DNA of 64,000 nucleotides from Brevibacterium antiquum (GTDB lineage Bacteria; Actinomycetota; Actinomycetes; Actinomycetales; Brevibacteriaceae): the NCBI RefSeq assembly GCF_016107655.1, contig NZ_JABASX010000002.1, positions 186,001 through 250,000 of the forward strand, read 5' to 3'. A program made the translations under genes and the position numbers. The notes below the pieces were generated by a model. The model did no database searches. It was not told where the DNA came from and worked only from the letters and a program-made list of their open reading frames with translations. Below, in pieces: positions 1 through 64,000 of this stretch. Numbering within the stretch: the stretch's first letter is position 1; each line of letters starts with the position of its first letter.

Positions 1-456
1 CAGCCGACGACGGCTCTCAAGACGGTCGGCAAACCATGCCCGGTCGTCCGAATTGAGCGAGATGACGCCTGCGGTGCGCGACAGGAGCAAGCGCTCGATG
101 ACTGGCCACACCCGGTCTCCGACCGAACGGAGCTCGTTCCAGTGCAGGCCGTGACAGAAATAGACGACAGGTGCTCTCGTCCCTGCAAGTCTCACCAGCG
201 CCGAGGCGGTTGCCGAGTTCGTGACGATGACATCGAGATCTTCGCCCTCCGACCACTGCCGCAGGCCGGACAGCGCTCGAACCATACCCGGGTCGGGACG
301 ACGGGAGAGCCCGGGGATCAGAGTCGCCTGGCCCGAGATCATCGAGGACCCGGCGGCGAAGCTGACGGTCTGCCCATATGATCGCCATGATTGTGCGATC
401 TCGATGAAGAAGGAGTCCAACATCCCACCGGTGCTGGCCAATAAGCCGATTCTCAC
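1..456 (-). CDS. Glycosyltransferase, GT4-like (partial, N-terminal part)
   Basis: N-terminal 152 codons of a cytoplasmic glycosyltransferase that runs off the left edge, so the donor-binding C-terminal domain is not visible. The frame opens at a GTG (456) with RIGLLASTGGMLDSFF, the usual first strand and glycine loop of GT4/GT-B enzymes. It continues with VVYFCHGLHWNE (about residues 105-116) and VISLNSDDRAWF (about 136-147), which match the later strands of that fold. A longer overlapping frame on the same strand gives an arginine-rich, unrecognisable product and was discarded. The start has only a weak GGGA-type ribosome site. The gene diverges from the polysaccharide operon at 780, so it probably builds the same surface glycan; acceptor and sugar cannot be told. 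Confidence 0.75.
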   Translation of the reverse strand, partial: MRIGLLASTGGMLDSFFIEIAQSWRSYGQTVSFAAGSSMISGQATLIPGLSRRPDPGMVRALSGLRQWSEGEDLDVIVTNSATASALVRLAGTRAPVVYFCHGLHWNELRSVGDRVWPVIERLLLSRTAGVISLNSDDRAWFADRLESRRRL

Positions 457-779
457 GCTGCTTCACCGTCCCTGATCTCTGCTCTCGCTGACGCTCTCAG
501 AATAGGAGAACGCGGGACGTGAAACCCTCGGGATCATCGCGGTCTACGGTCATCCGCAGACTCCGTGCGGTCAGCCGTCGAGGGCGGAATCTCGGGGCAG
601 CCGAGTGTCTGAGGGGTGATGTGAGAGGGTTTGATCCACGAGTTCCAGGTCATAGCGGGTGACTGAGTATCGGGAGCCAGTGATGACCTGATCATGACAG
701 AGTAGTGACACGCGGCTGTCCGGAGGTAACCCCCTATTGGCTGGGCGATGAGTGGGCAATCCTGGGCCTCGTGAAAACA
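457..779. other. Divergent intergenic region of the glycan locus
   Basis: About 320 bases between the glycosyltransferase (minus strand) and the nucleotide-sugar dehydratase (plus strand). I see no gene, no strong hairpin and no clear promoter. The only notable word is a GGAGG near 722-726, but no in-frame start follows at ribosome-binding distance. It must hold promoters for both directions. Confidence 0.4.
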
Positions 780-2714
780 ATGAATGATCTCCCAGCCCAC
801 TTGCCATCCGCCGGAGACGGTCCTCGTCGCCGGCCCTACTCCAGTGCTCTCGGTCTGGCTTGTCTCGACGGGGCAGCACTGATCGTTTCGTGGTTCCTCG
901 TCGTCTCCCTGTTCGGGCGGGTCTGGGGCGGCGAGTTTCTGCTCCTGCTGCCGACACTCGTCGTCGGGCAGCTCGGTTTGGGCTACCTGCTCTCGCTGTA
1001 TCGGAATCGGTATCAGCTCGGCTCCGACCGCGAACTGCGCAATCAGGGCGTGGTCGCTGCCGTCCTCTTCACCGGCACCGCCGTGATGGGAGCAGTGCCG
1101 GAATACCGGGAGGACATCCCCTGGCTGCTTCTGGCTCTGCTCTTCGCCCAAGCCCTCATGGTCTTCGTCAGGCAGCTCGTCCGGGTCCTCCAACAGCTGC
1201 GACTCGTGCCCGTGGCCGGCGAGCCGGTCATCATCGTCGGTGCCGGTGACCTCGGTGCTTCCCTGGTCTCCCAGATGATGGCAGATCCGCTCAGCCCTTA
1301 CCGTCCCGTGGCCATCATCGACGATGACCCGAGCAAGGCCCGGCAGCTCATCCACGGTGTTCCCGTCCGCGGCACCACTTCTTCCGTCGCCGAGGTGGTT
1401 GCCGCTTCGCATGCCGCCGGAGTCATCGTCGGCATCGCCGATGCACCGGCGCAGGTGTTCGCTTCACTGGTCCAGCGCCTGGAACCGGAGACGACTTGGG
1501 TGCGGGCCGTGCCCTCTCCCTTGGACATGCTCTCATCGGACATCGGGCTCTCCGATATCCGTGACCTCGACGTCACAGACCTCATCGGCAGACCTGCCAT
1601 CGAACCCGAGAGCGATCAGATCTCTCGTCTCGTCGAGGGCCGTACCGTCCTTGTCACCGGTGCCGGCGGCTCTATCGGTTCTGAGCTGTGCCGGATCATC
1701 TCGCGACATGACCCGAGCCGACTGATCATGCTCGATCGCGACGAGTCTGAGCTGCACGCGCTGTGCATGAGCCTCGAAGGCCGAGCGCTGATGGATTCTC
1801 CTGATCTCGTCCTCGCCGATATCCGTGACCCGCAGGCCTTGGATCACGCCTTCGCCAAGCACAAGCCCGACATCGTCATCCATGCGGCTGCGCTCAAGCA
1901 TCTTCCGATGCTCGAAAGCTATCCCGCTGAAGGGTGGAAGACCAATGTGCACGGCTCGTTGAACGTTCTGCGTGCGGCCCGGAAACACGGTGTCGGCCGA
2001 TTCGTCAACATATCCACGGACAAGGCAGCGAACCCCAGCAGCGAGTTGGGACGGTCGAAGTTCGTCGCAGAACGCTTCACCGCCCACTATGCGGCCGCAA
2101 CGGGCCTTCCCTATGTGTCGGTGCGTTTCGGAAATGTCCTCGGCTCACGGGGGTCGGTGCTCATCTCCTTCGCCGATCAGATCCGTCGCGGCGGACCACT
2201 GACCGTGACACATCCGGACGTCACACGGTTCTTCATGACCATTCCCGAAGCCTGCCTTCTGGTGCTGCGGGCGGCAGCGCTGGGCGGCAGCGGCCAGACT
2301 CAGGTACTCGATATGGGCAAACCCGTCCGCATCGTCGATCTGGCGAAACGAGTGATGGCACTGACGGGGCGGTCCTGTCCCATCGTCTACACCGGCCTGC
2401 GCGCGGGGGAGAAGCTGCATGAAGAGCTGTTCTCTCCCGACGAAATCGACCGCACTTCGGCCAATGGGGTGTCGTGGACGGTAGAAGTCGCACCATTGGA
2501 TCCGGCGGAGGTTCCCACTCCAGGGGCCACTCTCGAGAACATCCGGGACTGCTATGTGGAGGTCGTGGACGGCGCGGATGGCGCACTGACAGCCGCCGAG
2601 GCTCTCACCGAGATGCCTGCCGCCGATGATCTGGCCGAAATGCCTGCCGCCGACCTCGCCGAGGTCAGCCAGACAGCGGGCAAGCTCGACCTCGCCGGGA
2701 CGAGCTGGTCATGA
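780..2714 (+). CDS. Membrane nucleotide-sugar 4,6-dehydratase / epimerase (CapD/WbpM/PglF family)
   Basis: 644-aa membrane enzyme expected to convert a UDP-HexNAc to its 4-keto-6-deoxy form for a surface polysaccharide or glycoprotein sugar. Four hydrophobic helices lie in about residues 25-140. A first Rossmann-type motif VIIVGAGDLG is near residue 150, and the catalytic SDR domain begins at VLVTGAGGSIGSE near 288 with the family STDKA motif. The usual catalytic Tyr/Met of YxxxK/MxxxK is Leu here (LGRSK). The last 50 residues are an Ala/Glu-rich tail with an imperfect EMPAAD repeat. Start taken at ATG 780; the frame is open upstream to a GTG at 705, and neither has a good ribosome site. The stop overlaps the next gene by ATGA. 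Confidence 0.85.
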   Translation: MNDLPAHLPSAGDGPRRRPYSSALGLACLDGAALIVSWFLVVSLFGRVWGGEFLLLLPTLVVGQLGLGYLLSLYRNRYQLGSDRELRNQGVVAAVLFTGTAVMGAVPEYREDIPWLLLALLFAQALMVFVRQLVRVLQQLRLVPVAGEPVIIVGAGDLGASLVSQMMADPLSPYRPVAIIDDDPSKARQLIHGVPVRGTTSSVAEVVAASHAAGVIVGIADAPAQVFASLVQRLEPETTWVRAVPSPLDMLSSDIGLSDIRDLDVTDLIGRPAIEPESDQISRLVEGRTVLVTGAGGSIGSELCRIISRHDPSRLIMLDRDESELHALCMSLEGRALMDSPDLVLADIRDPQALDHAFAKHKPDIVIHAAALKHLPMLESYPAEGWKTNVHGSLNVLRAARKHGVGRFVNISTDKAANPSSELGRSKFVAERFTAHYAAATGLPYVSVRFGNVLGSRGSVLISFADQIRRGGPLTVTHPDVTRFFMTIPEACLLVLRAAALGGSGQTQVLDMGKPVRIVDLAKRVMALTGRSCPIVYTGLRAGEKLHEELFSPDEIDRTSANGVSWTVEVAPLDPAEVPTPGATLENIRDCYVEVVDGADGALTAAEALTEMPAADDLAEMPAADLAEVSQTAGKLDLAGTSWS

Positions 2715-3844
2715 TGGCGATGCGTATTCCCCTGTGCCTTCCATCAGTGGGGGCGAAGGAAGAAAGAGCGGTAGTCGCCGCGCTGCGATCCGGCTGGGTG
2801 GCTCCGGCCGGGCCTCAGCTCGATGAGTTCGAATCGCGTTTGGCCACTGCCACGGGCCGCACCCATGCAGTGGCAGTGAGTTCTGGAACCGCGGCGCTGC
2901 ATCTGGCTCTGCTGGCGCAGGGGATCGGTCGCGGAGACCGCGTTGCGGTGTCGACGCTCACCTTTGCCGCGACGGTCAATGCCCTCCACTACGTGGGCGC
3001 CGAACCGGTGTTCATCGACTGCGACGAAGCAGGTCTGATGGAGGTCGAAGCGCTCGAGGCCGCCTGTGTCGACTCCCTCGCCACAAGGCATCCGATCCGT
3101 GCGGTGATGCCCGTCGATCTCTATGGGCGCCCTGCGGACTACCCGCGAATCGGGCAGATCGCGGCAGCCTATGGGGCCGTCGTCATCTCCGATGCCGCGG
3201 AGTCAGTGGGTGCCAGTCTCGGTGGGGCTCCGGCCGGATCGTTCGGTGAGGTTGCCGCACTGTCATTCAACGGCAATAAGATCATCACCACCTCCTCGGG
3301 CGGTGCAGTCCTCTGCTCTGATCCTGAAACTGCGGAACGGGTCCGCTACCTCTCGACCCAGGCGCGGCAGCCGGTGGTGCACTACGAACACACCGAGGTG
3401 GGGTACAACTACCGATTGTCCAACCTTCTCGCAGCACTCGGTCTGGCCCAGCTCGAGAGGCTCGAGGAGATCGTGGCGATCAAACGCTCCCACTACCGGG
3501 CTTATGACGAGGCCCTGAGTGGAGTCAGAGGGATGCGAGTCCTCGACGCCGCCGACGGCAACTGCTGGATGAGCGTGCTCATCGTCGGGACCGAATCCGG
3601 CACCGATGCCGGGTCGCTGAGCGAATCTCTGCTGCGCCGCGGAATCGAGACTCGCCCCGTGTTCAAGCCGATGCATCTGCAGCCCGTCCACAAAGGCTGC
3701 GATCAGCGTTACATCACCGGGCGCGCAGAGGGGTTGTTCCGGACGGGGCTTGCGCTGCCGTCCAGTACGGATCTTCCTCCGGAGGACCGGAGCCAAGTGG
3801 TTGCGGAGATCGCAGCCCTCATCGATGAGGCGGTCGGAGTATGA
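2711..3844 (+). CDS. DegT/DnrJ/EryC1/StrS aminotransferase
   Basis: 377-aa PLP-dependent aminotransferase of the sugar 3- or 4-aminotransferase family. It shows the substrate-loop signature SSGTAALHLAL (about residues 56-66), the D-AAES segment that contacts PLP (ISDAAESVG, about 159-167), and the Schiff-base lysine in SFNGNKIITTSSGG (Lys190). Placed directly after the PglF-type dehydratase with a 4-base ATGA overlap, it most likely aminates the 4-keto sugar made by that enzyme (PglE-like role); this pathway link is inferred from order. The next gene again starts within its stop codon. Confidence 0.85.
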   Translation: MMAMRIPLCLPSVGAKEERAVVAALRSGWVAPAGPQLDEFESRLATATGRTHAVAVSSGTAALHLALLAQGIGRGDRVAVSTLTFAATVNALHYVGAEPVFIDCDEAGLMEVEALEAACVDSLATRHPIRAVMPVDLYGRPADYPRIGQIAAAYGAVVISDAAESVGASLGGAPAGSFGEVAALSFNGNKIITTSSGGAVLCSDPETAERVRYLSTQARQPVVHYEHTEVGYNYRLSNLLAALGLAQLERLEEIVAIKRSHYRAYDEALSGVRGMRVLDAADGNCWMSVLIVGTESGTDAGSLSESLLRRGIETRPVFKPMHLQPVHKGCDQRYITGRAEGLFRTGLALPSSTDLPPEDRSQVVAEIAALIDEAVGV

Positions 3845-4851
3845 AGAAGCAGAGGATCATCATCGTGGTGGGCCTCACGGTCGTCGCCCTTCTCCTCTTC
3901 GGCGCGGGTGCCGGCGTGTACACGGGGTACTTGGGGCTGTCATGGGACGCGGGGACTGCGAAGTCGGACGACCCTGCTCTGGCGAAACAGCTGAAATCAT
4001 CGAAGCAGCAGGACAGGAGCGCTGGGCCGGAGGCGACCGACATTCTCTTCCTCGGCACCAACGCTCCGGAATCTGCCCCGGACTCCACAGCCCCCACAGA
4101 CTCCACAGCCTCCACTGGATTCCCAACGGACATGATCATGGTCGTCCATATCCCCGCCGACCGCAGTGGGGTCCAGCTCGTCTCCATCCCGAACGAAACC
4201 TGGGTGCCGGTACCCGGACACGGGCAGGGCACGATCGATTCCTCTGCTGAAATCGGGGGTCTGCCGCTGGCCGTGCAGACGGTATCCGAGTTCCTTGCCA
4301 TCACCATCGACCATGTTGCGGTCATCGATCTCGCTGGTCTCAGCGATCTGACCGACCTCGTCGGTGGGGTGGAGGTCGATTCGTCGACGGCATTCGAATC
4401 AGGCGACCATGAGTTCAGGGTCGGTTCCAACACGCTTGACGGCGCAGCTGCGCTCGCCTTCATATCCGAGCGCACAGCATTCCCGAACGGAGACCTGCAG
4501 CGAATTCACAATCAACAGGAATTCATCCGTGCAGTCGGTACTCAGCTGTTGTCTGCGGACTATGAGTTCAACCCGCTGAAGATGTCTGAACTGGTCCGAG
4601 TGCTCAGCCCGTTCCTCACCGTGGACTCCGGACTCAACGCCAGCACGCTGGTCAAACTGGTATCCCAGCTCGAGGAGATCAGCGAGGACGATTTCGACTT
4701 CGTCACCGCTCCGGCAGAGGTCCCGCTCGTCCCTGACGACGATGGAGCGCGACTGACCGCCGATCACGGCGGTCTCGAGAAGCTGAAACAGGCGATCGCC
4801 GATGACACCGTCTCCGACTATGGCTTCGAAGCGGAAGACACCCGCCGATGA
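3841..4851 (+). CDS. LytR-CpsA-Psr (LCP) family protein with atypical active-site residues
   Basis: 336-aa extracytoplasmic protein with a signal-anchor helix (residues 5-28) followed by an LCP fold. LCP enzymes transfer polyprenyl-linked glycans onto peptidoglycan or proteins. Recognisable elements are MIMVVHIP, QLVSIPNETWVPVPG, LTDLVGGVEV, LDGAAALAFISER and GDLQRIHNQQEF. Several residues normally catalytic in the family are replaced: the SIPRDT arginine is Asn (SIPNET), and the second arginine of the RxxRQQ block is Asn (RIHNQQ). A Ser/Thr/Pro-rich insert (DSTAPTDSTAST) lies near residue 85. It overlaps the genes on both sides (ATGA), so it is part of the glycan operon. It could be a ligase with altered chemistry or a binding-only paralogue. 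Confidence 0.8.
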   Translation: MKKQRIIIVVGLTVVALLLFGAGAGVYTGYLGLSWDAGTAKSDDPALAKQLKSSKQQDRSAGPEATDILFLGTNAPESAPDSTAPTDSTASTGFPTDMIMVVHIPADRSGVQLVSIPNETWVPVPGHGQGTIDSSAEIGGLPLAVQTVSEFLAITIDHVAVIDLAGLSDLTDLVGGVEVDSSTAFESGDHEFRVGSNTLDGAAALAFISERTAFPNGDLQRIHNQQEFIRAVGTQLLSADYEFNPLKMSELVRVLSPFLTVDSGLNASTLVKLVSQLEEISEDDFDFVTAPAEVPLVPDDDGARLTADHGGLEKLKQAIADDTVSDYGFEAEDTRR

Positions 4852-7097
4852 TCGACCAGGCTGCGAAGAAGCTCACAGCTGCCCAGCTGCAGGAAAAATT
4901 CAATCTCGATGAAGACGCGGCGCGGATCATCCACACTGCCAGCGGAGGCTGGGAGTCATTTGCCGGTGTCGCCGTGTCGGCAGTTCAGACTACCGGGCGG
5001 AGTCTGGACGAGCTGCTGGGGTCGGCCGGGCTGGCGGACTTCGTCGTCTCGCAGACAGATGATTTCTCGTTTCCGCTCTCGACGTCTGACCAGCATGCGC
5101 TCGAGGTGCTCTCGCTTCTCGACGGATTCGACGAAGGCGTCGCCCGGGTCGCATTCGAAGTGTCGGCCGAGGCCTGGATGGATCCTGCCTGGGCTGATGT
5201 TCCGACCGTGCTGCTGCGCCTGCAGATGTCCGGCGCAGTGACGGCCGGATCGGAGGAGACTCATTGGTTCGTACCCCTGTTGATCGCAGCTTGGGCCCGG
5301 AAGAGTCTGATCGAGGAGGGGTTGGAAGGTGTCTCTGCGACAGTCGAGAGGTCACTGGCGGAAGCGTTCACCGCGCAGCTCGAATTGGCCAGCTCTCCCG
5401 ACTCACTGCTGGTGGACAACGCCGTCGTGCTGGCGCGGAGGGTGCGCGCTTGGGATCTGCTCGACCGCATCTTCCTCGCCTGCGGATATCCGCTCTTCTA
5501 TCGCCACCAGCGATCCAGCGTGGCGGCATTCGCCCAACTGCCCGCGACGGCGCTGCGTGCCGTCCCGGAGTTGAGAGAGGTCACCACGGTGGCCACCATG
5601 CTGCAGGAGTCGTTGCTCGACGCCGGTCCCGGGGCTCCCTCGAGCCAGTTGATTCGCGAGCACGTCGCTCGGCTGACAGCACCGGGAGCGCTGCTCAGTG
5701 ACCTGGAGGCAGAGGGCAATTCGGTCGGTCAGTTCGCTGAGCGAGTGCTGCTCGGTGATGCAGGGGCACCATCGCATTTCCACGCAGTGATGGGTGAGAT
5801 GGCCCGCCTCGGCGCTGCCGGAGCGCATCATGCCGCGGCAGAGGCGGGCGCAGGGTGGGTCGCCAGCGGAGCGGCGCGACGTCCGCGCCGAATCGTTCGC
5901 CTCTATGCATCGATCCACAGCGTGCTCGCCTGTGCGCCGGGACGTGCACTGGCTCTGCTGAGGTCGATCGAGGACGAGGTGAAGGAGGACAGCGTAGTCG
6001 GGGACTTCCTCTCTCCCGCTGTCACGGCCTGGACGGCTCTGGCCTCTTACCTCGCCGGTGACCACGAACGTGCCGACACGGAGCTCGTCGAATTCGCTCG
6101 TCTCGACGCTCCACCGTACGTGCAGGAGCAGACCTTCCGGCCCGCCGCTCTCATCGTTGAGGCCTATCGCAGCCTCGATAAGCTGGATCTGGCTGCGGCG
6201 GAGGAAACGGTGCGCCGGATGCGCGACTACGCGGAGATGGGCGACCTGTGGTTTCACGTGCCGATCATCGAAAGGGCGCTCTCGCAGGTGGTGGCGCGCT
6301 CACGGTCGACTCTGCTGCGGTCAGAGGAGTCCATCGACATGCACGCTCATGGAGTCTGCGCGACGGGTGGAGCAGCCGAGATGCTCATGGCCTCGCGCAT
6401 CGGTATGCTCATCAGCCTCGGTCAGCTGCATCGGGCCGAAATGCTGTTGGAGAAGCTGCCCGGCATCTTGGGGGTCAGCCAGGTGCTGTTTGCACGAAGC
6501 GAGTTGGTGGCTGGGCGCAATGAAGCCGCGATCCGCATTGCGGAGGCACAGTACTACGAGAACCACGTCGACACCCGCAACCGAGCCGAACTGACGGGGA
6601 TCAAAGCTGCGGCGCTGCTGCGCATCGGAGATCGGGAGGCGGCGCATCTGTCGTTTGTGGAGCTGTTGGAGCTCTCCGCTCTGGTGGGCACGGTGATGCC
6701 GATCGTGCAGGTGCCTTTGGACGTGAGGCAGGAGCTGATGCGCATGAGCGTCGAGGAGCCGATCTGGCAGAAGATCACGGAGGTTCTCGTCCCGTTGGCC
6801 CATTCAGCGAGCCGTCGCTCCTTCGACAGCGAGTCCCTCGCCGTCTGCATGGACAAGCTGAACAGCCTCGGCGAGGCTGTGGTCGGGCTGGTCGACTTCC
6901 CGATGCTCGGACGCAGAGAGATGACTCTGCTCGAAAAGCTCGACCGGGGGTCCAGCGTCGCCGAGATCGCCCACGATCTGCTGCTGGTGCAGGGGACGGT
7001 GAAGAACAACCTCTCCTCGCTCTACCGGAAGCTCGGAGTCAGCGGACGGGAAGCGGCAGTCACGCGCGCTCGGGTGCTGGGCTACCTCGGCGACTGA
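4848..7097 (+). CDS. LuxR-family regulator, LAL-like but lacking the STAND ATPase domain
   Basis: 749-aa protein ending in a LuxR/GerE helix-turn-helix (about residues 680-745; EIAHDLLLVQGTVKNNLSSLYRKLG). The middle is helical and TPR-like, as in MalT/LAL regulators. The N-terminus begins where the post-ATPase segment of a LAL protein would (EDAARIIHTASGGWESFAG), and I find no Walker A (GxxxxGKT) anywhere. So the ATPase module appears absent rather than degraded in place. Translation is coupled to the LCP gene by ATGA at 4848, an unusual place for a regulator. It probably controls the glycan genes or other envelope functions; the target and signal are unknown. Confidence 0.75.
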   Translation: MIDQAAKKLTAAQLQEKFNLDEDAARIIHTASGGWESFAGVAVSAVQTTGRSLDELLGSAGLADFVVSQTDDFSFPLSTSDQHALEVLSLLDGFDEGVARVAFEVSAEAWMDPAWADVPTVLLRLQMSGAVTAGSEETHWFVPLLIAAWARKSLIEEGLEGVSATVERSLAEAFTAQLELASSPDSLLVDNAVVLARRVRAWDLLDRIFLACGYPLFYRHQRSSVAAFAQLPATALRAVPELREVTTVATMLQESLLDAGPGAPSSQLIREHVARLTAPGALLSDLEAEGNSVGQFAERVLLGDAGAPSHFHAVMGEMARLGAAGAHHAAAEAGAGWVASGAARRPRRIVRLYASIHSVLACAPGRALALLRSIEDEVKEDSVVGDFLSPAVTAWTALASYLAGDHERADTELVEFARLDAPPYVQEQTFRPAALIVEAYRSLDKLDLAAAEETVRRMRDYAEMGDLWFHVPIIERALSQVVARSRSTLLRSEESIDMHAHGVCATGGAAEMLMASRIGMLISLGQLHRAEMLLEKLPGILGVSQVLFARSELVAGRNEAAIRIAEAQYYENHVDTRNRAELTGIKAAALLRIGDREAAHLSFVELLELSALVGTVMPIVQVPLDVRQELMRMSVEEPIWQKITEVLVPLAHSASRRSFDSESLAVCMDKLNSLGEAVVGLVDFPMLGRREMTLLEKLDRGSSVAEIAHDLLLVQGTVKNNLSSLYRKLGVSGREAAVTRARVLGYLGD

Positions 7098-7126
7098 GGC
7101 GTCTAGTCACTGGAGAGGCCGCGGGC

Positions 7127-8806
7127 TCAGGAGGTGAGCAGGCGCTGTCTGATCGAGCGTTTGCTGATGGCTTCGGTGACGAGGCGCTCGGCTACTGCGT
7201 CCGCGAGTTGGATGATCCGGGCCACGCTCTCGATATGCCAATACGCCGAGCCGCCGCCATGGTGCCCGGCGATCAGCGGTCCGAGGACGAAGATGCCCGG
7301 CGCCGCTTGGAACTTCTCATTCAGGGCGAGTCCGGTCCTCGACGCTGAGGCCCGGACGGTTCCCGAGCCGAGCATCTGCCGCAGCAGCGGGGAGCGGGTG
7401 TCCGTCACCCGTTCGAAGCCCGTCCCATTGACGATCACAGCGTAGCCATGGTCAGGGGCGTCCGAAGCCTCGTCGTGTGAGGTGCCTTTGCCTGAAGTCG
7501 GCGTCGCACCCGGAAGCTGATCCACGGTGGCGAACAGCATGTCCTCGCGAACATGCGCTTCGCGGAACCGTCCGGGAATGCAGGTGATGGTGCCGTCCGC
7601 GATGCCGTCGGTGAGGAAATCGAGGGAGTCGCCGCCTGCGCGGCGCAGCAGATCGGAGATGGCGACTCCGTGGTCGGTGGCCATCGAGTACAGCTCGAAA
7701 TCGTCCATATATCGCAGGGATGAGCTAACCGCAGGGATGAGAGCCGCGATTGTCGAGTTGACGTTACCGTGGGTCAGCGCCGCTGCGAGTTCTGCGCGCA
7801 CTGCCTCATACAGGTCTCGAGCGCGCAGAGGAGCGCCAGCCTCGGCGGTCTCGAACAGTCGGTCGAGGGTCGGCGTCGAAGCCTGCTCGCCTGGTCGGTC
7901 ATGGTGCCAATAGTGAGGACGCCCCCGCGAGGAGAGGATGTAGAGTCGGGTGCCGGTGTCCTGCCTGAGCCGGTGTGATGCGAGCAGGAACTCAAGAGCA
8001 TCGGCGTTCCCGCCGATCAGCAGAATCGTCCGCTTCTCGACAGGCAGGGACTCAAGCCGAACAGTGATCCTCTCGATCACGTGCTCGATCTCGGGAGTGT
8101 GGATATCGGTGACCAGCCCCAGGTCGAGAAGGTCGTCGACGGCATCACTTGGGACATCGGACACGGCGAGGCTTCGCACAGGGGGCGAGCCGATGGCCAG
8201 CAGCACGGAATGGGCGTGGACCTCGAACCGAACCTCTCCGTCGCTGCTGCGCTCGCGCAGAGTGGCACCACCACGGCCCTCGCGTACCACCTCATTGACA
8301 TCGGCGTGAAGGAAGTCGACCTCGACGAGTCCCCGGGCTGCTTCGACGGCGTGCTCAACCAGCTCCGACAGATGCTGGCCGTAGAGCCTTCGCGGAAGAT
8401 AGAGGTCCTCCCATCGCCCGTCGCGCACTTCATCCTCATGGCGAAGGATCCAGTCACGTTCCATGGCCTCGGCCAGAGGCGAGTCGGGGGTTCGACTGTC
8501 GCTCGCCCAGTCGAGCATCTCCTCTCGTCTCTCCTCCAGCCAGCTGATGAATTCGCTGCGTTCACGATCGGGCAGGAAACTCTCCAATGCTGAGATCAGC
8601 AGAGAGGACCGACCGGAGCGGTGACCGTAGGGGATGCCGGAGTGAAACTGGTGATCACGATCGATCACCGCGATGCGGATCACGTCATCGACCGATGACT
8701 CCCGGTCGGTGAGACGGGCGAGGATGCGAAGCAGCCCATGAGTGCCGGATGCTCCTGAGCCGAGGACGGCAATGTCCAGGCCATGTGTTGAAGAGTTTCT
8801 CGTCAT
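7127..8806 (-). CDS. FAD/NAD(P)-binding protein (NAD_binding_9-like)
   Basis: 559-aa flavoprotein-like enzyme. DIAVLGSGASGTHGLLRIL at the N-terminus is the dinucleotide-binding GxGxxG. HSGIPYGHRSG, a later SVLLAIGSPP (around 220) and ILLIGGNADALEF (around 270) are typical of the FAD-NAD(P)-binding family PF13454, whose reactions are mostly undefined. ATG 8806 was chosen: it starts ten residues before the Rossmann strand and has GAAAG a few bases upstream. An in-frame ATG at 8866 would add 20 residues without homology or a ribosome site. It is convergent with the LuxR gene (29-base gap) and stands alone. Confidence 0.75.
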   Translation of the reverse strand: MTRNSSTHGLDIAVLGSGASGTHGLLRILARLTDRESSVDDVIRIAVIDRDHQFHSGIPYGHRSGRSSLLISALESFLPDRERSEFISWLEERREEMLDWASDSRTPDSPLAEAMERDWILRHEDEVRDGRWEDLYLPRRLYGQHLSELVEHAVEAARGLVEVDFLHADVNEVVREGRGGATLRERSSDGEVRFEVHAHSVLLAIGSPPVRSLAVSDVPSDAVDDLLDLGLVTDIHTPEIEHVIERITVRLESLPVEKRTILLIGGNADALEFLLASHRLRQDTGTRLYILSSRGRPHYWHHDRPGEQASTPTLDRLFETAEAGAPLRARDLYEAVRAELAAALTHGNVNSTIAALIPAVSSSLRYMDDFELYSMATDHGVAISDLLRRAGGDSLDFLTDGIADGTITCIPGRFREAHVREDMLFATVDQLPGATPTSGKGTSHDEASDAPDHGYAVIVNGTGFERVTDTRSPLLRQMLGSGTVRASASRTGLALNEKFQAAPGIFVLGPLIAGHHGGGSAYWHIESVARIIQLADAVAERLVTEAISKRSIRQRLLTS

Positions 8807-8921
8807 TGGGAATGCTTTCGTCGAAGCGGCACACGATGGTCTCAGGATAGATCGTCCCGAGGTCATCTGGAGGTGACGAATTGGTCTCGCTTCGGCCCGT
8901 CTCTGGTCTTCGGCCCGGTCC

Positions 8922-10628
8922 TCATGCCGTCATGAGGTTCCTGCGCCGGAACCCGAAAGCACCGAGCGCGACGAGAACCGCGGTTGCCGCGGTCAGGGTC
9001 ACGACCGCCTCGGCGGCCAGATCCTGGGCCGGGTACTGTCCGATGTGGACGAAGACGGAGGTGTTGAGGACGGCCTCGTCGAGGCGCATCATCTGCCCGA
9101 ACAGGGCCAATCCCGCGCTGTAGACGAAGGCGAGCCAGACCAGTCCCTGCAGCCTCGGCGCGAAACCGTAGAGCGCGAGGGCCAAGCCGAAGAGGGCCCA
9201 GATCGAGGGAGTCTGTGCGAGGTGACCGAGGGCTGCCGGTCCCAACAACGACCAGTCACCGGTCGATGCGGCCGCGCCCAGCCCTTCGCCGGCACCCGCC
9301 AGAACCATGAGCCAGAGCGAGCCGAACAGCGTTACCAGCGTCCAGGACAGGACCCACCGGCCACGCCCCACGGCCGTGGCGAGAACCGGTTCCGTGCGGA
9401 ACCCCGATTCCTCGGCCCGCAGACCCGAAGCGGCGATGATCGCATAGGCGGAGACGATCATGGCGAAGTAGAGGGCCATGTAGCCGATGTAGCCGTCGAC
9501 GATCCCGCGCGAACCACCCATGAGGTCGAGGATCTCCTGCGGCATTCCCGCCGCCCCCTCTTGCATGGCTCCGGTGAAGGAGCCGAAGATGACCGCCATG
9601 GCGAAGACTCCGATGGACCACCAGAGCAGACTCGACCGCTGCAGGCGCAGCGCCAGCCCGATGCTCGTCGACAGTCCAGACGAAGCGTGAGCCCGACCGA
9701 GGCGATCGGCGAAGATACCGGCCGACAGATCACGGCGGGACTGCAGGAACAGGCTCACGGGAACGAGGACGACCACGGCTGCCAGAGACAGCAGCAGAGG
9801 AGCCCACCTGTCGAGGGTGTACGGAGCCGTCTGCTGTGACCAGCCCAAGGGCGAGAGCCAGGACAGCCACTTGAGATCGCCGCCGGCCACAGCCGACATG
9901 TCTCCGAGTCCGCGGACGACGAAGCTCGCGGCCAGCACCGCCCCGGCGATCCCCGAGGCTGCGCGGGCGAATGAGGTCAGCTGCACGGTGACTGCAGAGA
10001 TCGCAGCGAACACGCACCCGGCTGCGGCGATGCCGGCACCGAAGAGGAGCGCGGAGGAGAACGGCTCGGGCTTCGCCTCGGAGAAGAAGAACGTCAGGGA
10101 CATGAGAGCCCCTGCCAGGAGGTTCATGATCAGGGTGAGAGCGAGTGCTGCAAGGAGCTGCGTGTGGCGGCCGGTGACATTCGCGCGGATCAGCTCCGCC
10201 CGACCTGTCTGCTCCTCGGCACGAGTATGTCGAGTCATCGTCGTGATCGACATCAGCGCGGCACCGAGCATGAGGAAGACACCGTACATGCCCACGATGA
10301 AGCGAGGGATCGTGATGTCATCCAATCCATAGCCCGGGCCGGTGATCAGGCCCATGACGGGATTCTTCGCGAATACCACCATCGATGCGAGAGTGTCGCC
10401 ATCCATGACCACGGCGATCGCATTCGCGAAGTAGGCGGTGAGGGCGGCGAGGCTGAGGATCCAGAGGGGCGCTCGCCACCGGTCCCGTCTGATCATGAGG
10501 CGCAGCAGAGTCCGCAGTCCTGTCACCTGTGAACCGGCACGGTCCTCGCCGTGTCGTCCGTGACGGGTGCGGTGGGGCGGCTTGCCTGTGTGAGCGGTGG
10601 CGCCATCGGGGCTCGTCAGCAGAGTCAT
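8922..10628 (-). CDS. ABC exporter permease (ABC-2 type, antibiotic-exporter family)
   Basis: 568-aa integral membrane protein with about twelve hydrophobic helices in two halves. It matches the double-length permeases often annotated as exporter of polyketide antibiotics (TnrB2-like) in actinobacteria. Recognisable stretches include [15 protein letters not shown] after the first helices, and the repeat [20 protein letters not shown] in the second half, the coupling-type motif of this family. It starts inside the ATPase gene's stop codon (ATGA), forming TetR-ATPase-permease. It likely pumps a hydrophobic drug or secondary metabolite outward; the substrate is not predictable. Confidence 0.85.
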
Positions 10629-11608
10629 GGTTCCTCCCTTGCGAGGATTCCGTCAGCGGATTCGCTGCTTTCGGTGGAATCGCCGTAGTGGCGTAGGAGC
10701 AGCTGCTCGAGGGTCGGGGGAGTGGCGGTCAGCGATCGGATGTCGTGCTCGCCGAGGGTGCGCATGATGGCAGGGAGTTCGGCGGTGTCGGCGCTGAAGT
10801 GCAGCTGCGTGCCCTCCCGGACCAGATCGTGGACTCCGAGCATGGTGACCAGCTGCGGAATGTCCGTCTCCACCTGCACGGTGACAGTTGTCCGCGACAG
10901 GTGGCGCAGATCTGCCAGGGCACCGGATTCGACGATTCGTCCTGACCTGATGATCGATACCCGATCGGCCAGCGCCTCCACCTGAGCCAGGATGTGGCTC
11001 GAGAGCAGAACCGTGCGGCCCTCCTCCTTGGCCTCTCTGATGCACTGTTGGAATACGGCCTCCATGAGTGGGTCGAGGCCGGCCGTCGGTTCATCGAGGA
11101 GCAGGATGTCGACATGGGAGGCCAGCGCGGAGATCAGTGCGACCTTCTGCCTGTTTCCCTTCGAGTACGTCCGGCCCTTCTTGCGTGGGTCGAGGTCGAA
11201 GCGCTCGATGAGTTCGTTGCGTCTGCTGATGTCGACCCCGCCGCGCAGGCGGGCGAACAGGTCGATCGCCTCACCGCCGGTCAGGCTCGGCCAGAGTTCG
11301 ACGTCGCCGGGGACATAGGCGAGTCTGCGGTGCAGCGACACCGCCTTCGCCCAGGGATCCTCTCCGAGGAGCCTGATGCGCCCCGAATCATGTTTGAGGA
11401 TTCCGAGCAGAATCCGGATGGTCGTGGACTTTCCGGCGCCGTTCGGGCCGAGGAAGCCATGGACCTCGCCGCGGGCGACGTCAAGTGACAGTCCGTCGAG
11501 TGCGCGTACGCGTCCGTAGCTCTTGACGACGTCCTGCATGGAGATGGCCGCACGTTCGTGGTCGGCCGCCGCCGAGGCGGGGCGCGGGGTGCGTGTCGTC
11601 GTGGTCAT
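10625..11608 (-). CDS. ABC exporter ATP-binding protein (DrrA-like)
   Basis: 327-aa ATPase subunit. Walker A is GPNGAGKST (about residues 55-63), the signature is [11 protein letters not shown] (about 148-158, a common DrrA-class variant of LSGGQ), and Walker B is [13 protein letters not shown] (about 168-180), followed by the switch histidine in LLSSH. The roughly 90-residue C-terminal extension is typical of drug-export ATPases of this class. It overlaps the TetR gene upstream and the permease downstream by 4 bases each, so the three are translated together from the TetR promoter at 12390. Confidence 0.9.
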
Positions 11609-12390
11609 GATTGATCGCCTCCAGAGGGATCGGTGGGGTCGGAATCTATGTCGGCACGATCAGGTCGGGCAGCGTCGGGCACGGGTCCGGTGTCTGCACG
11701 ATCGGGCTGCGACGGATCGGGCTGTCCCTCGGGCGTCGCTGAGAGGACGCCGTTGAGGTAGAGGTCGAGCAGGTGAGGCGCGAGGCGTGTCATCGTCTCA
11801 GCCGTACTGTTCGTGCCCAGGGACGTCTGCAGCCGCTGGGCGAGTATTGACGGGGAGAGCGCGAGGGTCGCGATCGTCGCCGCCTGGCCGCGCGGGTCGT
11901 CGCTCTGGCGGAAGGCGTACCCTGCGAAGCCGTGGGAGATGTAGTCCTCAACCAGGTCGACATAGTGCTCGAAGTAGCGCTGGCCGTGTTCGCTGGGATC
12001 GAGCAGGGACTTCATGAGGTAGTCGATCTTCGTGCTCATGTCCGGATCGTTGAAGATCATCTGCATGGCGTGGACCGCGTACTCGGCGTTCTGAGCCTTC
12101 GACTCGGCGATCGCGGCGAAGACATGATCGTCACAAGCCGTGCGCAGACCTTCCTTCGACCCGAAGTGGTGGATGACGAGCCCAGGAGAGACCCCAGCCG
12201 CCGAGGCGATGCTGCGGATCGTCGATTTCGTGAACCCGTGCTCGGAGAACTCTCGGACCGCGGCCGTGAGGATCTTCTCCGCAGTCTCCGGCGAGGAGTT
12301 GGGGGAACGAGTGGGCTTCGCCCCTGCCGTGCCCTGGTTCTTCGTAGTTCCCGGCTTCTGCGGAGTCGAGTCATCATGTTTTGAACGCAT
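11605..12390 (-). CDS. TetR/AcrR-family regulator of the ABC exporter
   Basis: 261-aa repressor. The helix-turn-helix is at about residues 35-80 ([29 protein letters not shown]), followed by a helical ligand-binding domain and a 40-residue Asp/Pro-rich tail. First gene of the TetR-ATPase-permease operon. ATG 12390 was chosen over upstream ATGs at 12408 and 12468. A -10 element lies 5-7 nt before it inside a palindrome, and a TTGACT -35 sits further up, so the transcript should begin at or near this ATG (leaderless). The palindrome overlapping the promoter suggests autorepression relieved by the exporter's substrate. Confidence 0.85.
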
Positions 12391-12426
12391 GTTTAATATT
12401 AAACGCATGTTCAATGCTGGAGTCAA
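12383..12426 (-). promoter_or_regulatory. Leaderless promoter with embedded palindromic operator (TetR gene)
   Basis: On the minus strand, TTGACT (12426-12421) is a good -35. The -10 is TTTAAT (17-bp spacing) or the overlapping TAATAT, ending 7 or 5 nt before the ATG at 12390. The -10 is the centre of a perfect 12-bp palindrome TTTAATATTAAA (12392-12403), flanked by GAACGCATG/CGCATGTTC words (12383-12412). Binding of the TetR protein here would block its own operon; that is inference. Confidence 0.6.
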
Positions 12427-12453
12427 TGGGTAGCGGATGAATTCATTCACCCC

Positions 12454-12488
12454 TTGACGTACAACCAAATGGTTGTATCATTGATGCC
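12454..12488 (+). promoter_or_regulatory. Leaderless promoter with operator in the spacer (ArsR gene)
   Basis: TTGACG (12454-12459) and TATCAT (12476-12481) form a -35/-10 pair with 16-bp spacing. The -10 ends 7 nt before the ATG at 12489, which fits a leaderless mRNA. The spacer is filled by a perfect palindrome, TACAACCA-AA-TGGTTGTA (12460-12477), the probable site of the encoded ArsR protein. Confidence 0.65.
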
Positions 12489-12830
12489 ATGGAGGCACTT
12501 CTGGACGATCAGGTGGATGCGATGTTCCAGGCATTGGCCGATCGGACGCGTCGGGACATCGTGCGGCGAGTCATGGAAGAGGAGCTTTCAGTGTCCGAGC
12601 TCGCCGATTCCTATGAGATGAGTTTCGCGGGGGTGCAGAAGCACGTTGCGGTGCTTGAGCGCGCGGGACTCGTGTCGAAGCGACGAGTCGGCAGGGCACA
12701 GATCGCTCGAGTCGAGATGAGCGCGATCCGCACCGTGGCGTCGCTGCTGAACGAGCTCGAGGACATGTGGCGTGCGAGAGTCGCGCGCATCGATGACCTG
12801 CTTGCCGACGACGAGGCCGCCGGTCGATGA
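12489..12830 (+). CDS. ArsR-family winged-helix repressor
   Basis: 113-aa regulator of the ArsR/SdpR type without visible metal-binding cysteines. DAMFQALADRTRRDIVRRV opens the domain, the recognition helix is around SFAGVQKHVAVLERAGLV (residues 45-62), and a beta-wing SKRRVGRAQ follows. It precedes an SRPBCC gene by 52 bases, a common actinobacterial pairing in which the ArsR protein controls the SRPBCC gene. The overlapping palindrome in its promoter suggests autoregulation. It diverges from the TetR operon with 98 bases between start codons. Confidence 0.9.
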   Translation: MEALLDDQVDAMFQALADRTRRDIVRRVMEEELSVSELADSYEMSFAGVQKHVAVLERAGLVSKRRVGRAQIARVEMSAIRTVASLLNELEDMWRARVARIDDLLADDEAAGR

Positions 12831-12882
12831 AGTGACCCGATCCCGTCAAATGGGCGGGAGATGAGACATTCGAGGAGAAGCC

Positions 12883-13371
12883 ATGCCAGTTCTGGACACC
12901 ACTCATGATGAAGAGACGCTGACCCTGACGATGGTCGCTGAATTCGCGGCGCCGCCGGAGCGAGTCTGGGAGGTCTACGCCGACCCACGCCAGTTGGAGA
13001 GAGTCTGGGGGCCACCCACCTATCCGGCCACGGTCGTCGACCACTCGCTGACTCCTGGCGGCAGGGTCACCTACTACATGACCAGCCCTGAGGGCGAGAA
13101 GTTCTGCGGTCTCTGGGAGGTCTCCGCAGTCGAAGCCCCGAAACGATTGGCCTTCCGCGACTATTTCGCGGATGAGGAGTTCACCGTTGACTCATCGATG
13201 CCAGGAAGCAGCAGCGTCTACACCTTCGAAGCGATCGACGGTGGGACTCGCGTCACCTACGAATCCACTTTCGATTCCCTTGAGGGCCTCAAGACCGTAC
13301 TCGATATGGGCATGGTCGAAGGTGCCACAAGCGCGATGGCCCAAATCGACGAGCTGCTCGCTCAGGACTGA
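12883..13371 (+). CDS. SRPBCC-family protein (AHSA1/START-like)
   Basis: 162-aa soluble protein with a Bet v1/AHSA1-like fold. The opening strand LTLTMVAEFAAPPERVWEVYADPRQLERVWGP is shortened here to its hallmarks (FAAPPERVWEVYADP, then VWGPPTYPATV). Later features are the SGLWEVSAVEAPKRLAF-type middle and a long C-terminal helix. The family binds small hydrophobic ligands; no enzymatic role is established. GAGGAG five bases before the ATG is the ribosome site. Part of the ArsR-SRPBCC module; a second such module is at 38628-37762. Confidence 0.85.
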   Translation: MPVLDTTHDEETLTLTMVAEFAAPPERVWEVYADPRQLERVWGPPTYPATVVDHSLTPGGRVTYYMTSPEGEKFCGLWEVSAVEAPKRLAFRDYFADEEFTVDSSMPGSSSVYTFEAIDGGTRVTYESTFDSLEGLKTVLDMGMVEGATSAMAQIDELLAQD

Positions 13372-13432
13372 GGCTGGCCTGCCTCGAGATACCGGCCCTG
13401 CATGAGGCGTTCCTGCCTCGAGATCCTGAAAT

Positions 13433-13486
13433 GGTTGGTATGTTCTCCTCGATCCCGAGCTCCGGGTCGAGAAGAACTGACCAACC
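13433..13486. terminator. Long imperfect hairpin between convergent genes
   Basis: GGTTGG...CCAACC (6 bp), then GTTCT/AGAAC (5 bp) and CTCGA/TCGAG (5 bp) with small internal loops, centred near 13460. It sits between the SRPBCC gene and the convergent MFS gene, so it can end transcription from both sides. There is no U tract, as is common in high-GC actinobacteria. Confidence 0.55.
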
Positions 13487-13532
13487 GTTGGGCTATCGGT
13501 AAAGTGAATGGAGCAAGTCGCAAAGCTGCATC

Positions 13533-14852
13533 TCACCCCTCGACCTGCGCCTGCATCGACTTGGCCGGGGCATCGGGCCTGACCGGGATGATGAGGAGCA
13601 GGCCGATGAAGAGCACGAGCAGGATCCCCAATGTGCCGGCTCGTTGGAAGCCGAAGATCGAAATCGAGACCGCGAACATGGCCGGGCCCAGGAAGCTCAC
13701 TGCGCGACCGGTCGTGGCGTAGAGCCCGAAGTTCTCTCCGGCCCGTTCGGGCGGGGTGATCCTGGCCAGGAAGGACCTGCTCGACGCCTGCACAGGTCCG
13801 ACGCAGAAGCTGAGCACGAGCGCGCAGACCCAGAACACGGCTGCGGTATCGCTGAAGAGGATCGGCATGCCGCCGAGGAGGATGATGATGAGTCCGGTGA
13901 TGATGACGGGCTTCGGGCCGAGCCTGTCATCGAAATGACCGGCGATCATGGCACCGGTGCCGGCTGCGACGTTTGCAGCTACGCCCAGGATGATGATCTC
14001 CGAGGCTGAGAATCCGTAGCTGCCCGCCGCGAGGACACCTGCGAACGCGAAGATCGCGGCCAGCCCGTCGCGGAACACCGCCGAGGCGATGAAGAAGCGC
14101 AGAGTCTGGTGCTCCTCCTTCCACATTCGCACCAGGCGGCGGACCAGCGCGCCGTAGTCGGCGATGAACGCCCGGATCGGGTGTCCCGACGATGGGTTCG
14201 CGACCTTGGCGCTCGGCGCAGTGAACAGCACCGGCAGCGCGAAGAGTGCGAACCAGACTGCGGACAGGGCGGCGACGACGCGGAATCTCATTCCGCCCTC
14301 GTCGCCGGCTCCGAAGAGCCCCACCTCGGGCGAGATGACGAGGAGGAGAAGGAGGACGAGGAGCACGAGACCACCGACGTAGCCCATGCCCCAGCCGAAG
14401 CCGGAGACCTTCCCGACATTGTCAGGCTCGGTGATGCGGACCATGATGCCGTTGTAGGAGACCTCGGCGAATTCGAAGAACACACTGCCCATGGCGATGA
14501 GGAGGAGGCCCAGCCACAGATACTCGGGGGAGTCGCGGACGAAGAAGAGCCCGAACATCGTGAGGATGACGATTCCGGTGTGGACTCCCAGCCACAGCTT
14601 GTGCCGCCCGCCGGAGTCGGCCCGAGTCCCAGCGGCCGGTGCCACCAGGGCGATGACGAGTCCGGCCGCGGCCGTCGACCAGCCCAGAGCCGAAGACCCG
14701 GCCTCCTCGGTCGCTGCCACACTCTTCGTCAGATAGGGGGCGAAGACAAACGTGATGATGACCGCGTTGAAGGAGGCCGACCCCCAGTCCCAGAGCGCCC
14801 AGCTGAGAATTCTGAATCGGCGACTCCCACGGGTGCTCGCTTGTGTCTCCAT
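13533..14852 (-). CDS. MFS transporter, UMF1 (Atg22-like) type
   Basis: 439-aa membrane protein with about twelve helices. The N-terminal ALWDWGSASFNAVIITFVF is the hallmark of the UMF1/Atg22-like branch of the major facilitator superfamily, whose substrates are unknown in bacteria. Charged loop motifs RADSGGRHKLW and RITPPERAGENFGLY match the usual positions after helices 2 and 10. A TACAGT box lies 6 nt before the ATG, predicting a leaderless mRNA. It stands alone, convergent with the ArsR-SRPBCC module. Confidence 0.85.
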   Translation of the reverse strand: METQASTRGSRRFRILSWALWDWGSASFNAVIITFVFAPYLTKSVAATEEAGSSALGWSTAAAGLVIALVAPAAGTRADSGGRHKLWLGVHTGIVILTMFGLFFVRDSPEYLWLGLLLIAMGSVFFEFAEVSYNGIMVRITEPDNVGKVSGFGWGMGYVGGLVLLVLLLLLVISPEVGLFGAGDEGGMRFRVVAALSAVWFALFALPVLFTAPSAKVANPSSGHPIRAFIADYGALVRRLVRMWKEEHQTLRFFIASAVFRDGLAAIFAFAGVLAAGSYGFSASEIIILGVAANVAAGTGAMIAGHFDDRLGPKPVIITGLIIILLGGMPILFSDTAAVFWVCALVLSFCVGPVQASSRSFLARITPPERAGENFGLYATTGRAVSFLGPAMFAVSISIFGFQRAGTLGILLVLFIGLLLIIPVRPDAPAKSMQAQVEG

Positions 14853-14858
14853 GGTTGC

Positions 14859-14864
14859 ACTGTA
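14859..14864 (-). promoter_or_regulatory. -10 box (TACAGT), leaderless promoter of the UMF1-type MFS gene
   Basis: TACAGT on the minus strand ends 6 nt before the ATG at 14852, so transcription should start at or next to the start codon. No clear -35 was seen. Confidence 0.5.
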
Positions 14865-15020
14865 CGCAATCGTTGTCAGTGCCGCTGTCGGTGACCGGGG
14901 CCAACTGTTGAACTGTGGATATGGGGACTTTCCGGGCAGTTTTCTGGGAATAGCTTGATAGCGAGGGTGAGGTGCGGCAGAGTGGATTGACGTTCACGTC
15001 CACTCAATGCGAAAGGCCTC

Positions 15021-16901
15021 ATGGATACCTCCGACGAGAAGGAGAGCGTTGGGGCGGACGAAGCGTCCGCCTCGGCGCCGACAAGCGATCGTGACCACCC
15101 GCACATGCTGGTCGAGGGGCCGAATCCGATCAGACTGCACCTGCCCCGGAATGTATCGATCTCCGAGGATGATGACGATGACGCGATCACCGCCAAGCTG
15201 CGAGCTCAAGGCGTGCGCATCGGCAAGGGGATGGTCGCCCCGGCCGTGTTCTGGCCCGCCCTGATCACCATTCTGGTCATCGCGGTGTTGGCGATCATCC
15301 TGCCCGATGGCACCAGCAAGATCCTCACGAGCATCAACGACTGGATCGTCGCCGACCTCGGTTGGTACTACATGCTCGTCATCGGCGGCCTCGTCATCTT
15401 CTCCATCGTGCTCGGATTCTCGAAGTTCGGAAAGATCACGCTCGGTCGTGACGGGGAGAAGCCCGAATTCGGAGTCTTCTCCTGGTTCGCGATGCTCTTC
15501 GCCGCTGGCATGGGAATCGGACTGGTCTTCTACGGCGTCGGCGAGCCGCTGTCCTACGCCACCTCTGATCCCAAGCCGGGCTGGTCGGGCAGTGAGGCGG
15601 ATGTGTCCAAGCTGGCGATGGCGCAGACGTTCATCCACTGGGGGCTGCACCCTTGGGCGATCTACGCCGTGATCGGTTTGGCGCTGGCCTACGCGATCCA
15701 CCGTCGCGGACGGCCGGTCTCGATCCGATGGGCGCTGGAACCGCTGCTCGGGCACCGCGTCAAGGGATGGATGGGCGATGTCATCGATGTCCTTGCCATC
15801 TTCGGCACCGTGTTCGGCATTGCGACCTCTCTCGGTCTGGGTGTCAATCAGATCTCGTCCGGTCTCAAGGAGATCGGCGTCGTCAGTGATTACGGCGACT
15901 GGTTCCTCGTCATCCTCATCGTCATCATCACATTCCTGGCCACCTTGTCTGTGGTCTCGGGAGTCGGTGCGGGAATCAAATGGCTCTCGAACATCAACCT
16001 GTCGATGGCGGGTCTGCTCCTCATCGCAGTGCTGCTGCTCGGCCCCACCCTGTTCCTGTTCCAGAACCTCATCGAATCTCTCGGCGTCTACCTCGCGAAC
16101 TTCTTCAACATGACCTTCGACGTCGGTGCCTACACCGGTGAAGAGGGCGCCACGTGGAGTTCGACGTGGACGATCTTCTACTGGGGCTGGTGGATCTCCT
16201 GGGCGCCGTTCGTCGGTGTGTTCATCGCCCGCATTTCGCGTGGCCGGACCGTGCGCGAGTTCATTGCCGGTGTGCTCCTTGTGCCGACCGTCGTCGGGTT
16301 CATCTGGTTCGCGGCACTCGGCGGCTCAGGAATCTACCAGGAGCTCTTCGGGTCCGGCGGACTCGTCGATCCCGAGGAAGGAGTCGTCGCAGAGAAGGTG
16401 CTCTTCGACGTGCTCGGCTCTCTTCCCATGGGCAGCATCCTCTCTGTGGTGGCCATCATCTTGGTGGCGATCTTCTTCATCACCTCGTCGGACTCCGGAT
16501 CGCTGGTCGTCGACATGCTGGCCTCCGGCGGACATCCGAACCCACCGGTATGGTCCCGCATCCTGTGGGCCGGACTCGAGGGCGCGCTGGCGATCGGGCT
16601 GCTCCTGGCGGGCGGGCTGGGCGCACTGCAGGCGGCCTCTCTGGCTACGGCTCTGCCCTTCAGCATCATTCTGATACTGATCGCGGTATCCACGGTGCGG
16701 GCATTCCAGCTCGAAGCCGCTCGAACCCGAGAGATCGAGACCGGACAGCGCTACCATGAGGTCGGTGAACACATCGCCGATGACTTCGACGAGTACCTCG
16801 GTGATAAGGTCGATGCCCGCATCGACTACCGCTTGTCGCGGACCAAGGGTGTCCTGGGCAGGAGGCCCAAGGAGGACCGGAAGCCCAAGGGCGTTCACTA
16901 G
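15021..16901 (+). CDS. BCCT-family transporter (glycine betaine/choline/carnitine type)
   Basis: 626-aa secondary transporter with about twelve helices, a hydrophilic N-terminal region of 70 residues that includes an acidic EDDDDD stretch, and a charged C-terminus. The family signature is clear: FYWGWWISWAPFVGVFIARISRGRT (here given as WWISWAPFVGVF, then ARISRGRTVREF) and the GMGIGLVFYGVGEP glycine stretch of helix 3. It likely imports betaine or a related osmolyte with sodium. Terminal extensions sense osmotic stress in BetP-like members; whether these do is unknown. AAAGG precedes the ATG. A strong hairpin follows at 16931. Confidence 0.9.
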   Translation: MDTSDEKESVGADEASASAPTSDRDHPHMLVEGPNPIRLHLPRNVSISEDDDDDAITAKLRAQGVRIGKGMVAPAVFWPALITILVIAVLAIILPDGTSKILTSINDWIVADLGWYYMLVIGGLVIFSIVLGFSKFGKITLGRDGEKPEFGVFSWFAMLFAAGMGIGLVFYGVGEPLSYATSDPKPGWSGSEADVSKLAMAQTFIHWGLHPWAIYAVIGLALAYAIHRRGRPVSIRWALEPLLGHRVKGWMGDVIDVLAIFGTVFGIATSLGLGVNQISSGLKEIGVVSDYGDWFLVILIVIITFLATLSVVSGVGAGIKWLSNINLSMAGLLLIAVLLLGPTLFLFQNLIESLGVYLANFFNMTFDVGAYTGEEGATWSSTWTIFYWGWWISWAPFVGVFIARISRGRTVREFIAGVLLVPTVVGFIWFAALGGSGIYQELFGSGGLVDPEEGVVAEKVLFDVLGSLPMGSILSVVAIILVAIFFITSSDSGSLVVDMLASGGHPNPPVWSRILWAGLEGALAIGLLLAGGLGALQAASLATALPFSIILILIAVSTVRAFQLEAARTREIETGQRYHEVGEHIADDFDEYLGDKVDARIDYRLSRTKGVLGRRPKEDRKPKGVH

Positions 16902-16930
16902 GCAGCCGGCCACAGACGGCACTGCCGAAA

Positions 16931-16972
16931 CGACAGAGGCGACTTGGGGTGAAACCCGGGTCGCCTCTGTCG
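16931..16972 (+). terminator. Stem-loop after the BCCT gene
   Basis: Perfect 13-bp stem CGACAGAGGCGAC / GTCGCCTCTGTCG with a 16-nt loop that can itself form GGGT/ACCC. It sits 29 bases after the BCCT stop and 120 bases before the aldolase start. Confidence 0.7.
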
Positions 16973-17093
16973 GTGGACAGGCCATCGACGAGAATTTGGT
17001 GTGCACGGCGGGGAGTGCTTCTGTCGCCAGCCGGAGACCGAGTAGTCTGGGGGCAACCGAAAGCGCATCGAATCCACCGATTAAGGAGCCCCT

Positions 17094-18116
17094 ATGCCCA
17101 TTGCAAGCCCCGAAGTGTATTCCGAGATGATCAACCGGGCGAAGTCGGAGGGCTTCGCCTATCCCGCGATCAACTGCACCTCCTCCCAGACGATCAACGC
17201 GGCCATCCGTGGTTTCGCTGAGGCCGGATCCGACGGCATCGTCCAGATCTCGACCGGCGGTGCCGAGTACATCTCCGGCCCGACGATCAAGGATCGCGTC
17301 CGCGGTGCCATCGCGTTCTCCGTCTTCGCCGCCGAGGTGGCCAAGAGCTACGACGTCAACATCGCACTGCACACCGACCACGCCCCGAAGAAGGAGGTCG
17401 AAGAATGGGTCAAGCCGCTGCTGGCTCTGTCGACCGAACGCGTGAAGAACGGCGGCGAGCCCTACTTCCAGTCGCACATGTGGGACGGTTCGGCCGTCCC
17501 CCTCGATGAGAACCTGGTCCTCGCCGAGGAGCTGCTCGAGCTCTCGGCGGCAGCTCACTCGATCCTCGAGATCGAGGTCGGCGTCGTCGGCGGCGAAGAG
17601 GACGGCGTTGAGAACGAGATCAACGAGAAGCTCTACACCTCGGTCGCCGATGGTCTGGCCACGGTCAAGGCCCTGGGCTCCGGCGAGAAAGGTCGCTACC
17701 TCACGGCGCTGACCTTCGGAAACGTCCACGGCGTCTACAAGCCGGGCAATGTGAAGCTGCGTCCCGAGCTGCTCGGTGAGATCCAGACCGACGTCGGCGC
17801 GCAGGTCGGCAAGGACAAGCCCTTCGACCTCGTCTTCCACGGCGGCTCGGGTTCGAGCGCAGAGGAGATCGCCGAGGCGGTGCGCCACGGAGTCGTGAAG
17901 ATGAACATCGACACGGACACTCAGTACGCTTTCACCCGCCCCGTCGTCGAGCACATGTTCCGCAACTACGACGGAGTGCTCAAGATCGACGGTGAGGTCG
18001 GAAACAAGAAGATCTACGACCCGCGCGCCTACGGCAAGGCAGCAGAGGCCAGCATGGCCGATCGCATCGTCGAAGCCTGCCAGAACCTCGGCTCCGCCGG
18101 CACCAGCCTGAAGTAA
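17094..18116 (+). CDS. fba: Class II fructose-bisphosphate aldolase
   Basis: 340-aa zinc-dependent aldolase that interconverts fructose-1,6-bisphosphate with DHAP and glyceraldehyde-3-phosphate in glycolysis and gluconeogenesis. Metal-binding and active-site segments are visible: ALHTDHAPKK (about residues 91-100), EIEVGVVGGEEDG (about 161-173), LTFGNVHGVY (about 204-213), the phosphate loop FHGGSGSS (about 246-253) and VVKMNIDTDTQYAF. The length matches the class IIA family. Start is fixed by AAGGAG five bases upstream. The last 17 bases including the stop are duplicated immediately downstream. Monocistronic between strong hairpins. Confidence 0.95.
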   Translation: MPIASPEVYSEMINRAKSEGFAYPAINCTSSQTINAAIRGFAEAGSDGIVQISTGGAEYISGPTIKDRVRGAIAFSVFAAEVAKSYDVNIALHTDHAPKKEVEEWVKPLLALSTERVKNGGEPYFQSHMWDGSAVPLDENLVLAEELLELSAAAHSILEIEVGVVGGEEDGVENEINEKLYTSVADGLATVKALGSGEKGRYLTALTFGNVHGVYKPGNVKLRPELLGEIQTDVGAQVGKDKPFDLVFHGGSGSSAEEIAEAVRHGVVKMNIDTDTQYAFTRPVVEHMFRNYDGVLKIDGEVGNKKIYDPRAYGKAAEASMADRIVEACQNLGSAGTSLK

Positions 18117-18138
18117 GCGGCACCAGCCTGAAGTAGGC
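18099..18138 (+). repeat. Tandem 20-bp duplication across the fba stop codon
   Basis: GGCACCAGCCTGAAGTAAGC (18099-18118) is followed at once by a copy with one change, G for A in the stop region (18119-18138). The first copy encodes the last residues and stop of the aldolase; the second is untranslated. This looks like a replication-slippage product. Confidence 0.85.
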
Positions 18139-18159
18139 GGTACACGCCGAAGCTCCTGA

Positions 18160-18212
18160 GCAGCACGGCAGCTTGTGGAGACACAGCAGCACGGCGGCGT
18201 GTGGAGAACACA
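18160..18212. repeat. Imperfect tandem repeat, 26/27 bp
   Basis: Two adjacent copies begin GCAGCACGGC and end in GTGGAG(A)ACACA (18160-18185 and 18186-18212), with a few substitutions and one inserted base. They lie in the gap between the aldolase and the symporter genes. Confidence 0.7.
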
Positions 18213-18229
18213 CAGCAACAGCGGTAAGA

Positions 18230-18265
18230 CGCGAGGTCCGGGACGCCATTGTCCCGGACCTCGCG
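18230..18265. terminator. Bidirectional stem-loop terminator
   Basis: Perfect 15-bp stem CGCGAGGTCCGGGAC / GTCCCGGACCTCGCG with a 6-nt loop, placed between the convergent aldolase and symporter genes. No U tract. Confidence 0.8.
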
Positions 18266-18296
18266 AGCATTCATCGCTGTGTATCCAATTGTGGTG

Positions 18297-18330
18297 CCGG
18301 TGTCGGTGCCGATACCGGTGTCGATGCCGA
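18297..18330. repeat. Direct repeat, 16 bp
   Basis: CCGGTGTCGGTGCCGA (18297-18312) and CCGGTGTCGATGCCGA (18315-18330) are separated by 2 bases and differ at one position. This is the third short duplication in the 240-base convergent gap. Confidence 0.7.
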
Positions 18331-18357
18331 CCTGCGATCGGCACCGACGGCGTGTGA

Positions 18358-19896
18358 TCAGCCCTCCGAGACTGCTTCTCCCGCCTTCACCTTGGCCATG
18401 CGCTTGTCCCAGAAATCAGCGTTCCTGATGTTGAGCGCTTTGGGATCGAAGACCGGATCCAGGCCCTGCTTCTTCTGACGCTCGAAGTCCCGGAGGAGCT
18501 TGAACGCCGGACCCTGCAGGAAGAGGATTGCGATGATGTTGAGCCATGCCATGAGTCCCACGCCGATATCGCCGAGCGCCCAGGCACTGCCGGAGGCCGA
18601 CATCGCGCCGACGGCGACGGCGATGAGGATGAGCACCTGCAGGACGCGCTTGCCGATGGTCAGCGGCAGGGTGTTCTTGAACCGGCCCAACAGGTAGACC
18701 AGGTTGGTCTCGGCCATGTAGTAGTAGGCGACGATCGTCGTCAGGGCGAAGAGGAAGATCGAGATCGCGATGAAGCCGGCACCGAGGCCGGAGATCATCG
18801 TGTCGAGACCGGCCTGGGGCCACTTCTCGCCCGGAGTCGCAGCGATCGACTCGACCATCTGTCCGCGGCCGGTTCCGATGATGGTCTCACCATCGTCACC
18901 GAAGACCGTGTACATGCCGGTGGAGAGGATCATGAATGCGGTTGCGGAACACACGAACAGGGTGTCGATGTAGACCGACCCCGCCTGGACGAGGCCCTGC
19001 TTCGACGGATGTGAGACCTCGGCGGCGGCAGCAGCGTGAGGTCCGGTGCCCTGACCGGCTTCGTTCGAGTAGATTCCGCGCTGGACGCCCCACTGGACTG
19101 CCATGCCGATGATTCCGCCGAAGGCGGCCTCTGGTCCGGCGTCGATGCCGAAGGCGGACTTGAACACGAGCTCGAAGACCGGGATGATCTGGTCGGCGTT
19201 GATCAGGGTCACGGCGATCGCGGCGATGATGTAGATGACGGCCATGAAGGGCACAGCCAACGAGGCGAAGTGCGCGATGCGCTTGACTCCGCCGATGACG
19301 ATGAAGCCCATGATCACGGCGAGAATGATCGCAGTCACCCAGGTCGGAGTGCCCCAGGCGTTCTCGACGGCACCGGAGATCGCGTTGGACTGGATGCCCG
19401 GGAGCATGAAGCTCATGGCCATGACGGTCACTGCTGCGAAGATCATGCCGTAGACCTTGAACAGGCCTCTGGCCTTGGTGTGGCGGTAGGCCTTTTCGAT
19501 GTAGTAGGCCGGGCCGCCGCGGTATTCGCCGGTCTTGGGGTCCTGCTCTTTGAACACCTGGCCGAGAGTGGATTCGACATAGGAGGTCGACGCGCCCAGC
19601 AGTGCGGAGATCCACATCCACACGATGGCACCGGGCCCGCCGAAGCCGATGGCGGTGGCGACGCCCGCGATGTTGCCGACTCCGACACGACCGGCCAGCG
19701 ATATCGCCAGGGCCTGGAACGAGGAGACACCTTCATCGGAGCTCTTGCCACGGAACATCTGGGTGAAGATCGCTTTGATCTGTCGGATCTGGACGGCGCG
19801 GGAACGGATCGTGAAGTAGACACCGGCACCGAGGCACAGGTAGACGAGGGCAGACGACCAGATGATGCTGTTGAGCCATTCGAGGACTGCGGACAT
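18358..19896 (-). CDS. Alanine/glycine:cation symporter (AGCS family)
   Basis: 512-aa inner-membrane amino-acid carrier, about ten helices, expected to import alanine or glycine with sodium or protons. Family marks are RVGVGNIAGVATAIGFGGPGA (shown as GNIAGVATAIGFGGPGA near residue 85), GGPAYYIEKA, and the SNEAGQGTGPHAAA motif near residue 270. ATG 19896 is preceded by AGGAG at four bases, so it is preferred over an ATG at 19968 that would add 24 non-homologous residues. Monocistronic. A hairpin upstream (19942-19962) may regulate it. Confidence 0.9.
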   Translation of the reverse strand: MSAVLEWLNSIIWSSALVYLCLGAGVYFTIRSRAVQIRQIKAIFTQMFRGKSSDEGVSSFQALAISLAGRVGVGNIAGVATAIGFGGPGAIVWMWISALLGASTSYVESTLGQVFKEQDPKTGEYRGGPAYYIEKAYRHTKARGLFKVYGMIFAAVTVMAMSFMLPGIQSNAISGAVENAWGTPTWVTAIILAVIMGFIVIGGVKRIAHFASLAVPFMAVIYIIAAIAVTLINADQIIPVFELVFKSAFGIDAGPEAAFGGIIGMAVQWGVQRGIYSNEAGQGTGPHAAAAAEVSHPSKQGLVQAGSVYIDTLFVCSATAFMILSTGMYTVFGDDGETIIGTGRGQMVESIAATPGEKWPQAGLDTMISGLGAGFIAISIFLFALTTIVAYYYMAETNLVYLLGRFKNTLPLTIGKRVLQVLILIAVAVGAMSASGSAWALGDIGVGLMAWLNIIAILFLQGPAFKLLRDFERQKKQGLDPVFDPKALNIRNADFWDKRMAKVKAGEAVSEG

Positions 19897-20244
19897 GCTT
19901 CTCCTATCAGGAGGCAAAAGACGGGTTTGATCAATGGGCGGGATCCAGCAGTGAGCTGGATCAAGCATTTATTTGGGCGATCACCGAAAGGGGCATGGGC
20001 TTTCGCTGTGATCGACTTCATAAGTCAAACGGATTGTGACCCGTGACGCAAATCCGGTGGTCACGGCCCGGAAAATCAGCCCGGACGCCGATTTCCGTGA
20101 GGCCGCCGGCACATTTCAATGTGGTGACAGAGTGGGCCGAATCATACTGTGCAGTTCACTATTTGGGACGCGAACCGTAAGATGTGGTGCGGATCTCTCC
20201 GAGCAAAGACGACACGGAGAGCACTTTGGATGACAAGGAACACA
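19897..20244. other. Divergent intergenic region, symporter / peptide importer
   Basis: 348 bases with no gene. It holds inverted repeats that look like regulator sites: GATCCAGC-agtga-GCTGGATC (19942-19962, close to the symporter start), GACTT-cat-AAGTC (20014-20026) and CCGTGAC-12 nt-GTCACGG (20041-20066). Promoters for both flanking genes must lie here, but I cannot fix them. Confidence 0.5.
19942..19962 (-). promoter_or_regulatory. Inverted repeat upstream of the symporter gene
   Basis: Perfect 8-bp arms GATCCAGC / GCTGGATC around a 5-nt loop, 46 bases before the symporter start. It could be an operator or a 5'-leader hairpin. Confidence 0.4.
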
Positions 20245-21876
20245 ATGAAACGTCGAACTGGTGCAAAGGCAGTGGCCATCGCCGCTGCCGGCGCTTTGCT
20301 ACTCTCGGCATGCTCGACCTCGACCACTGGTGGAGACGGCGAAGAGGGCGGTGGTTCCCTCACAGTGGGCACCACGGACAAGGTTGTCGCTCTCGACCCG
20401 GCTGGTGCCTATGACAACGGAAGCTCGCTCGTCGAACAGCAGGTCTACCCGTTCATCTTGGCTTACAAGCCGGGCACGGCAGAGCTCAATCCCTCCATCG
20501 CTGAATCAGCGGATTTCAGTGAGCCGACGAAATACGAGGTCAAACTCAAAGAGGGGCTGAAGTACGCCAACGGAAACGAACTCACCTCCTCGGATGTGAA
20601 GTTCTCCTTCGAGCGACAGCTGAAGATTCAGGATCCGAACGGGCCTTCGTCCCTCCTCGGCGGTCTGAAGTCGGTCGAGACCCCGGACGAGCAGACCGTC
20701 GTCTTCAACCTCAAGCGCAAGAACGACCAGACCTGGCCGGGTGTGCTGGCCAGCGCCGCGGGACCGATCGTCGATGAGGACGTGTTCGAGCCGGACAAGA
20801 TCACCGAAGACCAGGCCATCGTCGATGGCAAGGCCTTCGCTGGTCCCTACACGATCGACGGCTTCAAGTTCAATGAGCTGCTGACCTACAAGGCCAACCC
20901 CGACTATGAAGGCTTCATCGAGCCGGCGAAGACCGAGACCGTGCAGATGAAGTACTTCTCTGACGCGAACAACATGAAGCTCGAGGTCCAGGAGGGCAAG
21001 ATCGACGTGGCCTGGCGATCGCTGTCGGCCACCGACATCGAAGACCTCGGCACCAAGGAGGACCTCAAGGTCCACAAGGGCCCCGGTGGCGAGATCCGCT
21101 ACATCGTGTTCAACATGGACACGATGCCCTTCGGTGCGAAGACCGATGAGGCCGATGAGAAGAAGTCGCTGGCAGTGCGCCAGGCAATGGCCGATTCCGT
21201 CGACCGTCAGGCCATCGCCTCGCAGGTCTACAAGGACACCTTCACCCCGCTGTACTCCCATGTCCCCGACGGACTGCCGGGAGCCGACGAGCCGCTGAAG
21301 TCGGAATACGGAGATGGGAAGGGAGGCGCCGACGTCGACAAGGCCAAGAAGGCCCTCAAGGATGCAGGCGTCAAGACCCCGGTCAAGCTCAACCTCCAGT
21401 ACAACCCCGACCACTACGGTCCCTCATCGGGCGACGAATACGCCTTGGTCAAGGACCAGCTGGACAAGACAGGGCTGTTCAAGGTCAACCTCCAGTCGAC
21501 CGAATGGGTGCAGTACAACAAGGACCGCACCGCCGACTCCTACCCGATGTACCAGCTGGGTTGGTTCCCGGACTACTCGGACGCCGACAACTATCTCGTG
21601 CCGTTCTTCTACGACACGAAGGAGACCCCGAGCTTCCTGGACAACAACTACAGGAACAAGTCGATGAACAAGGCGCTGAACGCTCAGTCCTCCATCGACG
21701 ACAAGGGCAAGCGCGCGGAAGCGCTGAAGAAGATCCAGGGTCAGCTCGCTGAAGAGCTGCCGACCCTGCCGCTCCTTCAGGGCAACCAGATCGCGGTGTC
21801 CGGCAAGGACGTCAAGGGCGTCGATGACACCCTCGACCCTGCGTTCCAGTTCCGTTTGGCACTGCTGAGCAAGTGA
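20245..21876 (+). CDS. Peptide-type ABC importer, substrate-binding lipoprotein (SBP_bac_5)
   Basis: 543-aa extracellular lipoprotein. The signal peptide ends in a lipobox LLLSAC (Cys near residue 22), followed by a Ser/Thr/Gly linker. The body is a family 5 (DppA/OppA-like) binding protein: FSEPTKYEVKLKEGLKYANG and SSDVKFSFERQL are the usual conserved blocks around residues 90-130. ATG 20245 has AAGGA at five bases and begins with the Lys/Arg n-region; ATG 20230 is an alternative. First gene of a dpp-like operon. Hairpins after its stop probably allow more binding protein than permease to be made. Confidence 0.9.
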   Translation: MKRRTGAKAVAIAAAGALLLSACSTSTTGGDGEEGGGSLTVGTTDKVVALDPAGAYDNGSSLVEQQVYPFILAYKPGTAELNPSIAESADFSEPTKYEVKLKEGLKYANGNELTSSDVKFSFERQLKIQDPNGPSSLLGGLKSVETPDEQTVVFNLKRKNDQTWPGVLASAAGPIVDEDVFEPDKITEDQAIVDGKAFAGPYTIDGFKFNELLTYKANPDYEGFIEPAKTETVQMKYFSDANNMKLEVQEGKIDVAWRSLSATDIEDLGTKEDLKVHKGPGGEIRYIVFNMDTMPFGAKTDEADEKKSLAVRQAMADSVDRQAIASQVYKDTFTPLYSHVPDGLPGADEPLKSEYGDGKGGADVDKAKKALKDAGVKTPVKLNLQYNPDHYGPSSGDEYALVKDQLDKTGLFKVNLQSTEWVQYNKDRTADSYPMYQLGWFPDYSDADNYLVPFFYDTKETPSFLDNNYRNKSMNKALNAQSSIDDKGKRAEALKKIQGQLAEELPTLPLLQGNQIAVSGKDVKGVDDTLDPAFQFRLALLSK

Positions 21877-21930
21877 GAGCGCGAACCACACTCGTCGCCA
21901 ACGGCGTGAGAGTGCGCACGGCGATGCTCC

Positions 21931-21994
21931 GACGATCAACGAACTGATCGTCGATACGAGGTGCAGGTGAGCCGTCTGGCCCACCTGCACCTCG
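21931..21994 (+). other. Intercistronic hairpin pair in the peptide-importer operon
   Basis: Two perfect stem-loops lie between the binding-protein gene and the first permease gene: GACGATCA-acgaac-TGATCGTC (21931-21952) and CGAGGTGCAGGTG-12 nt-CACCTGCACCTCG (21957-21994, 13 bp). Such hairpins commonly stabilise the upstream mRNA or attenuate read-through. The 226-base gap is the only one in this operon. Confidence 0.65.
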
Positions 21995-22102
21995 TGGTGC
22001 ATTCGCACGGGCATCAAGCCGTGTCCGCACCCTGTGGCACCGAACGAGAACCACGTCGGCCTGCGAGATCTTGAAGCGTCGACGCCAGCAACGAAGGAAC
22101 AC

Positions 22103-23194
22103 ATGACTGCAGCCATCAGCGAACCAGGGGCAGAAGCCGCCGAGACCTCGGTCGCGGTGAAGAAGCCCTCGGGAGGCGGACTGGGACGCTACGTCCTCAT
22201 CCGATTCCTCCTCATCATTCCCACCATCTTCATCCTCACCACACTCGTCTTCTTCCTGATGAGGATCACCGGCGACCCGATCTCCGCATCAATGGGCGGG
22301 CGCCTGACGACGGACCAGCTGGCCGAGCGCATCCACGCCGCCGGCTATGACCGACCGATCCTCGTCCAGTACTTCGAGTACATGGGCAATCTGCTCAAGG
22401 GCGACTTCGGCACCGCGATCTCCGACGGACAGCCGGTGTCGTCGATCCTCCTCAACTACGGAACCGCGACCGTCGAGCTCGTCTTCTACGCCCTCATCGT
22501 CGCGTTCATCATCGGCATCCCGCTCGGGATGCTCGCCGCCTACCACCGCGACAAGGCACCCGATGCCGCGCTTCGCATCCTTGCGATCCTCGGCTACGCC
22601 ACCCCGGTGTTCTTCGCCGGCATGATCCTCAAGCTGGTCTTCGGCGTCTTCCTGCCCATCCTGCCCGTCGCCGGACGCGGCACCACCGAGACCGAGTACA
22701 TCATGTCGGGCGTGGTCGGTCCCACCCGGTTCTACATCATCGATGCGATCCGGATCGGAAACGTCGAGGTCCTCGGCGATGTGCTCGCTCACGCGGTTCT
22801 GCCTGCCATCGCCCTCGGCGTGCTCACGGCCGGAGTCTTCCTCCGGCTCGTGCGCACGAACCTCATCGGCACGCTGGGTCAGCAGTACATCGACTCGGGC
22901 CGCTCCCGCGGCATCTCCGAATTCCGGCTGGTCACCAAGCATGCCTACCGTCCGGCACTGATCCCGATCATCACGGTCATGGGCATGCAGATCGCCCTGA
23001 TGCTCGCTGGCGCCGTGCTCACGGAGACGACGTTCGAATGGAAGGGACTGGGCTTCAAGCTCGCCGAATACCTCACCGCCCGTGACTTCGTGGCCGTCCA
23101 GGGAATCGTGGTCTTCCTCGCTATCATCGTGGCGCTGACCAACTTCCTCGTCGACGTCATCGCCGCCTTCATCGACCCCCGAGTGAGGTACTGA
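22103..23194 (+). CDS. Peptide ABC importer permease (DppB-like)
   Basis: 363-aa permease with six helices. The N-terminal helix RFLLIIPTIFILTTLVFFL and FFLMRITGDP are typical of DppB/OppB. The EAA-type coupling loop lies near RTNLIGTLGQQYIDSGRSRG (shown as QYIDSGRSRGISE, about residues 270-285). AAGGA five bases before ATG 22103 fixes the start; a frame-extending ATG at 22034 lacks one. Its TGA shares one base with the ATG of the next permease (TGATG). Confidence 0.9.
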   Translation: MTAAISEPGAEAAETSVAVKKPSGGGLGRYVLIRFLLIIPTIFILTTLVFFLMRITGDPISASMGGRLTTDQLAERIHAAGYDRPILVQYFEYMGNLLKGDFGTAISDGQPVSSILLNYGTATVELVFYALIVAFIIGIPLGMLAAYHRDKAPDAALRILAILGYATPVFFAGMILKLVFGVFLPILPVAGRGTTETEYIMSGVVGPTRFYIIDAIRIGNVEVLGDVLAHAVLPAIALGVLTAGVFLRLVRTNLIGTLGQQYIDSGRSRGISEFRLVTKHAYRPALIPIITVMGMQIALMLAGAVLTETTFEWKGLGFKLAEYLTARDFVAVQGIVVFLAIIVALTNFLVDVIAAFIDPRVRY

Positions 23195-24231
23195 TGTCCA
23201 CTCCAGACAGCACATCACCGACTCCTGGCAGCAATGACAACGTCGCCGAGGTGGCCCCTGGTTCCGGTGTCCCCGCCATCGCGTATGACGACAAGGCCAA
23301 GAAATCCTGGTTCAACCGCCTGCCGATCGTCTCCCATTTGAGGCAGTCGGTCGGACTGCAGCGAGGAATGCTCATCACGGGACTCATCCTGTGCGGCATC
23401 GTCCTCATCTGTGCAGTATTCGCCCCGCTCATCGCCCCCTACGGGTTCAATCAGCTGGGCACCGCCGACGGCAACTTCGGATCGAAGCTGCCACCCGGCG
23501 GAACCCACATCTGGGGCACGACAGTAGGTGGCTACGACGTGTTCTCCCGGGTGGTCTGGGGAGCCCAGACCGCGGTGGCCGTCATCATCGTCGCCGTGAT
23601 CATGTCGCTCTTCGCCGGTGTCATCCTGGGACTCGTCTCGGGCTACCTCGGTGGCTGGCTTGACCGAATCCTCGTCGTCATCGCCGATGCGGTCTACGCC
23701 TTCCCGACCCTGCTGCTGGCTCTGGTCATGTCGATTGCGATCTCCGGGGGCCAGTCGAGCGCGTGGGGCGGCATCGCCGCGGCCGCGTTCTCGATCACCG
23801 TGGTCTTCATTCCGCAGTACTTCCGCGTCGTCCGTGCCGAGACTCTGCGACTCAAAGCAGAGCCCTTCGTGGAGTCCGCGATCGTCCTCGGGGCTTCGAA
23901 GACCAGGATCATCTCGAAGCACATCTTCCGCAATGCCACACGCACCCTGCCGCTGATCTTCACCCTCAACTCCTCCGAGGCGATTCTGACCTTGGCCGGA
24001 CTGGGGTTCCTGGGCTTCGGAATCGAACCCACCTCGGCGTCGGAATGGGGCTATGACCTCAACAAGGCACTGCCCGACGTCACCAGCGGTGTGTGGTGGA
24101 CTTCGGTCTATCCGGGTCTGGCCATCGTGCTCACGGTCCTGGGCATCACCCTGGTCGGTGAGTCGATGAACGACCTCAACGATCCGCGTCTGCGGGTGCG
24201 CCGCAAAGCGAAGACGAAGGATGCCAAGTGA
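23194..24231 (+). CDS. Peptide ABC importer permease (DppC-like)
   Basis: 345-aa permease: 60 hydrophilic residues, then helices beginning at GMLITGLILCGIVLICAVFAPL. Family marks are HIWGTTVGGYDVFSRVVWG (the DppC/OppC periplasmic block, here HIWGTTVGGYDVFSRV) and the coupling loop SAIVLGASKTRIISKHIF. It pairs with the DppB-like protein to form the channel. It overlaps the ATPase gene at GTGATG (24228-24233). Confidence 0.9.
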   Translation: MSTPDSTSPTPGSNDNVAEVAPGSGVPAIAYDDKAKKSWFNRLPIVSHLRQSVGLQRGMLITGLILCGIVLICAVFAPLIAPYGFNQLGTADGNFGSKLPPGGTHIWGTTVGGYDVFSRVVWGAQTAVAVIIVAVIMSLFAGVILGLVSGYLGGWLDRILVVIADAVYAFPTLLLALVMSIAISGGQSSAWGGIAAAAFSITVVFIPQYFRVVRAETLRLKAEPFVESAIVLGASKTRIISKHIFRNATRTLPLIFTLNSSEAILTLAGLGFLGFGIEPTSASEWGYDLNKALPDVTSGVWWTSVYPGLAIVLTVLGITLVGESMNDLNDPRLRVRRKAKTKDAK

Positions 24232-25985
24232 TGAGTGAGAACGTGAACGAAACGAACACAGCCAAATCCATCCTCGACGTCGAGAGCCTCAATGTCACCT
24301 TCTCCACCGACGGTGGTGATGTGCACGCCGTCAAGGACGTCTCTCTGTCGGTGACCCCGGGCGAAGTGCTCGCGATCGTGGGCGAATCCGGTTCCGGCAA
24401 GACCGTGACCGCACGCTCCATCCTCGGGCTCCTGCCCGAGACCGCCCAGCGTTCGGGTGCAGTCATCGTCTCAGGCAAGGACGTGCTCAGCGTCTCCGGG
24501 GAACAGCTGCGCAAGATGCGCGGAACAGATGTGTCGATGGTCTTCCAGGAGCCCTCGACGGCACTCAACCCCGTCTACACGGTGGGATGGCAGATCGCCG
24601 AAGGGCTGCGTGCGCATAACCGAAAGGCGAGCAAGGCCGAACTCAAGGCCAAGGTCATCGCCGCCATGGAACAGGTGGGCATCCCCGATGCGCAGAACCG
24701 CTTCGACTACTACCCGCACCAATTCTCCGGTGGACAGAAGCAGCGCATCGTCATCGCCATGGCGCTCGCCCTCGGTGCCGAGCTCATCGTCGCTGACGAG
24801 CCGACGACTGCCCTCGACGTCACCGTCCAGGCAGAGATCCTCGACCTGCTGCGTGCCCTGCGCGATGAGACGGGAACAGCGATCGTGCTCATCACCCACA
24901 ACATGGGCGTTGTCGCCGATCTCGCCGACCGCGTTGCCGTGATGTATCGCGGAGACCTCGTCGAGGTCTCGTCGGTCAAGCAGCTCTTCAGCAATCCGAA
25001 GGAGCAGTACACGCGCGACCTCCTCGGCGCCGTTCCCCGCTTGGGGTCAACGGTCGTCGGCAGCCGTAAGGCCGCTGCCGCCTCGGCGAAGCAGGATCGT
25101 GCTGACGAATCCGCCGGCGCTGATGCGGAGGCCGGCAGGTCTCGCGATGAACGCGATTCCATCGTCGTTGCGCGCAATCTCGACATCGTCTATCCGGGAG
25201 GATTCGGACGGTCGGACTTCCAGGCGGTGTCCTCGGTCAGCTTCGACATCAAGGCCGGTGAGGTCTACGGATTGGTCGGCGAATCGGGATCGGGCAAGAC
25301 CACGATCGGTCGCGCCATTGCCGGCCTGACGAGGGCCAGCGGGGGCAGCCTCCAGGTGCTCGGGCACGAGATGGTCGGATTCAAGGAACGTGCTTTCTCT
25401 CCGATCAGGCGCCGCATCGGGTTCGTGTTCCAGGATCCGGCGGCCTCGTTCAACCCGCACCTGACGATCGGGGAGTGTGTGGCGGAGCCGTTCGCCATCC
25501 ACCAGCGGGACATATCACCGAGGGACCGTGAGCAGCGAGTGCGCGAACTGCTCGACTCGGTGCAGCTGCCCAGTGCCTACGGTGCCAGGTACCCGCACGA
25601 ACTCTCTGGCGGTCAGCGCCAGAGAGCGTCCCTTGCCCGTGGTCTGGCACTCGATCCGGAGCTGCTCGTCGCCGATGAGCCGACCTCTGCCCTGGACGTG
25701 TCGGTGCAGGCCAAGGTGCTTGAACTGTTCGTGGAGCTGCAGAGCAGGTTCAACTTCGCGGCCTTGTTCATCAGCCACGATCTGGCTGTCGTCGACATGC
25801 TCTCCGACCGCATCGGAGTGCTGTTCCACGGTGAGCTGCTGGAAGAGGGCACGGGGGAGCAGGTGCTCGGGTCGCCGAGCAATGACTACACGAAGCGGCT
25901 CATCGCTTCACTGCCGGTTCCCGACCCTGACGAGCAGGCCGAGCGCCGCGAACTGGCCCGCAGCCTGCGCACCACGTCCGGCTGA
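24231..25985 (+). CDS. Fused dipeptide-importer ATPase (DppD-DppF fusion)
   Basis: 584-aa protein with two complete ABC modules in one chain. Module 1 (about residues 10-265) has Walker A GESGSGKT, signature FSGGQKQR and Walker B LIVADEPTTALD. Module 2 (about 305-560) has GESGSGKT, LSGGQRQR and LLVADEPTSALD. A 40-residue Ala/Asp-rich linker joins them. In many bacteria these are separate DppD and DppF proteins. Start ATG 24231; a GTG at 24228 overlapping the permease stop is equally possible, with AAGGA upstream of both. Last gene of the importer operon. Confidence 0.9.
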   Translation: MSENVNETNTAKSILDVESLNVTFSTDGGDVHAVKDVSLSVTPGEVLAIVGESGSGKTVTARSILGLLPETAQRSGAVIVSGKDVLSVSGEQLRKMRGTDVSMVFQEPSTALNPVYTVGWQIAEGLRAHNRKASKAELKAKVIAAMEQVGIPDAQNRFDYYPHQFSGGQKQRIVIAMALALGAELIVADEPTTALDVTVQAEILDLLRALRDETGTAIVLITHNMGVVADLADRVAVMYRGDLVEVSSVKQLFSNPKEQYTRDLLGAVPRLGSTVVGSRKAAAASAKQDRADESAGADAEAGRSRDERDSIVVARNLDIVYPGGFGRSDFQAVSSVSFDIKAGEVYGLVGESGSGKTTIGRAIAGLTRASGGSLQVLGHEMVGFKERAFSPIRRRIGFVFQDPAASFNPHLTIGECVAEPFAIHQRDISPRDREQRVRELLDSVQLPSAYGARYPHELSGGQRQRASLARGLALDPELLVADEPTSALDVSVQAKVLELFVELQSRFNFAALFISHDLAVVDMLSDRIGVLFHGELLEEGTGEQVLGSPSNDYTKRLIASLPVPDPDEQAERRELARSLRTTSG

Positions 25986-26008
25986 GTCAGAGCACACTCC
26001 ACCCGCTA

Positions 26009-26070
26009 CAACTACCTGACGGCGGCCCAGCAACCTCGCGCGAGGTTGCTGGGCCGCCGTCAGGTAGTTG
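26009..26070. terminator. 62-nt perfect palindrome, bidirectional terminator
   Basis: CAACTACCTGACGGCGGCCC (left end) is mirrored exactly to GTAGTTG at 26070: 30-bp arms with the centre CCTCG-CG-CGAGG. It lies between the convergent importer operon and the TetR gene, 23 bases from each stop codon. It is far longer and more perfect than the other terminators here. Confidence 0.75.
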
Positions 26071-26092
26071 GGAGGGCGTGTTTGCTGGGTGC

Positions 26093-26755
26093 TCAGGCCT
26101 GGTCGTCGGAGATGAAGTCGAGCATGCCTGCCTGGTTGACGGGCAGAGCAAGCAGGCGGTCGAGCTCGGTCTTCGAGGGGTCGATGCCGAGGATACGCAG
26201 CGAGTATTGCGTGAAGTCGCGTTCGATGTCGTCGGGCGTCAGGTCGCCGGTCGGGCGGTACCAGAGCGAGAGCGAATTGCAGATCGAGTGGATCGCACGT
26301 GTCGCAAGCTGGGCGCTGTCGACGTGGAATGCTCCGGCGTCGATGCCTGATTGGACGATGTTGCCCATGATGACTCGCGCCTCCTGTTGGAGCTCTTTGA
26401 CGCGGGCGGCGTTGTCACCGGTCAGTCGCTCCGTGTCGCGCAACAGCACTGTGGACACCGATACATTTTCCATGCGGTACCGGGCCAGGTAGCGCACGGC
26501 CACGGTCAGCTGCTCGGTGGGATCATCTCCCACCTCGGAGATGACGGCTCGGCTGTGCTCGCTGTACCAGGAGTATGCCGTGTGCACGAGCTCGTAGAGA
26601 GCTTCCTGCTTGGACGGGAAGTAATAGTAGAGTGCGGACAGGCTCAGTCCGGCAGCCTGCGCGATATCGCGGATGGACGCGCCATCGAATCCCTTCGCCG
26701 CGAACGTGTCCCGAGCCGAGCGGAGGATGTTGTTGCGGCCGTTGGTTGATCTCAC
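26093..26755 (-). CDS. TetR/AcrR-family regulator
   Basis: 220-aa repressor. The helix-turn-helix is at about residues 20-60 (GASIRDIAQAAGLSLSALYYYFPSKQEAL). The remaining 160 residues are an all-helical ligand domain similar to FadR/KstR-like TetR proteins, though no ligand can be assigned. GTG 26755 was chosen because AAGGAG lies ten bases upstream and the frame begins 7 residues before helix 1; an ATG at 26818 would add 21 residues. It diverges from the FMN-reductase gene, and operator-like TTGACGGT words lie at both ends of the gap. Confidence 0.8.
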   Translation of the reverse strand: MRSTNGRNNILRSARDTFAAKGFDGASIRDIAQAAGLSLSALYYYFPSKQEALYELVHTAYSWYSEHSRAVISEVGDDPTEQLTVAVRYLARYRMENVSVSTVLLRDTERLTGDNAARVKELQQEARVIMGNIVQSGIDAGAFHVDSAQLATRAIHSICNSLSLWYRPTGDLTPDDIERDFTQYSLRILGIDPSKTELDRLLALPVNQAGMLDFISDDQA

Positions 26756-27080
26756 GGTGCTTATGCTCCTTGACGGTCGGATATCGAACAATCTTTCACT
26801 TGCCAACCGAGGATACATGACGTTGGGCTGACATTGGCCGTTTCCGGCCAGAATTCGCGGATCTCGCGCCGCCGAGGTGTGCGCTGGCTGCGTCCGGCAA
26901 GTGCCGGGCCCACCCCAGACAGGCTGTCAGAAGTGACGCCAATCACAGCGTAGAACGGGAATGATTGACGGTTCAATCATGTTGGGCAGATGTGGATGGC
27001 ACGGACGAAGACTGCCGGTGCCGATCACCTGAAACCAGCATCACCTGACATTGCACCCTATGAATGAACTGAGGACGGAC
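26756..27080. other. Divergent regulatory region, TetR / FMN reductase
   Basis: 325 bases without a gene. Contains the 8-bp inverted repeat at 26961-26980 and a second TTGACGGT word at 26770-26777, just upstream of the TetR start. The rest shows no hairpin or reading frame of note. Confidence 0.5.
26961..26980 (+). promoter_or_regulatory. Palindromic operator overlapping a -35 box
   Basis: ATGATTGA-CGGT-TCAATCAT is a perfect inverted repeat. The TTGACG inside it can act as a -35, with AGATGT 17 bases later as a weak -10, for the FMN-reductase gene. Likely bound by the divergent TetR protein; that is inference. Confidence 0.5.
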
Positions 27081-27662
27081 ATGCTCAACATCGCCATCAT
27101 TCCCGGAACTTCGCGCCCGCAGGCACTCAATCCGCAGGTCGTCGCCTGGGCCAAGGACCAGCTGGCTGGTCGCGAGGACGTGCGCGCCGAGATCGTCGAC
27201 TTCGGTGAGTTCAATCTGCCGCTGCTCGACGAGGTCATTCCGGCTGGCGCGAACATGTACCAGAACGACCACACCAAGGCGTGGGGCGCCAAGCTCGCCG
27301 AATTCGACGCCTTCATCTTCGTCACCCCTGAGTACAACCACTCGATCTCCGGATCGCTGAAGAACGCCCTGGACTTCGTGGCCAGCGAGTTCAACCACAA
27401 GGTCGCCGGCATCGTGAACTACGGCGCCGACAAGGGCGTGCGTGCCGCCGAGCACCTGCGCCACATCCTCGCCAACTACAAGCTCGCTGTCGTCCGTGAT
27501 CAGGCCTCCTTCAGCCTCTTCACCGACTTCGCCGATGGCGTCTTCACCCCGACCGAGGTCTCCGCGACTCCGTTCGCTTCGATGGCCGATGACCTCGTGT
27601 CCTGGGGCGAGGCCCTGAAGTCCGTGCGCGAGGATTCCGCCTCCGAAGAGCAGGCAGCCTGA
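27081..27662 (+). CDS. NAD(P)H-dependent FMN reductase (flavodoxin-like)
   Basis: 193-aa flavoprotein of the NADPH-dependent FMN reductase family (SsuE/azoreductase-like). The N-terminal IAIIPGTSRPQALNPQV is the phosphate-binding loop, and FVTPEYNHSISGSLKNALDF (shown as TPEYNHSISGSLKNALD, about residues 84-100) is the family signature. It would reduce FMN or quinones in the cytoplasm. GAGGA five bases before ATG 27081 decides the start over an ATG at 27051. It is probably repressed by the divergent TetR protein, and is followed by a strong terminator. Confidence 0.85.
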   Translation: MLNIAIIPGTSRPQALNPQVVAWAKDQLAGREDVRAEIVDFGEFNLPLLDEVIPAGANMYQNDHTKAWGAKLAEFDAFIFVTPEYNHSISGSLKNALDFVASEFNHKVAGIVNYGADKGVRAAEHLRHILANYKLAVVRDQASFSLFTDFADGVFTPTEVSATPFASMADDLVSWGEALKSVREDSASEEQAA

Positions 27663-27717
27663 CCTTCCTCAGCGCACCCTGCGGATGAGGCAGTCCCTCC
27701 TCAGCAGCTGACACGTC

Positions 27718-27752
27718 CGAAGCCCGCCGCACCGAATGGTCGGCGGGCTTCG
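27718..27752 (+). terminator. Stem-loop after the FMN-reductase gene
   Basis: Perfect 12-bp stem CGAAGCCCGCCG / CGGCGGGCTTCG, 11-nt loop, followed by TCGTCTCC. It separates the reductase from the SDR gene. Confidence 0.75.
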
Positions 27753-27828
27753 TCGTCTCCGGACCCGACGGACTTGCGTTAAAGTCGAACCAACTCAAAC
27801 GTTCACCTCAGCCATGCGAAGGATGCTC

Positions 27829-28590
27829 ATGGATCTCAACAACACAGTCGCACTCGTCACCGGCGGTGCCTCCGGGCTCGGCCGCGCCACCACGGAACGG
27901 CTCCTGGCCGCCGGCGCTCAGGTCGTCATGGTCGATCTCAACGCCGAGGTGGGTCAGCAGGTGGCATCGCAACTGGGTGACGGCGCTCATTTCGTCTCCG
28001 CCGATGTCACGAACGAAGAGCAGGTTCAGGCCGCCGTCGACATGGCGACCGGTCTCGGGCAGCTGCGCGTCGTCGTCAACTGCGCGGGAGTTGCGACTCC
28101 CGGCAAGCTCGTCTCGCGCAAGGGCCCACTGGCTTTGGACGCGTTTTCGAAGGTGCTGGGCATCAACGTCGTGGGCACGGTCAACGTGTGCCGCCTCGCC
28201 GCCGCCGCAATGCAGGCGCAGGAGAATGTGGGTGAGGAACGCGGCGTCATCGTCAACACCGCTTCGGTCGCGGCCTTCGACGGTCAGATCGGACAGATCG
28301 CCTACTCCGCGTCCAAGGGCGCAATCGCCTCGGTGACGCTGCCGATGGCACGCGAACTTGCTTCCTCACAGATCCGTGTCGTGACGATCGCACCGGGTAT
28401 CTTCGAGACCCCGATGATGGCCGGTCTGCCCGAAGAGGCTCAGGAGTCTCTGGCGAAGTCGATTCCCCATCCCTCTCGGCTGGGCAAGCCCGCCGAATAC
28501 GCGCAGCTCGTCGAATCGATCGTCGCCAACCCGATGCTCAACGGCGAGACCATCCGCCTCGACGGCGCCATCCGCATGGCCCCGAAATGA
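27829..28590 (+). CDS. Short-chain dehydrogenase (3-hydroxyacyl-CoA dehydrogenase type II-like)
   Basis: 253-aa classical SDR. TGGASGLGRAT (about residues 12-22) binds the nucleotide, and DLNAEVG with Asp after strand 2 indicates NAD. NCAGVATPGK is the NxAG motif. The catalytic Ser is in NTASVAAFDG and the YSASKGA motif supplies Tyr and Lys. The overall pattern (SRKGPLALDAF, PSRLGKPAEYAQLV) closely follows 3-hydroxyacyl-CoA/2-methyl-3-hydroxybutyryl-CoA dehydrogenases (HSD17B10-like). ATG 27829 has AAGGA at five bases. It stands alone after a terminator. Confidence 0.85.
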   Translation: MDLNNTVALVTGGASGLGRATTERLLAAGAQVVMVDLNAEVGQQVASQLGDGAHFVSADVTNEEQVQAAVDMATGLGQLRVVVNCAGVATPGKLVSRKGPLALDAFSKVLGINVVGTVNVCRLAAAAMQAQENVGEERGVIVNTASVAAFDGQIGQIAYSASKGAIASVTLPMARELASSQIRVVTIAPGIFETPMMAGLPEEAQESLAKSIPHPSRLGKPAEYAQLVESIVANPMLNGETIRLDGAIRMAPK

Positions 28591-28607
28591 TCTGATCCAC
28601 TCCGCGC

Positions 28608-29273
28608 TCAACGCCACTCGTTGACGAGCAGGGCCAGCTGGACCCTGGTGCTGACGTCGAGCTTGTCGAAGATGCGCGCCAGATGGGTCTTGACCGTAGC
28701 CGTTGACACGAACAGCGCCCGCGCCACCTGAGCGTTCGTCATCCCCTGCGCAACCGCCTCGGCGATCTCGCGTTCACGTGAGGTCAGCGGCTCCAGCGGA
28801 TCCGGTGCGTTCGGGTTCCGCGGCACAGCGGCTCCGCCCGCATCCCGCGCCGAGGTGGTGGTCCGTCCCAGCAATGTGTCGATAGCCGCGGGGGACAGGG
28901 CCCGCGTGCCGTTCGCCGCCGCCCGGACCGCGTGGATGAGCTCTTCGGGAGGGGTGTCCTTGAGGATGTAGCCGGCCGCACCCGAACGCAGAGCCTGGAG
29001 CACGAACTCGTCGGTGCCGAAAGCGGTGAGGATGAGGACCTCGGGGCGCGAGGCCTGCGCCATGAGCGTCCGGGTGGCCTCGAGTCCGTCCATGATCGGC
29101 ATGCGGATGTCCATGAGGATGAGGTCTGGACTCAGCTCGCGGGCGAGTTCGATGGCCTCGGCACCGTTGGCCGCCTCGGCGATGATATCGATGTCATCGG
29201 CTGCGCCGAGGAGCAGGCGCAGGCCCGAACGCATAAGGGACTCGTCGTCGGCGATGACGGCTCTGATGCTCAT
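28608..29273 (-). CDS. NarL/FixJ-family response regulator
   Basis: 221-aa two-domain regulator. The receiver domain (residues 1-120) has acidic pocket DDE, phospho-acceptor Asp in LILMDIRMP, and Lys in ILKDTPPEE. The C-terminal LuxR helix-turn-helix is LTSREREIAEAVAQGMTNAQVA through TVKTHLARIFDKL. ATG 29273 overlaps the kinase stop (ATGA), so it is the cognate regulator of the kinase at 30643. In-frame upstream sequence is the kinase gene read out of frame and is not part of the protein. Confidence 0.95.
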   Translation of the reverse strand: MSIRAVIADDESLMRSGLRLLLGAADDIDIIAEAANGAEAIELARELSPDLILMDIRMPIMDGLEATRTLMAQASRPEVLILTAFGTDEFVLQALRSGAAGYILKDTPPEELIHAVRAAANGTRALSPAAIDTLLGRTTTSARDAGGAAVPRNPNAPDPLEPLTSREREIAEAVAQGMTNAQVARALFVSTATVKTHLARIFDKLDVSTRVQLALLVNEWR

Positions 29274-30643
29274 GCGTGCGTCTCCTCCACGTTCTGGACG
29301 GGGATCCGTGCGCGCAGTTCGAAGTCGGGGTAGTGCGTGACGTCGAGATCGCCTCCCATCGCCTCCATCCTTTCTTTGAGACCTAGAATCCCCAGGCCGG
29401 AGCCGGCGATGTACTGTTTTCGGCTGTGCGCTTCGTGCACCGTGGAACCGAGCGGGTTGTCGGGGTAGCGATTGCGTGCGGTCAGTGCGATCCAATCGCC
29501 TGCTGCCTCTCCTTCACCGTCGCTGATGGTGATGGCCAGGGACTGTCCGGGGGCGTGTTTGAAGGCGTTGGTCATCGCCTCCTGGACGAAGCGGTAGATC
29601 GTCGTGCGTTCGAGGGTGCCCAGGGAGTGCAGCGACTCGGAGACCAGAGGCTGGGCGTAGTCGAGCGTCACCGTGTCCGGGCCCTCGGCGACGAGGCGGT
29701 CGATATCGGGGTCGATCACTGTGCCTTGGTCGTCTCCGCGCAGCATCGTGAGCACTTCGCGCAGTTCGATTCCGGACCGTCGGGCGCTGCTGGCGATGAG
29801 CCGGGCGCTCTCATGGACGGACTCGGGATCGAGGTCCCGGCGAACGGACAGCGCACCCGAGTACATCGCGATGACACTGAGATGGTGTGACAGCGAATCG
29901 TGCATGTCGCGGGCGATGCCGCGCCGCACCTCAGCGACGGCACGGTCCTGGCGCGAGCGTTCGCGCAGAAGCGTCTGCGCGGCGGTGTCGATGAGCCCTT
30001 GTTCGCGGGATCCGCGGATGACGCCGATGACGACGATCATTGCGTAGACGGTTCCGTTGACGAGGAACAGTGGAAGTTCGAAGGCTCCGACCGCCGTCGG
30101 GGTGAGCGTGTACGTCAGGCCCTGGGAGATGATCGCGGCAGCGAGGCAGGTGAAGTCGAGTGACCAGCTGCGTCGAGACGTGAGGGTGATGAGGATGAGC
30201 AGTCCGGCGAATGCGCCGAGGACGCCGATCGTACCGGTGACGATGCCGAGGAATCCGACCGCCACCGGAACCCAGCCGCCGGGCCGACGCTGCAGGGATT
30301 CGACGGAGCCGTCCGAGGCGAGGAATTCTACGCCGCCGCGACCAGTGTTCGTGAGGAAATCGCGCAGCTTTTCGGCCGCAATCACCTTGGGGCGCAGTGA
30401 TCTGCGGGGGATCGTCCGTCCGTCGAAGGCAAGGACGATGGGTAGGCAGGCCAAAGAGATGAGGCCGAAGAGGATATGGATGAACAGTTCGGCACCGAGC
30501 GCTCCGGTGCGGGCACCCGCCTCCTCGAAATCCGGCCATTCGGTACCGACGATGACGATGAGCGCGAACACGCCGATGGCCGTCGAGATGCCCGTCCAGA
30601 GGAGGGCATGGGTCAGGGCGCGCCGGTCGGGTCGAAGTCTCAC
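29270..30643 (-). CDS. Sensor histidine kinase (NarL-type, HisKA_3)
   Basis: 457-aa membrane kinase. Six or so helices in the first 200 residues form the sensor. The phospho-acceptor histidine lies in ARDMHDSLSHHLSVIAM, and the ATP-binding part shows FVQEAMTNAFKHAPG and a glycine loop SGLGILGLKERMEAMGG. It phosphorylates the response regulator whose gene overlaps it. The GTG at 30643 has TAGCCT ending 6 nt upstream, predicting a leaderless mRNA. Despite lying 106 bases downstream of another kinase gene, it therefore has its own promoter. Confidence 0.9.
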   Translation of the reverse strand: MRLRPDRRALTHALLWTGISTAIGVFALIVIVGTEWPDFEEAGARTGALGAELFIHILFGLISLACLPIVLAFDGRTIPRRSLRPKVIAAEKLRDFLTNTGRGGVEFLASDGSVESLQRRPGGWVPVAVGFLGIVTGTIGVLGAFAGLLILITLTSRRSWSLDFTCLAAAIISQGLTYTLTPTAVGAFELPLFLVNGTVYAMIVVIGVIRGSREQGLIDTAAQTLLRERSRQDRAVAEVRRGIARDMHDSLSHHLSVIAMYSGALSVRRDLDPESVHESARLIASSARRSGIELREVLTMLRGDDQGTVIDPDIDRLVAEGPDTVTLDYAQPLVSESLHSLGTLERTTIYRFVQEAMTNAFKHAPGQSLAITISDGEGEAAGDWIALTARNRYPDNPLGSTVHEAHSRKQYIAGSGLGILGLKERMEAMGGDLDVTHYPDFELRARIPVQNVEETHA

Positions 30644-30649
30644 TCTTCG

Positions 30650-30655
30650 AGGCTA
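30650..30655 (-). promoter_or_regulatory. -10 box (TAGCCT), leaderless promoter of the histidine kinase gene at 30643
   Basis: TAGCCT on the minus strand, 6 nt before the GTG start at 30643. Gives the kinase-regulator pair a transcript separate from the DMT-kinase pair upstream. Confidence 0.5.
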
Positions 30656-30749
30656 CCGCTCACGCTCGCTTGACGCTGTCGCCCGAAAGGATGAGATCAA
30701 CCGCTCGGATGGCCAACGGCCCTCGCCGACTCCCATCCGCCCCGAGGCT

Positions 30750-32780
30750 TCAGTCCGCGGGCAAGGTCGCGAGTACCTCGAAACCGCTGTCGACAGTCGG
30801 GCCCACGTGCAGTGTTCCGCCGAGGGCCTCGACCCTCTCGCGCATGCCTTTGAGGCCGAATCCACCGCTGAGGTGGCCCGCAGCGGGGTTGTCCCGATCG
30901 GGTTCGGGCCTGTCTGATCGGTGCCGGTCCGGCGCCCCATTGACCACGGCCACCCACAGCTGCGAGTCATCGGTGCGAACGGATACCCTCACTGGTGCAC
31001 CGGGAGCATGGCGCAGAGCATTCGACAGGGCCTCCTGGACGAGGCGGAAGGCGGTCAGCCCGGTGGTCGGGTGCAGGGGGAGCGGAGCTGCGGGGAAGTC
31101 GAGTTCCACCTCGGCGCCCGAACCGCGCGTGGCCTCGACGAGGTCGGGAATGTCATCGATCATCGGCTGCGGAGCCAGATCGGCATCACGGCCACCGCGC
31201 AGAATCGCCAACAGACCGCGCATCTCATTGAGCGCCTGTCGAGCGGAGCCGGCGATCGAGTCGAACTCCTCAACGCTTCGGGTATCGAGTTCGGGCAGTC
31301 GGTAGCGGGCCGTGGTGGCCTGGACGCTGATGACGGACATGCTGTGAGCGACGACGTCATGGAGTTCTTGGGCGATCCTGTTGCGTTCCTCGAGCTCCTG
31401 ACGCTTGGCCAGCTGCTCGGCACTGAGCTGTCGCTCCGTGGCCAGCTGAGTGCGACCGCGAATCCACAGATTGCCGATGACCGCGACGATCGAGATCCCT
31501 GCAGTGAGCGAGACCGTCGTGATGACATTCGCCAGCGCCCCGGACAGCCCTCCCGCATGGGGCAAGGTCAGGCTCAGCACGCCGAGCACCGTGGACAGTG
31601 ACCACAGGATGACGAGGTGGAGCCAGCTGTGCCGCAGCCCGATGATGAGGTGGAGGAAGAGCAGTGAGAGGATCGACGTCGCCGTCCATGGCCACACCAG
31701 ACCGAAAGAGTCTGCGGTGAGGATGATTCCGGCCGCAGCCGAGACCAGCCCGACGATGATCGCGGCGACCGGTCTGCGCACGGCGAGCACCAGTGCACCG
31801 CTCTGGCCGAGGGCGACGAGCATCGCAATGACGGTCGACGATTCATACAGCGCTGCAGTCACTGGCCATCCGACGGCCACGAGCACCACGCCGACGAAGA
31901 TGCTGATCAGCCAGAACCAACCCTCGCCGGCGGCCCGCGTCAGAAACGAGTTGGCTGCCGGTAACCCCAGGACTCGCGATCCCGCGGAAGTCGCCGAGGC
32001 GGTCCCGTCGGAAGCGTGGCCCATTGGATCACCGGCTCGTGCTTTTCCCGCCGAGGTCACCTCATCGTGGCCGGGCGCCAGCCCAGCCGTGATCGCTGCG
32101 ATCTCCAACCGGGCCATGGCATGCAGGACGAAGGGGAAGGTGACGAGGAGGATGAGTCCCGCGATGAACTGGAAGGTCGCCTCGGCGCCGAATCCCAGAG
32201 CCACCACGGAGGTGTCGTTCCACCATGCTGCGATGAAGCTGATGAGATCGGTGTTGTCGTAGGGAAGGAACCGTCCCCAGAAGAAGTAGGTCATTCCGCC
32301 AAGGGCACCGAAGAACCAAGGGATCACCACGGAGAAGGTGAAGAGCCGGATGGGCAGTGCGAAGACCGTCTCGAAGAGCAGATCGAGCCAACGCCGTCCT
32401 TCGGCCATGACACCGAACCACCCGCTGACTCCGTGCCCACGGGGACGATGGACCACCTCGGCGATGGGGGCTCCCCACTGCCGGGCGCGGGCCCGGGAGA
32501 GGTTCGCGAACCCGGTCGCGACGTAGAGAGTCACAGGCAGGAGCAGGGCGCCGATCCAGATGATGATAGTGGGGATTGAGAGCGAGAACATCGTGATGAG
32601 AACGATGAACCCGATGAGGGAGATGAAGAATCCGGGGAGGACGAGGATGGCATCCCGGCCCAGGTTGTGCCACATCCGCGACCACCATGACCGGGTCTGC
32701 GGCGGCGTATCTGGGTGACGGGGCACGTTCTCAGAGTACGTGCTCGGCCACGAAGGCGCATCAGTGTATGTCTGGTTCAT
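30750..32780 (-). CDS. Sensor histidine kinase with long membrane region
   Basis: 676-aa kinase. Residues 40-230 form a putative sensor module (four helices with an ARARQWGAP loop, as in PF13796). About six further helices follow, then the HisKA_3 histidine in AQELHDVVAHSMSVISV, the ATP-binding block RLVQEALSNALRHAPGAPV and GGFGLKGMRERVEALGG. It has no response-regulator gene directly behind it. The NarL-type regulator at 33875, divergent across the DMT gene, is the likely partner. It starts inside the DMT stop codon (ATGA). Confidence 0.9.
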   Translation of the reverse strand: MNQTYTDAPSWPSTYSENVPRHPDTPPQTRSWWSRMWHNLGRDAILVLPGFFISLIGFIVLITMFSLSIPTIIIWIGALLLPVTLYVATGFANLSRARARQWGAPIAEVVHRPRGHGVSGWFGVMAEGRRWLDLLFETVFALPIRLFTFSVVIPWFFGALGGMTYFFWGRFLPYDNTDLISFIAAWWNDTSVVALGFGAEATFQFIAGLILLVTFPFVLHAMARLEIAAITAGLAPGHDEVTSAGKARAGDPMGHASDGTASATSAGSRVLGLPAANSFLTRAAGEGWFWLISIFVGVVLVAVGWPVTAALYESSTVIAMLVALGQSGALVLAVRRPVAAIIVGLVSAAAGIILTADSFGLVWPWTATSILSLLFLHLIIGLRHSWLHLVILWSLSTVLGVLSLTLPHAGGLSGALANVITTVSLTAGISIVAVIGNLWIRGRTQLATERQLSAEQLAKRQELEERNRIAQELHDVVAHSMSVISVQATTARYRLPELDTRSVEEFDSIAGSARQALNEMRGLLAILRGGRDADLAPQPMIDDIPDLVEATRGSGAEVELDFPAAPLPLHPTTGLTAFRLVQEALSNALRHAPGAPVRVSVRTDDSQLWVAVVNGAPDRHRSDRPEPDRDNPAAGHLSGGFGLKGMRERVEALGGTLHVGPTVDSGFEVLATLPAD

Positions 32781-33706
32781 GATCGGATTCCTTGGTTATT
32801 GTGAGCCGGTGTTCGCGGCTCTGGTGAGAGGTGTGCGGGAACGTCTGTGGGGATGCGGCCTGTGGAGGCCGTTTTCGATTCGAGGACGCGGGGATGGAAC
32901 TGCGAGAGCATCCAGACCCCGGCGATCCCACCGCCCGCGGCGAGCAGCAGCAGGCCGATGGCCACGGGGGTGAGGCCCGCATACTCGCCGAAGAAGGCGG
33001 CGCCGATGACCACCGCCACGATCGGGTCGATGACGGTCAGCCCTGCGAGCACCGTCTCCGGAGGACCAGAGGCGTAGGCGGTCTGGACCAGCCAGAATCC
33101 CACCGCCGAGGCGAGGGCCACGGCTGCCAGCATCATCCACCACCGCGAGCCCGATGTTTCGAAATCGGGCAGGCCCTCGGTCACGACGGTCCTGGCGAGG
33201 ACGTGGGTCGCGGCGGCGACGGTGCCGAAGATGATGCCGGTCATGATGACTCGTGGGATGTGCCCGGCCCGGCTGAGTGCGAAGAGTGCGCCGAAGACGC
33301 TGAGGGCGACGAGGAGCGCCAGCAGCCAAGTCACCGATTCCTCCGTGGCGACGAGTTCGTGGGAGAACTGCGCCGAGGTGGTCACGAACGCGAAGATCGA
33401 GAACATCGTCACCCCGATGCTGATGAGCAGTGGGGCGCCGAGCTGCAGGCCGAAGTACCGGCGGCTGATGAGCGTGGCGAAGACGAGGGAGATCGCGCCG
33501 ATGGGTTGGACGATGGCGACGGGGCCGAGTCCCAGGGCGATGACGTTGAGGACGGTCACCATGCCCATCAGTCCCAGGCCCGTGACCCAGGTTGCACGAC
33601 GTTTGGGCCCGGGTGTCATGGTGGCGACGGCGTACTGCTGGAAGTGCGTGCCGAGTGCCAAGGCGAAGGCTGCGAGCGTGGCGAGGATTATCGCGGTGAT
33701 GATCAT
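32777..33706 (-). CDS. DMT-superfamily transporter (EamA/NIPA-like)
   Basis: 309-aa membrane protein with nine or ten helices in the drug/metabolite transporter fold. It opens IITAIILATLAAFALALGTHFQQY, and the FFGEYAGLTPVAIGLLLLAAGG segment near the C-terminus is typical. Substrate unknown. ATG 33706 was chosen: TAGCGT ends 7 nt before it, which predicts a leaderless mRNA starting at this codon; a GTG three codons upstream is less likely. It overlaps the following kinase gene, so transporter and kinase are made together, which hints at transporter-assisted sensing. Confidence 0.85.
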   Translation of the reverse strand: MIITAIILATLAAFALALGTHFQQYAVATMTPGPKRRATWVTGLGLMGMVTVLNVIALGLGPVAIVQPIGAISLVFATLISRRYFGLQLGAPLLISIGVTMFSIFAFVTTSAQFSHELVATEESVTWLLALLVALSVFGALFALSRAGHIPRVIMTGIIFGTVAAATHVLARTVVTEGLPDFETSGSRWWMMLAAVALASAVGFWLVQTAYASGPPETVLAGLTVIDPIVAVVIGAAFFGEYAGLTPVAIGLLLLAAGGGIAGVWMLSQFHPRVLESKTASTGRIPTDVPAHLSPEPRTPAHNNQGIRS

Positions 33707-33713
33707 GGTGTGC

Positions 33714-33719
33714 ACGCTA
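33714..33719 (-). promoter_or_regulatory. -10 box (TAGCGT), leaderless promoter of the DMT transporter gene
   Basis: TAGCGT on the minus strand, 7 nt before ATG 33706. The identical hexamer serves the divergent response regulator (33863) and the kinase at 40291. Confidence 0.55.
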
Positions 33720-33862
33720 AGGACCCGGTGTCATGGGGCGCATCATACGAAGGAGTGATTGTGCCGACGCAGGAGTGCTACTTTCGGATGAAATCGGCGC
33801 AGGCAGGGAGTCGTTCGCCTGATTTCACGGGCTTTCGAAGGTCTCCGGCAGTGCGGGTCGGG

Positions 33863-33868
33863 TAGCGT
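33863..33868 (+). promoter_or_regulatory. -10 box (TAGCGT), leaderless promoter of the response regulator gene
   Basis: TAGCGT ends 6 nt before ATG 33875. Divergent from the DMT/kinase promoter 145 bases away. Confidence 0.55.
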
Positions 33869-33874
33869 AAGAGC

Positions 33875-34630
33875 ATGCCAGAAGCAGGAGCGTCAGGTCC
33901 GAGTCCGAGCCCAACGCCGAGTCCCGCGCCGGGATCGATTGCGCGCGACGGGGTGCCGCCGCCCTCGTCCGAGACGACGCGGGTCGCCATCGTTGATGAC
34001 CAGGCCATGGTTCGCCAGGGGTTCGGAGCCCTCCTCGATGCCCAGCCGGACATGAGTGTCGTCGGCAGTGCTGAGGACGGTTCGCAGGTCGTCGACCTCG
34101 TGCGCAGAACCTCGCCCGACGTCATCCTCATGGACATCAGGATGCCGAAGCTCAACGGCTTGGATGCCACTCGGGCGGTGTTTTCGATGCCTGGGGACCA
34201 CCCGAAGATCATCATGCTCACCACCTTCGATGCCGATGAGTACGTGTTCTCGGCACTGCGCGCGGGAGCGAGCGGGTTTCTGCTCAAGGACGCCACAGCC
34301 GAGGACATGATCACAGCTGTGCGCGTGGTCGCCGACGGTCAGTCGCTCTTGGCGCCGTCCGTGACCCGCCGTCTCATCTCCGAGTACGTGAGCGGGCCCA
34401 AAGTCGCCAAGGACACTGCCGTCCTCGGGCAGCTGACGGACCGTGAGATCGACGTCATGACGCTGGTGGCCAAGGGCCATGCCAACGCCGAGGTGGCTGC
34501 GCACCTGTTCCTGGCCGAGCAGACGGTGAAGACCCACGTGTCCCGGATCCTGTCGAAGCTGGGACTGCGCGATCGCACCCAGATCGTCGTCGCCGCCTAC
34601 GAATCCGGGCTGGTCGTCGCCGGCAGCTGA
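33875..34630 (+). CDS. NarL/FixJ-family response regulator
   Basis: 251-aa regulator with an unusual 33-residue Pro/Ser-rich leader (SPSPTPSPAPG) before the receiver domain. Receiver: VDDQAMVRQGF, acceptor Asp in VILMDIRMPKLNG, Lys in FLLKDATAED. The LuxR domain begins LTDREIDVMTLVAKGHANAEVA. It is divergent from the DMT-kinase operon and is the probable partner of the kinase at 30750-32780. Predicted leaderless. Confidence 0.9.
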   Translation: MPEAGASGPSPSPTPSPAPGSIARDGVPPPSSETTRVAIVDDQAMVRQGFGALLDAQPDMSVVGSAEDGSQVVDLVRRTSPDVILMDIRMPKLNGLDATRAVFSMPGDHPKIIMLTTFDADEYVFSALRAGASGFLLKDATAEDMITAVRVVADGQSLLAPSVTRRLISEYVSGPKVAKDTAVLGQLTDREIDVMTLVAKGHANAEVAAHLFLAEQTVKTHVSRILSKLGLRDRTQIVVAAYESGLVVAGS

Positions 34631-34689
34631 AACTCTAGGGAGTGCCCGAGTTCCCAGCGCCCGAGAGCCGCAGGCACGCTCGAAGTGCT

Positions 34690-34750
34690 CTTAGCTGGAC
34701 GTTTTGGGCAGAAGAATCGCTGCTAGATCCGACCAAAACGTCCATCTAAG
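34690..34750 (+). terminator. Stem-loop after the response regulator gene
   Basis: CTTAGCTGGACGTTTTGG (34690-34707) and CCAAAACGTCCATCTAAG (34733-34750) pair over 18 positions with one mismatch around a 25-nt loop. It lies between convergent genes and can act on both. Confidence 0.65.
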
Positions 34751-34821
34751 GTGCTCCGGGCACCAAGTCACCGGCTAACGAGCCACTGGGTAGCCCGGCC
34801 TCGCGAATCGTCGAGGAGTGC

Positions 34822-35856
34822 TCAGCTCCGGGCGAAATGGGCGCCGAGCTCTTTGACGATCGTCTCCGCTGAGCCTGTCTGGGCGCTGCGGTAGCCGGTG
34901 CCAGCCCAGAGGTGCAGCCCCTGCGGATCGTCGGTCTTCTTTGCGTGGGCGCGGAACGTCTTCGTCAGATGATGGACCGCTGGATAGGCGTCCACCGCGA
35001 TCGGCTCGAACTTGCGCACGAAATCATTGACCAGCGCACGAGCCGGCCGACCAGTGAACGCCCTGGTCAGCTGTGTCTCGTCGAAATCCTCGGACTGCAG
35101 GGCAGCCCGATGGGTCGGCGCAGTGCCTGCCTCATCGCTCAGCAGCAGAAGAGTACCCACGACCACAGCGCTCGCCCCAGCCTGCAGCAGTTCGTCCACG
35201 GCGTCCGCGCCGTCTACTCCACCTCCGGCAGCCACCGGCAGATCCACCTCGGCGAGGACATCTTTCACGAGATCGACGGTGGCCCGATCCTCGATGGACC
35301 GTGTCGGATCGGCGGTGCCCGAGTGCCCGCCGGCGCGAGGCCCCTGGACGATGAGAGCGTCGATGCCGCGATCGGCAGCCGTGCGCGCCTCAGCGGCGGT
35401 CGTCACGGTGGCCACCACTTGAGTGCCGACGGAATGGAAACGATCGACCACCTCGGCGGTGGGGATGTTGAACGTCATCGACACCAGGGGCACGGGGTTG
35501 TCGACGAGGTAGTCGACCTTGTCGGTGTAATGATCGTCGTCATCAACGGGCTCGGGATCGATGCCGACGCCGCGATCGGCGGCAACGGGCTCGAGTGCCG
35601 AGACGAAGGCGTCGAAGGCCCCGCGATCGATGGGCACAGAGTTCGGGGCGAAGAGATTGACGCCGAAGTTCTCGGTCGTCTCCCGCATGCGCTCGACCAG
35701 AGGGGCCAACGCTTCGGCGCTGAGATACCCGCCGGCCACGAAGGGGAATCCGCCGGCACGGGCGACCGCTGCTGCGAGCTCGGGTGTCGTCGTTCCGCCC
35801 GCCATCGGGGCTCCGATGATGGGCAGGTCGGTGGTCTCGAAGGCGATCGTCGTCAT
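34822..35856 (-). CDS. Nitronate monooxygenase (2-nitropropane dioxygenase family)
   Basis: 344-aa FMN-dependent TIM-barrel enzyme that oxidises alkyl nitronates, often for detoxification. Family marks are LPIIGAPMAGGTTTPELAAAV at the N-terminus (shown as PIIGAPMAGGTTTP), the VQGPRAGGHSGT loop (about residues 180-191), and VAAGGGVDGADAVDELLQAGASAVVVGT, with AAGGGV and GASAVVVGT as FMN-phosphate contacts. ATG 35856 has GAGGAG ten bases upstream; a start at 35934 would add 26 unlikely residues. Monocistronic. Confidence 0.85.
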   Translation of the reverse strand: MTTIAFETTDLPIIGAPMAGGTTTPELAAAVARAGGFPFVAGGYLSAEALAPLVERMRETTENFGVNLFAPNSVPIDRGAFDAFVSALEPVAADRGVGIDPEPVDDDDHYTDKVDYLVDNPVPLVSMTFNIPTAEVVDRFHSVGTQVVATVTTAAEARTAADRGIDALIVQGPRAGGHSGTADPTRSIEDRATVDLVKDVLAEVDLPVAAGGGVDGADAVDELLQAGASAVVVGTLLLLSDEAGTAPTHRAALQSEDFDETQLTRAFTGRPARALVNDFVRKFEPIAVDAYPAVHHLTKTFRAHAKKTDDPQGLHLWAGTGYRSAQTGSAETIVKELGAHFARS

Positions 35857-36144
35857 CGTTGCGCGCTCCTCAGTAGGACGTTCGAGACCAGTCAGGTCCC
35901 TGATCGGGTGATGCTCTCGTTGCCATTCTTGCACTCACGTTGGGCCGAGGCTCTCGGAGGGCGGGGTCGATGAGGGTACGGAGTCGGGGCGTTCCGACTC
36001 ACCCGAAAGTAGTGCATGGGCGGGCTCAGGTCGGAACTCAGAGGTGATGTGTGGGCGGCGATCGCGCCCATAGCTTCGGATATATCGAACGACGAGCTCC
36101 GCACTCCGTGCAATCAGCGGAGCTCAATCCGACAAGGAGCCGAC

Positions 36145-37731
36145 ATGTCACTGACCCTCAGCAGGCCGCCCGAGGCCGGGGTGAACCACCTTCCCGTCCC
36201 GCCCAACGGCACCACTGATCGACCGCACCGAGACCGGGCGATCGATCTGATCCGCTTCGGCTGCCTCGTCGTCGTGGTGATCCTGCATTCAATGATGAGC
36301 GCAGCCGTGCTCGGAGCAGACGGTGACGTTGTGCCCACGGTGGCGCTGCTGCATACCGCAGGCTTCACGGCCGCCTCGTGGTTCTTCCAGATCATGCCGC
36401 TGTTCTTCTTCATCGGCGGATACGCCGCCATCAACGGCTGGCGACGCACCCAAGCCGCCGGAGACACCTGGGCCGACTATATTCGTGCCCGTCTGCGCCG
36501 CCTCGTCATTCCGGTCGCCACCCTCATCGGCCTCGCCGGTGCAGGACTGTCGATCGCCTCGGAACTGGGTGTTCCCGCAGACCTGCTCGCCGAGGCGAGC
36601 ACTCGCCTTGGGCAGCCCCTGTGGTTCCTCGCCGTCTACGTCGGGCTGACCTCCCTGGTTCCCCTGGCGGTGCACTTTCACGAAAGGGCGCCGAGGCGGA
36701 CGATCGCAGCGCTCGCCGGTGCAGTGGTCGCGGTGGACGGCTTGGTCGCACTCACGGGAGTGAACGGACTGGGGTATCTCAACTTCCTGTTCGTATGGCC
36801 CCTGATTCAGCAGTTCGGCTTCTTCTACGCCGACGCCATTCACCGACCTGTGCGGACCTGGTCGGCCTGGACCATGATGGTGCTGTCCCTGGTGAGCCTC
36901 GGATTGCTCGTCGGACTCGGGGTCTACAGTCCGAATATGCTCATCAACCTCAACCCGCCGACCGGTGCCTTGGTGCTGCTGGGCATTGCGCAGATGTGCA
37001 TCCTGCGGCTGAGCCATGCGCGTCTGAACGAGATCGTGTCCGGTGGTTCGGATCGGACTGCGGCCGGACACGAGTACCGTGCTCGCATCTGGGAGCGTGT
37101 CATCTCCTGGGGCAACACCTACGGCATCCAGGTCTACCTGTGGCACATGCCGATCGTCATCACCCTCATCGGAGCTCTGGGCTACGCAGCTCAGCTGCTG
37201 TCTGGGGTGTCGGCAGGCGATGGGCTGTCGGCAGCCGGGATCGTACTGCCTGAGATCGAATCGAGCTGGTGGTGGCTGACCAGGCTGCCATGGCTGATGA
37301 CGGTGATGGGACTGGCTGCGCTTTTGGCCATGGCCATGTCGAAGGTCCCGTTCCCCAGCGAGGCGAAGTTGGCCAGATTCGGGCGCGCAGTCGCGAGGGT
37401 TGTGAGCGAGAGTTTCTCGACTTCCGAGGCTCGAGGTGGGTCCCGAATCAGCATGTCGCGCATGGCCGTGTCTCGACTGGGTGAGCGCCTGTCGAGTCCT
37501 GTTCCTCGGGCACTCACCGCGGTCGCTCTGGCAATGGACGGCATCGCGATCGCTCTCCTCGTGGGAATCGCCCCACTGATCTGGACGCTCGTCTCCGTTG
37601 CGGCGCTCCTGACTTCACTGGTGCTGGCCGCCACCATGAAGGCACCGATTCCAGGGCGAAGTGAGGAGACGGCTGCGAGTGAGGTACCGCCTGCGGCGGA
37701 TGGTGGAAGGGCGCTGGTCAGCCTCGGCTGA
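36145..37731 (+). CDS. Membrane acyltransferase, acyltransferase-3 family
   Basis: 528-aa membrane protein with about ten helices plus a C-terminal two-helix extension. The family start RAIDLIRFGCLVVVVILHS contains the catalytic-type His. FFFIGGYAAINGW and YGIQVYLWHMPIVI complete the pattern. Such enzymes O-acetylate or acylate surface polysaccharides, lipids or antibiotics; the substrate is unknown. AAGGAG five bases before ATG 36145 decides the start, while the frame is open to 36016. The last 190 residues after the last family helix include a linker rich in Ser/Arg, then two helices. Confidence 0.8.
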   Translation: MSLTLSRPPEAGVNHLPVPPNGTTDRPHRDRAIDLIRFGCLVVVVILHSMMSAAVLGADGDVVPTVALLHTAGFTAASWFFQIMPLFFFIGGYAAINGWRRTQAAGDTWADYIRARLRRLVIPVATLIGLAGAGLSIASELGVPADLLAEASTRLGQPLWFLAVYVGLTSLVPLAVHFHERAPRRTIAALAGAVVAVDGLVALTGVNGLGYLNFLFVWPLIQQFGFFYADAIHRPVRTWSAWTMMVLSLVSLGLLVGLGVYSPNMLINLNPPTGALVLLGIAQMCILRLSHARLNEIVSGGSDRTAAGHEYRARIWERVISWGNTYGIQVYLWHMPIVITLIGALGYAAQLLSGVSAGDGLSAAGIVLPEIESSWWWLTRLPWLMTVMGLAALLAMAMSKVPFPSEAKLARFGRAVARVVSESFSTSEARGGSRISMSRMAVSRLGERLSSPVPRALTAVALAMDGIAIALLVGIAPLIWTLVSVAALLTSLVLAATMKAPIPGRSEETAASEVPPAADGGRALVSLG

Positions 37732-37761
37732 GGAGCGATCGGGACCGCCGTGCCGCTCGAC

Positions 37762-38253
37762 TCACTCCACGGACTTCGCCAGTTGCTCGGTGACGGTGCC
37801 CCAGCCGTCGAAGAAGCCGAGCTCCTCGTGACGGGCGCGCTGCTCGGGGCTGCCATGGCGGACGACGGCCTGATAGTCGGTGCCATCGGCATGGTCACTC
37901 AGGATGATCTCGGTGGTCATGGAGACAGGGTCGGGAAAAGCCGGGTGCCAGGAACTGTTGACGGCGTTGGTGAACACGAGGCGGTTGTTGTCCTCGATGA
38001 CGATGAAGACTGCGTCAACGTGCGGCGCAAACGATTCGCCGTCCTCGCTCATCATGGTGGAGAAGGCCCCTCCGGGGCGGAGTTCAAGGGCATCGACGCG
38101 GAGGGTGAGCGGTTCTGGAATCCACCACTTCGCCAGCTTCTCAGGATCCGTCCATGCGGACCAGATGGTTTCTTTGGGTGCCCGAATGACTCTCTGGATC
38201 GTGAGGTCGAGAGCGGAGTCGAAATGCCGGGTGCGGGCGAGATGTGCGGTCAT
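37762..38253 (-). CDS. SRPBCC-family protein (AHSA1-like)
   Basis: 163-aa Bet v1/AHSA1-fold protein. It shows the usual opening LTIQRVIRAPKETIWSAWTDPEKLAKWWIPEPL (hallmarks RVIRAPKETIWSAWTDP and KWWIP), a central MMSEDGESFAPHVDA strand pair and a C-terminal helix. It is 9 bases after the ArsR gene and belongs to the same transcript. Ligand unknown. It is the counterpart of the SRPBCC gene at 12883 but only distantly similar. Confidence 0.85.
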   Translation of the reverse strand: MTAHLARTRHFDSALDLTIQRVIRAPKETIWSAWTDPEKLAKWWIPEPLTLRVDALELRPGGAFSTMMSEDGESFAPHVDAVFIVIEDNNRLVFTNAVNSSWHPAFPDPVSMTTEIILSDHADGTDYQAVVRHGSPEQRARHEELGFFDGWGTVTEQLAKSVE

Positions 38254-38262
38254 GATTCTTCC

Positions 38263-38628
38263 CTACTGTGAGTGGTGTCGCTGTCGCCGGACGTGTGTGC
38301 TGTCGCTGTCGCCGGTGACGAACTGCTCGAGACGCTCTGTGCTGGCCTCCCAGATGAGTCTCTGCTCGGCCAGCCAATCATTGAGCAGTGTCAGGCGATC
38401 GCGGTTGAGTACGCAGGTGCGCACTCGTCCTGACTTCCGTGTCCGAATCAGCCCACACGATTCCAAGGTGCGCACATGCTTCATGAACGACGGGAGCGAG
38501 ATCGACAGGGGCTCTGCCAACTCTCCGATGCTTGCCGGCCCGTGGCCGAGGCGATGAATCACGGTGCGCCGCGTGGGATCGGCAAGTGCGGTGAACATCG
38601 CATCGAGCTCCTCCGAATACTTAGCCAT
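38263..38628 (-). CDS. ArsR-family winged-helix repressor
   Basis: 121-aa repressor. DAMFTALADPTRRTVIHRL opens the domain, the recognition helix is around LPSFMKHVRTLESCGLI, and the wing is RTRKSGRVRTCVL. There is no metal-binding cysteine pair. ATG 38628 is chosen because homology begins a few residues later; the frame is open 300 bases upstream, but that part is unrecognisable. The ATG sits in the loop of a perfect 9-bp inverted repeat, and TAATAC lies 8 nt upstream, suggesting a leaderless, self-repressed gene. It controls the SRPBCC gene behind it by analogy with similar pairs. Confidence 0.85.
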   Translation of the reverse strand: MAKYSEELDAMFTALADPTRRTVIHRLGHGPASIGELAEPLSISLPSFMKHVRTLESCGLIRTRKSGRVRTCVLNRDRLTLLNDWLAEQRLIWEASTERLEQFVTGDSDSTHVRRQRHHSQ

Positions 38629-38640
38629 GAAGCTAAGTAT
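38617..38640 (-). promoter_or_regulatory. Inverted repeat spanning the ArsR start codon
   Basis: ATACTTAGC-catgaa-GCTAAGTAT: perfect 9-bp arms whose loop contains the start codon. The upper arm is part of the TAATAC -10. A protein bound here would block the promoter and the leaderless start together. Confidence 0.6.
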
Positions 38641-38708
38641 TACATGGCTTGGGGAGAAAAGAACCACGGGTCGAGAAATTTTCCAGTTCGGACCCTTTCG
38701 TGACAGAA

Positions 38709-38826
38709 GATGACGCCGGAAGACCGTCACATGACGGCTGGTGACATCCCAGGTCGTGCTCGAAGACATCGAGCCCACTAGCGGTTGAGACTGGTGGAAC
38801 TTCGGCAGCGAAGTCGAAGCGTCATC
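38709..38826 (+). ncRNA. Candidate structured 5' leader RNA of the cystathionine gamma-synthase-like gene
   Basis: A perfect 8-bp closing stem, GATGACGC (38709-38716) with GCGTCATC (38819-38826), encloses a series of hairpins. These are CCGTC-acat-GACGG (38724-38737), CTGG-7 nt-CCAG (38738-38752), GCTCGA-agaca-TCGAGC (38758-38774), CCACTAG-9 nt-CTGGTGG (38775-38797, one G-U) and ACTTCG-gcag-CGAAGT (38799-38814). The closing stem ends just before the AAGGAAGG ribosome site. It resembles a multibranch riboswitch in layout, but I find none of the conserved SAM-I/SAM-IV core words, so the class is unknown. Confidence 0.4.
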
Positions 38827-38845
38827 AGTGAAGGAAGGACCCGCC

Positions 38846-40123
38846 ATGAGCATCACCCAGAACGGAATCTCAACCCGCTCGGTGCATTCGGGCGCCGCCC
38901 CTGAATCGCACACCGGTTCGGTCGTCGCCCCCATCTTTCAGACCTCGACCTTCATGATGGACATTCCGGGCCAGACCCGCGCCGGCTTCGACTACGCGCG
39001 CACCGGAACCCCGAATCGCAGCGACCTCGAGCAGGTGCTGTGCGAACTGGAGAACGCCTCCTTCGCGGCGGCGGTGAATTCGGGGACTTCTGCTGAGGTC
39101 GCAGTCTTCTCTGCCCTGCTGGGCCCCGGCGATGAGATCATCATCCCGCGCGACATCTACGGCGGCACCTACCGACTGCTGAAGAACGAATACGAGCGCT
39201 GGGGTGTGCGCGTCCGCACCGTCGACCTCACCGACACCGAGGCGCTGGCCGCCGCCATCTCGGCCAAGACCGCGATCGTCTGGGTCGAGACCCCGAGCAA
39301 TCCCGGTCTCGACATCGTCGACATCGAGGAGACGGCCAAGCTCGCCCACGCCGCGAACGCCATCCTCGCCGTCGACTCCACCTTCGCCACCCCGATTCTG
39401 CAGCGCCCCATCGAGCTCGGCGCCGACGTCGTCATCCACTCGACGACGAAGTTCATCAACGGCCACTCCGATGTCATCGGCGGTGCCGTTCTCGCCGGTG
39501 ACGGTTCGACCTGTCCCCGTGCCGCCGAGGTTGTCGAACGTCTCGAGTCCTACCTCGCATCCGTCGGGTTGGGCATCGCCCCCTTCGACGCATGGCTGAC
39601 TCGCCGCGGCATCAAAACCCTGCCGGTGCGGATGGCTAAGCACTGTGAGAACGCGCAGGCCGTGGCGCAGTGGTTGGAGAGCCGTCCTGAGATCGCTGAG
39701 GTGTATTACCCAGGTCTGTCATCTCACCCGGGTCATGAGGTCGCGAAGAAGCAGATGAGCGGCTTCGGGGGAGTGGTCTCATTCCGCACCGACACCGAGG
39801 CAAGAGCTCTGTCGCTGGTGAGGAGCACGAAGCTCATCACCCTGGCCGAATCGCTCGGCGGAGTCGAGTCCCTCATCGATCATCCTGCGACCATGACTCA
39901 TCTGGCGGTCGCCGACTGCGAACTCAGCGTCTCGCCGACGTTCATCCGCCTGTCCCTGGGCATCGAAGACATCGCTGACATTCTCGCCGACCTCGAATCG
40001 GCGCTCGCCGCGGCGGCGCAGACTCCGGACGGCGTGAGCTCCGACGCGGAGGTCTTGGGAGCGGATGTTCCAATTGCGGACCCCTCACCGTCAACTCTTC
40101 ACCATCCTGTTGCAACGGTATGA
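38846..40123 (+). CDS. metB: Cystathionine gamma-synthase-like PLP enzyme (trans-sulfuration family)
   Basis: 425-aa Cys/Met-metabolism PLP enzyme. YARTGTPNRSDLEQVL is the family's YxRxxNPT region, SGTSAEVAVFSALL binds the PLP phosphate, and the Schiff-base lysine is in HSTTKFINGHSD (Lys202). SLGGVESLIDHPATMTH near residue 340 is typical of MetB/MetC enzymes. It most likely joins an activated homoserine with cysteine to give cystathionine; gamma-lyase activity cannot be excluded. About 40 Asp/Ser-rich residues extend beyond the usual C-terminus. AAGGAAGG precedes ATG 38846. Divergent from the ArsR gene, behind a possible structured leader. Confidence 0.8.
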   Translation: MSITQNGISTRSVHSGAAPESHTGSVVAPIFQTSTFMMDIPGQTRAGFDYARTGTPNRSDLEQVLCELENASFAAAVNSGTSAEVAVFSALLGPGDEIIIPRDIYGGTYRLLKNEYERWGVRVRTVDLTDTEALAAAISAKTAIVWVETPSNPGLDIVDIEETAKLAHAANAILAVDSTFATPILQRPIELGADVVIHSTTKFINGHSDVIGGAVLAGDGSTCPRAAEVVERLESYLASVGLGIAPFDAWLTRRGIKTLPVRMAKHCENAQAVAQWLESRPEIAEVYYPGLSSHPGHEVAKKQMSGFGGVVSFRTDTEARALSLVRSTKLITLAESLGGVESLIDHPATMTHLAVADCELSVSPTFIRLSLGIEDIADILADLESALAAAAQTPDGVSSDAEVLGADVPIADPSPSTLHHPVATV

Positions 40124-40137
40124 ATTGATGCCCACAG

Positions 40138-40186
40138 CGCCAGCGGTGGCGCGTGGCGCGTGTGTGCGTGGGATTCACCGCTGGCG
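40138..40186 (+). terminator. Stem-loop after metB
   Basis: Perfect 11-bp arms CGCCAGCGGTG / CACCGCTGGCG around a 27-nt G/T-rich loop containing several GTGTG and GCGTGG words. Confidence 0.55.
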
Positions 40187-40277
40187 GTGCGTGGCGTGTG
40201 TGCGTGGTCACGGGTCGTGGGGAAAACCCGACGCAGGCTAGGTGGTCAACGTGCTGTTGGCAGCTTGTCGACTCCCG

Positions 40278-40283
40278 TAGCGT
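40278..40283 (+). promoter_or_regulatory. -10 box (TAGCGT), leaderless promoter of the kinase-regulator-DUF4097 operon
   Basis: TAGCGT ends 7 nt before ATG 40291. TTGGCA 15 bases upstream is a possible -35. No ribosome site precedes the ATG. Confidence 0.55.
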
Positions 40284-40290
40284 TACTGCT

Positions 40291-42270
40291 ATGAGTGAGA
40301 ACACCCCCACGAACCCACCCGAATCGGAGCCGCAGAGCGCCGATTCCCTGGAGTCCCAGGCACCAGAAGAAGCACCAGAATCGGACAGGCCCATCGGCGC
40401 CGAGGCGATCGTCAACGCGCCCCCGACCGCAGAGACTCCCGCGGCTGCAAAGACCTCCGAGGCCGAGGAGTCTGCAGACCGCTCCGAGCCTTCGGGCAAC
40501 GGCGCAGTCGACGAGTCCGCAGACACACCGTTGGCGACGGAGGCCGGACAGTTCCGGACGGCTCCCATGGATATGGAGGTTCCCTTCAGCCGCGGTGCCG
40601 CTCAGCAGTACTCACAGGCCTATCCCCAGACCCGCGTGATGAATGCGAACTCCCCGCAGGGGTTCTCGCAGCAAACACCCTCACAGCACCCCACTCAGGC
40701 GTACCCGCCCCAGCGCACCCACTCCTCCGGACCTGGCACTCTCCAGCAACAGGGCGCTCTCCAGCAACCCGGCAATCTGCAGCAGCCCGGCTACCAGCCG
40801 CGCACCTACTCCGCCCAGCAGCAAAGCCCACAGCAGGGCCAACACCCCAATCAGCTCCCAGCGCCCGTGCCCGGTCCCAACGGCCAGATGCCGATGCAGC
40901 CGATGCAGCCACCTCGGCGGAAGAAGCCGAAGTCGGAGAACGTCACGTACGCACCTGCGACGGGGGCGATGCCGCTGACGCGTGAGGAAGGCACCGAGAT
41001 TCCCGCCGACGGTCCGATCGAATGGCCGCAGAAGCGAGTCGGGATCGTCGGCGTCGCGAACCTCGTGCTCTCCGCCGTGATGGCTGTGGTCTGGGCCTGG
41101 ATCCCGCTTGGCCTGCTGTTCACCGGCTTCGGCGGAATCTTCGCACTCGGCCTCGGTGTGCTCGCACTCGTCGCCTGGGTCGTCGTCCAACAGGGCGCGA
41201 ACGTGTTCGAACGTTACCGGGCCGAACTCATCTACGGCGACCGGATCCCGGTCCCGAAGATCGAACGCAGCACCCGAGAATCCGCCTTCGGTCGCTTCTT
41301 CCACAATCGATGGCTGCACGTGAAGTCGGGATCCTTCTGGCGCTCGACTGCCCACCACTACGTGAAGATGCTGCTCGGCGCGATCATCGTCGGCGGCACC
41401 ATCGCCGGCATCTGCGGTGCAATCATCGGCATCTTCAGCGCCATCAATCCTGAGGGCATCACTGACTTCTTCTTCCGTGGAACCACCGGTGGGCTGGGGC
41501 GCACCGGCATCGCCATCGGCTCTCTCATCGTCCTCGCCAGCTCACTGGCGATCCTGTGGTTCGCCCCGTACCTCGACAGGGCACTCGACCGCAGCCTCCT
41601 GCCACCGGCACGCACCGCTGCCCTGCAGGCCGAGGTCACCGATCTCGACCGGGCCCGCATGGCCGGGATCGAAGCTGCGGGTGCGGAGCGACTGCGCATC
41701 GAACGCGACCTCCACGACGGAGCCCAGCCACGACTCGTCGCCCTGAGCATGACGCTGGGCATGGCGAAGTCGAAGATCGACAAGGATCCAGAACGCGCCA
41801 AAGAGCTCGTCTCCGAAGCCCACGCCGAGGCGAAGGGCATCGTCAACGAACTCCGCCAACTGGCACGTGGAATCCACCCTGCTGTGCTCACAGACCGCGG
41901 CCTCGACGCGGCCGTCTCCGCATTGGCCGGACGCTCGACGATTCCCGTCGAGGTCGACGTTCGACTCGCCGGGCGCATCGATCGTGAGGCCGAAGCCGTG
42001 GCCTACTTCGTCGTCGCAGAGTGCCTGACGAACATCGCCAAGCACTCGGCTGCGACACATGCCCGGGTCTTCATCGCCCCCATCGAGGCGGGAGTCCAGA
42101 TCGTCGTCACCGACAACGGTCAGGGCGGAGCGCGCATCGACCGTTCGGGCCGTCACACCGGGATCGCCGGTTTGGTCGATCGCGTCGAAGCCGCTCGTGG
42201 GACACTGAACCTGACCAGCCCTGCAGGTGGGCCAACTACTGTCGTTGTGGAGGTGCCATGCGCATCGTAA
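40291..42270 (+). CDS. Sensor histidine kinase with disordered Gln/Pro-rich N-terminus
   Basis: 659-aa kinase. The first 220 residues are low-complexity: acidic/Ser/Ala at first, then Gln/Pro-rich (TLQQQGALQQPGNLQQPG), ending in a basic PPRRKKPK. Four helices (about 250-300 and 360-430) form a PF13796-like sensor. The acceptor His475 lies in RIERDLHDGAQPRLVAL, followed by VVAECLTNIAKHSAATHA and an ATP-binding glycine region GRHTGIAGLVDRVEAARG. It overlaps its response-regulator gene by 13 bases. Predicted leaderless; the frame continues upstream of 40291 but encodes nothing recognisable. Confidence 0.9.
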   Translation: MSENTPTNPPESEPQSADSLESQAPEEAPESDRPIGAEAIVNAPPTAETPAAAKTSEAEESADRSEPSGNGAVDESADTPLATEAGQFRTAPMDMEVPFSRGAAQQYSQAYPQTRVMNANSPQGFSQQTPSQHPTQAYPPQRTHSSGPGTLQQQGALQQPGNLQQPGYQPRTYSAQQQSPQQGQHPNQLPAPVPGPNGQMPMQPMQPPRRKKPKSENVTYAPATGAMPLTREEGTEIPADGPIEWPQKRVGIVGVANLVLSAVMAVVWAWIPLGLLFTGFGGIFALGLGVLALVAWVVVQQGANVFERYRAELIYGDRIPVPKIERSTRESAFGRFFHNRWLHVKSGSFWRSTAHHYVKMLLGAIIVGGTIAGICGAIIGIFSAINPEGITDFFFRGTTGGLGRTGIAIGSLIVLASSLAILWFAPYLDRALDRSLLPPARTAALQAEVTDLDRARMAGIEAAGAERLRIERDLHDGAQPRLVALSMTLGMAKSKIDKDPERAKELVSEAHAEAKGIVNELRQLARGIHPAVLTDRGLDAAVSALAGRSTIPVEVDVRLAGRIDREAEAVAYFVVAECLTNIAKHSAATHARVFIAPIEAGVQIVVTDNGQGGARIDRSGRHTGIAGLVDRVEAARGTLNLTSPAGGPTTVVVEVPCAS

Positions 42271-42902
42271 TTGCCGAAGACTCTGCCATCTTGCGAGCCG
42301 GACTCGAGAGGCTTCTGGTTGATGCCGGGCATGAAGTGATTGCCGCCGTCCCCGATGCCAACGAGCTCCTCGCCACAGTCCACAACACACCGCCGGACCT
42401 CGCCATCATCGACGTGCGCATGCCGCCGACGTTCACCGACGAGGGCATCCGCGCCGCAGTCCTCATCCGCAAGCAGAACCCCGACGTCAAGGTGCTCGTG
42501 TTCAGCCAGTACGTGGAGGAGCAGTACGCATCCGAACTCATCGCTGAGAACACCGGTGGCTTCGGATACCTGCTCAAAGACCGGGTCGCCGATGTCGAGG
42601 ACTTCCTCGCAGCCGTCGACGAGGTCGCCTCCGGCGGCACCGTCTTAGACCCCGAAGTCGTCTCGCAGATCCTCGTGCGCACACGCAAGAAGGACGGGCT
42701 GTCCACGCTGAGCCCGCGCGAACTCGAAGTCCTCCAGCTCATGGCCGAAGGCAAATCCAACGCCGCGATCGCCCGCACCCTCTACCTCAGTGCGGGAGCC
42801 GTTGAGAAGCACATCAGCTCGGTCTTCACCAAGTTCGGCCTCACCGCCGACACCTCTGACAACCGACGCATCCTCGCCGTCCTCACATTCCTCGGAGCAT
42901 AG
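42258..42902 (+). CDS. NarL/LuxR-family response regulator
   Basis: 214-aa regulator. The receiver begins MRIVIAEDSAILRAGLERLL, with acceptor Asp in LAIIDVRMPPTFTDEG and Lys in GYLLKDRVADV. The LuxR domain is LSPRELEVLQLMAEGKSNAAIA through EKHISSVFTKFGL. The pattern IDVRMPPTFTDEG is characteristic of actinobacterial regulators paired with PF13796 kinases. GGAGG precedes the ATG, which lies 13 bases inside the kinase gene. It acts with the kinase at 40291 and probably controls the DUF4097-type gene behind it. Confidence 0.95.
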   Translation: MRIVIAEDSAILRAGLERLLVDAGHEVIAAVPDANELLATVHNTPPDLAIIDVRMPPTFTDEGIRAAVLIRKQNPDVKVLVFSQYVEEQYASELIAENTGGFGYLLKDRVADVEDFLAAVDEVASGGTVLDPEVVSQILVRTRKKDGLSTLSPRELEVLQLMAEGKSNAAIARTLYLSAGAVEKHISSVFTKFGLTADTSDNRRILAVLTFLGA

Positions 42903-42903
42903 A

Positions 42904-43887
42904 ATGCCTGCCACAGTCCACGTCAGCGAATCCACCCGCGCGAGCATGCGAGTGATCATCACGATCGCCGCGCTCGTCGTCCTCCTCGTCCCGATCGCCT
43001 TCAGCGTCGCGCACGGAGCCTCTCGTCTGAACTACGCGAAGCTCGACGTCACGAAGCCGCTGTCGACCTCGGTCACGGATCTGAAGTTCCTCCTCGACAC
43101 CACCGCATCAGTGACCGTCAAGACCACCGAGACCGATGAGCCGACCGTCCGGCTCACCGCCACCGGGCCCCGCGACGAAACACCGACGCTGCAGGTGAGA
43201 GAGGCCGAGGACTCGTCGACGGTGTCCGTAGACGATCAGCGAAACCTCGAGAACGCTCAGATCGAAGTCACCCTTCCTGCGAAGACCTCAAAGGAGATGA
43301 AACTCGACTTCAACGGCGGCTACGGTGCCATCGACGTCGTGGGTGACTACCAGGAGATCGTCGCGAAGACAGATGGCGGCGCAGTCGATGTCAGCGGCTC
43401 GGCCGAGCGTCTGCAGACATCGACCGACTACGGAATGACTGACCTGAGCGGGACTTTCGACACCATCGAATCCAAGACCGGTGTGGGCACACTCAACGGT
43501 TCGAATCTCAACGTTCGCGATCACGTCGACGCCGTGACCTCGACGGGAACGATCGATCTCGATTTCACCAACGACATGGTGCCGATGTCCGGCATCGTTG
43601 CCAAGGCCGACGAAGGCACGATCGACATCCGCCTGCCGCGCTTGGACCTGGCCCAGGAGAGGATGGCCGCCGAGGCCGCCGCTTCCAAGGATGACGATGG
43701 CAGTGCCGCTGACGCCAAGGATCTGTTCTACCGCATCAACGCGAACTCGAATGAGGGGAACGTGGATCTGGCCAAGGACGTCAAGAAGTACGACGCTGCA
43801 CGGTCCTCGAAGGATGCCGAGGGCAAAACGATCATCCCTGTCTCGGCGAGCACCGACATGGGTACGATCACCATCGAGCAGAACTAG
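42904..43887 (+). CDS. DUF4097-type membrane-anchored putative adhesin
   Basis: 327-aa protein with an N-terminal signal-anchor (about residues 16-42: VIITIAALVVLLVPIAFSV) and an exported region made of repeating short beta-strands (VDVSGSAERLQTSTDYGMTDLSG-type repeats). This is the pattern of DUF4097/DUF4098 beta-helix proteins linked to envelope-stress systems of the LiaFSR type. It starts one base after the response-regulator stop (TAGAATG), so it is the output or accessory gene of that two-component system. An Ala/Lys/Asp-rich insert lies near residues 255-275. A strong terminator follows. Confidence 0.75.
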   Translation: MPATVHVSESTRASMRVIITIAALVVLLVPIAFSVAHGASRLNYAKLDVTKPLSTSVTDLKFLLDTTASVTVKTTETDEPTVRLTATGPRDETPTLQVREAEDSSTVSVDDQRNLENAQIEVTLPAKTSKEMKLDFNGGYGAIDVVGDYQEIVAKTDGGAVDVSGSAERLQTSTDYGMTDLSGTFDTIESKTGVGTLNGSNLNVRDHVDAVTSTGTIDLDFTNDMVPMSGIVAKADEGTIDIRLPRLDLAQERMAAEAAASKDDDGSAADAKDLFYRINANSNEGNVDLAKDVKKYDAARSSKDAEGKTIIPVSASTDMGTITIEQN

Positions 43888-43898
43888 ACTGGTCCATA

Positions 43899-43932
43899 CG
43901 GTGCCCGTCGGCGCAACCGCCGGCGGGCACCG
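43899..43932 (+). terminator. Stem-loop ending the kinase-regulator-DUF4097 operon
   Basis: CGGTGCCCGTCGGCG-caac-CGCCGGCGGGCACCG: 15-bp stem with a single T-G pair and a tetraloop, 11 bases after the DUF4097 stop codon. Confidence 0.8.
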
Positions 43933-44002
43933 CCATTCGGTCAGCGTTCCGCTGGCCCTGTGACTCGACAGTCGCCGATCCACCGAATCCAGGGGATGAG
44001 AC

Positions 44003-44788
44003 ATGCAGATCACCGTCTATGGAGCCACCGGCACATTCGGCCGCAGACTCGTGGCACACCTGCGTGAACGTGAGCACTCGGTGATCGCGGCCCACCGCGG
44101 AATCGGGGTCGACACCTATGCCGGAGAGGGAGTCACCGAGGCGGCCGAAGGCAGCGATGTCCTCGTCGACTGTGTCAATTTCATGACGAACAACCGCCAC
44201 AAGGCACTCGACTTCTTCTCCCGCAGCTCCCGGTCGATCGCCCTGGCCGCGGCAGAGAACCCGGGAGCAGCGATGGTGTGTCTGTCCATCGCCTTCAAGC
44301 CTGAGGTCGCGGCGTCCAAGCTGTTGGGCTACTACCAGGCCAAGGAACTGCAGGAACGGGTCTACCGCAGGCTGATCCCCGCCGACCAGCTCATGATGTT
44401 CCGATCAGCCCAGTGGTTCGAACTTGTTGACACAATGACGTTCACCGCGGGTCCGGTGGCATTCGTGCCGAAGATGCGAGTCCAGGCCCTGACCGCCGAC
44501 GAGGCCGCTCGAATGATGGCCGAGGCCATCGATGCAGGAGAACGCGGAACCATCGAGGTCGCCGGCCCCGAGGTCAGCGACTTTCCGACGATCGCCGGCA
44601 GGATCGCGGCGGCCGACGCAGACTCGGCCGTGAGTGTCGGAGCAGGTCCGAGTGGCGGATCCCGTGCGAGGGGTATCCCGAAGATCGTCTCCGTTCCGAT
44701 CCCAGGACCGATGTCCGGCAATGGCCTCATCCCCGATTCGCCGAGGCTCTCCGCCGTCACCGTCGATGAATGGATCCGTTCCCGCTGA
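44003..44788 (+). CDS. Atypical SDR / NmrA-like NAD(P)-binding protein
   Basis: 261-aa protein with a Rossmann start ITVYGATGTFGRRLVAHL and a second-strand segment AAHRGIGVDTY, as in atypical (extended, NmrA-like) short-chain dehydrogenases. The catalytic YxxxK is not evident, so it may bind NADP as a sensor or act on small quinones. QWFELVDTM and GTIEVAGPEVSDF later in the chain are typical of this branch. GGGGAT about six bases before the ATG is the likely ribosome site. A separate unit 115 bases after the terminated kinase operon. Confidence 0.75.
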   Translation: MQITVYGATGTFGRRLVAHLREREHSVIAAHRGIGVDTYAGEGVTEAAEGSDVLVDCVNFMTNNRHKALDFFSRSSRSIALAAAENPGAAMVCLSIAFKPEVAASKLLGYYQAKELQERVYRRLIPADQLMMFRSAQWFELVDTMTFTAGPVAFVPKMRVQALTADEAARMMAEAIDAGERGTIEVAGPEVSDFPTIAGRIAAADADSAVSVGAGPSGGSRARGIPKIVSVPIPGPMSGNGLIPDSPRLSAVTVDEWIRSR

Positions 44789-44830
44789 GGTGCAGGCATG
44801 AAGTTGTAGTATCCAGTCGGGAGGAAATAC

Positions 44831-45370
44831 ATGGACTGGCTGGAATTCGGACTCGACGGCATCGATGCGGTGAGGATCGTCGTATCCTGCATTGCCTTCT
44901 ACCTCGGCATCATTATTCTCGTCCGCGTATTCGGCCAACGGGCCCTCGCGAGCCTCTCGAGTTTCGACCTCGCCGCCATCATCGCCTTGGGTGCGATCAT
45001 CGGTCGTTCGATCCTCGGTGACACTCCGACCCTCATTGCCGGTCTCTTGGCCTTGGCCACCCTGCTGATCCTCCAGGCTCTGACCGGAAAGGCCCGGCGC
45101 TTCCACCGCATCGCAGGCATCGTCAACAGCCCCGCCATCGTCCTCATGGCCGGCAGTCAGCTGCTGACCGACAACCTCGCCAGAGCCCATGTCGACCCCG
45201 CCGAAGTGTATTCGACGCTGCGCATGGCCGGCATCCGACAGCGCGCCGAGGTGGCATGCGTGATCCTCGAGCCCACCGGTCAGATCAGTGTGACCAGGCG
45301 CGGCGCCCCGATCGATGAAGACCTGCTGCGCGGCGTCATCGGTGCGGAGAGAATCCCCCGCAAGAGCTGA
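44831..45370 (+). CDS. DUF421 (YetF-like) membrane protein
   Basis: 179-aa protein with three N-terminal helices (about residues 12-80) and a C-terminal soluble domain. RVFGQRALASLSSFDLAAIIALGAIIGRSI (key part RVFGQRALASLSSFD) is the DUF421/YetF signature. The tail RMAGIRQRAEVACVILEPTGQISV is the family's beta-rich domain. Function in the family is poorly defined (envelope or spore-related in Bacillus). GGGAGG lies nine bases upstream of the ATG. It follows the NAD(P)-binding gene by 42 bases and may be co-transcribed. Confidence 0.85.
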   Translation: MDWLEFGLDGIDAVRIVVSCIAFYLGIIILVRVFGQRALASLSSFDLAAIIALGAIIGRSILGDTPTLIAGLLALATLLILQALTGKARRFHRIAGIVNSPAIVLMAGSQLLTDNLARAHVDPAEVYSTLRMAGIRQRAEVACVILEPTGQISVTRRGAPIDEDLLRGVIGAERIPRKS

Positions 45371-45388
45371 GATTGAAGGCCTGAGGGT

Positions 45389-46336
45389 TCATTCCTCAAG
45401 GCCGAGGACTCTGGCACCATTGCGCCACAGCACCGAGCGCATCCAATCGTCGCCGAGGTCGAGTCCGGCCAGCCCCGAGATCTGATCCGCATAGGGGTAG
45501 GGAATATTCGGGAAGTCCGAGCCGAGGATGATCTTGTCCTGCAGACCGGCCAAGCGTTCACGGTAAGCCGGGTCCACCTCGGCGGGGGAGGAGAAGAACC
45601 CTGACACGTACATCGTCGTGTCCAGGTGGACTCCGCTGTAATCCTCGGCGAGGCTGGCGAAGGCATCGTATTCGGGCATGCCCATGTGGGCGATGACGAA
45701 CTTCAGGGACGGGTAGCGTTCGAGCACATTCGCCACGGCCTGTGGGCCGGTGTGGGCACCCGGCAGCGGTTCGGAGCCGGCGTGGATGACGATGGGCACC
45801 TGCGCCTTGGCGAGTGCCGCCCACGCCCGATCGAGCACCCGGTCATCGGGGGAGAAGCCACCCACCTGGATATGGACCTTGAACAGTCGGGCACCTGCTG
45901 CCAGAGCCTCGGGGACATAGTCGGCGGACTCCGGTTCGGCGTAGAGAGTCGCGCAGTGGATGACATCGTCATGGGCGGCGGCGAACTCGCGGTTCCATTC
46001 GTTGAGCCAGGCGGCCATGCCGGGTTTGTGCGGGTAGGTCAGTGCCGGGATGGCACGGACGCCCAGGTCACGGACGATGTTCAGGCGGGTTTCGGTGTCA
46101 TAGCGGTAGTGGATCGGCCACGGATAGCCATAACTGGCTTCGGCGGCGTCGAAGTAGGCCCATACTTTGTCGAGGACGTTGGTCGGCAGGAAGTGGATGT
46201 GGATGTCGGCGAGGCCCGGGATGCCCAGCGCCTCGAGGTAGGCCGGGACATCGGCATCGGTGCGTGGAGGTTCCGCCGCGGTCGCCTCGCTGTGATGAGT
46301 CGCGTCCTTGCGATCGGGAAGTGTGAAGTCGTCCAT
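45389..46336 (-). CDS. Amidohydrolase-2 family metal-dependent hydrolase
   Basis: 315-aa TIM-barrel hydrolase/decarboxylase-like protein. The metal-binding HxH is in GLADIHIHFLPTN (about residues 40-52), further metal ligands are in VIHAGSEP and FVIAHMGMPEY, and the catalytic Asp in IILGSDFPNIPYPY. The reaction is not predictable. ATG 46336 is preferred: TAAGGT ends 7 nt before it, a leaderless -10. The AAGG inside that word could instead be read as a ribosome site; both point to the same ATG. Divergent from the DUF402 gene. Confidence 0.85.
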   Translation of the reverse strand: MDDFTLPDRKDATHHSEATAAEPPRTDADVPAYLEALGIPGLADIHIHFLPTNVLDKVWAYFDAAEASYGYPWPIHYRYDTETRLNIVRDLGVRAIPALTYPHKPGMAAWLNEWNREFAAAHDDVIHCATLYAEPESADYVPEALAAGARLFKVHIQVGGFSPDDRVLDRAWAALAKAQVPIVIHAGSEPLPGAHTGPQAVANVLERYPSLKFVIAHMGMPEYDAFASLAEDYSGVHLDTTMYVSGFFSSPAEVDPAYRERLAGLQDKIILGSDFPNIPYPYADQISGLAGLDLGDDWMRSVLWRNGARVLGLEE

Positions 46337-46343
46337 GCCCATC

Positions 46344-46349
46344 ACCTTA
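46344..46349 (-). promoter_or_regulatory. -10 box (TAAGGT), leaderless promoter of the amidohydrolase gene
   Basis: TAAGGT on the minus strand, 7 nt before ATG 46336. Could also be read as a poor AAGG ribosome site. Confidence 0.4.
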
Positions 46350-46453
46350 GGCGGTGGACGCTGAGCGGGCCGAAACGGTGGGCAGCGGCTTGGCAGTATC
46401 GGTGCCTGCGAAGCGGACTCGTGTACGTCCAGGCCTCACCCATGACTCGAACT

Positions 46454-46459
46454 TAGACT
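46454..46459 (+). promoter_or_regulatory. -10 box (TAGACT), leaderless promoter of the DUF402 gene
   Basis: TAGACT ends 6 nt before ATG 46466, with no ribosome site between. Divergent partner of the amidohydrolase promoter. Confidence 0.55.
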
Positions 46460-46465
46460 GCCTGT

Positions 46466-47344
46466 ATGGAGTTCACCGATCCGTACGAGATCGACATCCC
46501 ACCCAGCACACGACACGTGGGTGAGGGGCCTTTCTGGACGCCCGGCGACAGCGTGACGTGGTCGTTTCGGCGCTTTGACTTCGACCGTGACCATGCCGAG
46601 GTGCGTCGGCCGATGCGAGTGATCGAGGACGGGCCGACCGGTGCCGTGCTGTGGATGGCCGGAGGCACCGAGACCACGGACACGAGAATCGTCGGCTGGG
46701 AGGAATGCAACCCCCACGATGTTCCCCTCAAGGAGCGTTTCCGCCCGCCCGCCGAGGCGCCTCGACGGATCAAGGCGCCCGGCAGCTGGCGCGGGCTCGG
46801 GGTGCTCAAGATCGTCCCGCCCGGAGTTCCGTTCTCCGTGTGGGTGCTGCTCAAACCCGGCGGTGCAGGGACTGCTGCCAGAGACTCTGCTGTCGGCGGC
46901 TCCGGTGCGATCCGCGCGGACTGGTACGTCAACCTCGAGACCACCCATCGCCGCACGGACGACACCCTGTATACGAGCGATCACATCCTCGACATCACAT
47001 TCCCCGTCGACGGCATTCCCCTGCACACGAAGTCCGGGCACGCGCGGTCCGGGAACACGACGTCGGGGCACACTCTTCTCAACCCGGACGGAGCGGTGTT
47101 CAAGGACGTGGACGAACTCGCCGCCGCGGCGAACTACGGCGCCTGGCCACGTGAATGGTCGGACATGATTCGAAGCAATGGATCGGAACTGCTCGACCAC
47201 CTCGGCGAGTTCACCTGGGCATTCGACCCGAAGTGGGAGACGAAGGCTCGGGAGCTCGCGACAGAATCGTCGGTCTCGGATTCTTTGCGAAATCAGGAAC
47301 ATCATCGGATCCGAAATGGTTGCTACGACAAGGACTGGATCTAG
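46466..47344 (+). CDS. DUF402-domain protein (FomD-like)
   Basis: 292-aa cytoplasmic protein. The DUF402 core is ADWYVNLETTHRRTDDTLYTSDHILDI (key pieces DWYVNLE and DHILDITFPVDG, about residues 150-185), followed by FKDVDELAAAANYG. FomD-like DUF402 proteins hydrolyse nucleotidyl phosphonates or nucleoside di/triphosphates with divalent metal. A Ser/Gly-rich insert (SGHARSGNTTSGH) interrupts the core between the Asp motif and the KDVDEL motif. Predicted leaderless. The following reductase gene has its own start 93 bases on. Confidence 0.8.
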   Translation: MEFTDPYEIDIPPSTRHVGEGPFWTPGDSVTWSFRRFDFDRDHAEVRRPMRVIEDGPTGAVLWMAGGTETTDTRIVGWEECNPHDVPLKERFRPPAEAPRRIKAPGSWRGLGVLKIVPPGVPFSVWVLLKPGGAGTAARDSAVGGSGAIRADWYVNLETTHRRTDDTLYTSDHILDITFPVDGIPLHTKSGHARSGNTTSGHTLLNPDGAVFKDVDELAAAANYGAWPREWSDMIRSNGSELLDHLGEFTWAFDPKWETKARELATESSVSDSLRNQEHHRIRNGCYDKDWI

Positions 47345-47437
47345 GCGCTGCCGCCTCAGCCCCCAGAGGTTCAGCCCCACAGACACGATACGACCGTGTG
47401 CAGACAGTGCGCGGCGTCGATGAAAGGAAGCATCTCG

Positions 47438-48460
47438 ATGACGACAAACCACAGGATTCGCCTGAATTCTCGTCCGGTTGGAGAGCCGAAGGCCGAGAAC
47501 TACCTCCTCGACGAGGTTGAACTGGGGTCGCCGCAGGACGGCGAGGTACTGCTCCGGACCCTGTACCTCTCGCTCGACCCCTATATGCGTGGTCGGATGT
47601 CGGATGCGAAGTCCTATGCGAAGCCGGTCGAGGTCGGCGACGTCATGGTCGGCGCCACGGTCTCCGAGGTCGTCGAGTCGAATTCGTCCGAGTTCTCCAC
47701 CGGCGACACCGTCCTCGGCTACGGCGGCTGGCAGGAGTACTCCGTTGAGAAGGCCGCGCACCTGCGCCGTGTCGATCCGGAGGTCGCCCCGGTCAGCACC
47801 GCTCTCGGCGTGCTGGGCATGCCGGGCTTCACCGCCTACTCAGGACTCCTGGAGATCGGCCGTCCGCAACCCGGTGAGACCGTGGCCGTTGCTGCCGCCA
47901 CCGGTCCCGTCGGCTCCGTCGTCGGTCAGATTGCGAAGATCAAGGGTGCGAAGGCCGTCGGCATCGCTGGTGGCCCTGACAAGGTCGCCCACCTGGGAGA
48001 ACTCGGCTTCGATGTCGCGCTCGACCACAGGACGGGCAACCTCAAGAACGAACTCAAAGAATCGGTTCCACAGGGCATCGACGTCTACTTCGAGAACGTC
48101 GGCGGAGACGTGTTCAAGGCAGTGCTGCCACGTCTGAACACCTACGCACGCGTGCCCGTCTGCGGACTCGTCGCCAACTACAACCTCACCGAACTGCCCG
48201 AAGGTCCGGACCGTTCCGGTGCGTTGATGGGCAACATCCTCACGAGGTCACTCAATGTCCGCGGCTTCATCCAGACGGAATTCGTCGAGAAGCACCACGA
48301 GAACTTCCTGTCCGACATGAGCGGCTGGGTCAAGGAAGGAAAGGTCCGCTACCGCGAGGACATCCGCCCGGGCCTGGACAAGGCTCCCGAGTACTTCAAC
48401 GACCTGCTCAACGGCCGCAACTTCGGCAAGATGGTCGTGGCCGTCGGCGCCGAAAGCTGA
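47438..48460 (+). CDS. NADP-dependent MDR-superfamily oxidoreductase (CurA-like)
   Basis: 340-aa zinc-independent medium-chain reductase of the leukotriene B4 12-hydroxydehydrogenase/CurA branch, which reduces carbon-carbon double bonds of enones with NADPH. It shows LYLSLDPYMRGRMSD (about residues 42-56), LGMPGFTAYSGLLEIG, the nucleotide loop AAATGPVGSVVGQIAK (about 149-164), YFENVGGDVFKAVLPRL and C-terminal RGFIQTEF. ATG 47438 has GGAAG ten bases upstream; ATG 47420 is an alternative. The zinc ligands of true alcohol dehydrogenases are absent. Confidence 0.85.
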   Translation: MTTNHRIRLNSRPVGEPKAENYLLDEVELGSPQDGEVLLRTLYLSLDPYMRGRMSDAKSYAKPVEVGDVMVGATVSEVVESNSSEFSTGDTVLGYGGWQEYSVEKAAHLRRVDPEVAPVSTALGVLGMPGFTAYSGLLEIGRPQPGETVAVAAATGPVGSVVGQIAKIKGAKAVGIAGGPDKVAHLGELGFDVALDHRTGNLKNELKESVPQGIDVYFENVGGDVFKAVLPRLNTYARVPVCGLVANYNLTELPEGPDRSGALMGNILTRSLNVRGFIQTEFVEKHHENFLSDMSGWVKEGKVRYREDIRPGLDKAPEYFNDLLNGRNFGKMVVAVGAES

Positions 48461-48525
48461 CGTAAGCTCCCTGCGTCGCAGCTTCCCAGCGGCGCTGTAG
48501 CGTCGCTGACGCCGCAGATCTCACG

Positions 48526-48585
48526 AACAGTCGGTAGGTCCTGGTCGAATTTCGTATTATTATCGCCCAGAACTTGCCGACTGTT
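48526..48585. repeat. Inverted repeat AACAGTCGG / CCGACTGTT
   Basis: Perfect 9-bp outer arms (48526-48534 and 48577-48585) continue inward with partial pairing (AGGTCCTGG against CCAGAACTT) around an AT-rich core TTCGTATTATTATCG. It could be a terminator for the reductase gene or the ends of a lost small element. Confidence 0.4.
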
Positions 48586-48666
48586 TCAGTTTCAGGCCAT
48601 CTTTCTCGCCCGAATATCGCCGCTGGCTCAACCGGACATGACTGTGCGGCCAATTCGGGCCGCCGT

Positions 48667-48806
48667 CAACCGGCACACAGCAGTGCGTTCTGCGAACCGC
48701 CTCCGACGACGTGGACCGTGTCGGCCGTTACCCCGGCCAACGCCTCGGCGGCATCGATGGTGCGGGCATGGGCCTCGGCCACGGATTCGGGTGGACGGTT
48801 GATCGA
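48667..48806 (-). pseudogene. Remnant of an FGGY sugar kinase (rhamnulokinase-like)
   Basis: About 45 in-frame codons between two stops read PPESVAEAHARTIDAAEALA, then GVTADTVHVVGGGSQNALLC. VHVVGGGSQNALL is the ATP-binding block of RhaB-type carbohydrate kinases and the preceding helix also fits. The next ~70 residues of a kinase and everything N-terminal are gone, so this is a decayed internal fragment, not a gene. It lies just downstream of the asparaginase stop on the same strand. Confidence 0.65.
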
Positions 48807-48911
48807 CTACTCCAGGGTGGGCCAACCGTACTCGGCGAGTGACAAAGGGATGTTCAGGCGTCGTGCTGTCGAATCAATGCCGGAGGAGGAGCTCCTGGCT
48901 GACTCCCACGC

Positions 48912-49904
48912 TCACGCGAATGCCGCGAACACCTCGGCGGGGTCGAGCCCCAGGCTCAGCGCCAGGGTGAGGACGATGCGGGCCTTGCGGGCGTCGAGGA
49001 TCCCGGCCGGGATGAGGCCAGACTCGAGCAGCCCGATCTCGCCGCCGGGGTAGCCGTAGGTGCCGGTCAGGCTCGCGCCCGAGCCTGGCCGTGACGCCAA
49101 GATCACGGGCATTTCTTCGCCGAGGCGGGTCACCGCTGGCACCAGATGTTCAGGGACGTGACCGCCACCGACACCAGCGATGACGACACCGGAGAAACCG
49201 GAGCCGAGGAGCTGGGTCAGTGTCTCCTCGGGTTCGCCCATCCCCACCTCGGCGAGGGCGACCTTCGCAACCGTCTCCGGACGGGGCAGGCCTGCGAACG
49301 GAGAAGCATCTGCGATGGCGGGCGCGTGGGGGAGGCGGACGGTGTCCTCGCTGATCCACCCGATCGCGCCGAGGACCGGGCCGGATGAAAATGCTGCGGT
49401 CGAGGTCACGTGGGACTTGCGGACGAAACGCGGATCATGGACCTCGTCGTTGAAGACCAGACTTGAGGGCAGTCCACTGCTCAGCGGAGAGAGCGCCGTC
49501 AGCGCGGCGGCGCGCACGTTTGCCGGTCCATCGGCGCCGGGCAGGGTCGGGTTGCGCATGGCTCCGGTGGCTGCGATGTGAGCAGCGGAGTCGTTGAGCA
49601 GCCAGAGGGCGAAGGCGCTCTCCTCGAGAGTGTCGGTGCCCTGTGTGAGGACGATGCCGTCGGCCTCGCTCGTGCGGGCCAGTTCGCGGACCTCGAAGAG
49701 CATATCGAGGGTGACATTGGCGCTTGAGACCTGTGACACCTGGGTGAAGTCAGCCTGCAGGTCCGGCCAGATCTGGTCGAGGCCGGCAGCTGCGGCGATC
49801 TCGGCTCCGCTCAGGGCCGGGGCCACGCCTCCCGACTGGTTCGAGGTCGATGCGATGGTTCCGCCGAGGGCGGCGACAAGGAGGCGGGGAGCATTCTGCG
49901 ACAT
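48912..49904 (-). CDS. L-asparaginase
   Basis: 330-aa asparaginase that hydrolyses asparagine to aspartate and ammonia. The two catalytic threonine motifs are visible: LGGTIAST (about residues 13-20) and VLTQGTDTLEESA (about 86-98, with the TDT motif), plus the substrate-binding SSxN segment around SSANVTLDM. No signal peptide, so a cytoplasmic enzyme. TAGAAT ends 7 nt before ATG 49904, so a leaderless mRNA is likely; a GTG two codons upstream is the alternative. Divergent from the YjbR gene. Confidence 0.9.
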   Translation of the reverse strand: MSQNAPRLLVAALGGTIASTSNQSGGVAPALSGAEIAAAAGLDQIWPDLQADFTQVSQVSSANVTLDMLFEVRELARTSEADGIVLTQGTDTLEESAFALWLLNDSAAHIAATGAMRNPTLPGADGPANVRAAALTALSPLSSGLPSSLVFNDEVHDPRFVRKSHVTSTAAFSSGPVLGAIGWISEDTVRLPHAPAIADASPFAGLPRPETVAKVALAEVGMGEPEETLTQLLGSGFSGVVIAGVGGGHVPEHLVPAVTRLGEEMPVILASRPGSGASLTGTYGYPGGEIGLLESGLIPAGILDARKARIVLTLALSLGLDPAEVFAAFA

Positions 49905-49911
49905 GGGCACG

Positions 49912-49917
49912 ATTCTA
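49912..49917 (-). promoter_or_regulatory. -10 box (TAGAAT), leaderless promoter of the asparaginase gene
   Basis: TAGAAT on the minus strand, 7 nt before ATG 49904. Confidence 0.6.
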
Positions 49918-49975
49918 TCGGCACTGCTCTGAAGGTCCGACGCTGGTGAGCGGGTTCGGTGTCATGGCCGTTTGC

Positions 49976-49981
49976 TAATCT
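49976..49981 (+). promoter_or_regulatory. -10 box (TAATCT), leaderless promoter of the YjbR gene
   Basis: TAATCT ends 6 nt before ATG 49988. Back to back with the asparaginase promoter, 58 bases apart. Confidence 0.55.
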
Positions 49982-49987
49982 CCAGGC

Positions 49988-50416
49988 ATGGATCCTGACA
50001 CCGTGCTCACCCTCGCTCATGACCAGGCGATCCAGTATCCGTCGGTGGAGATCGAGCATCCGTTCGGGCCGGAGTACGACGTGTACAAGGTGCGCGGAAA
50101 GATGTTCATGATGCACTTCGATCTGCGCGGTGTGCCCAGCATGAATCTCAAGATCGACCCGCTGGACGGGGAGGTGCTGCGTGACGCCTATGAGGAGATC
50201 ACTCCCGGATATCACATGAGCAAGAAGCACTGGATCACCGTGGCGGGTGCTGGCACGGCCGAAGGAGAGGGCCCCGAGGGTGCGGCGGGAAACATCCTCG
50301 ACGCTGATCTGCTCCATGATCTCGTCCTCGAGTCCTACTGCCTCGTTGTGGCGAAGCTGCCGAAGAAGGCCCGCCCTGTCGACCCGACAACCTTCGGCGG
50401 GAGGGATGACGAATAG
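49988..50416 (+). CDS. MmcQ/YjbR-family protein
   Basis: 142-aa small protein of the MmcQ/YjbR fold (double-wing, CyaY-like topology), usually annotated as DNA-binding although the role is unproven. Typical pieces are PSVEIEHPFGPEYDVYKVRGKMFMM (key VYKVRGKMFMM), LKIDPLDGEVLRDAYEEITPGYHMSKKHW (key ITPGYHMSKKHWITV) and LVLESYCLVVAKLPKK at the end. Predicted leaderless. It is convergent with the M20 peptidase gene, 16 bases apart. Confidence 0.85.
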   Translation: MDPDTVLTLAHDQAIQYPSVEIEHPFGPEYDVYKVRGKMFMMHFDLRGVPSMNLKIDPLDGEVLRDAYEEITPGYHMSKKHWITVAGAGTAEGEGPEGAAGNILDADLLHDLVLESYCLVVAKLPKKARPVDPTTFGGRDDE

Positions 50417-50432
50417 GTTCAGCTGACGCCGC

Positions 50433-51602
50433 TCAACTGAGTCCGCGCTCCCGATGCCGTTCGACGAGGAGGCTTCGCAGCGCTTCGTCCGTGGCCGCAG
50501 TGGCCATCGCCCGCGCCAATCCGTATGCTCCGTCGAGCACCGCCAGGTCCGCCGAGGTACTCGTGCCGTAGGCGGCGAATGCGCTGTTGTGGTTGACCGC
50601 ACCGTTGACCTCATAGCCGATCAGCGGGTGGATGCTCGGAACGACGTGGGACACATTGCCCATGTCTGTCGATGCGACCGCCTCGGCCTCGGTGGAGATC
50701 TCTCGGCCGCGATCGGCCATTGCGCTCACGTAGGCCTGCACCAGATCGTCGTTTTGGCGTAGATCGGCGAAGGTGTGGCCCTGCGCCTCGATCGAGATCC
50801 CGCAATCGGTGGCCAGGGCTCCGGCACGAAGGCATTTGTCGACCCGATCGTTGATGACATCGAGGTGTTCTGCCAGTGGTGAGCGCATCTCGACCATGAT
50901 TTCTGTGCGATCGGGGATGATGTTGACGGCTTCGCCCCCGCGGGTGATGACGGTCGAGACCACAGATCGTGGCGGCAGCTGTTGGCGAGCCATTGCGATC
51001 GCAGTCTGGGCGATGTGCACCGCGTCCAGAGCATTGATGCCAGCGGACGGGGCGCTGGCGGCATGCGCGGCGATACCAGTGAACGAGACTTTCCATGCGT
51101 TGAGTGCCAGTGACGAGTTGCCCGCGGAATCATGTGCCGAGGCGTGAACCATGGCTGCGGCATGAGTGTGTGCGAAGAAGCCCTCCTCGATGAGGTCGAC
51201 CTTGCCGCCGTGAGACTCTTCTGACGGTGTGCCGAGAACGTGAACGGTGAGGTCGAGTTCATCGGCCATGGGCGCCAGCGCCAGAGCGGCACCAAGAGCA
51301 GCAGCGGCGTTGACGTTGTGGCCGCAGGCGTGGCCGATGTCAGGCAACGCGTCGTATTCGACGCAGAAGGTGACGACGAAGTCAGAGCTGCCGAAGGTCG
51401 CGCTCAGTGCCGTCGGAGCGCTGGGTTGATTGTCGTCGAAGGTGAACCCTTCCTGCCGGAGAATCGAGCGGGTCCGCTCGGCGGCACGATGTTCGTCGCC
51501 GCTGACCTCGGGGTCGGCATGCAGTGCGTGACTGTAGTCGAGCAGCAGACTGCGGTGCCCATCGACTTCTTGGGCAATTGACCCGGCAAAGTCGGAGTTC
51601 AT
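50433..51602 (-). CDS. M20-family metallopeptidase / amidohydrolase
   Basis: 389-aa two-domain hydrolase of the amidohydrolase branch of M20 (aminobenzoyl-glutamate, indole-acetyl-amino-acid or N-acyl amino-acid hydrolases). Metal-site segments are GHACGHNVNAAAALGAA, GTPSEESHGGK and HASAHDSAG, with a dimerisation domain from about residue 165 (NAWKVSFTGIAAHAAS). The gene overlaps the MFS gene in front by ATGA, so uptake and hydrolysis of one amide-type substrate are likely coupled. The divergent Lrp-like gene at 53198 is the probable regulator. Confidence 0.85.
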   Translation of the reverse strand: MNSDFAGSIAQEVDGHRSLLLDYSHALHADPEVSGDEHRAAERTRSILRQEGFTFDDNQPSAPTALSATFGSSDFVVTFCVEYDALPDIGHACGHNVNAAAALGAALALAPMADELDLTVHVLGTPSEESHGGKVDLIEEGFFAHTHAAAMVHASAHDSAGNSSLALNAWKVSFTGIAAHAASAPSAGINALDAVHIAQTAIAMARQQLPPRSVVSTVITRGGEAVNIIPDRTEIMVEMRSPLAEHLDVINDRVDKCLRAGALATDCGISIEAQGHTFADLRQNDDLVQAYVSAMADRGREISTEAEAVASTDMGNVSHVVPSIHPLIGYEVNGAVNHNSAFAAYGTSTSADLAVLDGAYGLARAMATAATDEALRSLLVERHRERGLS

Positions 51603-53059
51603 AGTGCGACCTCCTTGGTGGTGCGGTTGTTGGCTGTGGGGTAGCGGGAGCCGGCGACCGCGGCTATGAGTGCGGCGACCAGCAGGCTCGACCAGATCAG
51701 GGTGAGGCCAGTTGGGGAGATGGTGCCCGAATCAGTCACCGTTGCCGAGGAGATCAGCTTGATCACCGCGGCGCCGACGGCGATGCCGACCGACAGCGCC
51801 AGCTCGTTGAGTCCGGCGGCCCCCGCAGTCTCGGTGACGGGAACACCCTCGACCGACAGCGACCGTGTCGCCGATTGGTACATGCCCAGTGCCAGGTTGA
51901 ATAGGCCGAACCCGAGGATGTAGGCGACGATGCTGTCGTGGCCGAGCATCATCACCGCGAAGCCGATTGCTAGAAGCCCTCCGGCGAGGACGAGCGCATT
52001 TCGCTCCGACCAGCGAGTCATCAGCGGGGCCGTGACAACCGAGGACAGGAGTGAGAGCACCGAGGCGGCTGCAAGCACGACGGCGATGAGCATCGGTGAG
52101 AAGTCGAATCCGTATCCGGCTGTGGAGACCTCGGAGTTGAGGAAGATTCCGTTGGTACCGAAATAGCTGATCGATGCGAATCCGAAGAAGAAGGTGGCCA
52201 GCGAGACGCTGCGCAGAGAGCGCCGCTTCAGCAGCCGCAGGTCGATGAATCGATGAGTCGAATCCGGCGACCGAGAGTCGAGCCGTCCCCAGAGACTGAG
52301 TAGACCACCGCCCACGATGAGCAGTGCGATGGTCTTCCAGTTCGTCCACCCGAAGTCCGATCCTTGCGACAATCCCGCCACGAAGGCGATGAGACCGATG
52401 AGGCAGGCACTCATGGGAGCCAGCGCCAATGGTTCGCGGGTAGGAGTGCCCGCGTCGGGGAGGAAGAACGAGCAGATGAGGGCTGCTAGGGCGAAGGGAA
52501 CGCCGATCCAGAATCCGTGCAGTGGATTGAGAGCACCGAGGATTCCGGCGATGAGTCCGCCGACACCGATCATGATCATCAGCGTGCCGATGAGGTAGCT
52601 GACCCCAGTGCGGATCGACTCGGGATGGGCAATGCGAAGGATGCCCATCATCAACGGAATGAATCCGACGACGCCGGTGATGAGGACCACGCCGAGGATG
52701 ACCGTCGGCAGGCTCGGAACGAAGGCCATGAGCAGAGCGCCGATCGCCACCATCACAGTGCTCCAACGGAGAACGAGGCGATAGCCGTAGCTGTCGCCGA
52801 GGCGGGAGATGAGTGGGGTGAGGACCGCGAAGGAGATGTTGGAGATGAGGAAGATCCCGTTGATCGTGGGCGCATCAATGTCGAACACGGGGCCGAGGGC
52901 AGGCAGAATCGGATTGAGGTAGCCCTGAACGACCCCGCTGAGTGATTCGATGACGACCATCAGTGCCAGGACTCCGACGATGCCATTGCGGGTGCCTGCG
53001 GTTGTCGGGTGCGGGGCGGAGTTGCCGGGCGAGGCGGCGTGATGCGAAGTGGAGACCAT
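51599..53059 (-). CDS. MFS transporter (multi-helix, EmrB/QacA-like)
   Basis: 486-aa transporter with about fourteen helices, starting GIVGVLALMVVIESLSGVVQGYLNPILPAL. The loop RLGDSYGYRLVL corresponds to the MFS signature after helix 2, and a SVEGVPVTETAGAAGLNELAL segment lies near helix 13. First gene of a two-gene operon with the M20 hydrolase. Start ATG 53059 keeps a 25-residue hydrophilic leader; ATGs at 53095 and 53116 are possible, and no start has a strong ribosome site. Direction of transport unknown; import of the hydrolase substrate fits the context. Confidence 0.8.
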   Translation of the reverse strand: MVSTSHHAASPGNSAPHPTTAGTRNGIVGVLALMVVIESLSGVVQGYLNPILPALGPVFDIDAPTINGIFLISNISFAVLTPLISRLGDSYGYRLVLRWSTVMVAIGALLMAFVPSLPTVILGVVLITGVVGFIPLMMGILRIAHPESIRTGVSYLIGTLMIMIGVGGLIAGILGALNPLHGFWIGVPFALAALICSFFLPDAGTPTREPLALAPMSACLIGLIAFVAGLSQGSDFGWTNWKTIALLIVGGGLLSLWGRLDSRSPDSTHRFIDLRLLKRRSLRSVSLATFFFGFASISYFGTNGIFLNSEVSTAGYGFDFSPMLIAVVLAAASVLSLLSSVVTAPLMTRWSERNALVLAGGLLAIGFAVMMLGHDSIVAYILGFGLFNLALGMYQSATRSLSVEGVPVTETAGAAGLNELALSVGIAVGAAVIKLISSATVTDSGTISPTGLTLIWSSLLVAALIAAVAGSRYPTANNRTTKEVAL

Positions 53060-53123
53060 GGCTGAGTACTTTCGACGATGAATGCAGATTGCCATCACCA
53101 AAACTACTGCCAGCACCGAAGTA

Positions 53124-53140
53124 GACTGAGAATTAGTCAG
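53124..53140. promoter_or_regulatory. Short inverted repeat between the MFS and Lrp-like genes
   Basis: GACT-gagaatt-AGTC (53124-53138), overlapping CTGA-7 nt-TCAG. AT-rich centre and dyad are typical of Lrp/AsnC-type sites. It sits between the divergent starts at 53059 and 53198. Confidence 0.35.
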
Positions 53141-53197
53141 AGTCTTCCAAAACCACCTTGCAAATCAATCGAATCATCCACCGTATGGGAGCTGGCT

Positions 53198-54190
53198 ATG
53201 CTCAACGAAACCGATCTGGCGATCGTCAACGTCCTCGAGGTCCAGCCGAGGATCGAGTTCGCGGCGCTCGCGGACGTCCTCGGGATGGCCCCGGCCACCG
53301 TGGCCAGACGCTGGGAGGCACTTGTCGACTCCGGGCAGGCTTGGGTGACGGTCTCACCTGGTCCAAGGCACCACGAAATCGGCTGGTCGGCATTTCTCAG
53401 CATTGAGGCAGATGTCGGTGAGCAGGACCGATTGGCTGACCGTCTGTGCGCGGAACCGAGCTTCGCCTCGGTGCTGCTGATGTCGGGGGAGAACCAGTTT
53501 CTCGTTGACTGCTTCGTCTCTTCAACTGATGAGTCGATGCGGCTGCTGACCGAAGTCTTCCCTCGGTTGCCAGGCGTGGTCCGCCGCAGAATTGATCCGA
53601 TCACCAAAATGTACCGATTAGGCAGCCAGTGGCGCTCAGGTGCTCTCGAAGTGTCTGCGCGGAAGGCGCTCGAACCCGACGCCGCGAGAATCTCCCGGGT
53701 GCGCATCCCCGATGAAGTCGACTCCAGGCTGCTCGGCGCGCTCGCTGTCGATGGGCGGGCAGGGTGGCAGACCATAGCGGACGTCGCCGGTGTTTCGGCG
53801 CAGACTGCCAAACGGCGCATCAGCAGCCTCCTCGACACGGGATTCATGACGTTCCGCTGTGACACCTCGACGACGGAGCGGTCGGGGCTGCAGGAGGTCA
53901 TCATCGAATGGGCAATTCCGGTCGACTCGATCGACGAAGTCGGAGCCGCGGTCGCAGCCGATCGTATGTGCCGTGTGTCCTCTCGGGTGCTGGCCGCGGC
54001 GAACTTCACGGCCACCCTGTGGGTGCACGACTACGGTCAGGTTCAAGACCACGAAGCGCAGGTGCTTCGCATCGCCCCACGTGCGACAGTCGTCGCACGC
54101 AACGCGGCGCTGCGTGCCTATAAGAGGATGGGTCAGGTCCTCGGTGCCGACGGCAGAAGAGAGACCACTGTTCCAGTCAGCTGGTGGTAG
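53198..54190 (+). CDS. Tandem Lrp/AsnC-like transcriptional regulator
   Basis: 330-aa protein with two winged helix-turn-helix units: one at residues 1-45 (DLAIVNVLEVQPRIEFAALADVLGMAPATVARRWEALV; key LADVLGMAPATVARR) and one near 175-220 (LLGALAVDGRAGWQTIADVAGVSAQTAKRR). Each is followed by a RAM-like alpha/beta domain, as if two AsnC proteins were joined. GGAG seven bases before ATG 53198 decides the start. It is divergent from the MFS-M20 operon, which it probably regulates in response to an amino acid or peptide-like ligand. Confidence 0.85.
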   Translation: MLNETDLAIVNVLEVQPRIEFAALADVLGMAPATVARRWEALVDSGQAWVTVSPGPRHHEIGWSAFLSIEADVGEQDRLADRLCAEPSFASVLLMSGENQFLVDCFVSSTDESMRLLTEVFPRLPGVVRRRIDPITKMYRLGSQWRSGALEVSARKALEPDAARISRVRIPDEVDSRLLGALAVDGRAGWQTIADVAGVSAQTAKRRISSLLDTGFMTFRCDTSTTERSGLQEVIIEWAIPVDSIDEVGAAVAADRMCRVSSRVLAAANFTATLWVHDYGQVQDHEAQVLRIAPRATVVARNAALRAYKRMGQVLGADGRRETTVPVSWW

Positions 54191-54215
54191 CCGTTCCCGA
54201 AGCGCCCCGCATCCC

Positions 54216-55277
54216 TCAGGCGGCTTCGACGAGTGCCGTTTCCTCACGATGCTCGACGGAGCCCGGTTCTGCGCTCTGCTGAGGTCTCTTTCTCCGGTTC
54301 CCGGTGACCCAAGCACCCAGAGTGACGGCGGCCCAGCCGATCACCATGCCGGCGATGTCATCGAGGATGTAGTGCCAGCCGAAGTAGAGTGTGGCGATGA
54401 CCGTGGCCCCGAAGAATATCCATACCAGCGCCCGTAGCAGAGGCCTCTGCTGAGTGCGCATCATAAATAGGGCCGCTGCGAAGGTCACGGAGACGTGCAA
54501 TGAGGCGAACGCGGCCACGCCCTGAATCTGTCCGCTGCCGACCGGGTCGGCAAGAACATCAAGACGAGTGGTGATCAGTGACTGCTGCAACTCGGTGACC
54601 CCGGTATCGGCCAGGCCGCGATAGAGTTCAGGCCGGGCAAATGCAGGCCCAAGAGCAGGCATGATGTAGTAGCTGACCGTACCCAGCACCCAGTTGAGAC
54701 ACAGCGTCGTGGCATACCAGGCACCGATGGCGAGGTTGCGACTGAGGATGAGAACCGCTCCGAGGCTGATGGGGATAAGCGGGAGATAGGCGAGATAGAC
54801 GACGGAGAACACCTCGGCCATGAACCCGGTGCCGAACAGATCGTGCAGGAATACAGCGGGGTTGATTCCCCCGCCGAACCACAGATCGGAATGCGACAGC
54901 TCTTGGTCGTAGAGAACTCCCTCCCGGTAGGTCGGAAGGTCACTCTTGAGATTTCGGTAACTGAGATAGCAGATGTAGAAACTCATCATGCCCGCGGTGA
55001 TGCACAGAATACGACGGAGACTCCACTCGTTTCTCACGACTTCGAGCATCCCGTTGGGCAGATGCTTCCAGCCGCTCGTCCTCACCGCATCCACGACGAT
55101 GCCCACGCCGAAGAACAGCAGCGCCAGCAACGGCATCCGGATATAGGCGGGTCCGAGGAAGCCGTCCGGGTCCCTGAGCGGCCGACCGAGGTAGATCGAA
55201 GAAGCCAGGGCAACCATTGCGATCACAATAGAGAGCAGCATGGCGAAGGTATAGGGCCATCGTCGTATCCGAGTCAT
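54216..55277 (-). CDS. PAP2-superfamily membrane phosphatase/transferase
   Basis: 353-aa integral membrane protein, about eight helices. The PAP2 catalytic motifs are AFASLHVSVTFA (SxxH-type histidine, about residue 265) and YFGWHYILDDIAG (HxxxxD, about 307-313), as in inositol-phosphorylceramide-synthase-like PAP2 proteins that act on polyprenyl or lipid phosphates. ATG 55277 gives a normal n-region (MTRIRRWPYTF); an upstream ATG at 55349 would add 24 residues. A 9-bp inverted repeat lies 18 bases upstream. Convergent with the Lrp-like gene. Confidence 0.8.
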   Translation of the reverse strand: MTRIRRWPYTFAMLLSIVIAMVALASSIYLGRPLRDPDGFLGPAYIRMPLLALLFFGVGIVVDAVRTSGWKHLPNGMLEVVRNEWSLRRILCITAGMMSFYICYLSYRNLKSDLPTYREGVLYDQELSHSDLWFGGGINPAVFLHDLFGTGFMAEVFSVVYLAYLPLIPISLGAVLILSRNLAIGAWYATTLCLNWVLGTVSYYIMPALGPAFARPELYRGLADTGVTELQQSLITTRLDVLADPVGSGQIQGVAAFASLHVSVTFAAALFMMRTQQRPLLRALVWIFFGATVIATLYFGWHYILDDIAGMVIGWAAVTLGAWVTGNRRKRPQQSAEPGSVEHREETALVEAA

Positions 55278-55294
55278 CGACACACGGTATAACA

Positions 55295-55316
55295 ATTCGG
55301 TATCGTTATGCCGAAT
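55295..55316 (-). promoter_or_regulatory. Inverted repeat upstream of the PAP2 gene
   Basis: ATTCGGTAT-cgtt-ATGCCGAAT, 9-bp arms with one mismatch, 18 bases before the PAP2 start. Likely an operator. Confidence 0.4.
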
Positions 55317-55352
55317 CCAGTGGCCCGTGTCACGAGCTGAACAAAGCATGAA

Positions 55353-55412
55353 TATTGGCCCAATAATCGACTACTTGTGCGCCCTCCGAATACGACCTGT
55401 GCGCCGTCCGAA
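55353..55412 (+). promoter_or_regulatory. Operator-like repeats upstream of the Wadjet operon
   Basis: TATTGG-c-CCAATA is a perfect inverted repeat (55353-55365). It is followed by two direct copies of a 15-mer, TGTGCGCCCTCCGAA (55376-55390) and TGTGCGCCGTCCGAA (55398-55412), spaced 22 bases start to start, i.e. two helical turns. The arrangement suggests a regulator binding one face of the DNA upstream of jetA (start 55524). No regulator gene is in the operon. Confidence 0.45.
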
Positions 55413-55523
55413 GGCGAGCCGTGCACGATGCGAGAGGTATGCGCGCCTCGATCCCCGTGGTCCGTGCACCCGAACTGCACCCGAAATTGGCAACGGGCCC
55501 CACCGGTGCAGAGAATAGGTGAT

Positions 55524-56987
55524 ATGTCCGCCCTCAGCTCCGCGCTCGCCTACCGGCGACTGCTCGATGCGAATGCCACCTTGCGCATGCTGCGGGCCGA
55601 CCATCTCCCGGTGATGGCAGCGACACTGGGCACTCACTTGGGCAAGCCCGGCACCCGAATCTCCACCGAAGACCTGCACGAGTCCATCGACTCGGACCTC
55701 GAGGAGCTGCGCGACCACTTCGAGCTGTCCACGCGGACAGCCAAGGCCTACTGCGACGATTGGCGTCGGGCGGAGATCCTCGTCCGCCGACCGGCCACCT
55801 CGGCGAGGGGCGAGACCTACGAACTCTCCGCGGCGGGGTTCGACGCCATCCGAATGCTCGAACAGCTGCGGACTCCACCGCAGACGGCGACCGAATCACG
55901 ACTGGTCAGCCTCGCGCAATCGGTGCGGCAGCTGGCCATCGACACCGACCCGGACAGCTCCCGTCGGTTGGAATCCCTGCGCGCCGAACGAGACCGCATT
56001 GATGCTGAGATCGCCCGCGTCCGCCGAGGAGACCCCCGTTCGATCGTCCTCGACCGGCGCCGGGCGAATGAGCGCGTCGGCGACATCCTCCAACAGGCGC
56101 AGGGTCTTCCCGCCGACTTCGCACGTGTCCGCGCCCGCTTCGAAGAGCTCAATCAGGAACTGCGGATCTCGATCCTCGCCGCCGAGGACTCACAGTCCCA
56201 GGTACTCGACGAGGTCTTCCGCGGAGTCGACCTCATCGAATCCTCTGATGAGGGCAGAACCTTCTCCGCCTTCTCCCAGCTCGTCCGCGATCCCGAGCAG
56301 GCCTCGGCCTTCGACGAAGATATCGCAGCGATCCTCGACCGTGACTTCTCGGCCACGCTGACGGCCGAGACCCGGCGCTCACTGCGCACCCTCATGCGGC
56401 AGATGAAGGACGGCTCACGCGAAGTCTCCGGCATCCTGTCCGAATTCGCCCGCGGTCTGCGCCGCTACGTCCACTCCCACGAATTCCAACGCGACCGCGT
56501 CATGCGCACCCTGATCCAGGATGCCTTGGCCGCGGCAGCCCCGGTCTCACAGGTCCGCAAACCCTACGACAGCCTCGGCGTGGATCTCGAGCTTTCGAGC
56601 GTTGCATTGGCCAGCGTCGGGGAGGTCGTCCTCCACGACCCCAGCGAGTTCGATGCCGGTGCCGAACTGGGCGAGGCGACCGAGACTGAGGTCGACTTCG
56701 CTGAACTCATCGCCGTCGCCCGGGAATCCGAGATCGACTTCTCCGAACTGTCCGACAACGTCAATCGGGCCATCCATGGAGCCGAGCAGATCTCCGTCGC
56801 CGAGGTGCTCGACCAGTTCCCGGCCTCACAGGGCCTGGCAAGCGTCGTCGGGCTCCTGTCCCTGGCCAGCACCTACGGACACGTCGATTCCGAAGCGCGA
56901 GACCGACTCGAATGGGCCGGGGTCGACGGAATTGGGCGCAGCGCCACGATCCGCCGCCATTACTTCACCGAAGGCATCACACTATGA
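55524..56987 (+). CDS. jetA: Wadjet JetA (DUF3375, MukF/MksF-like kleisin)
   Basis: 487-aa kleisin-type subunit of a type I Wadjet system, the SMC-based complex that recognises and cleaves circular plasmid DNA. DUF3375 features are a winged-helix start (ALAYRRLLDANATLRMLRADH), the helical middle rich in Arg/Glu (SLRAERDRIDAEIARVRRGD), a central FSQLVRDPEQASAFDEDI block and the C-terminal winged helix with ISVAEVLDQFP. AGGTGA precedes ATG 55524; the frame is open further upstream but reads as non-coding. It overlaps jetB by ATGA. First gene of jetABCD. Confidence 0.9.
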   Translation: MSALSSALAYRRLLDANATLRMLRADHLPVMAATLGTHLGKPGTRISTEDLHESIDSDLEELRDHFELSTRTAKAYCDDWRRAEILVRRPATSARGETYELSAAGFDAIRMLEQLRTPPQTATESRLVSLAQSVRQLAIDTDPDSSRRLESLRAERDRIDAEIARVRRGDPRSIVLDRRRANERVGDILQQAQGLPADFARVRARFEELNQELRISILAAEDSQSQVLDEVFRGVDLIESSDEGRTFSAFSQLVRDPEQASAFDEDIAAILDRDFSATLTAETRRSLRTLMRQMKDGSREVSGILSEFARGLRRYVHSHEFQRDRVMRTLIQDALAAAAPVSQVRKPYDSLGVDLELSSVALASVGEVVLHDPSEFDAGAELGEATETEVDFAELIAVARESEIDFSELSDNVNRAIHGAEQISVAEVLDQFPASQGLASVVGLLSLASTYGHVDSEARDRLEWAGVDGIGRSATIRRHYFTEGITL

Positions 56988-57718
56988 ACGATTCCGCAGA
57001 CACACCTACCGAGGCTGAAGAGTCCGCCCAGAATCAGGCCGGGCTGTGGTTTCAGGACACAGGGACCTTGGGAGAGCGCACTCGCAGGGTGCTGCTCGAA
57101 CTGCTCAAGGGCCCCTATGTCTCCGGTGCACAGAGTCCGCAGCTGTGGTCGGCTCTGGTCGCCGACGAGTCCATTGTGCGATCACGGCTGCACGACCTGT
57201 TCCTCGAACTCGTCATCGACAAGATCGACGAATTCGCCTTCACCCGCAAGGTGGTCACCGAGGAGATCGACGTGCCTGCAGCGGTGCGCAGCGAACGGCT
57301 GACCTTCCTCGATACGGCCATGCTCCTCGTCCTGCGCCAACTGCTGCTGGCTGCACCCGGCGAGCGGCGTGTGATCGTCGATCGGGAAGAGGTCTACGAA
57401 CGCCTCGCGATCTATCGCACAGGCGACGAATCGACGTTCCAACGCAATCTCAACGGTGCCTGGAGCCGGATGAGCAACCGTCTGCGCGTCCTCCACAAAG
57501 CAGGCGAGGACCGCTTCGAAATCTCGCCGATGGTGAAGTTCCTCATCGACGAGGACCAGGTGCGTGAGCTCATCGACGTCTACGAACGCATCGCTTCGGG
57601 AGAGGCCAAGGGCTCCATCGCTGAGGCGGGGCTCGGCTCCGATGAAGCCGACGATCCCGACGACTCCGATCCTGATTCCGGACTCGGTCCCGACGACACC
57701 GAGGAGGACGAAGCATGA
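56984..57718 (+). CDS. jetB: Wadjet JetB (DUF4194, MukE/MksE-like)
   Basis: 244-aa MukE-like partner subunit. DUF4194 core: TRRVLLELLKGPYVSG (about residues 33-48), FAFTRKVVTEEIDVP, LTFLDTAMLLVLRQLLL (about 106-122) and the C-terminal FEISPMVKFLIDEDQVREL. A 40-residue Asp/Glu-rich tail follows. ATG 56984 lies in the jetA stop and its own stop contains the jetC ATG (both ATGA). Binds JetA and JetC in the complex by analogy with MukE. Confidence 0.9.
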   Translation: MNDSADTPTEAEESAQNQAGLWFQDTGTLGERTRRVLLELLKGPYVSGAQSPQLWSALVADESIVRSRLHDLFLELVIDKIDEFAFTRKVVTEEIDVPAAVRSERLTFLDTAMLLVLRQLLLAAPGERRVIVDREEVYERLAIYRTGDESTFQRNLNGAWSRMSNRLRVLHKAGEDRFEISPMVKFLIDEDQVRELIDVYERIASGEAKGSIAEAGLGSDEADDPDDSDPDSGLGPDDTEEDEA

Positions 57719-60700
57719 CCGAGGCGCTCTTCCCGCTCGATGCCGCACTCATCGCTGACCAGGCCCGCGCCCGCGGCACCGATCGTCCCGACGTCGGCAG
57801 CCAGTGGAGGCTGTCCGAGATCCAGATCGCGAACTGGGGCACCTTCGACTCGGACATCCACCGCATCCCTGTCTCCCACAAGGGTCACCTGATCACCGGG
57901 CCTTCGGGTTCGGGCAAGTCCTCACTGCTCGACGGCATCGCCGCCGTGCTCACTCCGGACAAGTGGCTGCGCTTCAACGTCGCAGCCCAGACCGCGGGCA
58001 GTCGGGTCGATCAGCGCAGTCTCGTCAGCTATGTCCGCGGTGCGTGGACCCGCACTGCGGATTCCGATGAGGACCGTGTCGTGAGCAAATACCTGCGTCC
58101 GCGTGCCACATGGAGCGGCATCATCCTCCGCTACGACAATGGGACGGACCGTCCGCTTTCGCTGGCCAGGCTCTTCTTCATCAAGGGCTCGGGCACGAAG
58201 ATGACCGACCTGTCCGATGTCTGCATCCTCGAACGGGGAGGCCTCGACCTCGCCGACCTGCAGCAGTATGCGCGGTCCGGTCTCGAGACCCGGAAGCTCA
58301 AGACCGAGCATCCTGAAGCGCTCATCACCTCAAACGGTTCCCACGCCAGGTTCTACGCCCGGATGCGCAAGGTCTTCGGTATGGTCAGCGAATCGGCGCT
58401 GCAGCTGCTGCACAAGACCCAATCGGCAAAGAGCCTCGACAGTCTCGACCGCCTCTTCCGCGACCACATGCTCGAACCGCCGGTCACCTTCGACCTGGCA
58501 GAGACCGCGGTCAACCAGTTCGGAGACCTCAGGGACGCCCACGACCATGTGGTCGAACTGCGCCGTCAACGCGACCACCTCCTGCAGCTGCGCGAGGCCT
58601 CGAACCGATACGACTCCGCCCACGAGTCCGCGGCGAAGTCGATCGCCCTCAACGATGCCCTGCTGCCGTTCCAGAAGCGGCGCGAACTCGACCTCATGCG
58701 CTCAGATCTCTCAGCCCAGCGCCGGGGGCTCGTCGAAATCGAAGTCGCTGCCGATCGGGCCAAGAAGGACTATGACGCCGCGGTCGACGAATACGACCTC
58801 GCCCGCCGTGCCACCCTCGACCTCGGCGGTTCGGAGGCCGAACACCTGCAGCAGCGCATCGCCACGGCCGAGACCGAACGTCGCGCCATCGCCGACCGGT
58901 GGGCCAGCCTCGAGCGACAGCTGAAGCAGGCAGACATCGAAGCGGTGCCCACCTCGGCGACTGAATTCGCCGAACTCCAAGCCCAGATCGCGTACACCCT
59001 CGACGACGAGACACAGGCCTCGGGACCCAGCCATGCCGATCACGACCGTTTCTCGAAGGCCCGAGGCAGGGTCAGGGAACTGGAAGCTGAGATCGATTCC
59101 CTGCGTCGTTCCGGTTCGACCGTGCCGGGCAACCTGCTCCAGATCCGACAGGAACTGGCCGAGGGCACCGGACTGAGTGAGAAGGCACTGCCCTTCGCCG
59201 CCGAACTCATCGAAGTCGACCCCGACCAGGCCGCCTGGACCGGGGCGATCGAACGCGTGCTGCGCCCGCTGGCGCTCACGGTCCTCGTGCGCAGCGAGAA
59301 CCTCGGCGCGGTCCGGTCCTGGGTCGACTCCCATCGGATCAAGGGACGACTCGTATTTGAGGAGATCCCCACGCACGCCGCGAAACCACGACCCGTCAAC
59401 AGCACGAAGTCCCTGGTCAACAAGGTTACTGTCGCCGAAACCGGATTCGGGGACTGGGTGCATTCGACCTTGTCCGAACGCTTCGACGTCGCCTGTGTCG
59501 AGCGCCCCGACGAACTCGATGACCATCCCCGTGCTGTGACTATGAAGGGCCAGGTCAAGACCTCCCGGACCCGCTATGAGAAGGATGACCGGCGGCGCAT
59601 CGACGATCGCAGCCAGTGGGTCCTCGGTGACCGGGAGAACAAGCTCGAAGCCCTCATCACCGCTCTGAAAGAAGCCCAGGCGGAACTTGCCGAGGCACAG
59701 GCCATCGTAGAAACCGCGAACGCGGAGACCGCACAGGCCCACCGACGGAAGGGCATCCTCGCCGGAATCCGGGAACAGTCCTGGCGCGACGTCGACCTGG
59801 CCGGAGCCAAGGAGACGATCGCCACCTTGGAGAAGGCGCTGCGCGAACTCGAGGACGCAGACGGTGACCTGCAGCAGGCGATCGGAGCCGAACGCGAAGC
59901 CCGTGCGGCGAAGGAATCCGCCGAGGCTGCCACCCGCGACTGCGACTATGCCCTGCGTCGGGCGAACGAAGAGATCACCGATCTGCGGGCAGGTCTCAGC
60001 CGTCTCGAGGATGACATCAGCGCCGGGCACATCTCCGAGGTGGATCCGACGCTTGCCGAGCAGCTCGAGGCCCGGTTTGCAAAGATCCAGCGCAGCATCA
60101 AGCGCGAATCTCTGCCCGAAATCGGCCAACAGGTCTCCCAAGCTCTGCAGTCGGAGAAAGACAGGGCACAGGCCGTGGCGAGCGAAGCCGGTCAGGCCGT
60201 GACCAGGCTGGCCGCTGAGTTCAAGGCCGCGTGGTCCTCGGTCGCCTCCGATCTCACTGCCGACGTCGCCGATCGACACGACTACCTGGGGATGCTCGAC
60301 GAAATCCTGGCCCACGGTCTGCCCGATCACGAGAACAGATTCCGGGACCTGCTGCGACAGCGCTCCCGCGATCTCATCGGCGAACTCCTCAACGAGATCC
60401 ACGCCGCGCCACGTGAGATCGAGGACCGGGTCGCACCGATCAACTCCTCCCTCCTGCGGTCCCAGTTCGACGAGGGACGATACCTGCGGTTGAAGGTCAA
60501 GACCCGCCGGAGTGAGACCGTCAACGCCTTCATCTCCGATCTCCGCAAGGTCGCCGGAGGCACCTGGGGCGAAGAGGACATGGCGACCGCGGAGGACAAG
60601 TACGACACCCTCGCCGAGGTGATGCGTCGATTCTCCTCAAGCGAGCACGTTGACAAGGTGTGGAAGAACCAATGCCTCGACACTCGACTGCACGTGAGCT

Positions 60701-61182
60701 TCCTGGCCGAGGAGATCGACGACCACGGTCGCGCCCACGCCACCTACGATTCCGGTGCGGCGATGTCCGGCGGTCAGCAGCAGAAGCTCGTAATCTTCTG
60801 CCTTGCAGCAGCACTGCGCTACCAGTTGGCCGATCCGGACGAGGCGATCTCGAAGTACGGCACGATCATCCTGGATGAGGCGTTCGACAAGGCCGACACC
60901 AGGTACACGCGCATGGCGCTCAACATCTTCATCGAGTTCGGATTCCACATGGTCCTGGCCACCCCACAGAAGCTGCTGCAGACCATCGAACCCTATGTCG
61001 GTGCGGCGACCTCGATCGAGAACCCGAGTCGACAGAAGACCCTCGCAGCGACCATGGTCTGGGAGACCGAGAACAGCGAAGAGCCGGGCGGTGAAGCCCA
61101 GGCGGACGAGGCGGCTGCCGTCGCTGACGAGGCGGCTGCCGGCGATGAGGTAGGCGCAGGTGAACCCGACGATGAGAGGTGA
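57715..61182 (+). CDS. jetC: Wadjet JetC (MukB/MksB-like SMC ATPase)
   Basis: 1155-aa SMC-family ATPase, the DNA-loading motor of Wadjet. Walker A GPSGSGKSS is at residues 62-70, the ABC signature MSGGQQQK near 1016-1023 and Walker B TIILDEAFD near 1049-1057. Long coiled-coil stretches surround a hinge region around residues 480-620. Length and order fit MksB/JetC. The last 40 residues are an Ala/Asp/Glu tail with repeated DEAA words. A 19-bp tandem duplication runs through the stop codon, changing the final residue and pushing jetD 19 bases away. Confidence 0.95.
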   Translation: MTEALFPLDAALIADQARARGTDRPDVGSQWRLSEIQIANWGTFDSDIHRIPVSHKGHLITGPSGSGKSSLLDGIAAVLTPDKWLRFNVAAQTAGSRVDQRSLVSYVRGAWTRTADSDEDRVVSKYLRPRATWSGIILRYDNGTDRPLSLARLFFIKGSGTKMTDLSDVCILERGGLDLADLQQYARSGLETRKLKTEHPEALITSNGSHARFYARMRKVFGMVSESALQLLHKTQSAKSLDSLDRLFRDHMLEPPVTFDLAETAVNQFGDLRDAHDHVVELRRQRDHLLQLREASNRYDSAHESAAKSIALNDALLPFQKRRELDLMRSDLSAQRRGLVEIEVAADRAKKDYDAAVDEYDLARRATLDLGGSEAEHLQQRIATAETERRAIADRWASLERQLKQADIEAVPTSATEFAELQAQIAYTLDDETQASGPSHADHDRFSKARGRVRELEAEIDSLRRSGSTVPGNLLQIRQELAEGTGLSEKALPFAAELIEVDPDQAAWTGAIERVLRPLALTVLVRSENLGAVRSWVDSHRIKGRLVFEEIPTHAAKPRPVNSTKSLVNKVTVAETGFGDWVHSTLSERFDVACVERPDELDDHPRAVTMKGQVKTSRTRYEKDDRRRIDDRSQWVLGDRENKLEALITALKEAQAELAEAQAIVETANAETAQAHRRKGILAGIREQSWRDVDLAGAKETIATLEKALRELEDADGDLQQAIGAEREARAAKESAEAATRDCDYALRRANEEITDLRAGLSRLEDDISAGHISEVDPTLAEQLEARFAKIQRSIKRESLPEIGQQVSQALQSEKDRAQAVASEAGQAVTRLAAEFKAAWSSVASDLTADVADRHDYLGMLDEILAHGLPDHENRFRDLLRQRSRDLIGELLNEIHAAPREIEDRVAPINSSLLRSQFDEGRYLRLKVKTRRSETVNAFISDLRKVAGGTWGEEDMATAEDKYDTLAEVMRRFSSSEHVDKVWKNQCLDTRLHVSFLAEEIDDHGRAHATYDSGAAMSGGQQQKLVIFCLAAALRYQLADPDEAISKYGTIILDEAFDKADTRYTRMALNIFIEFGFHMVLATPQKLLQTIEPYVGAATSIENPSRQKTLAATMVWETENSEEPGGEAQADEAAAVADEAAAGDEVGAGEPDDER

Positions 61183-61196
61183 ACCCGACGATGAGA
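61159..61196 (+). repeat. Tandem 19-bp duplication across the jetC stop codon
   Basis: GGTGAACCCGACGATGAGA occurs twice without a gap (61159-61177, 61178-61196). Removing one copy would leave jetC ending in ...DDES-stop with its stop 15 bases before the jetD ATG instead of 34. The duplication thus loosens an ancestral close coupling of jetC and jetD. Confidence 0.85.
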
Positions 61197-61216
61197 GCTG
61201 ACCGGGGGAGGCGACG

Positions 61217-62548
61217 ATGACCATGCTCACCGTCGCCGAGGCGCGGGCGAAAGCGCGTACCCGCCTGCGCTCGTCGATGTCGACCTGGGCCACCCAGACG
61301 GCCTCGAACTGTGTGAGTCCAGACGACGGCGCAGAGGCTGGCCTCGACGTCAGCGTTCCTACCTTCGCAACTGTCGAGATTGCTCTGCATCCGCCCACGG
61401 AGAAGCACGTGCTCGAAGATTAGCAGGCCGCAATGGAATGGGCTGCAAGCTGGCGGAAGATCGCTGCACCCGGTGTCAGTGACTCGAGGTTGGAGAACCT
61501 CAGCAGTCCGGTCATCGACTGGGCCGAACGCTCCTGGGTGCGGGTCGGGCGCCAACGGATCCCACTGCGTCTGCGGTTGCGTACACCGGATGCTGTGGCA
61601 GACTTCGTCGGTGGCGACGAGGCCAGCCAGTGGCGTCGGCTGCGGGATCGGACCGCGACGATCAGGTCACGATTCGACGATCAGCACAGTGCCGCCTCGG
61701 CGATCAAAGCTCATGCGAAACGGATCCTCGGACTTGAACACACCGAGTTCGACACGCTCCTTGACGTCGTCGCCTGGTTGCGCCATCACCCCGTGGGAAC
61801 CCTGCGGCCCCGACAATTGCCGATCCGCGGGGTCGACTCAAAATGGTTCGAAACACACCGCTCCCTGGTCACGGCACTGCTGGAGGCAACTGGGAGACCC
61901 GATGCGGTCGACGTTCTCGACGCTGAACCTCGGATTCGGATGCGCAGCCTCGACCCGGAACTCACACCGTCAGGACTCAGGGACATCAGCGCGCCAGTAA
62001 CTCAGCTCAGCGATCTGGCGATCGCGCCGCGGCTCGTCTTCGTCTTCGAGAATCTCGAATCGGTGCTCGCGATGCCCGATTGGGCCGATGCTGTGGCTGT
62101 GCACGGATCGGGTTACGCGGTGGACAACGTTGCCCGTCTGGCCTGGGTGCACGGAGCGCGAGTCATCTACTGGGGTGACCTTGACTCGCATGGGTTCGCG
62201 ATCCTCTCTCGGCTGCGCAAACACCTGCCGCACGTGGACTCGACGCTCATGGACGAGGCCACTCTCACCGACCACAAGGACCTGTGGGTCCAGGAGCCGA
62301 AACCCCACACAGGAGTGTTCCCGGAGCTGACTGGGACGGAAGCGCGGGCGCTGAACCGCCTGCGTGCCGAGGGCGACGTTCGACTCGAGCAGGAGCGCAT
62401 CCCGTGGGCCACCGCGCTCGCCGCACTGAAAGCAAAGGCCGCCTCGGCGGGGGAGTCTGCAGACGCGTCGAATAAGTCTTCGGCCTCGCCAGGGGAGCCG
62501 ACAACCTCGGCGAGTGAACTCGATGCCCCGCGAGGGGTACAGGGATGA
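61217..62548 (+). pseudogene. jetD: Wadjet jetD (DUF3322/DUF2220 nuclease subunit) interrupted by an in-frame TAG
   Basis: JetD is the Toprim/topoisomerase-VI-like subunit that cuts DNA in Wadjet. The frame starts at ATG 61217 (GGGGAGG upstream) and reads MTMLTVAEARAKARTRL through HPPTEKHVLED, the normal N-terminus, then meets TAG at 61421-61423 (codon 69). The same frame goes on with QAAMEWAASWRKI to the end without other stops. Aligned with the family pattern LED-F-xAV-xxW-xxxWR, the stop replaces one conserved aromatic residue with no indel. Catalytic residues are intact: Glu278 in VFENLES, Asp321 and Asp323 in WGDLDSHG. It is either a nonsense mutant, a sequencing error, or a gene split into two chains. 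Confidence 0.8.
61433..62548 (+). CDS. jetD: JetD downstream reading frame (catalytic part)
   Basis: 371-aa frame from the first ATG after the jetD amber codon, nine bases past the stop. It holds most of the DUF3322 domain and the whole DUF2220/Toprim-like nuclease domain (VFENLESVL, VHGSGYAVDNVARLAWV, YWGDLDSHGFAIL, LMDEATLTDH). It has no ribosome site of its own, but a stop-to-ATG distance of nine bases allows reinitiation by ribosomes that finish the 68-residue upstream piece. The C-terminus after RIPWATALAAL carries an extra 35-residue Ser/Ala-rich tail. It overlaps the MFS gene by ATGA. Confidence 0.6.
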   Translation: MEWAASWRKIAAPGVSDSRLENLSSPVIDWAERSWVRVGRQRIPLRLRLRTPDAVADFVGGDEASQWRRLRDRTATIRSRFDDQHSAASAIKAHAKRILGLEHTEFDTLLDVVAWLRHHPVGTLRPRQLPIRGVDSKWFETHRSLVTALLEATGRPDAVDVLDAEPRIRMRSLDPELTPSGLRDISAPVTQLSDLAIAPRLVFVFENLESVLAMPDWADAVAVHGSGYAVDNVARLAWVHGARVIYWGDLDSHGFAILSRLRKHLPHVDSTLMDEATLTDHKDLWVQEPKPHTGVFPELTGTEARALNRLRAEGDVRLEQERIPWATALAALKAKAASAGESADASNKSSASPGEPTTSASELDAPRGVQG

Positions 62549-63708
62549 CCGACCGGCCTCGCGGAGGGCTGGTCGCCCTCTGCATTGCCGAATTGGCCAG
62601 CTGGGGTCTGCTCTATTACTCGCTGCCAGTGGCGGTGACTCCGATCTCTGCCGATATGGGCTGGAGCCACACCACTGTGACTGCCGCACTGACCTTCGGG
62701 CTCATCGTCTCCGCGCTTGCCGGCGTCCGCGTCGGAAAGCTGCTCGACGCGCACGGGCCCAGAACGCTCATGAGCGTCGGCACGCTCATCGGAATCGTCG
62801 CGCTGCTGCTCGTGGCAGCGGCACCGAATCTCTTCGTCTTCTTCCTCGCGTGGGTGCTGGCTGGATTCGCCCAGGCCGCCACCCTCTATCCGCCGGCCTT
62901 CGCTGTCGTCACCCGCTGGTACGGAGCCGAGCGAACCAAGCCACTGACAACGATCACTCTCGTTGGCGGTCTCGCCTCGACGGTGTTCGCCCCGATCATC
63001 GCCTGGCTCATCGACTCGTGGGGCTGGCGACCGGCCTATGTCATCCTTGCCGGCGTCCTGGCCGTGACAGCTCTGCCGATGCACTGGTTCTTCCTCAACC
63101 GCGGGTGGACCGATGAGATGTCGCGGAATTCGACGGTGCCGTCGCGCGCGGAGATCCGCAGCATCACCCGCTCTCCGACGTTCGTCATCCTCCAGATCGC
63201 CGTCGCGCTGGCGACCTTCACCCTCTTCGCCGTCACGATCAACATCATTCCCCTCATCATCGAGCGTGGAGCCGGGTACTCGCTCGCCGCGATCGCTCTG
63301 GGACTCGTCGGATTTGGACAGGTTTCCGGACGGTTCTTCTATCCGGCGTTTGAACGACGCACGAGCTCACGGGCGCGAACCGTGCTGCTGCTCGGCGCTG
63401 GAGCTATCGGACTGTGGCTGCTCGCCTTCGTGGCCGGACCGATCTGGCTGCTCATCGGCATTGCGATGATCGCCGGTGGTGTCCGGGGATGCATCACGCT
63501 GCTGCAGGCGACTGCCGTGGCCGACCGGTGGGGGACCGCAAACTTCGGGGCGATCAACGGCGTCTTCGTCGCTCCCATCACCGCCGGCACCGCTCTGGCA
63601 CCGGTGGCAGGTCCGGCCCTCGCCGGAGTCGTCGGCGGCTATCCGATGATGGCGATCGTCATGGCCGCGCTCCTGACTGGTGCGACGATGCTGTCGGCGC
63701 GGACGTGA
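62545..63708 (+). CDS. MFS transporter coupled to the Wadjet operon
   Basis: 387-aa major facilitator with about twelve helices: start GGLVALCIAELASWGLLYYSLPVAVTPISADMGWS (key LASWGLLYYSLPVAVTPISAD), loop GKLLDAHGPRTLM after helix 2 and RWYGAERTKPLT before helix 5. The pattern resembles oxalate/monocarboxylate-type MFS proteins. Its ATG lies in the jetD stop codon (ATGA), so it is translated with the defence genes, although transporters are not known Wadjet components. A hairpin 75 bases downstream ends the unit. Confidence 0.85.
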   Translation: MTDRPRGGLVALCIAELASWGLLYYSLPVAVTPISADMGWSHTTVTAALTFGLIVSALAGVRVGKLLDAHGPRTLMSVGTLIGIVALLLVAAAPNLFVFFLAWVLAGFAQAATLYPPAFAVVTRWYGAERTKPLTTITLVGGLASTVFAPIIAWLIDSWGWRPAYVILAGVLAVTALPMHWFFLNRGWTDEMSRNSTVPSRAEIRSITRSPTFVILQIAVALATFTLFAVTINIIPLIIERGAGYSLAAIALGLVGFGQVSGRFFYPAFERRTSSRARTVLLLGAGAIGLWLLAFVAGPIWLLIGIAMIAGGVRGCITLLQATAVADRWGTANFGAINGVFVAPITAGTALAPVAGPALAGVVGGYPMMAIVMAALLTGATMLSART

Positions 63709-63783
63709 GGGACGCGTTTTCGGCACCGGCACGGACTGTGGAACAGCATCTGAAAGATGCGTTGCACGAGTGTCCACAACACC

Positions 63784-63822
63784 GAAACGTGTAAAGAATT
63801 CGTCGATTCCTTTACACGTTTC
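63784..63822 (+). terminator. Stem-loop ending the Wadjet-MFS operon
   Basis: Perfect 13-bp arms GAAACGTGTAAAG / CTTTACACGTTTC with a 13-nt loop that can pair further (GAATTCG with CGATTC). Less GC-rich than the other terminators in the window. Confidence 0.7.
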
Positions 63823-63899
63823 AAGTACGTAGCAAATTACTTGTCATGTTTCCGTCAGCTCGTGACTTCAGCCGGCGGAGGATGTTCACTGAAGCGGAT

Positions 63900-64000
63900 C
63901 ATCATCTAGGGCGTGTCTCCTAAATTCTGGTTACCGATATCGGGGCTGCAGTACGGTCGAGCGGGGGTACGGCCAGTTGAAGCAGTGACGCGCGATCGCG
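63900..64000. other. Right-edge non-coding sequence, possible insertion-sequence end
   Basis: After the terminator no gene starts. CTAGGGCGTGTCTCCTAAAT (63907-63926) has the look of an insertion-sequence terminal repeat (GGGCGTGTCTCC...), but the other end and any transposase would lie outside the window. I could not confirm it. Confidence 0.2.

What the first reader, a model, noticed from the sequence alone, without database searches (positions are those of the whole stretch)
61217..62548. Wadjet nuclease subunit JetD is split by a lone in-frame amber codon
The jetABCD operon is complete, but jetD reads 68 codons, TAG, then 374 more sense codons in the same frame with all visible catalytic residues. 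The stop falls on a conserved hydrophobic position, not on an indel, and an ATG follows nine bases later. Either the nuclease is inactivated (leaving a JetABC loop extruder that cannot cut), or the two parts are made separately by termination-reinitiation and reassemble, or the codon is read through. A naturally split or switchable JetD would be new.
Basis: partly seen in the sequence, partly recalled or inferred. Interest (0 to 1): 0.85.

Follow-up and report, generated by a model that had tools for sequence, protein, structure and literature searches.

The report
Nonsense-mutated anti-plasmid nuclease gene jetD
A Brevibacterium strain carries a complete type I Wadjet anti-plasmid operon whose nuclease gene jetD is interrupted by one strain-specific stop codon that all examined relatives lack, which is most simply an ordinary recent loss-of-function mutation and not a new split or switchable nuclease.

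Summary
In detail: the jetD frame 61217-62548 holds one TAG (61421-61423, codon 69) followed by 374 open codons with every catalytic residue. The operon is a type I Wadjet, present once in a 99.98%-complete Brevibacterium genome. The interpretation as something new is not supported. The closest relative (Brevibacterium sp. 239c, 98% identical JetD) has a Gln codon (CAG) there, all 26 intact Brevibacterium JetD proteins aligned have Gln, and of about 88 JetD N-terminal-domain matches in 396 genomes of the order only this one has a stop inside. The stop is a private C-to-T change, not at a "conserved hydrophobic position". It cuts a confidently predicted domain between two helices; the restart ATG has a weak ribosome-binding site; no CUA-anticodon tRNA was found among 48. 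The allele also carries I244S at a position that is hydrophobic in all 37 other JetDs aligned. The jetC 3' end and jetD lie in a recombination tract apparently imported from a 239c-like donor. Best reading: a recent nonsense (null or severely hypomorphic) jetD allele leaving an intact JetABC. A sequencing error cannot be excluded without reads. Low interest.

The parts
55524..56987 (+). jetA (kleisin-like, DUF3375), intact; the likely start is ATG 55524, inside the mechanical ORF that begins at 55377
   Evidence: Pfam DUF3375 E 1.4e-125 full length; PADLOC JetA1 E 1.3e-182 from ORF residue 50; single copy in the genome, no stops
56984..57718 (+). jetB (KITE-like, DUF4194), intact; start overlaps the jetA stop (ATGA)
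   Evidence: Pfam DUF4194 E 4.6e-38; PADLOC JetB1 E 4e-81
57715..61182 (+). jetC (SMC-like ATPase), intact; start overlaps the jetB stop (ATGA)
   Evidence: AAA_29 and SbcC_Walker_B in Pfam; PADLOC JetC1 1291.7 bits over residues 25-1123; no internal stops in codon comparison
61160..61197 (+). 19-bp tandem duplication (61160-61178 and 61179-61197) at the jetC 3' end; shifts the jetC stop and lengthens the jetC-jetD gap by 19 bp relative to 239c
   Evidence: Sequence; 19 gap columns in 239c; Tandem Repeats Finder
61217..62548 (+). jetD reading frame interrupted by TAG: nonsense allele of the Wadjet nuclease
   Evidence: Read through: DUF3322 + JetD_C, PADLOC JetD1 E 1.5e-117; intact in relatives
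61217..61423 (+). 68-codon N-terminal piece ending in TAG (good ribosome-binding site before ATG 61217)
   Evidence: carries L57/P60 (invariant) and R10, W24, T61, E62, D68 (nearly invariant)
61421..61423 (+). private in-frame TAG; relatives carry a Gln codon (CAG)
61433..62548 (+). possible restart ORF (371 aa) with most of the CAP-like domain and the whole Toprim domain; weak Shine-Dalgarno
60600..62600 (.). recombination tract (approximate ends; similarity stays raised to about 63600) nearly identical to Brevibacterium sp. 239c, holding the jetC 3' end and all of jetD
   Evidence: Sliding identity about 98-100% to 239c inside, 78-94% upstream; identity to UCMA 11754 falls from 96.5% to 88.1%

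Best explanation
jetD of this Brevibacterium strain is a recently arisen nonsense allele of an ordinary type I Wadjet nuclease gene. Shown: the strain's jetC 3' end and jetD match a 239c-like allele, and a codon that is CAG (Gln) in the nearest relatives reads TAG. Inferred: translation from the native start ends after 68 residues; if ribosomes restart at ATG 61433 they make a small amount of a protein lacking the first part of the CAP-like domain; the strain therefore has an intact JetABC loop extruder but no, or very little, working JetD, and Wadjet-mediated plasmid cleavage is lost or strongly reduced.
For: The only internal difference of this kind is in this genome: none of the other 29 Brevibacterium JetD loci examined is interrupted (native starts and lengths), and 1 of about 88 DUF3322 matches in 396 order genomes has an internal stop, this one. 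The nearest allele (239c) has CAG; Gln in 26/26 Brevibacterium rows. No CUA anticodon among 48 tRNAs. No second jetD in the genome. The stop falls between predicted helices 62-67 and 69-83 of an ordered domain (pLDDT 91-96), and the lost segment holds invariant residues L57 and P60. Restart site duplex energy -3.3 against -11.0 kcal/mol for the native start. The allele also carries I244S, at a column that is I, V, L or F in all 37 other sequences; dN/dS to 239c is 0.61, against 0.17-0.24 between other jetD pairs. Wadjet null mutations in nature or the laboratory are precedented (M. smegmatis, PMC10586767).
Against: The raised dN/dS rests on a dozen changes and is not significant by itself (P about 0.07-0.16 for the polarised changes at omega 0.2-0.3). 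jetB of the same operon also has a weak Shine-Dalgarno (-3.8) and starts by stop-start overlap, so reinitiation at 61433 is not impossible. One change only separates this gene from an intact one, so a base-calling error remains possible; no reads were available. There are no expression or activity data.
Confidence: 0.85

Rival explanations
1. Assembly or base-calling error: the gene is intact in the living strain.
For: A single substitution is all that separates the gene from an intact one; reads are not available.
Against: The genome is reported as 99.98% complete with 0% contamination in 24 contigs, and jetA, jetB and jetC show no internal stops. Other private changes in the same allele (I244S, S255R, A441V, a synonymous GAA, the 19-bp duplication) show real independent divergence from 239c.
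Confidence: 0.06
2. Termination-reinitiation gives a 371-aa JetD lacking the N-terminal 72 residues that keeps some nuclease function, alone or with the N-terminal piece.
For: An in-frame ATG (M73) lies nine bases after the stop; the Toprim domain and all catalytic residues lie downstream. jetA/jetB and jetB/jetC are coupled by ATGA overlaps, so coupling occurs in this operon.
Against: Weak ribosome-binding site. The missing part holds a confident helix and strand and invariant residues. The break is in a helical region, whereas disordered stretches such as residues 35-46 would be the natural place for a split. No other genome shows a split at this place.
Confidence: 0.07
3. The amber codon is read through, giving full-length JetD at low level.
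For: The frame downstream is open and the residue is Gln in relatives, an amino acid sometimes inserted at amber codons (general knowledge).
Against: No suppressor tRNA with anticodon CUA among 48 tRNAs. The stop is private to one genome, not a conserved recoding site.
Confidence: 0.02

Closest known systems
Type I Wadjet (JetABCD; MksBEFG of Corynebacterium glutamicum, EptABCD of Mycobacterium smegmatis)
   Same: Gene order jetA-B-C-D, all four families matched, Toprim catalytic residues conserved
   Different: jetD has an in-frame TAG at codon 69
JetD of Brevibacterium sp. 239c (NZ_FXZH01000016.1)
   Same: 98% identical protein of the same length and the probable kind of donor of the jetC 3'-jetD tract
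   Different: Sense codon at position 69, I244 kept, no 19-bp duplication
Null mutation in EptABCD (= JetABCD) of the highly transformable laboratory M. smegmatis strain
   Same: Loss of Wadjet function by mutation of one system in one strain, raising plasmid uptake (PMC10586767)
   Different: That strain has a demonstrated phenotype; here the effect is inferred
MksBEF of Pseudomonas aeruginosa
   Same: An SMC complex of JetABC type without a working nuclease subunit, thought to have arisen by loss of JetD (PMC10586767)
   Different: There the nuclease gene is absent and the complex has a chromosome role; here the loss is one recent point mutation and no new role is shown

Membership tests
Type I Wadjet operon | jetA (DUF3375), jetB (DUF4194), jetC (SMC-like ATPase) and jetD in one operon | tested here: met
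   Pfam and PADLOC type-1 models match all four
Type I Wadjet operon | Complete, translatable jetD | tested here: not met
   TAG at codon 69
Type I Wadjet operon | Restriction of circular plasmids in vivo | not testable with these tools
   Needs a transformation assay
JetD / MksG nuclease family | DUF3322 and JetD_C (Toprim) domains with conserved acidic residues | tested here: met
   Read-through frame: DUF3322 E 9.3e-34, JetD_C E 1.2e-48; E278, D321, D323, E391, E393 invariant; matches MksG 8b7f E 4.9e-45
Natural split gene / programmed recoding | Interruption conserved in several lineages | tested here: not met
   1 of about 88 matches in 396 genomes; Gln in 26/26 Brevibacterium rows
Natural split gene / programmed recoding | Own efficient translation start for the second piece, or a suppressor tRNA | tested here: inconclusive
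   Weak Shine-Dalgarno, -3.3 kcal/mol, but close to that of coupled jetB at -3.8; no CUA-anticodon tRNA found
Nonsense pseudogene | Private stop in an otherwise intact frame, intact orthologs, relaxed constraint | tested here: met
   Private stop and intact orthologs shown; relaxed constraint only suggestive

The most novel reading that the evidence does not exclude
The 371-residue restart product, with or without the 68-residue N-terminal piece, is a working or regulated JetD, making this the first naturally split Wadjet nuclease, or JetABC of this strain now works without cleavage as a chromosome or plasmid loop extruder that is kept by selection.
Probability: 0.04. Interest if true: 0.6.

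Novelty: new member of a known kind. Interest (0 to 1): 0.15.

Why it matters
As a nonsense allele it is a natural jetD-minus, JetABC-plus strain that may accept plasmids better than its relatives, of practical use in Brevibacterium genetics. It also shows a jetD exchanged by recombination inside a conserved Wadjet operon. It does not reveal a new mechanism. If a split JetD did work, it would allow the CAP-like and Toprim halves to be studied apart.

Tried and rejected
Conserved split: rejected, no other genome in the order sample has a stop in the domain. The TAG or TGA counts reported at relatives' loci were checked where loci were held: they are terminal stops passed by the alignment (including G030), not internal ones; a few weak or fragmentary matches (G006, G014, G034, G036, G037) were not opened. 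Suppressor tRNA: none among the 48 Rfam matches. Backup jetD copy: none in the genome. Plasmid-borne jetD copy: no match in the plasmid collection. Plasmid replicase PF03090 as a sign of plasmid carriage: no match, but the control genomes also gave none, so uninformative. A literature search for Wadjet pseudogenes returned nothing relevant.

Full report
Observation. The frame 61217-62548 reads 68 codons, TAG at 61421-61423, then 374 sense codons to TGA, without any indel; an in-frame ATG lies at 61433 after nine bases. Upstream jetA, jetB and jetC are intact and match type 1 Wadjet models over their length. The read-through jetD frame matches DUF3322 and JetD_C in Pfam and the JetD1 model in PADLOC, and its closest solved relative is C. 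glutamicum MksG, 8b7f. The genome, a Brevibacterium of 4.25 Mb and 99.98% completeness, has one jetD and one jetA.

Is the stop conserved? No. The nearest allele, Brevibacterium sp. 239c (98% identical protein, same length), has CAG at this codon. All 26 intact Brevibacterium JetD proteins aligned have Gln there, and the 8 nearest genes have CAG. Of 30 Brevibacterium loci read with tblastn only the window's own copy had a stop before the C-terminal end. In 396 genomes of the order, about 88 matches to the JetD N-terminal domain were found and only the window's had an internal stop. The change is one C-to-T transition.

History of the gene. From about 60600 to 62600 the window is about 98-100% identical to 239c, whereas the upstream operon is mostly 78-94% identical to it; conversely the operon upstream is 92-99% identical to UCMA 11754. 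Over fixed stretches the window's identity to UCMA 11754 falls from 96.5% outside to 88.1% inside the tract, while that of 239c stays near 89% in both, so the window lineage looks like the recipient. Within jetD, changes private to the window are one synonymous (GAA), the TAG, I244S, S255R and A441V; the 239c side shows three synonymous changes and T259 (polarised). Column 244 is I, V, L or F in all 37 other aligned proteins and lies in a predicted strand, so I244S is non-conservative; S255R and A441V fall at variable columns. The dN/dS between the two alleles is 0.61 against 0.17-0.24 for other jetD pairs, which suggests relaxed constraint but rests on few changes and is not significant by itself. 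A 19-bp tandem duplication, absent from 239c, also lies at the jetC end and lengthens the gap to jetD.

Could the protein still be made? The native start has a strong Shine-Dalgarno (-11.0 kcal/mol); the ATG at 61433 has a weak one (-3.3), although jetB, coupled by stop-start overlap, is similarly weak (-3.8). None of the 48 tRNAs found has a CUA anticodon. In an AlphaFold2 model of the intact 239c protein (mean pLDDT 85.6) the N-terminal segment forms helix 6-26, strand 53-56 and helix 62-67, and the stop falls at the first residue of helix 69-83; disordered stretches lie elsewhere (35-46 and 420-443; residues 81-90 are also less sure). The lost part includes the invariant L57 and P60 and nearly invariant R10, W24, T61, E62 and D68. 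The residues tied to catalysis in MksG/JetD (PMC10123090) are all downstream and unchanged.

Mechanism. Shown: a private in-frame stop in an otherwise complete operon; intact orthologs; a recombined jetD; no suppressor tRNA found; no second copy. Inferred: JetD is absent or present only as a little N-terminally truncated protein, so JetABC can act but plasmid cleavage is lost or weak. In published work all four subunits are needed to suppress plasmid transformation in B. subtilis, and a transformable M. smegmatis strain carries a null mutation in its JetABCD (PMC10586767).

Verdict. A real sequence feature with an ordinary explanation. The split-nuclease and readthrough readings are possible but without support. 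Reads would be needed to exclude a sequencing error.

Noticed in passing
60600-62600 (raised similarity to about 63600): Recombination tract close to 239c inside an operon otherwise closer to UCMA 11754: the nuclease gene and the jetC tail were exchanged as a block.
   Followed up: partly
61160-61197: 19-bp tandem duplication at the jetC/jetD junction, absent from 239c; moves the jetC stop and lengthens the intergenic gap.
   Followed up: partly
56984-56987 and 57715-57718: jetA/jetB and jetB/jetC overlap by ATGA, so the operon is probably translationally coupled.
   Followed up: no
G014:C26:54256-54417 (genome search): A genus member with only a JetD C-terminal fragment (about 50 residues, E 1.4e-8), possibly the remnant of a lost Wadjet.
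   Followed up: no
genus search: 11 of 57 Brevibacterium genomes have no JetD match at all, so presence of Wadjet varies within the genus.
   Followed up: no
jetD residues 29-50 (61301-61366): Stretch that varies in length among Brevibacterium JetDs, low pLDDT in the model: a linker between the first helix and the rest of the N-terminal domain.
   Followed up: partly
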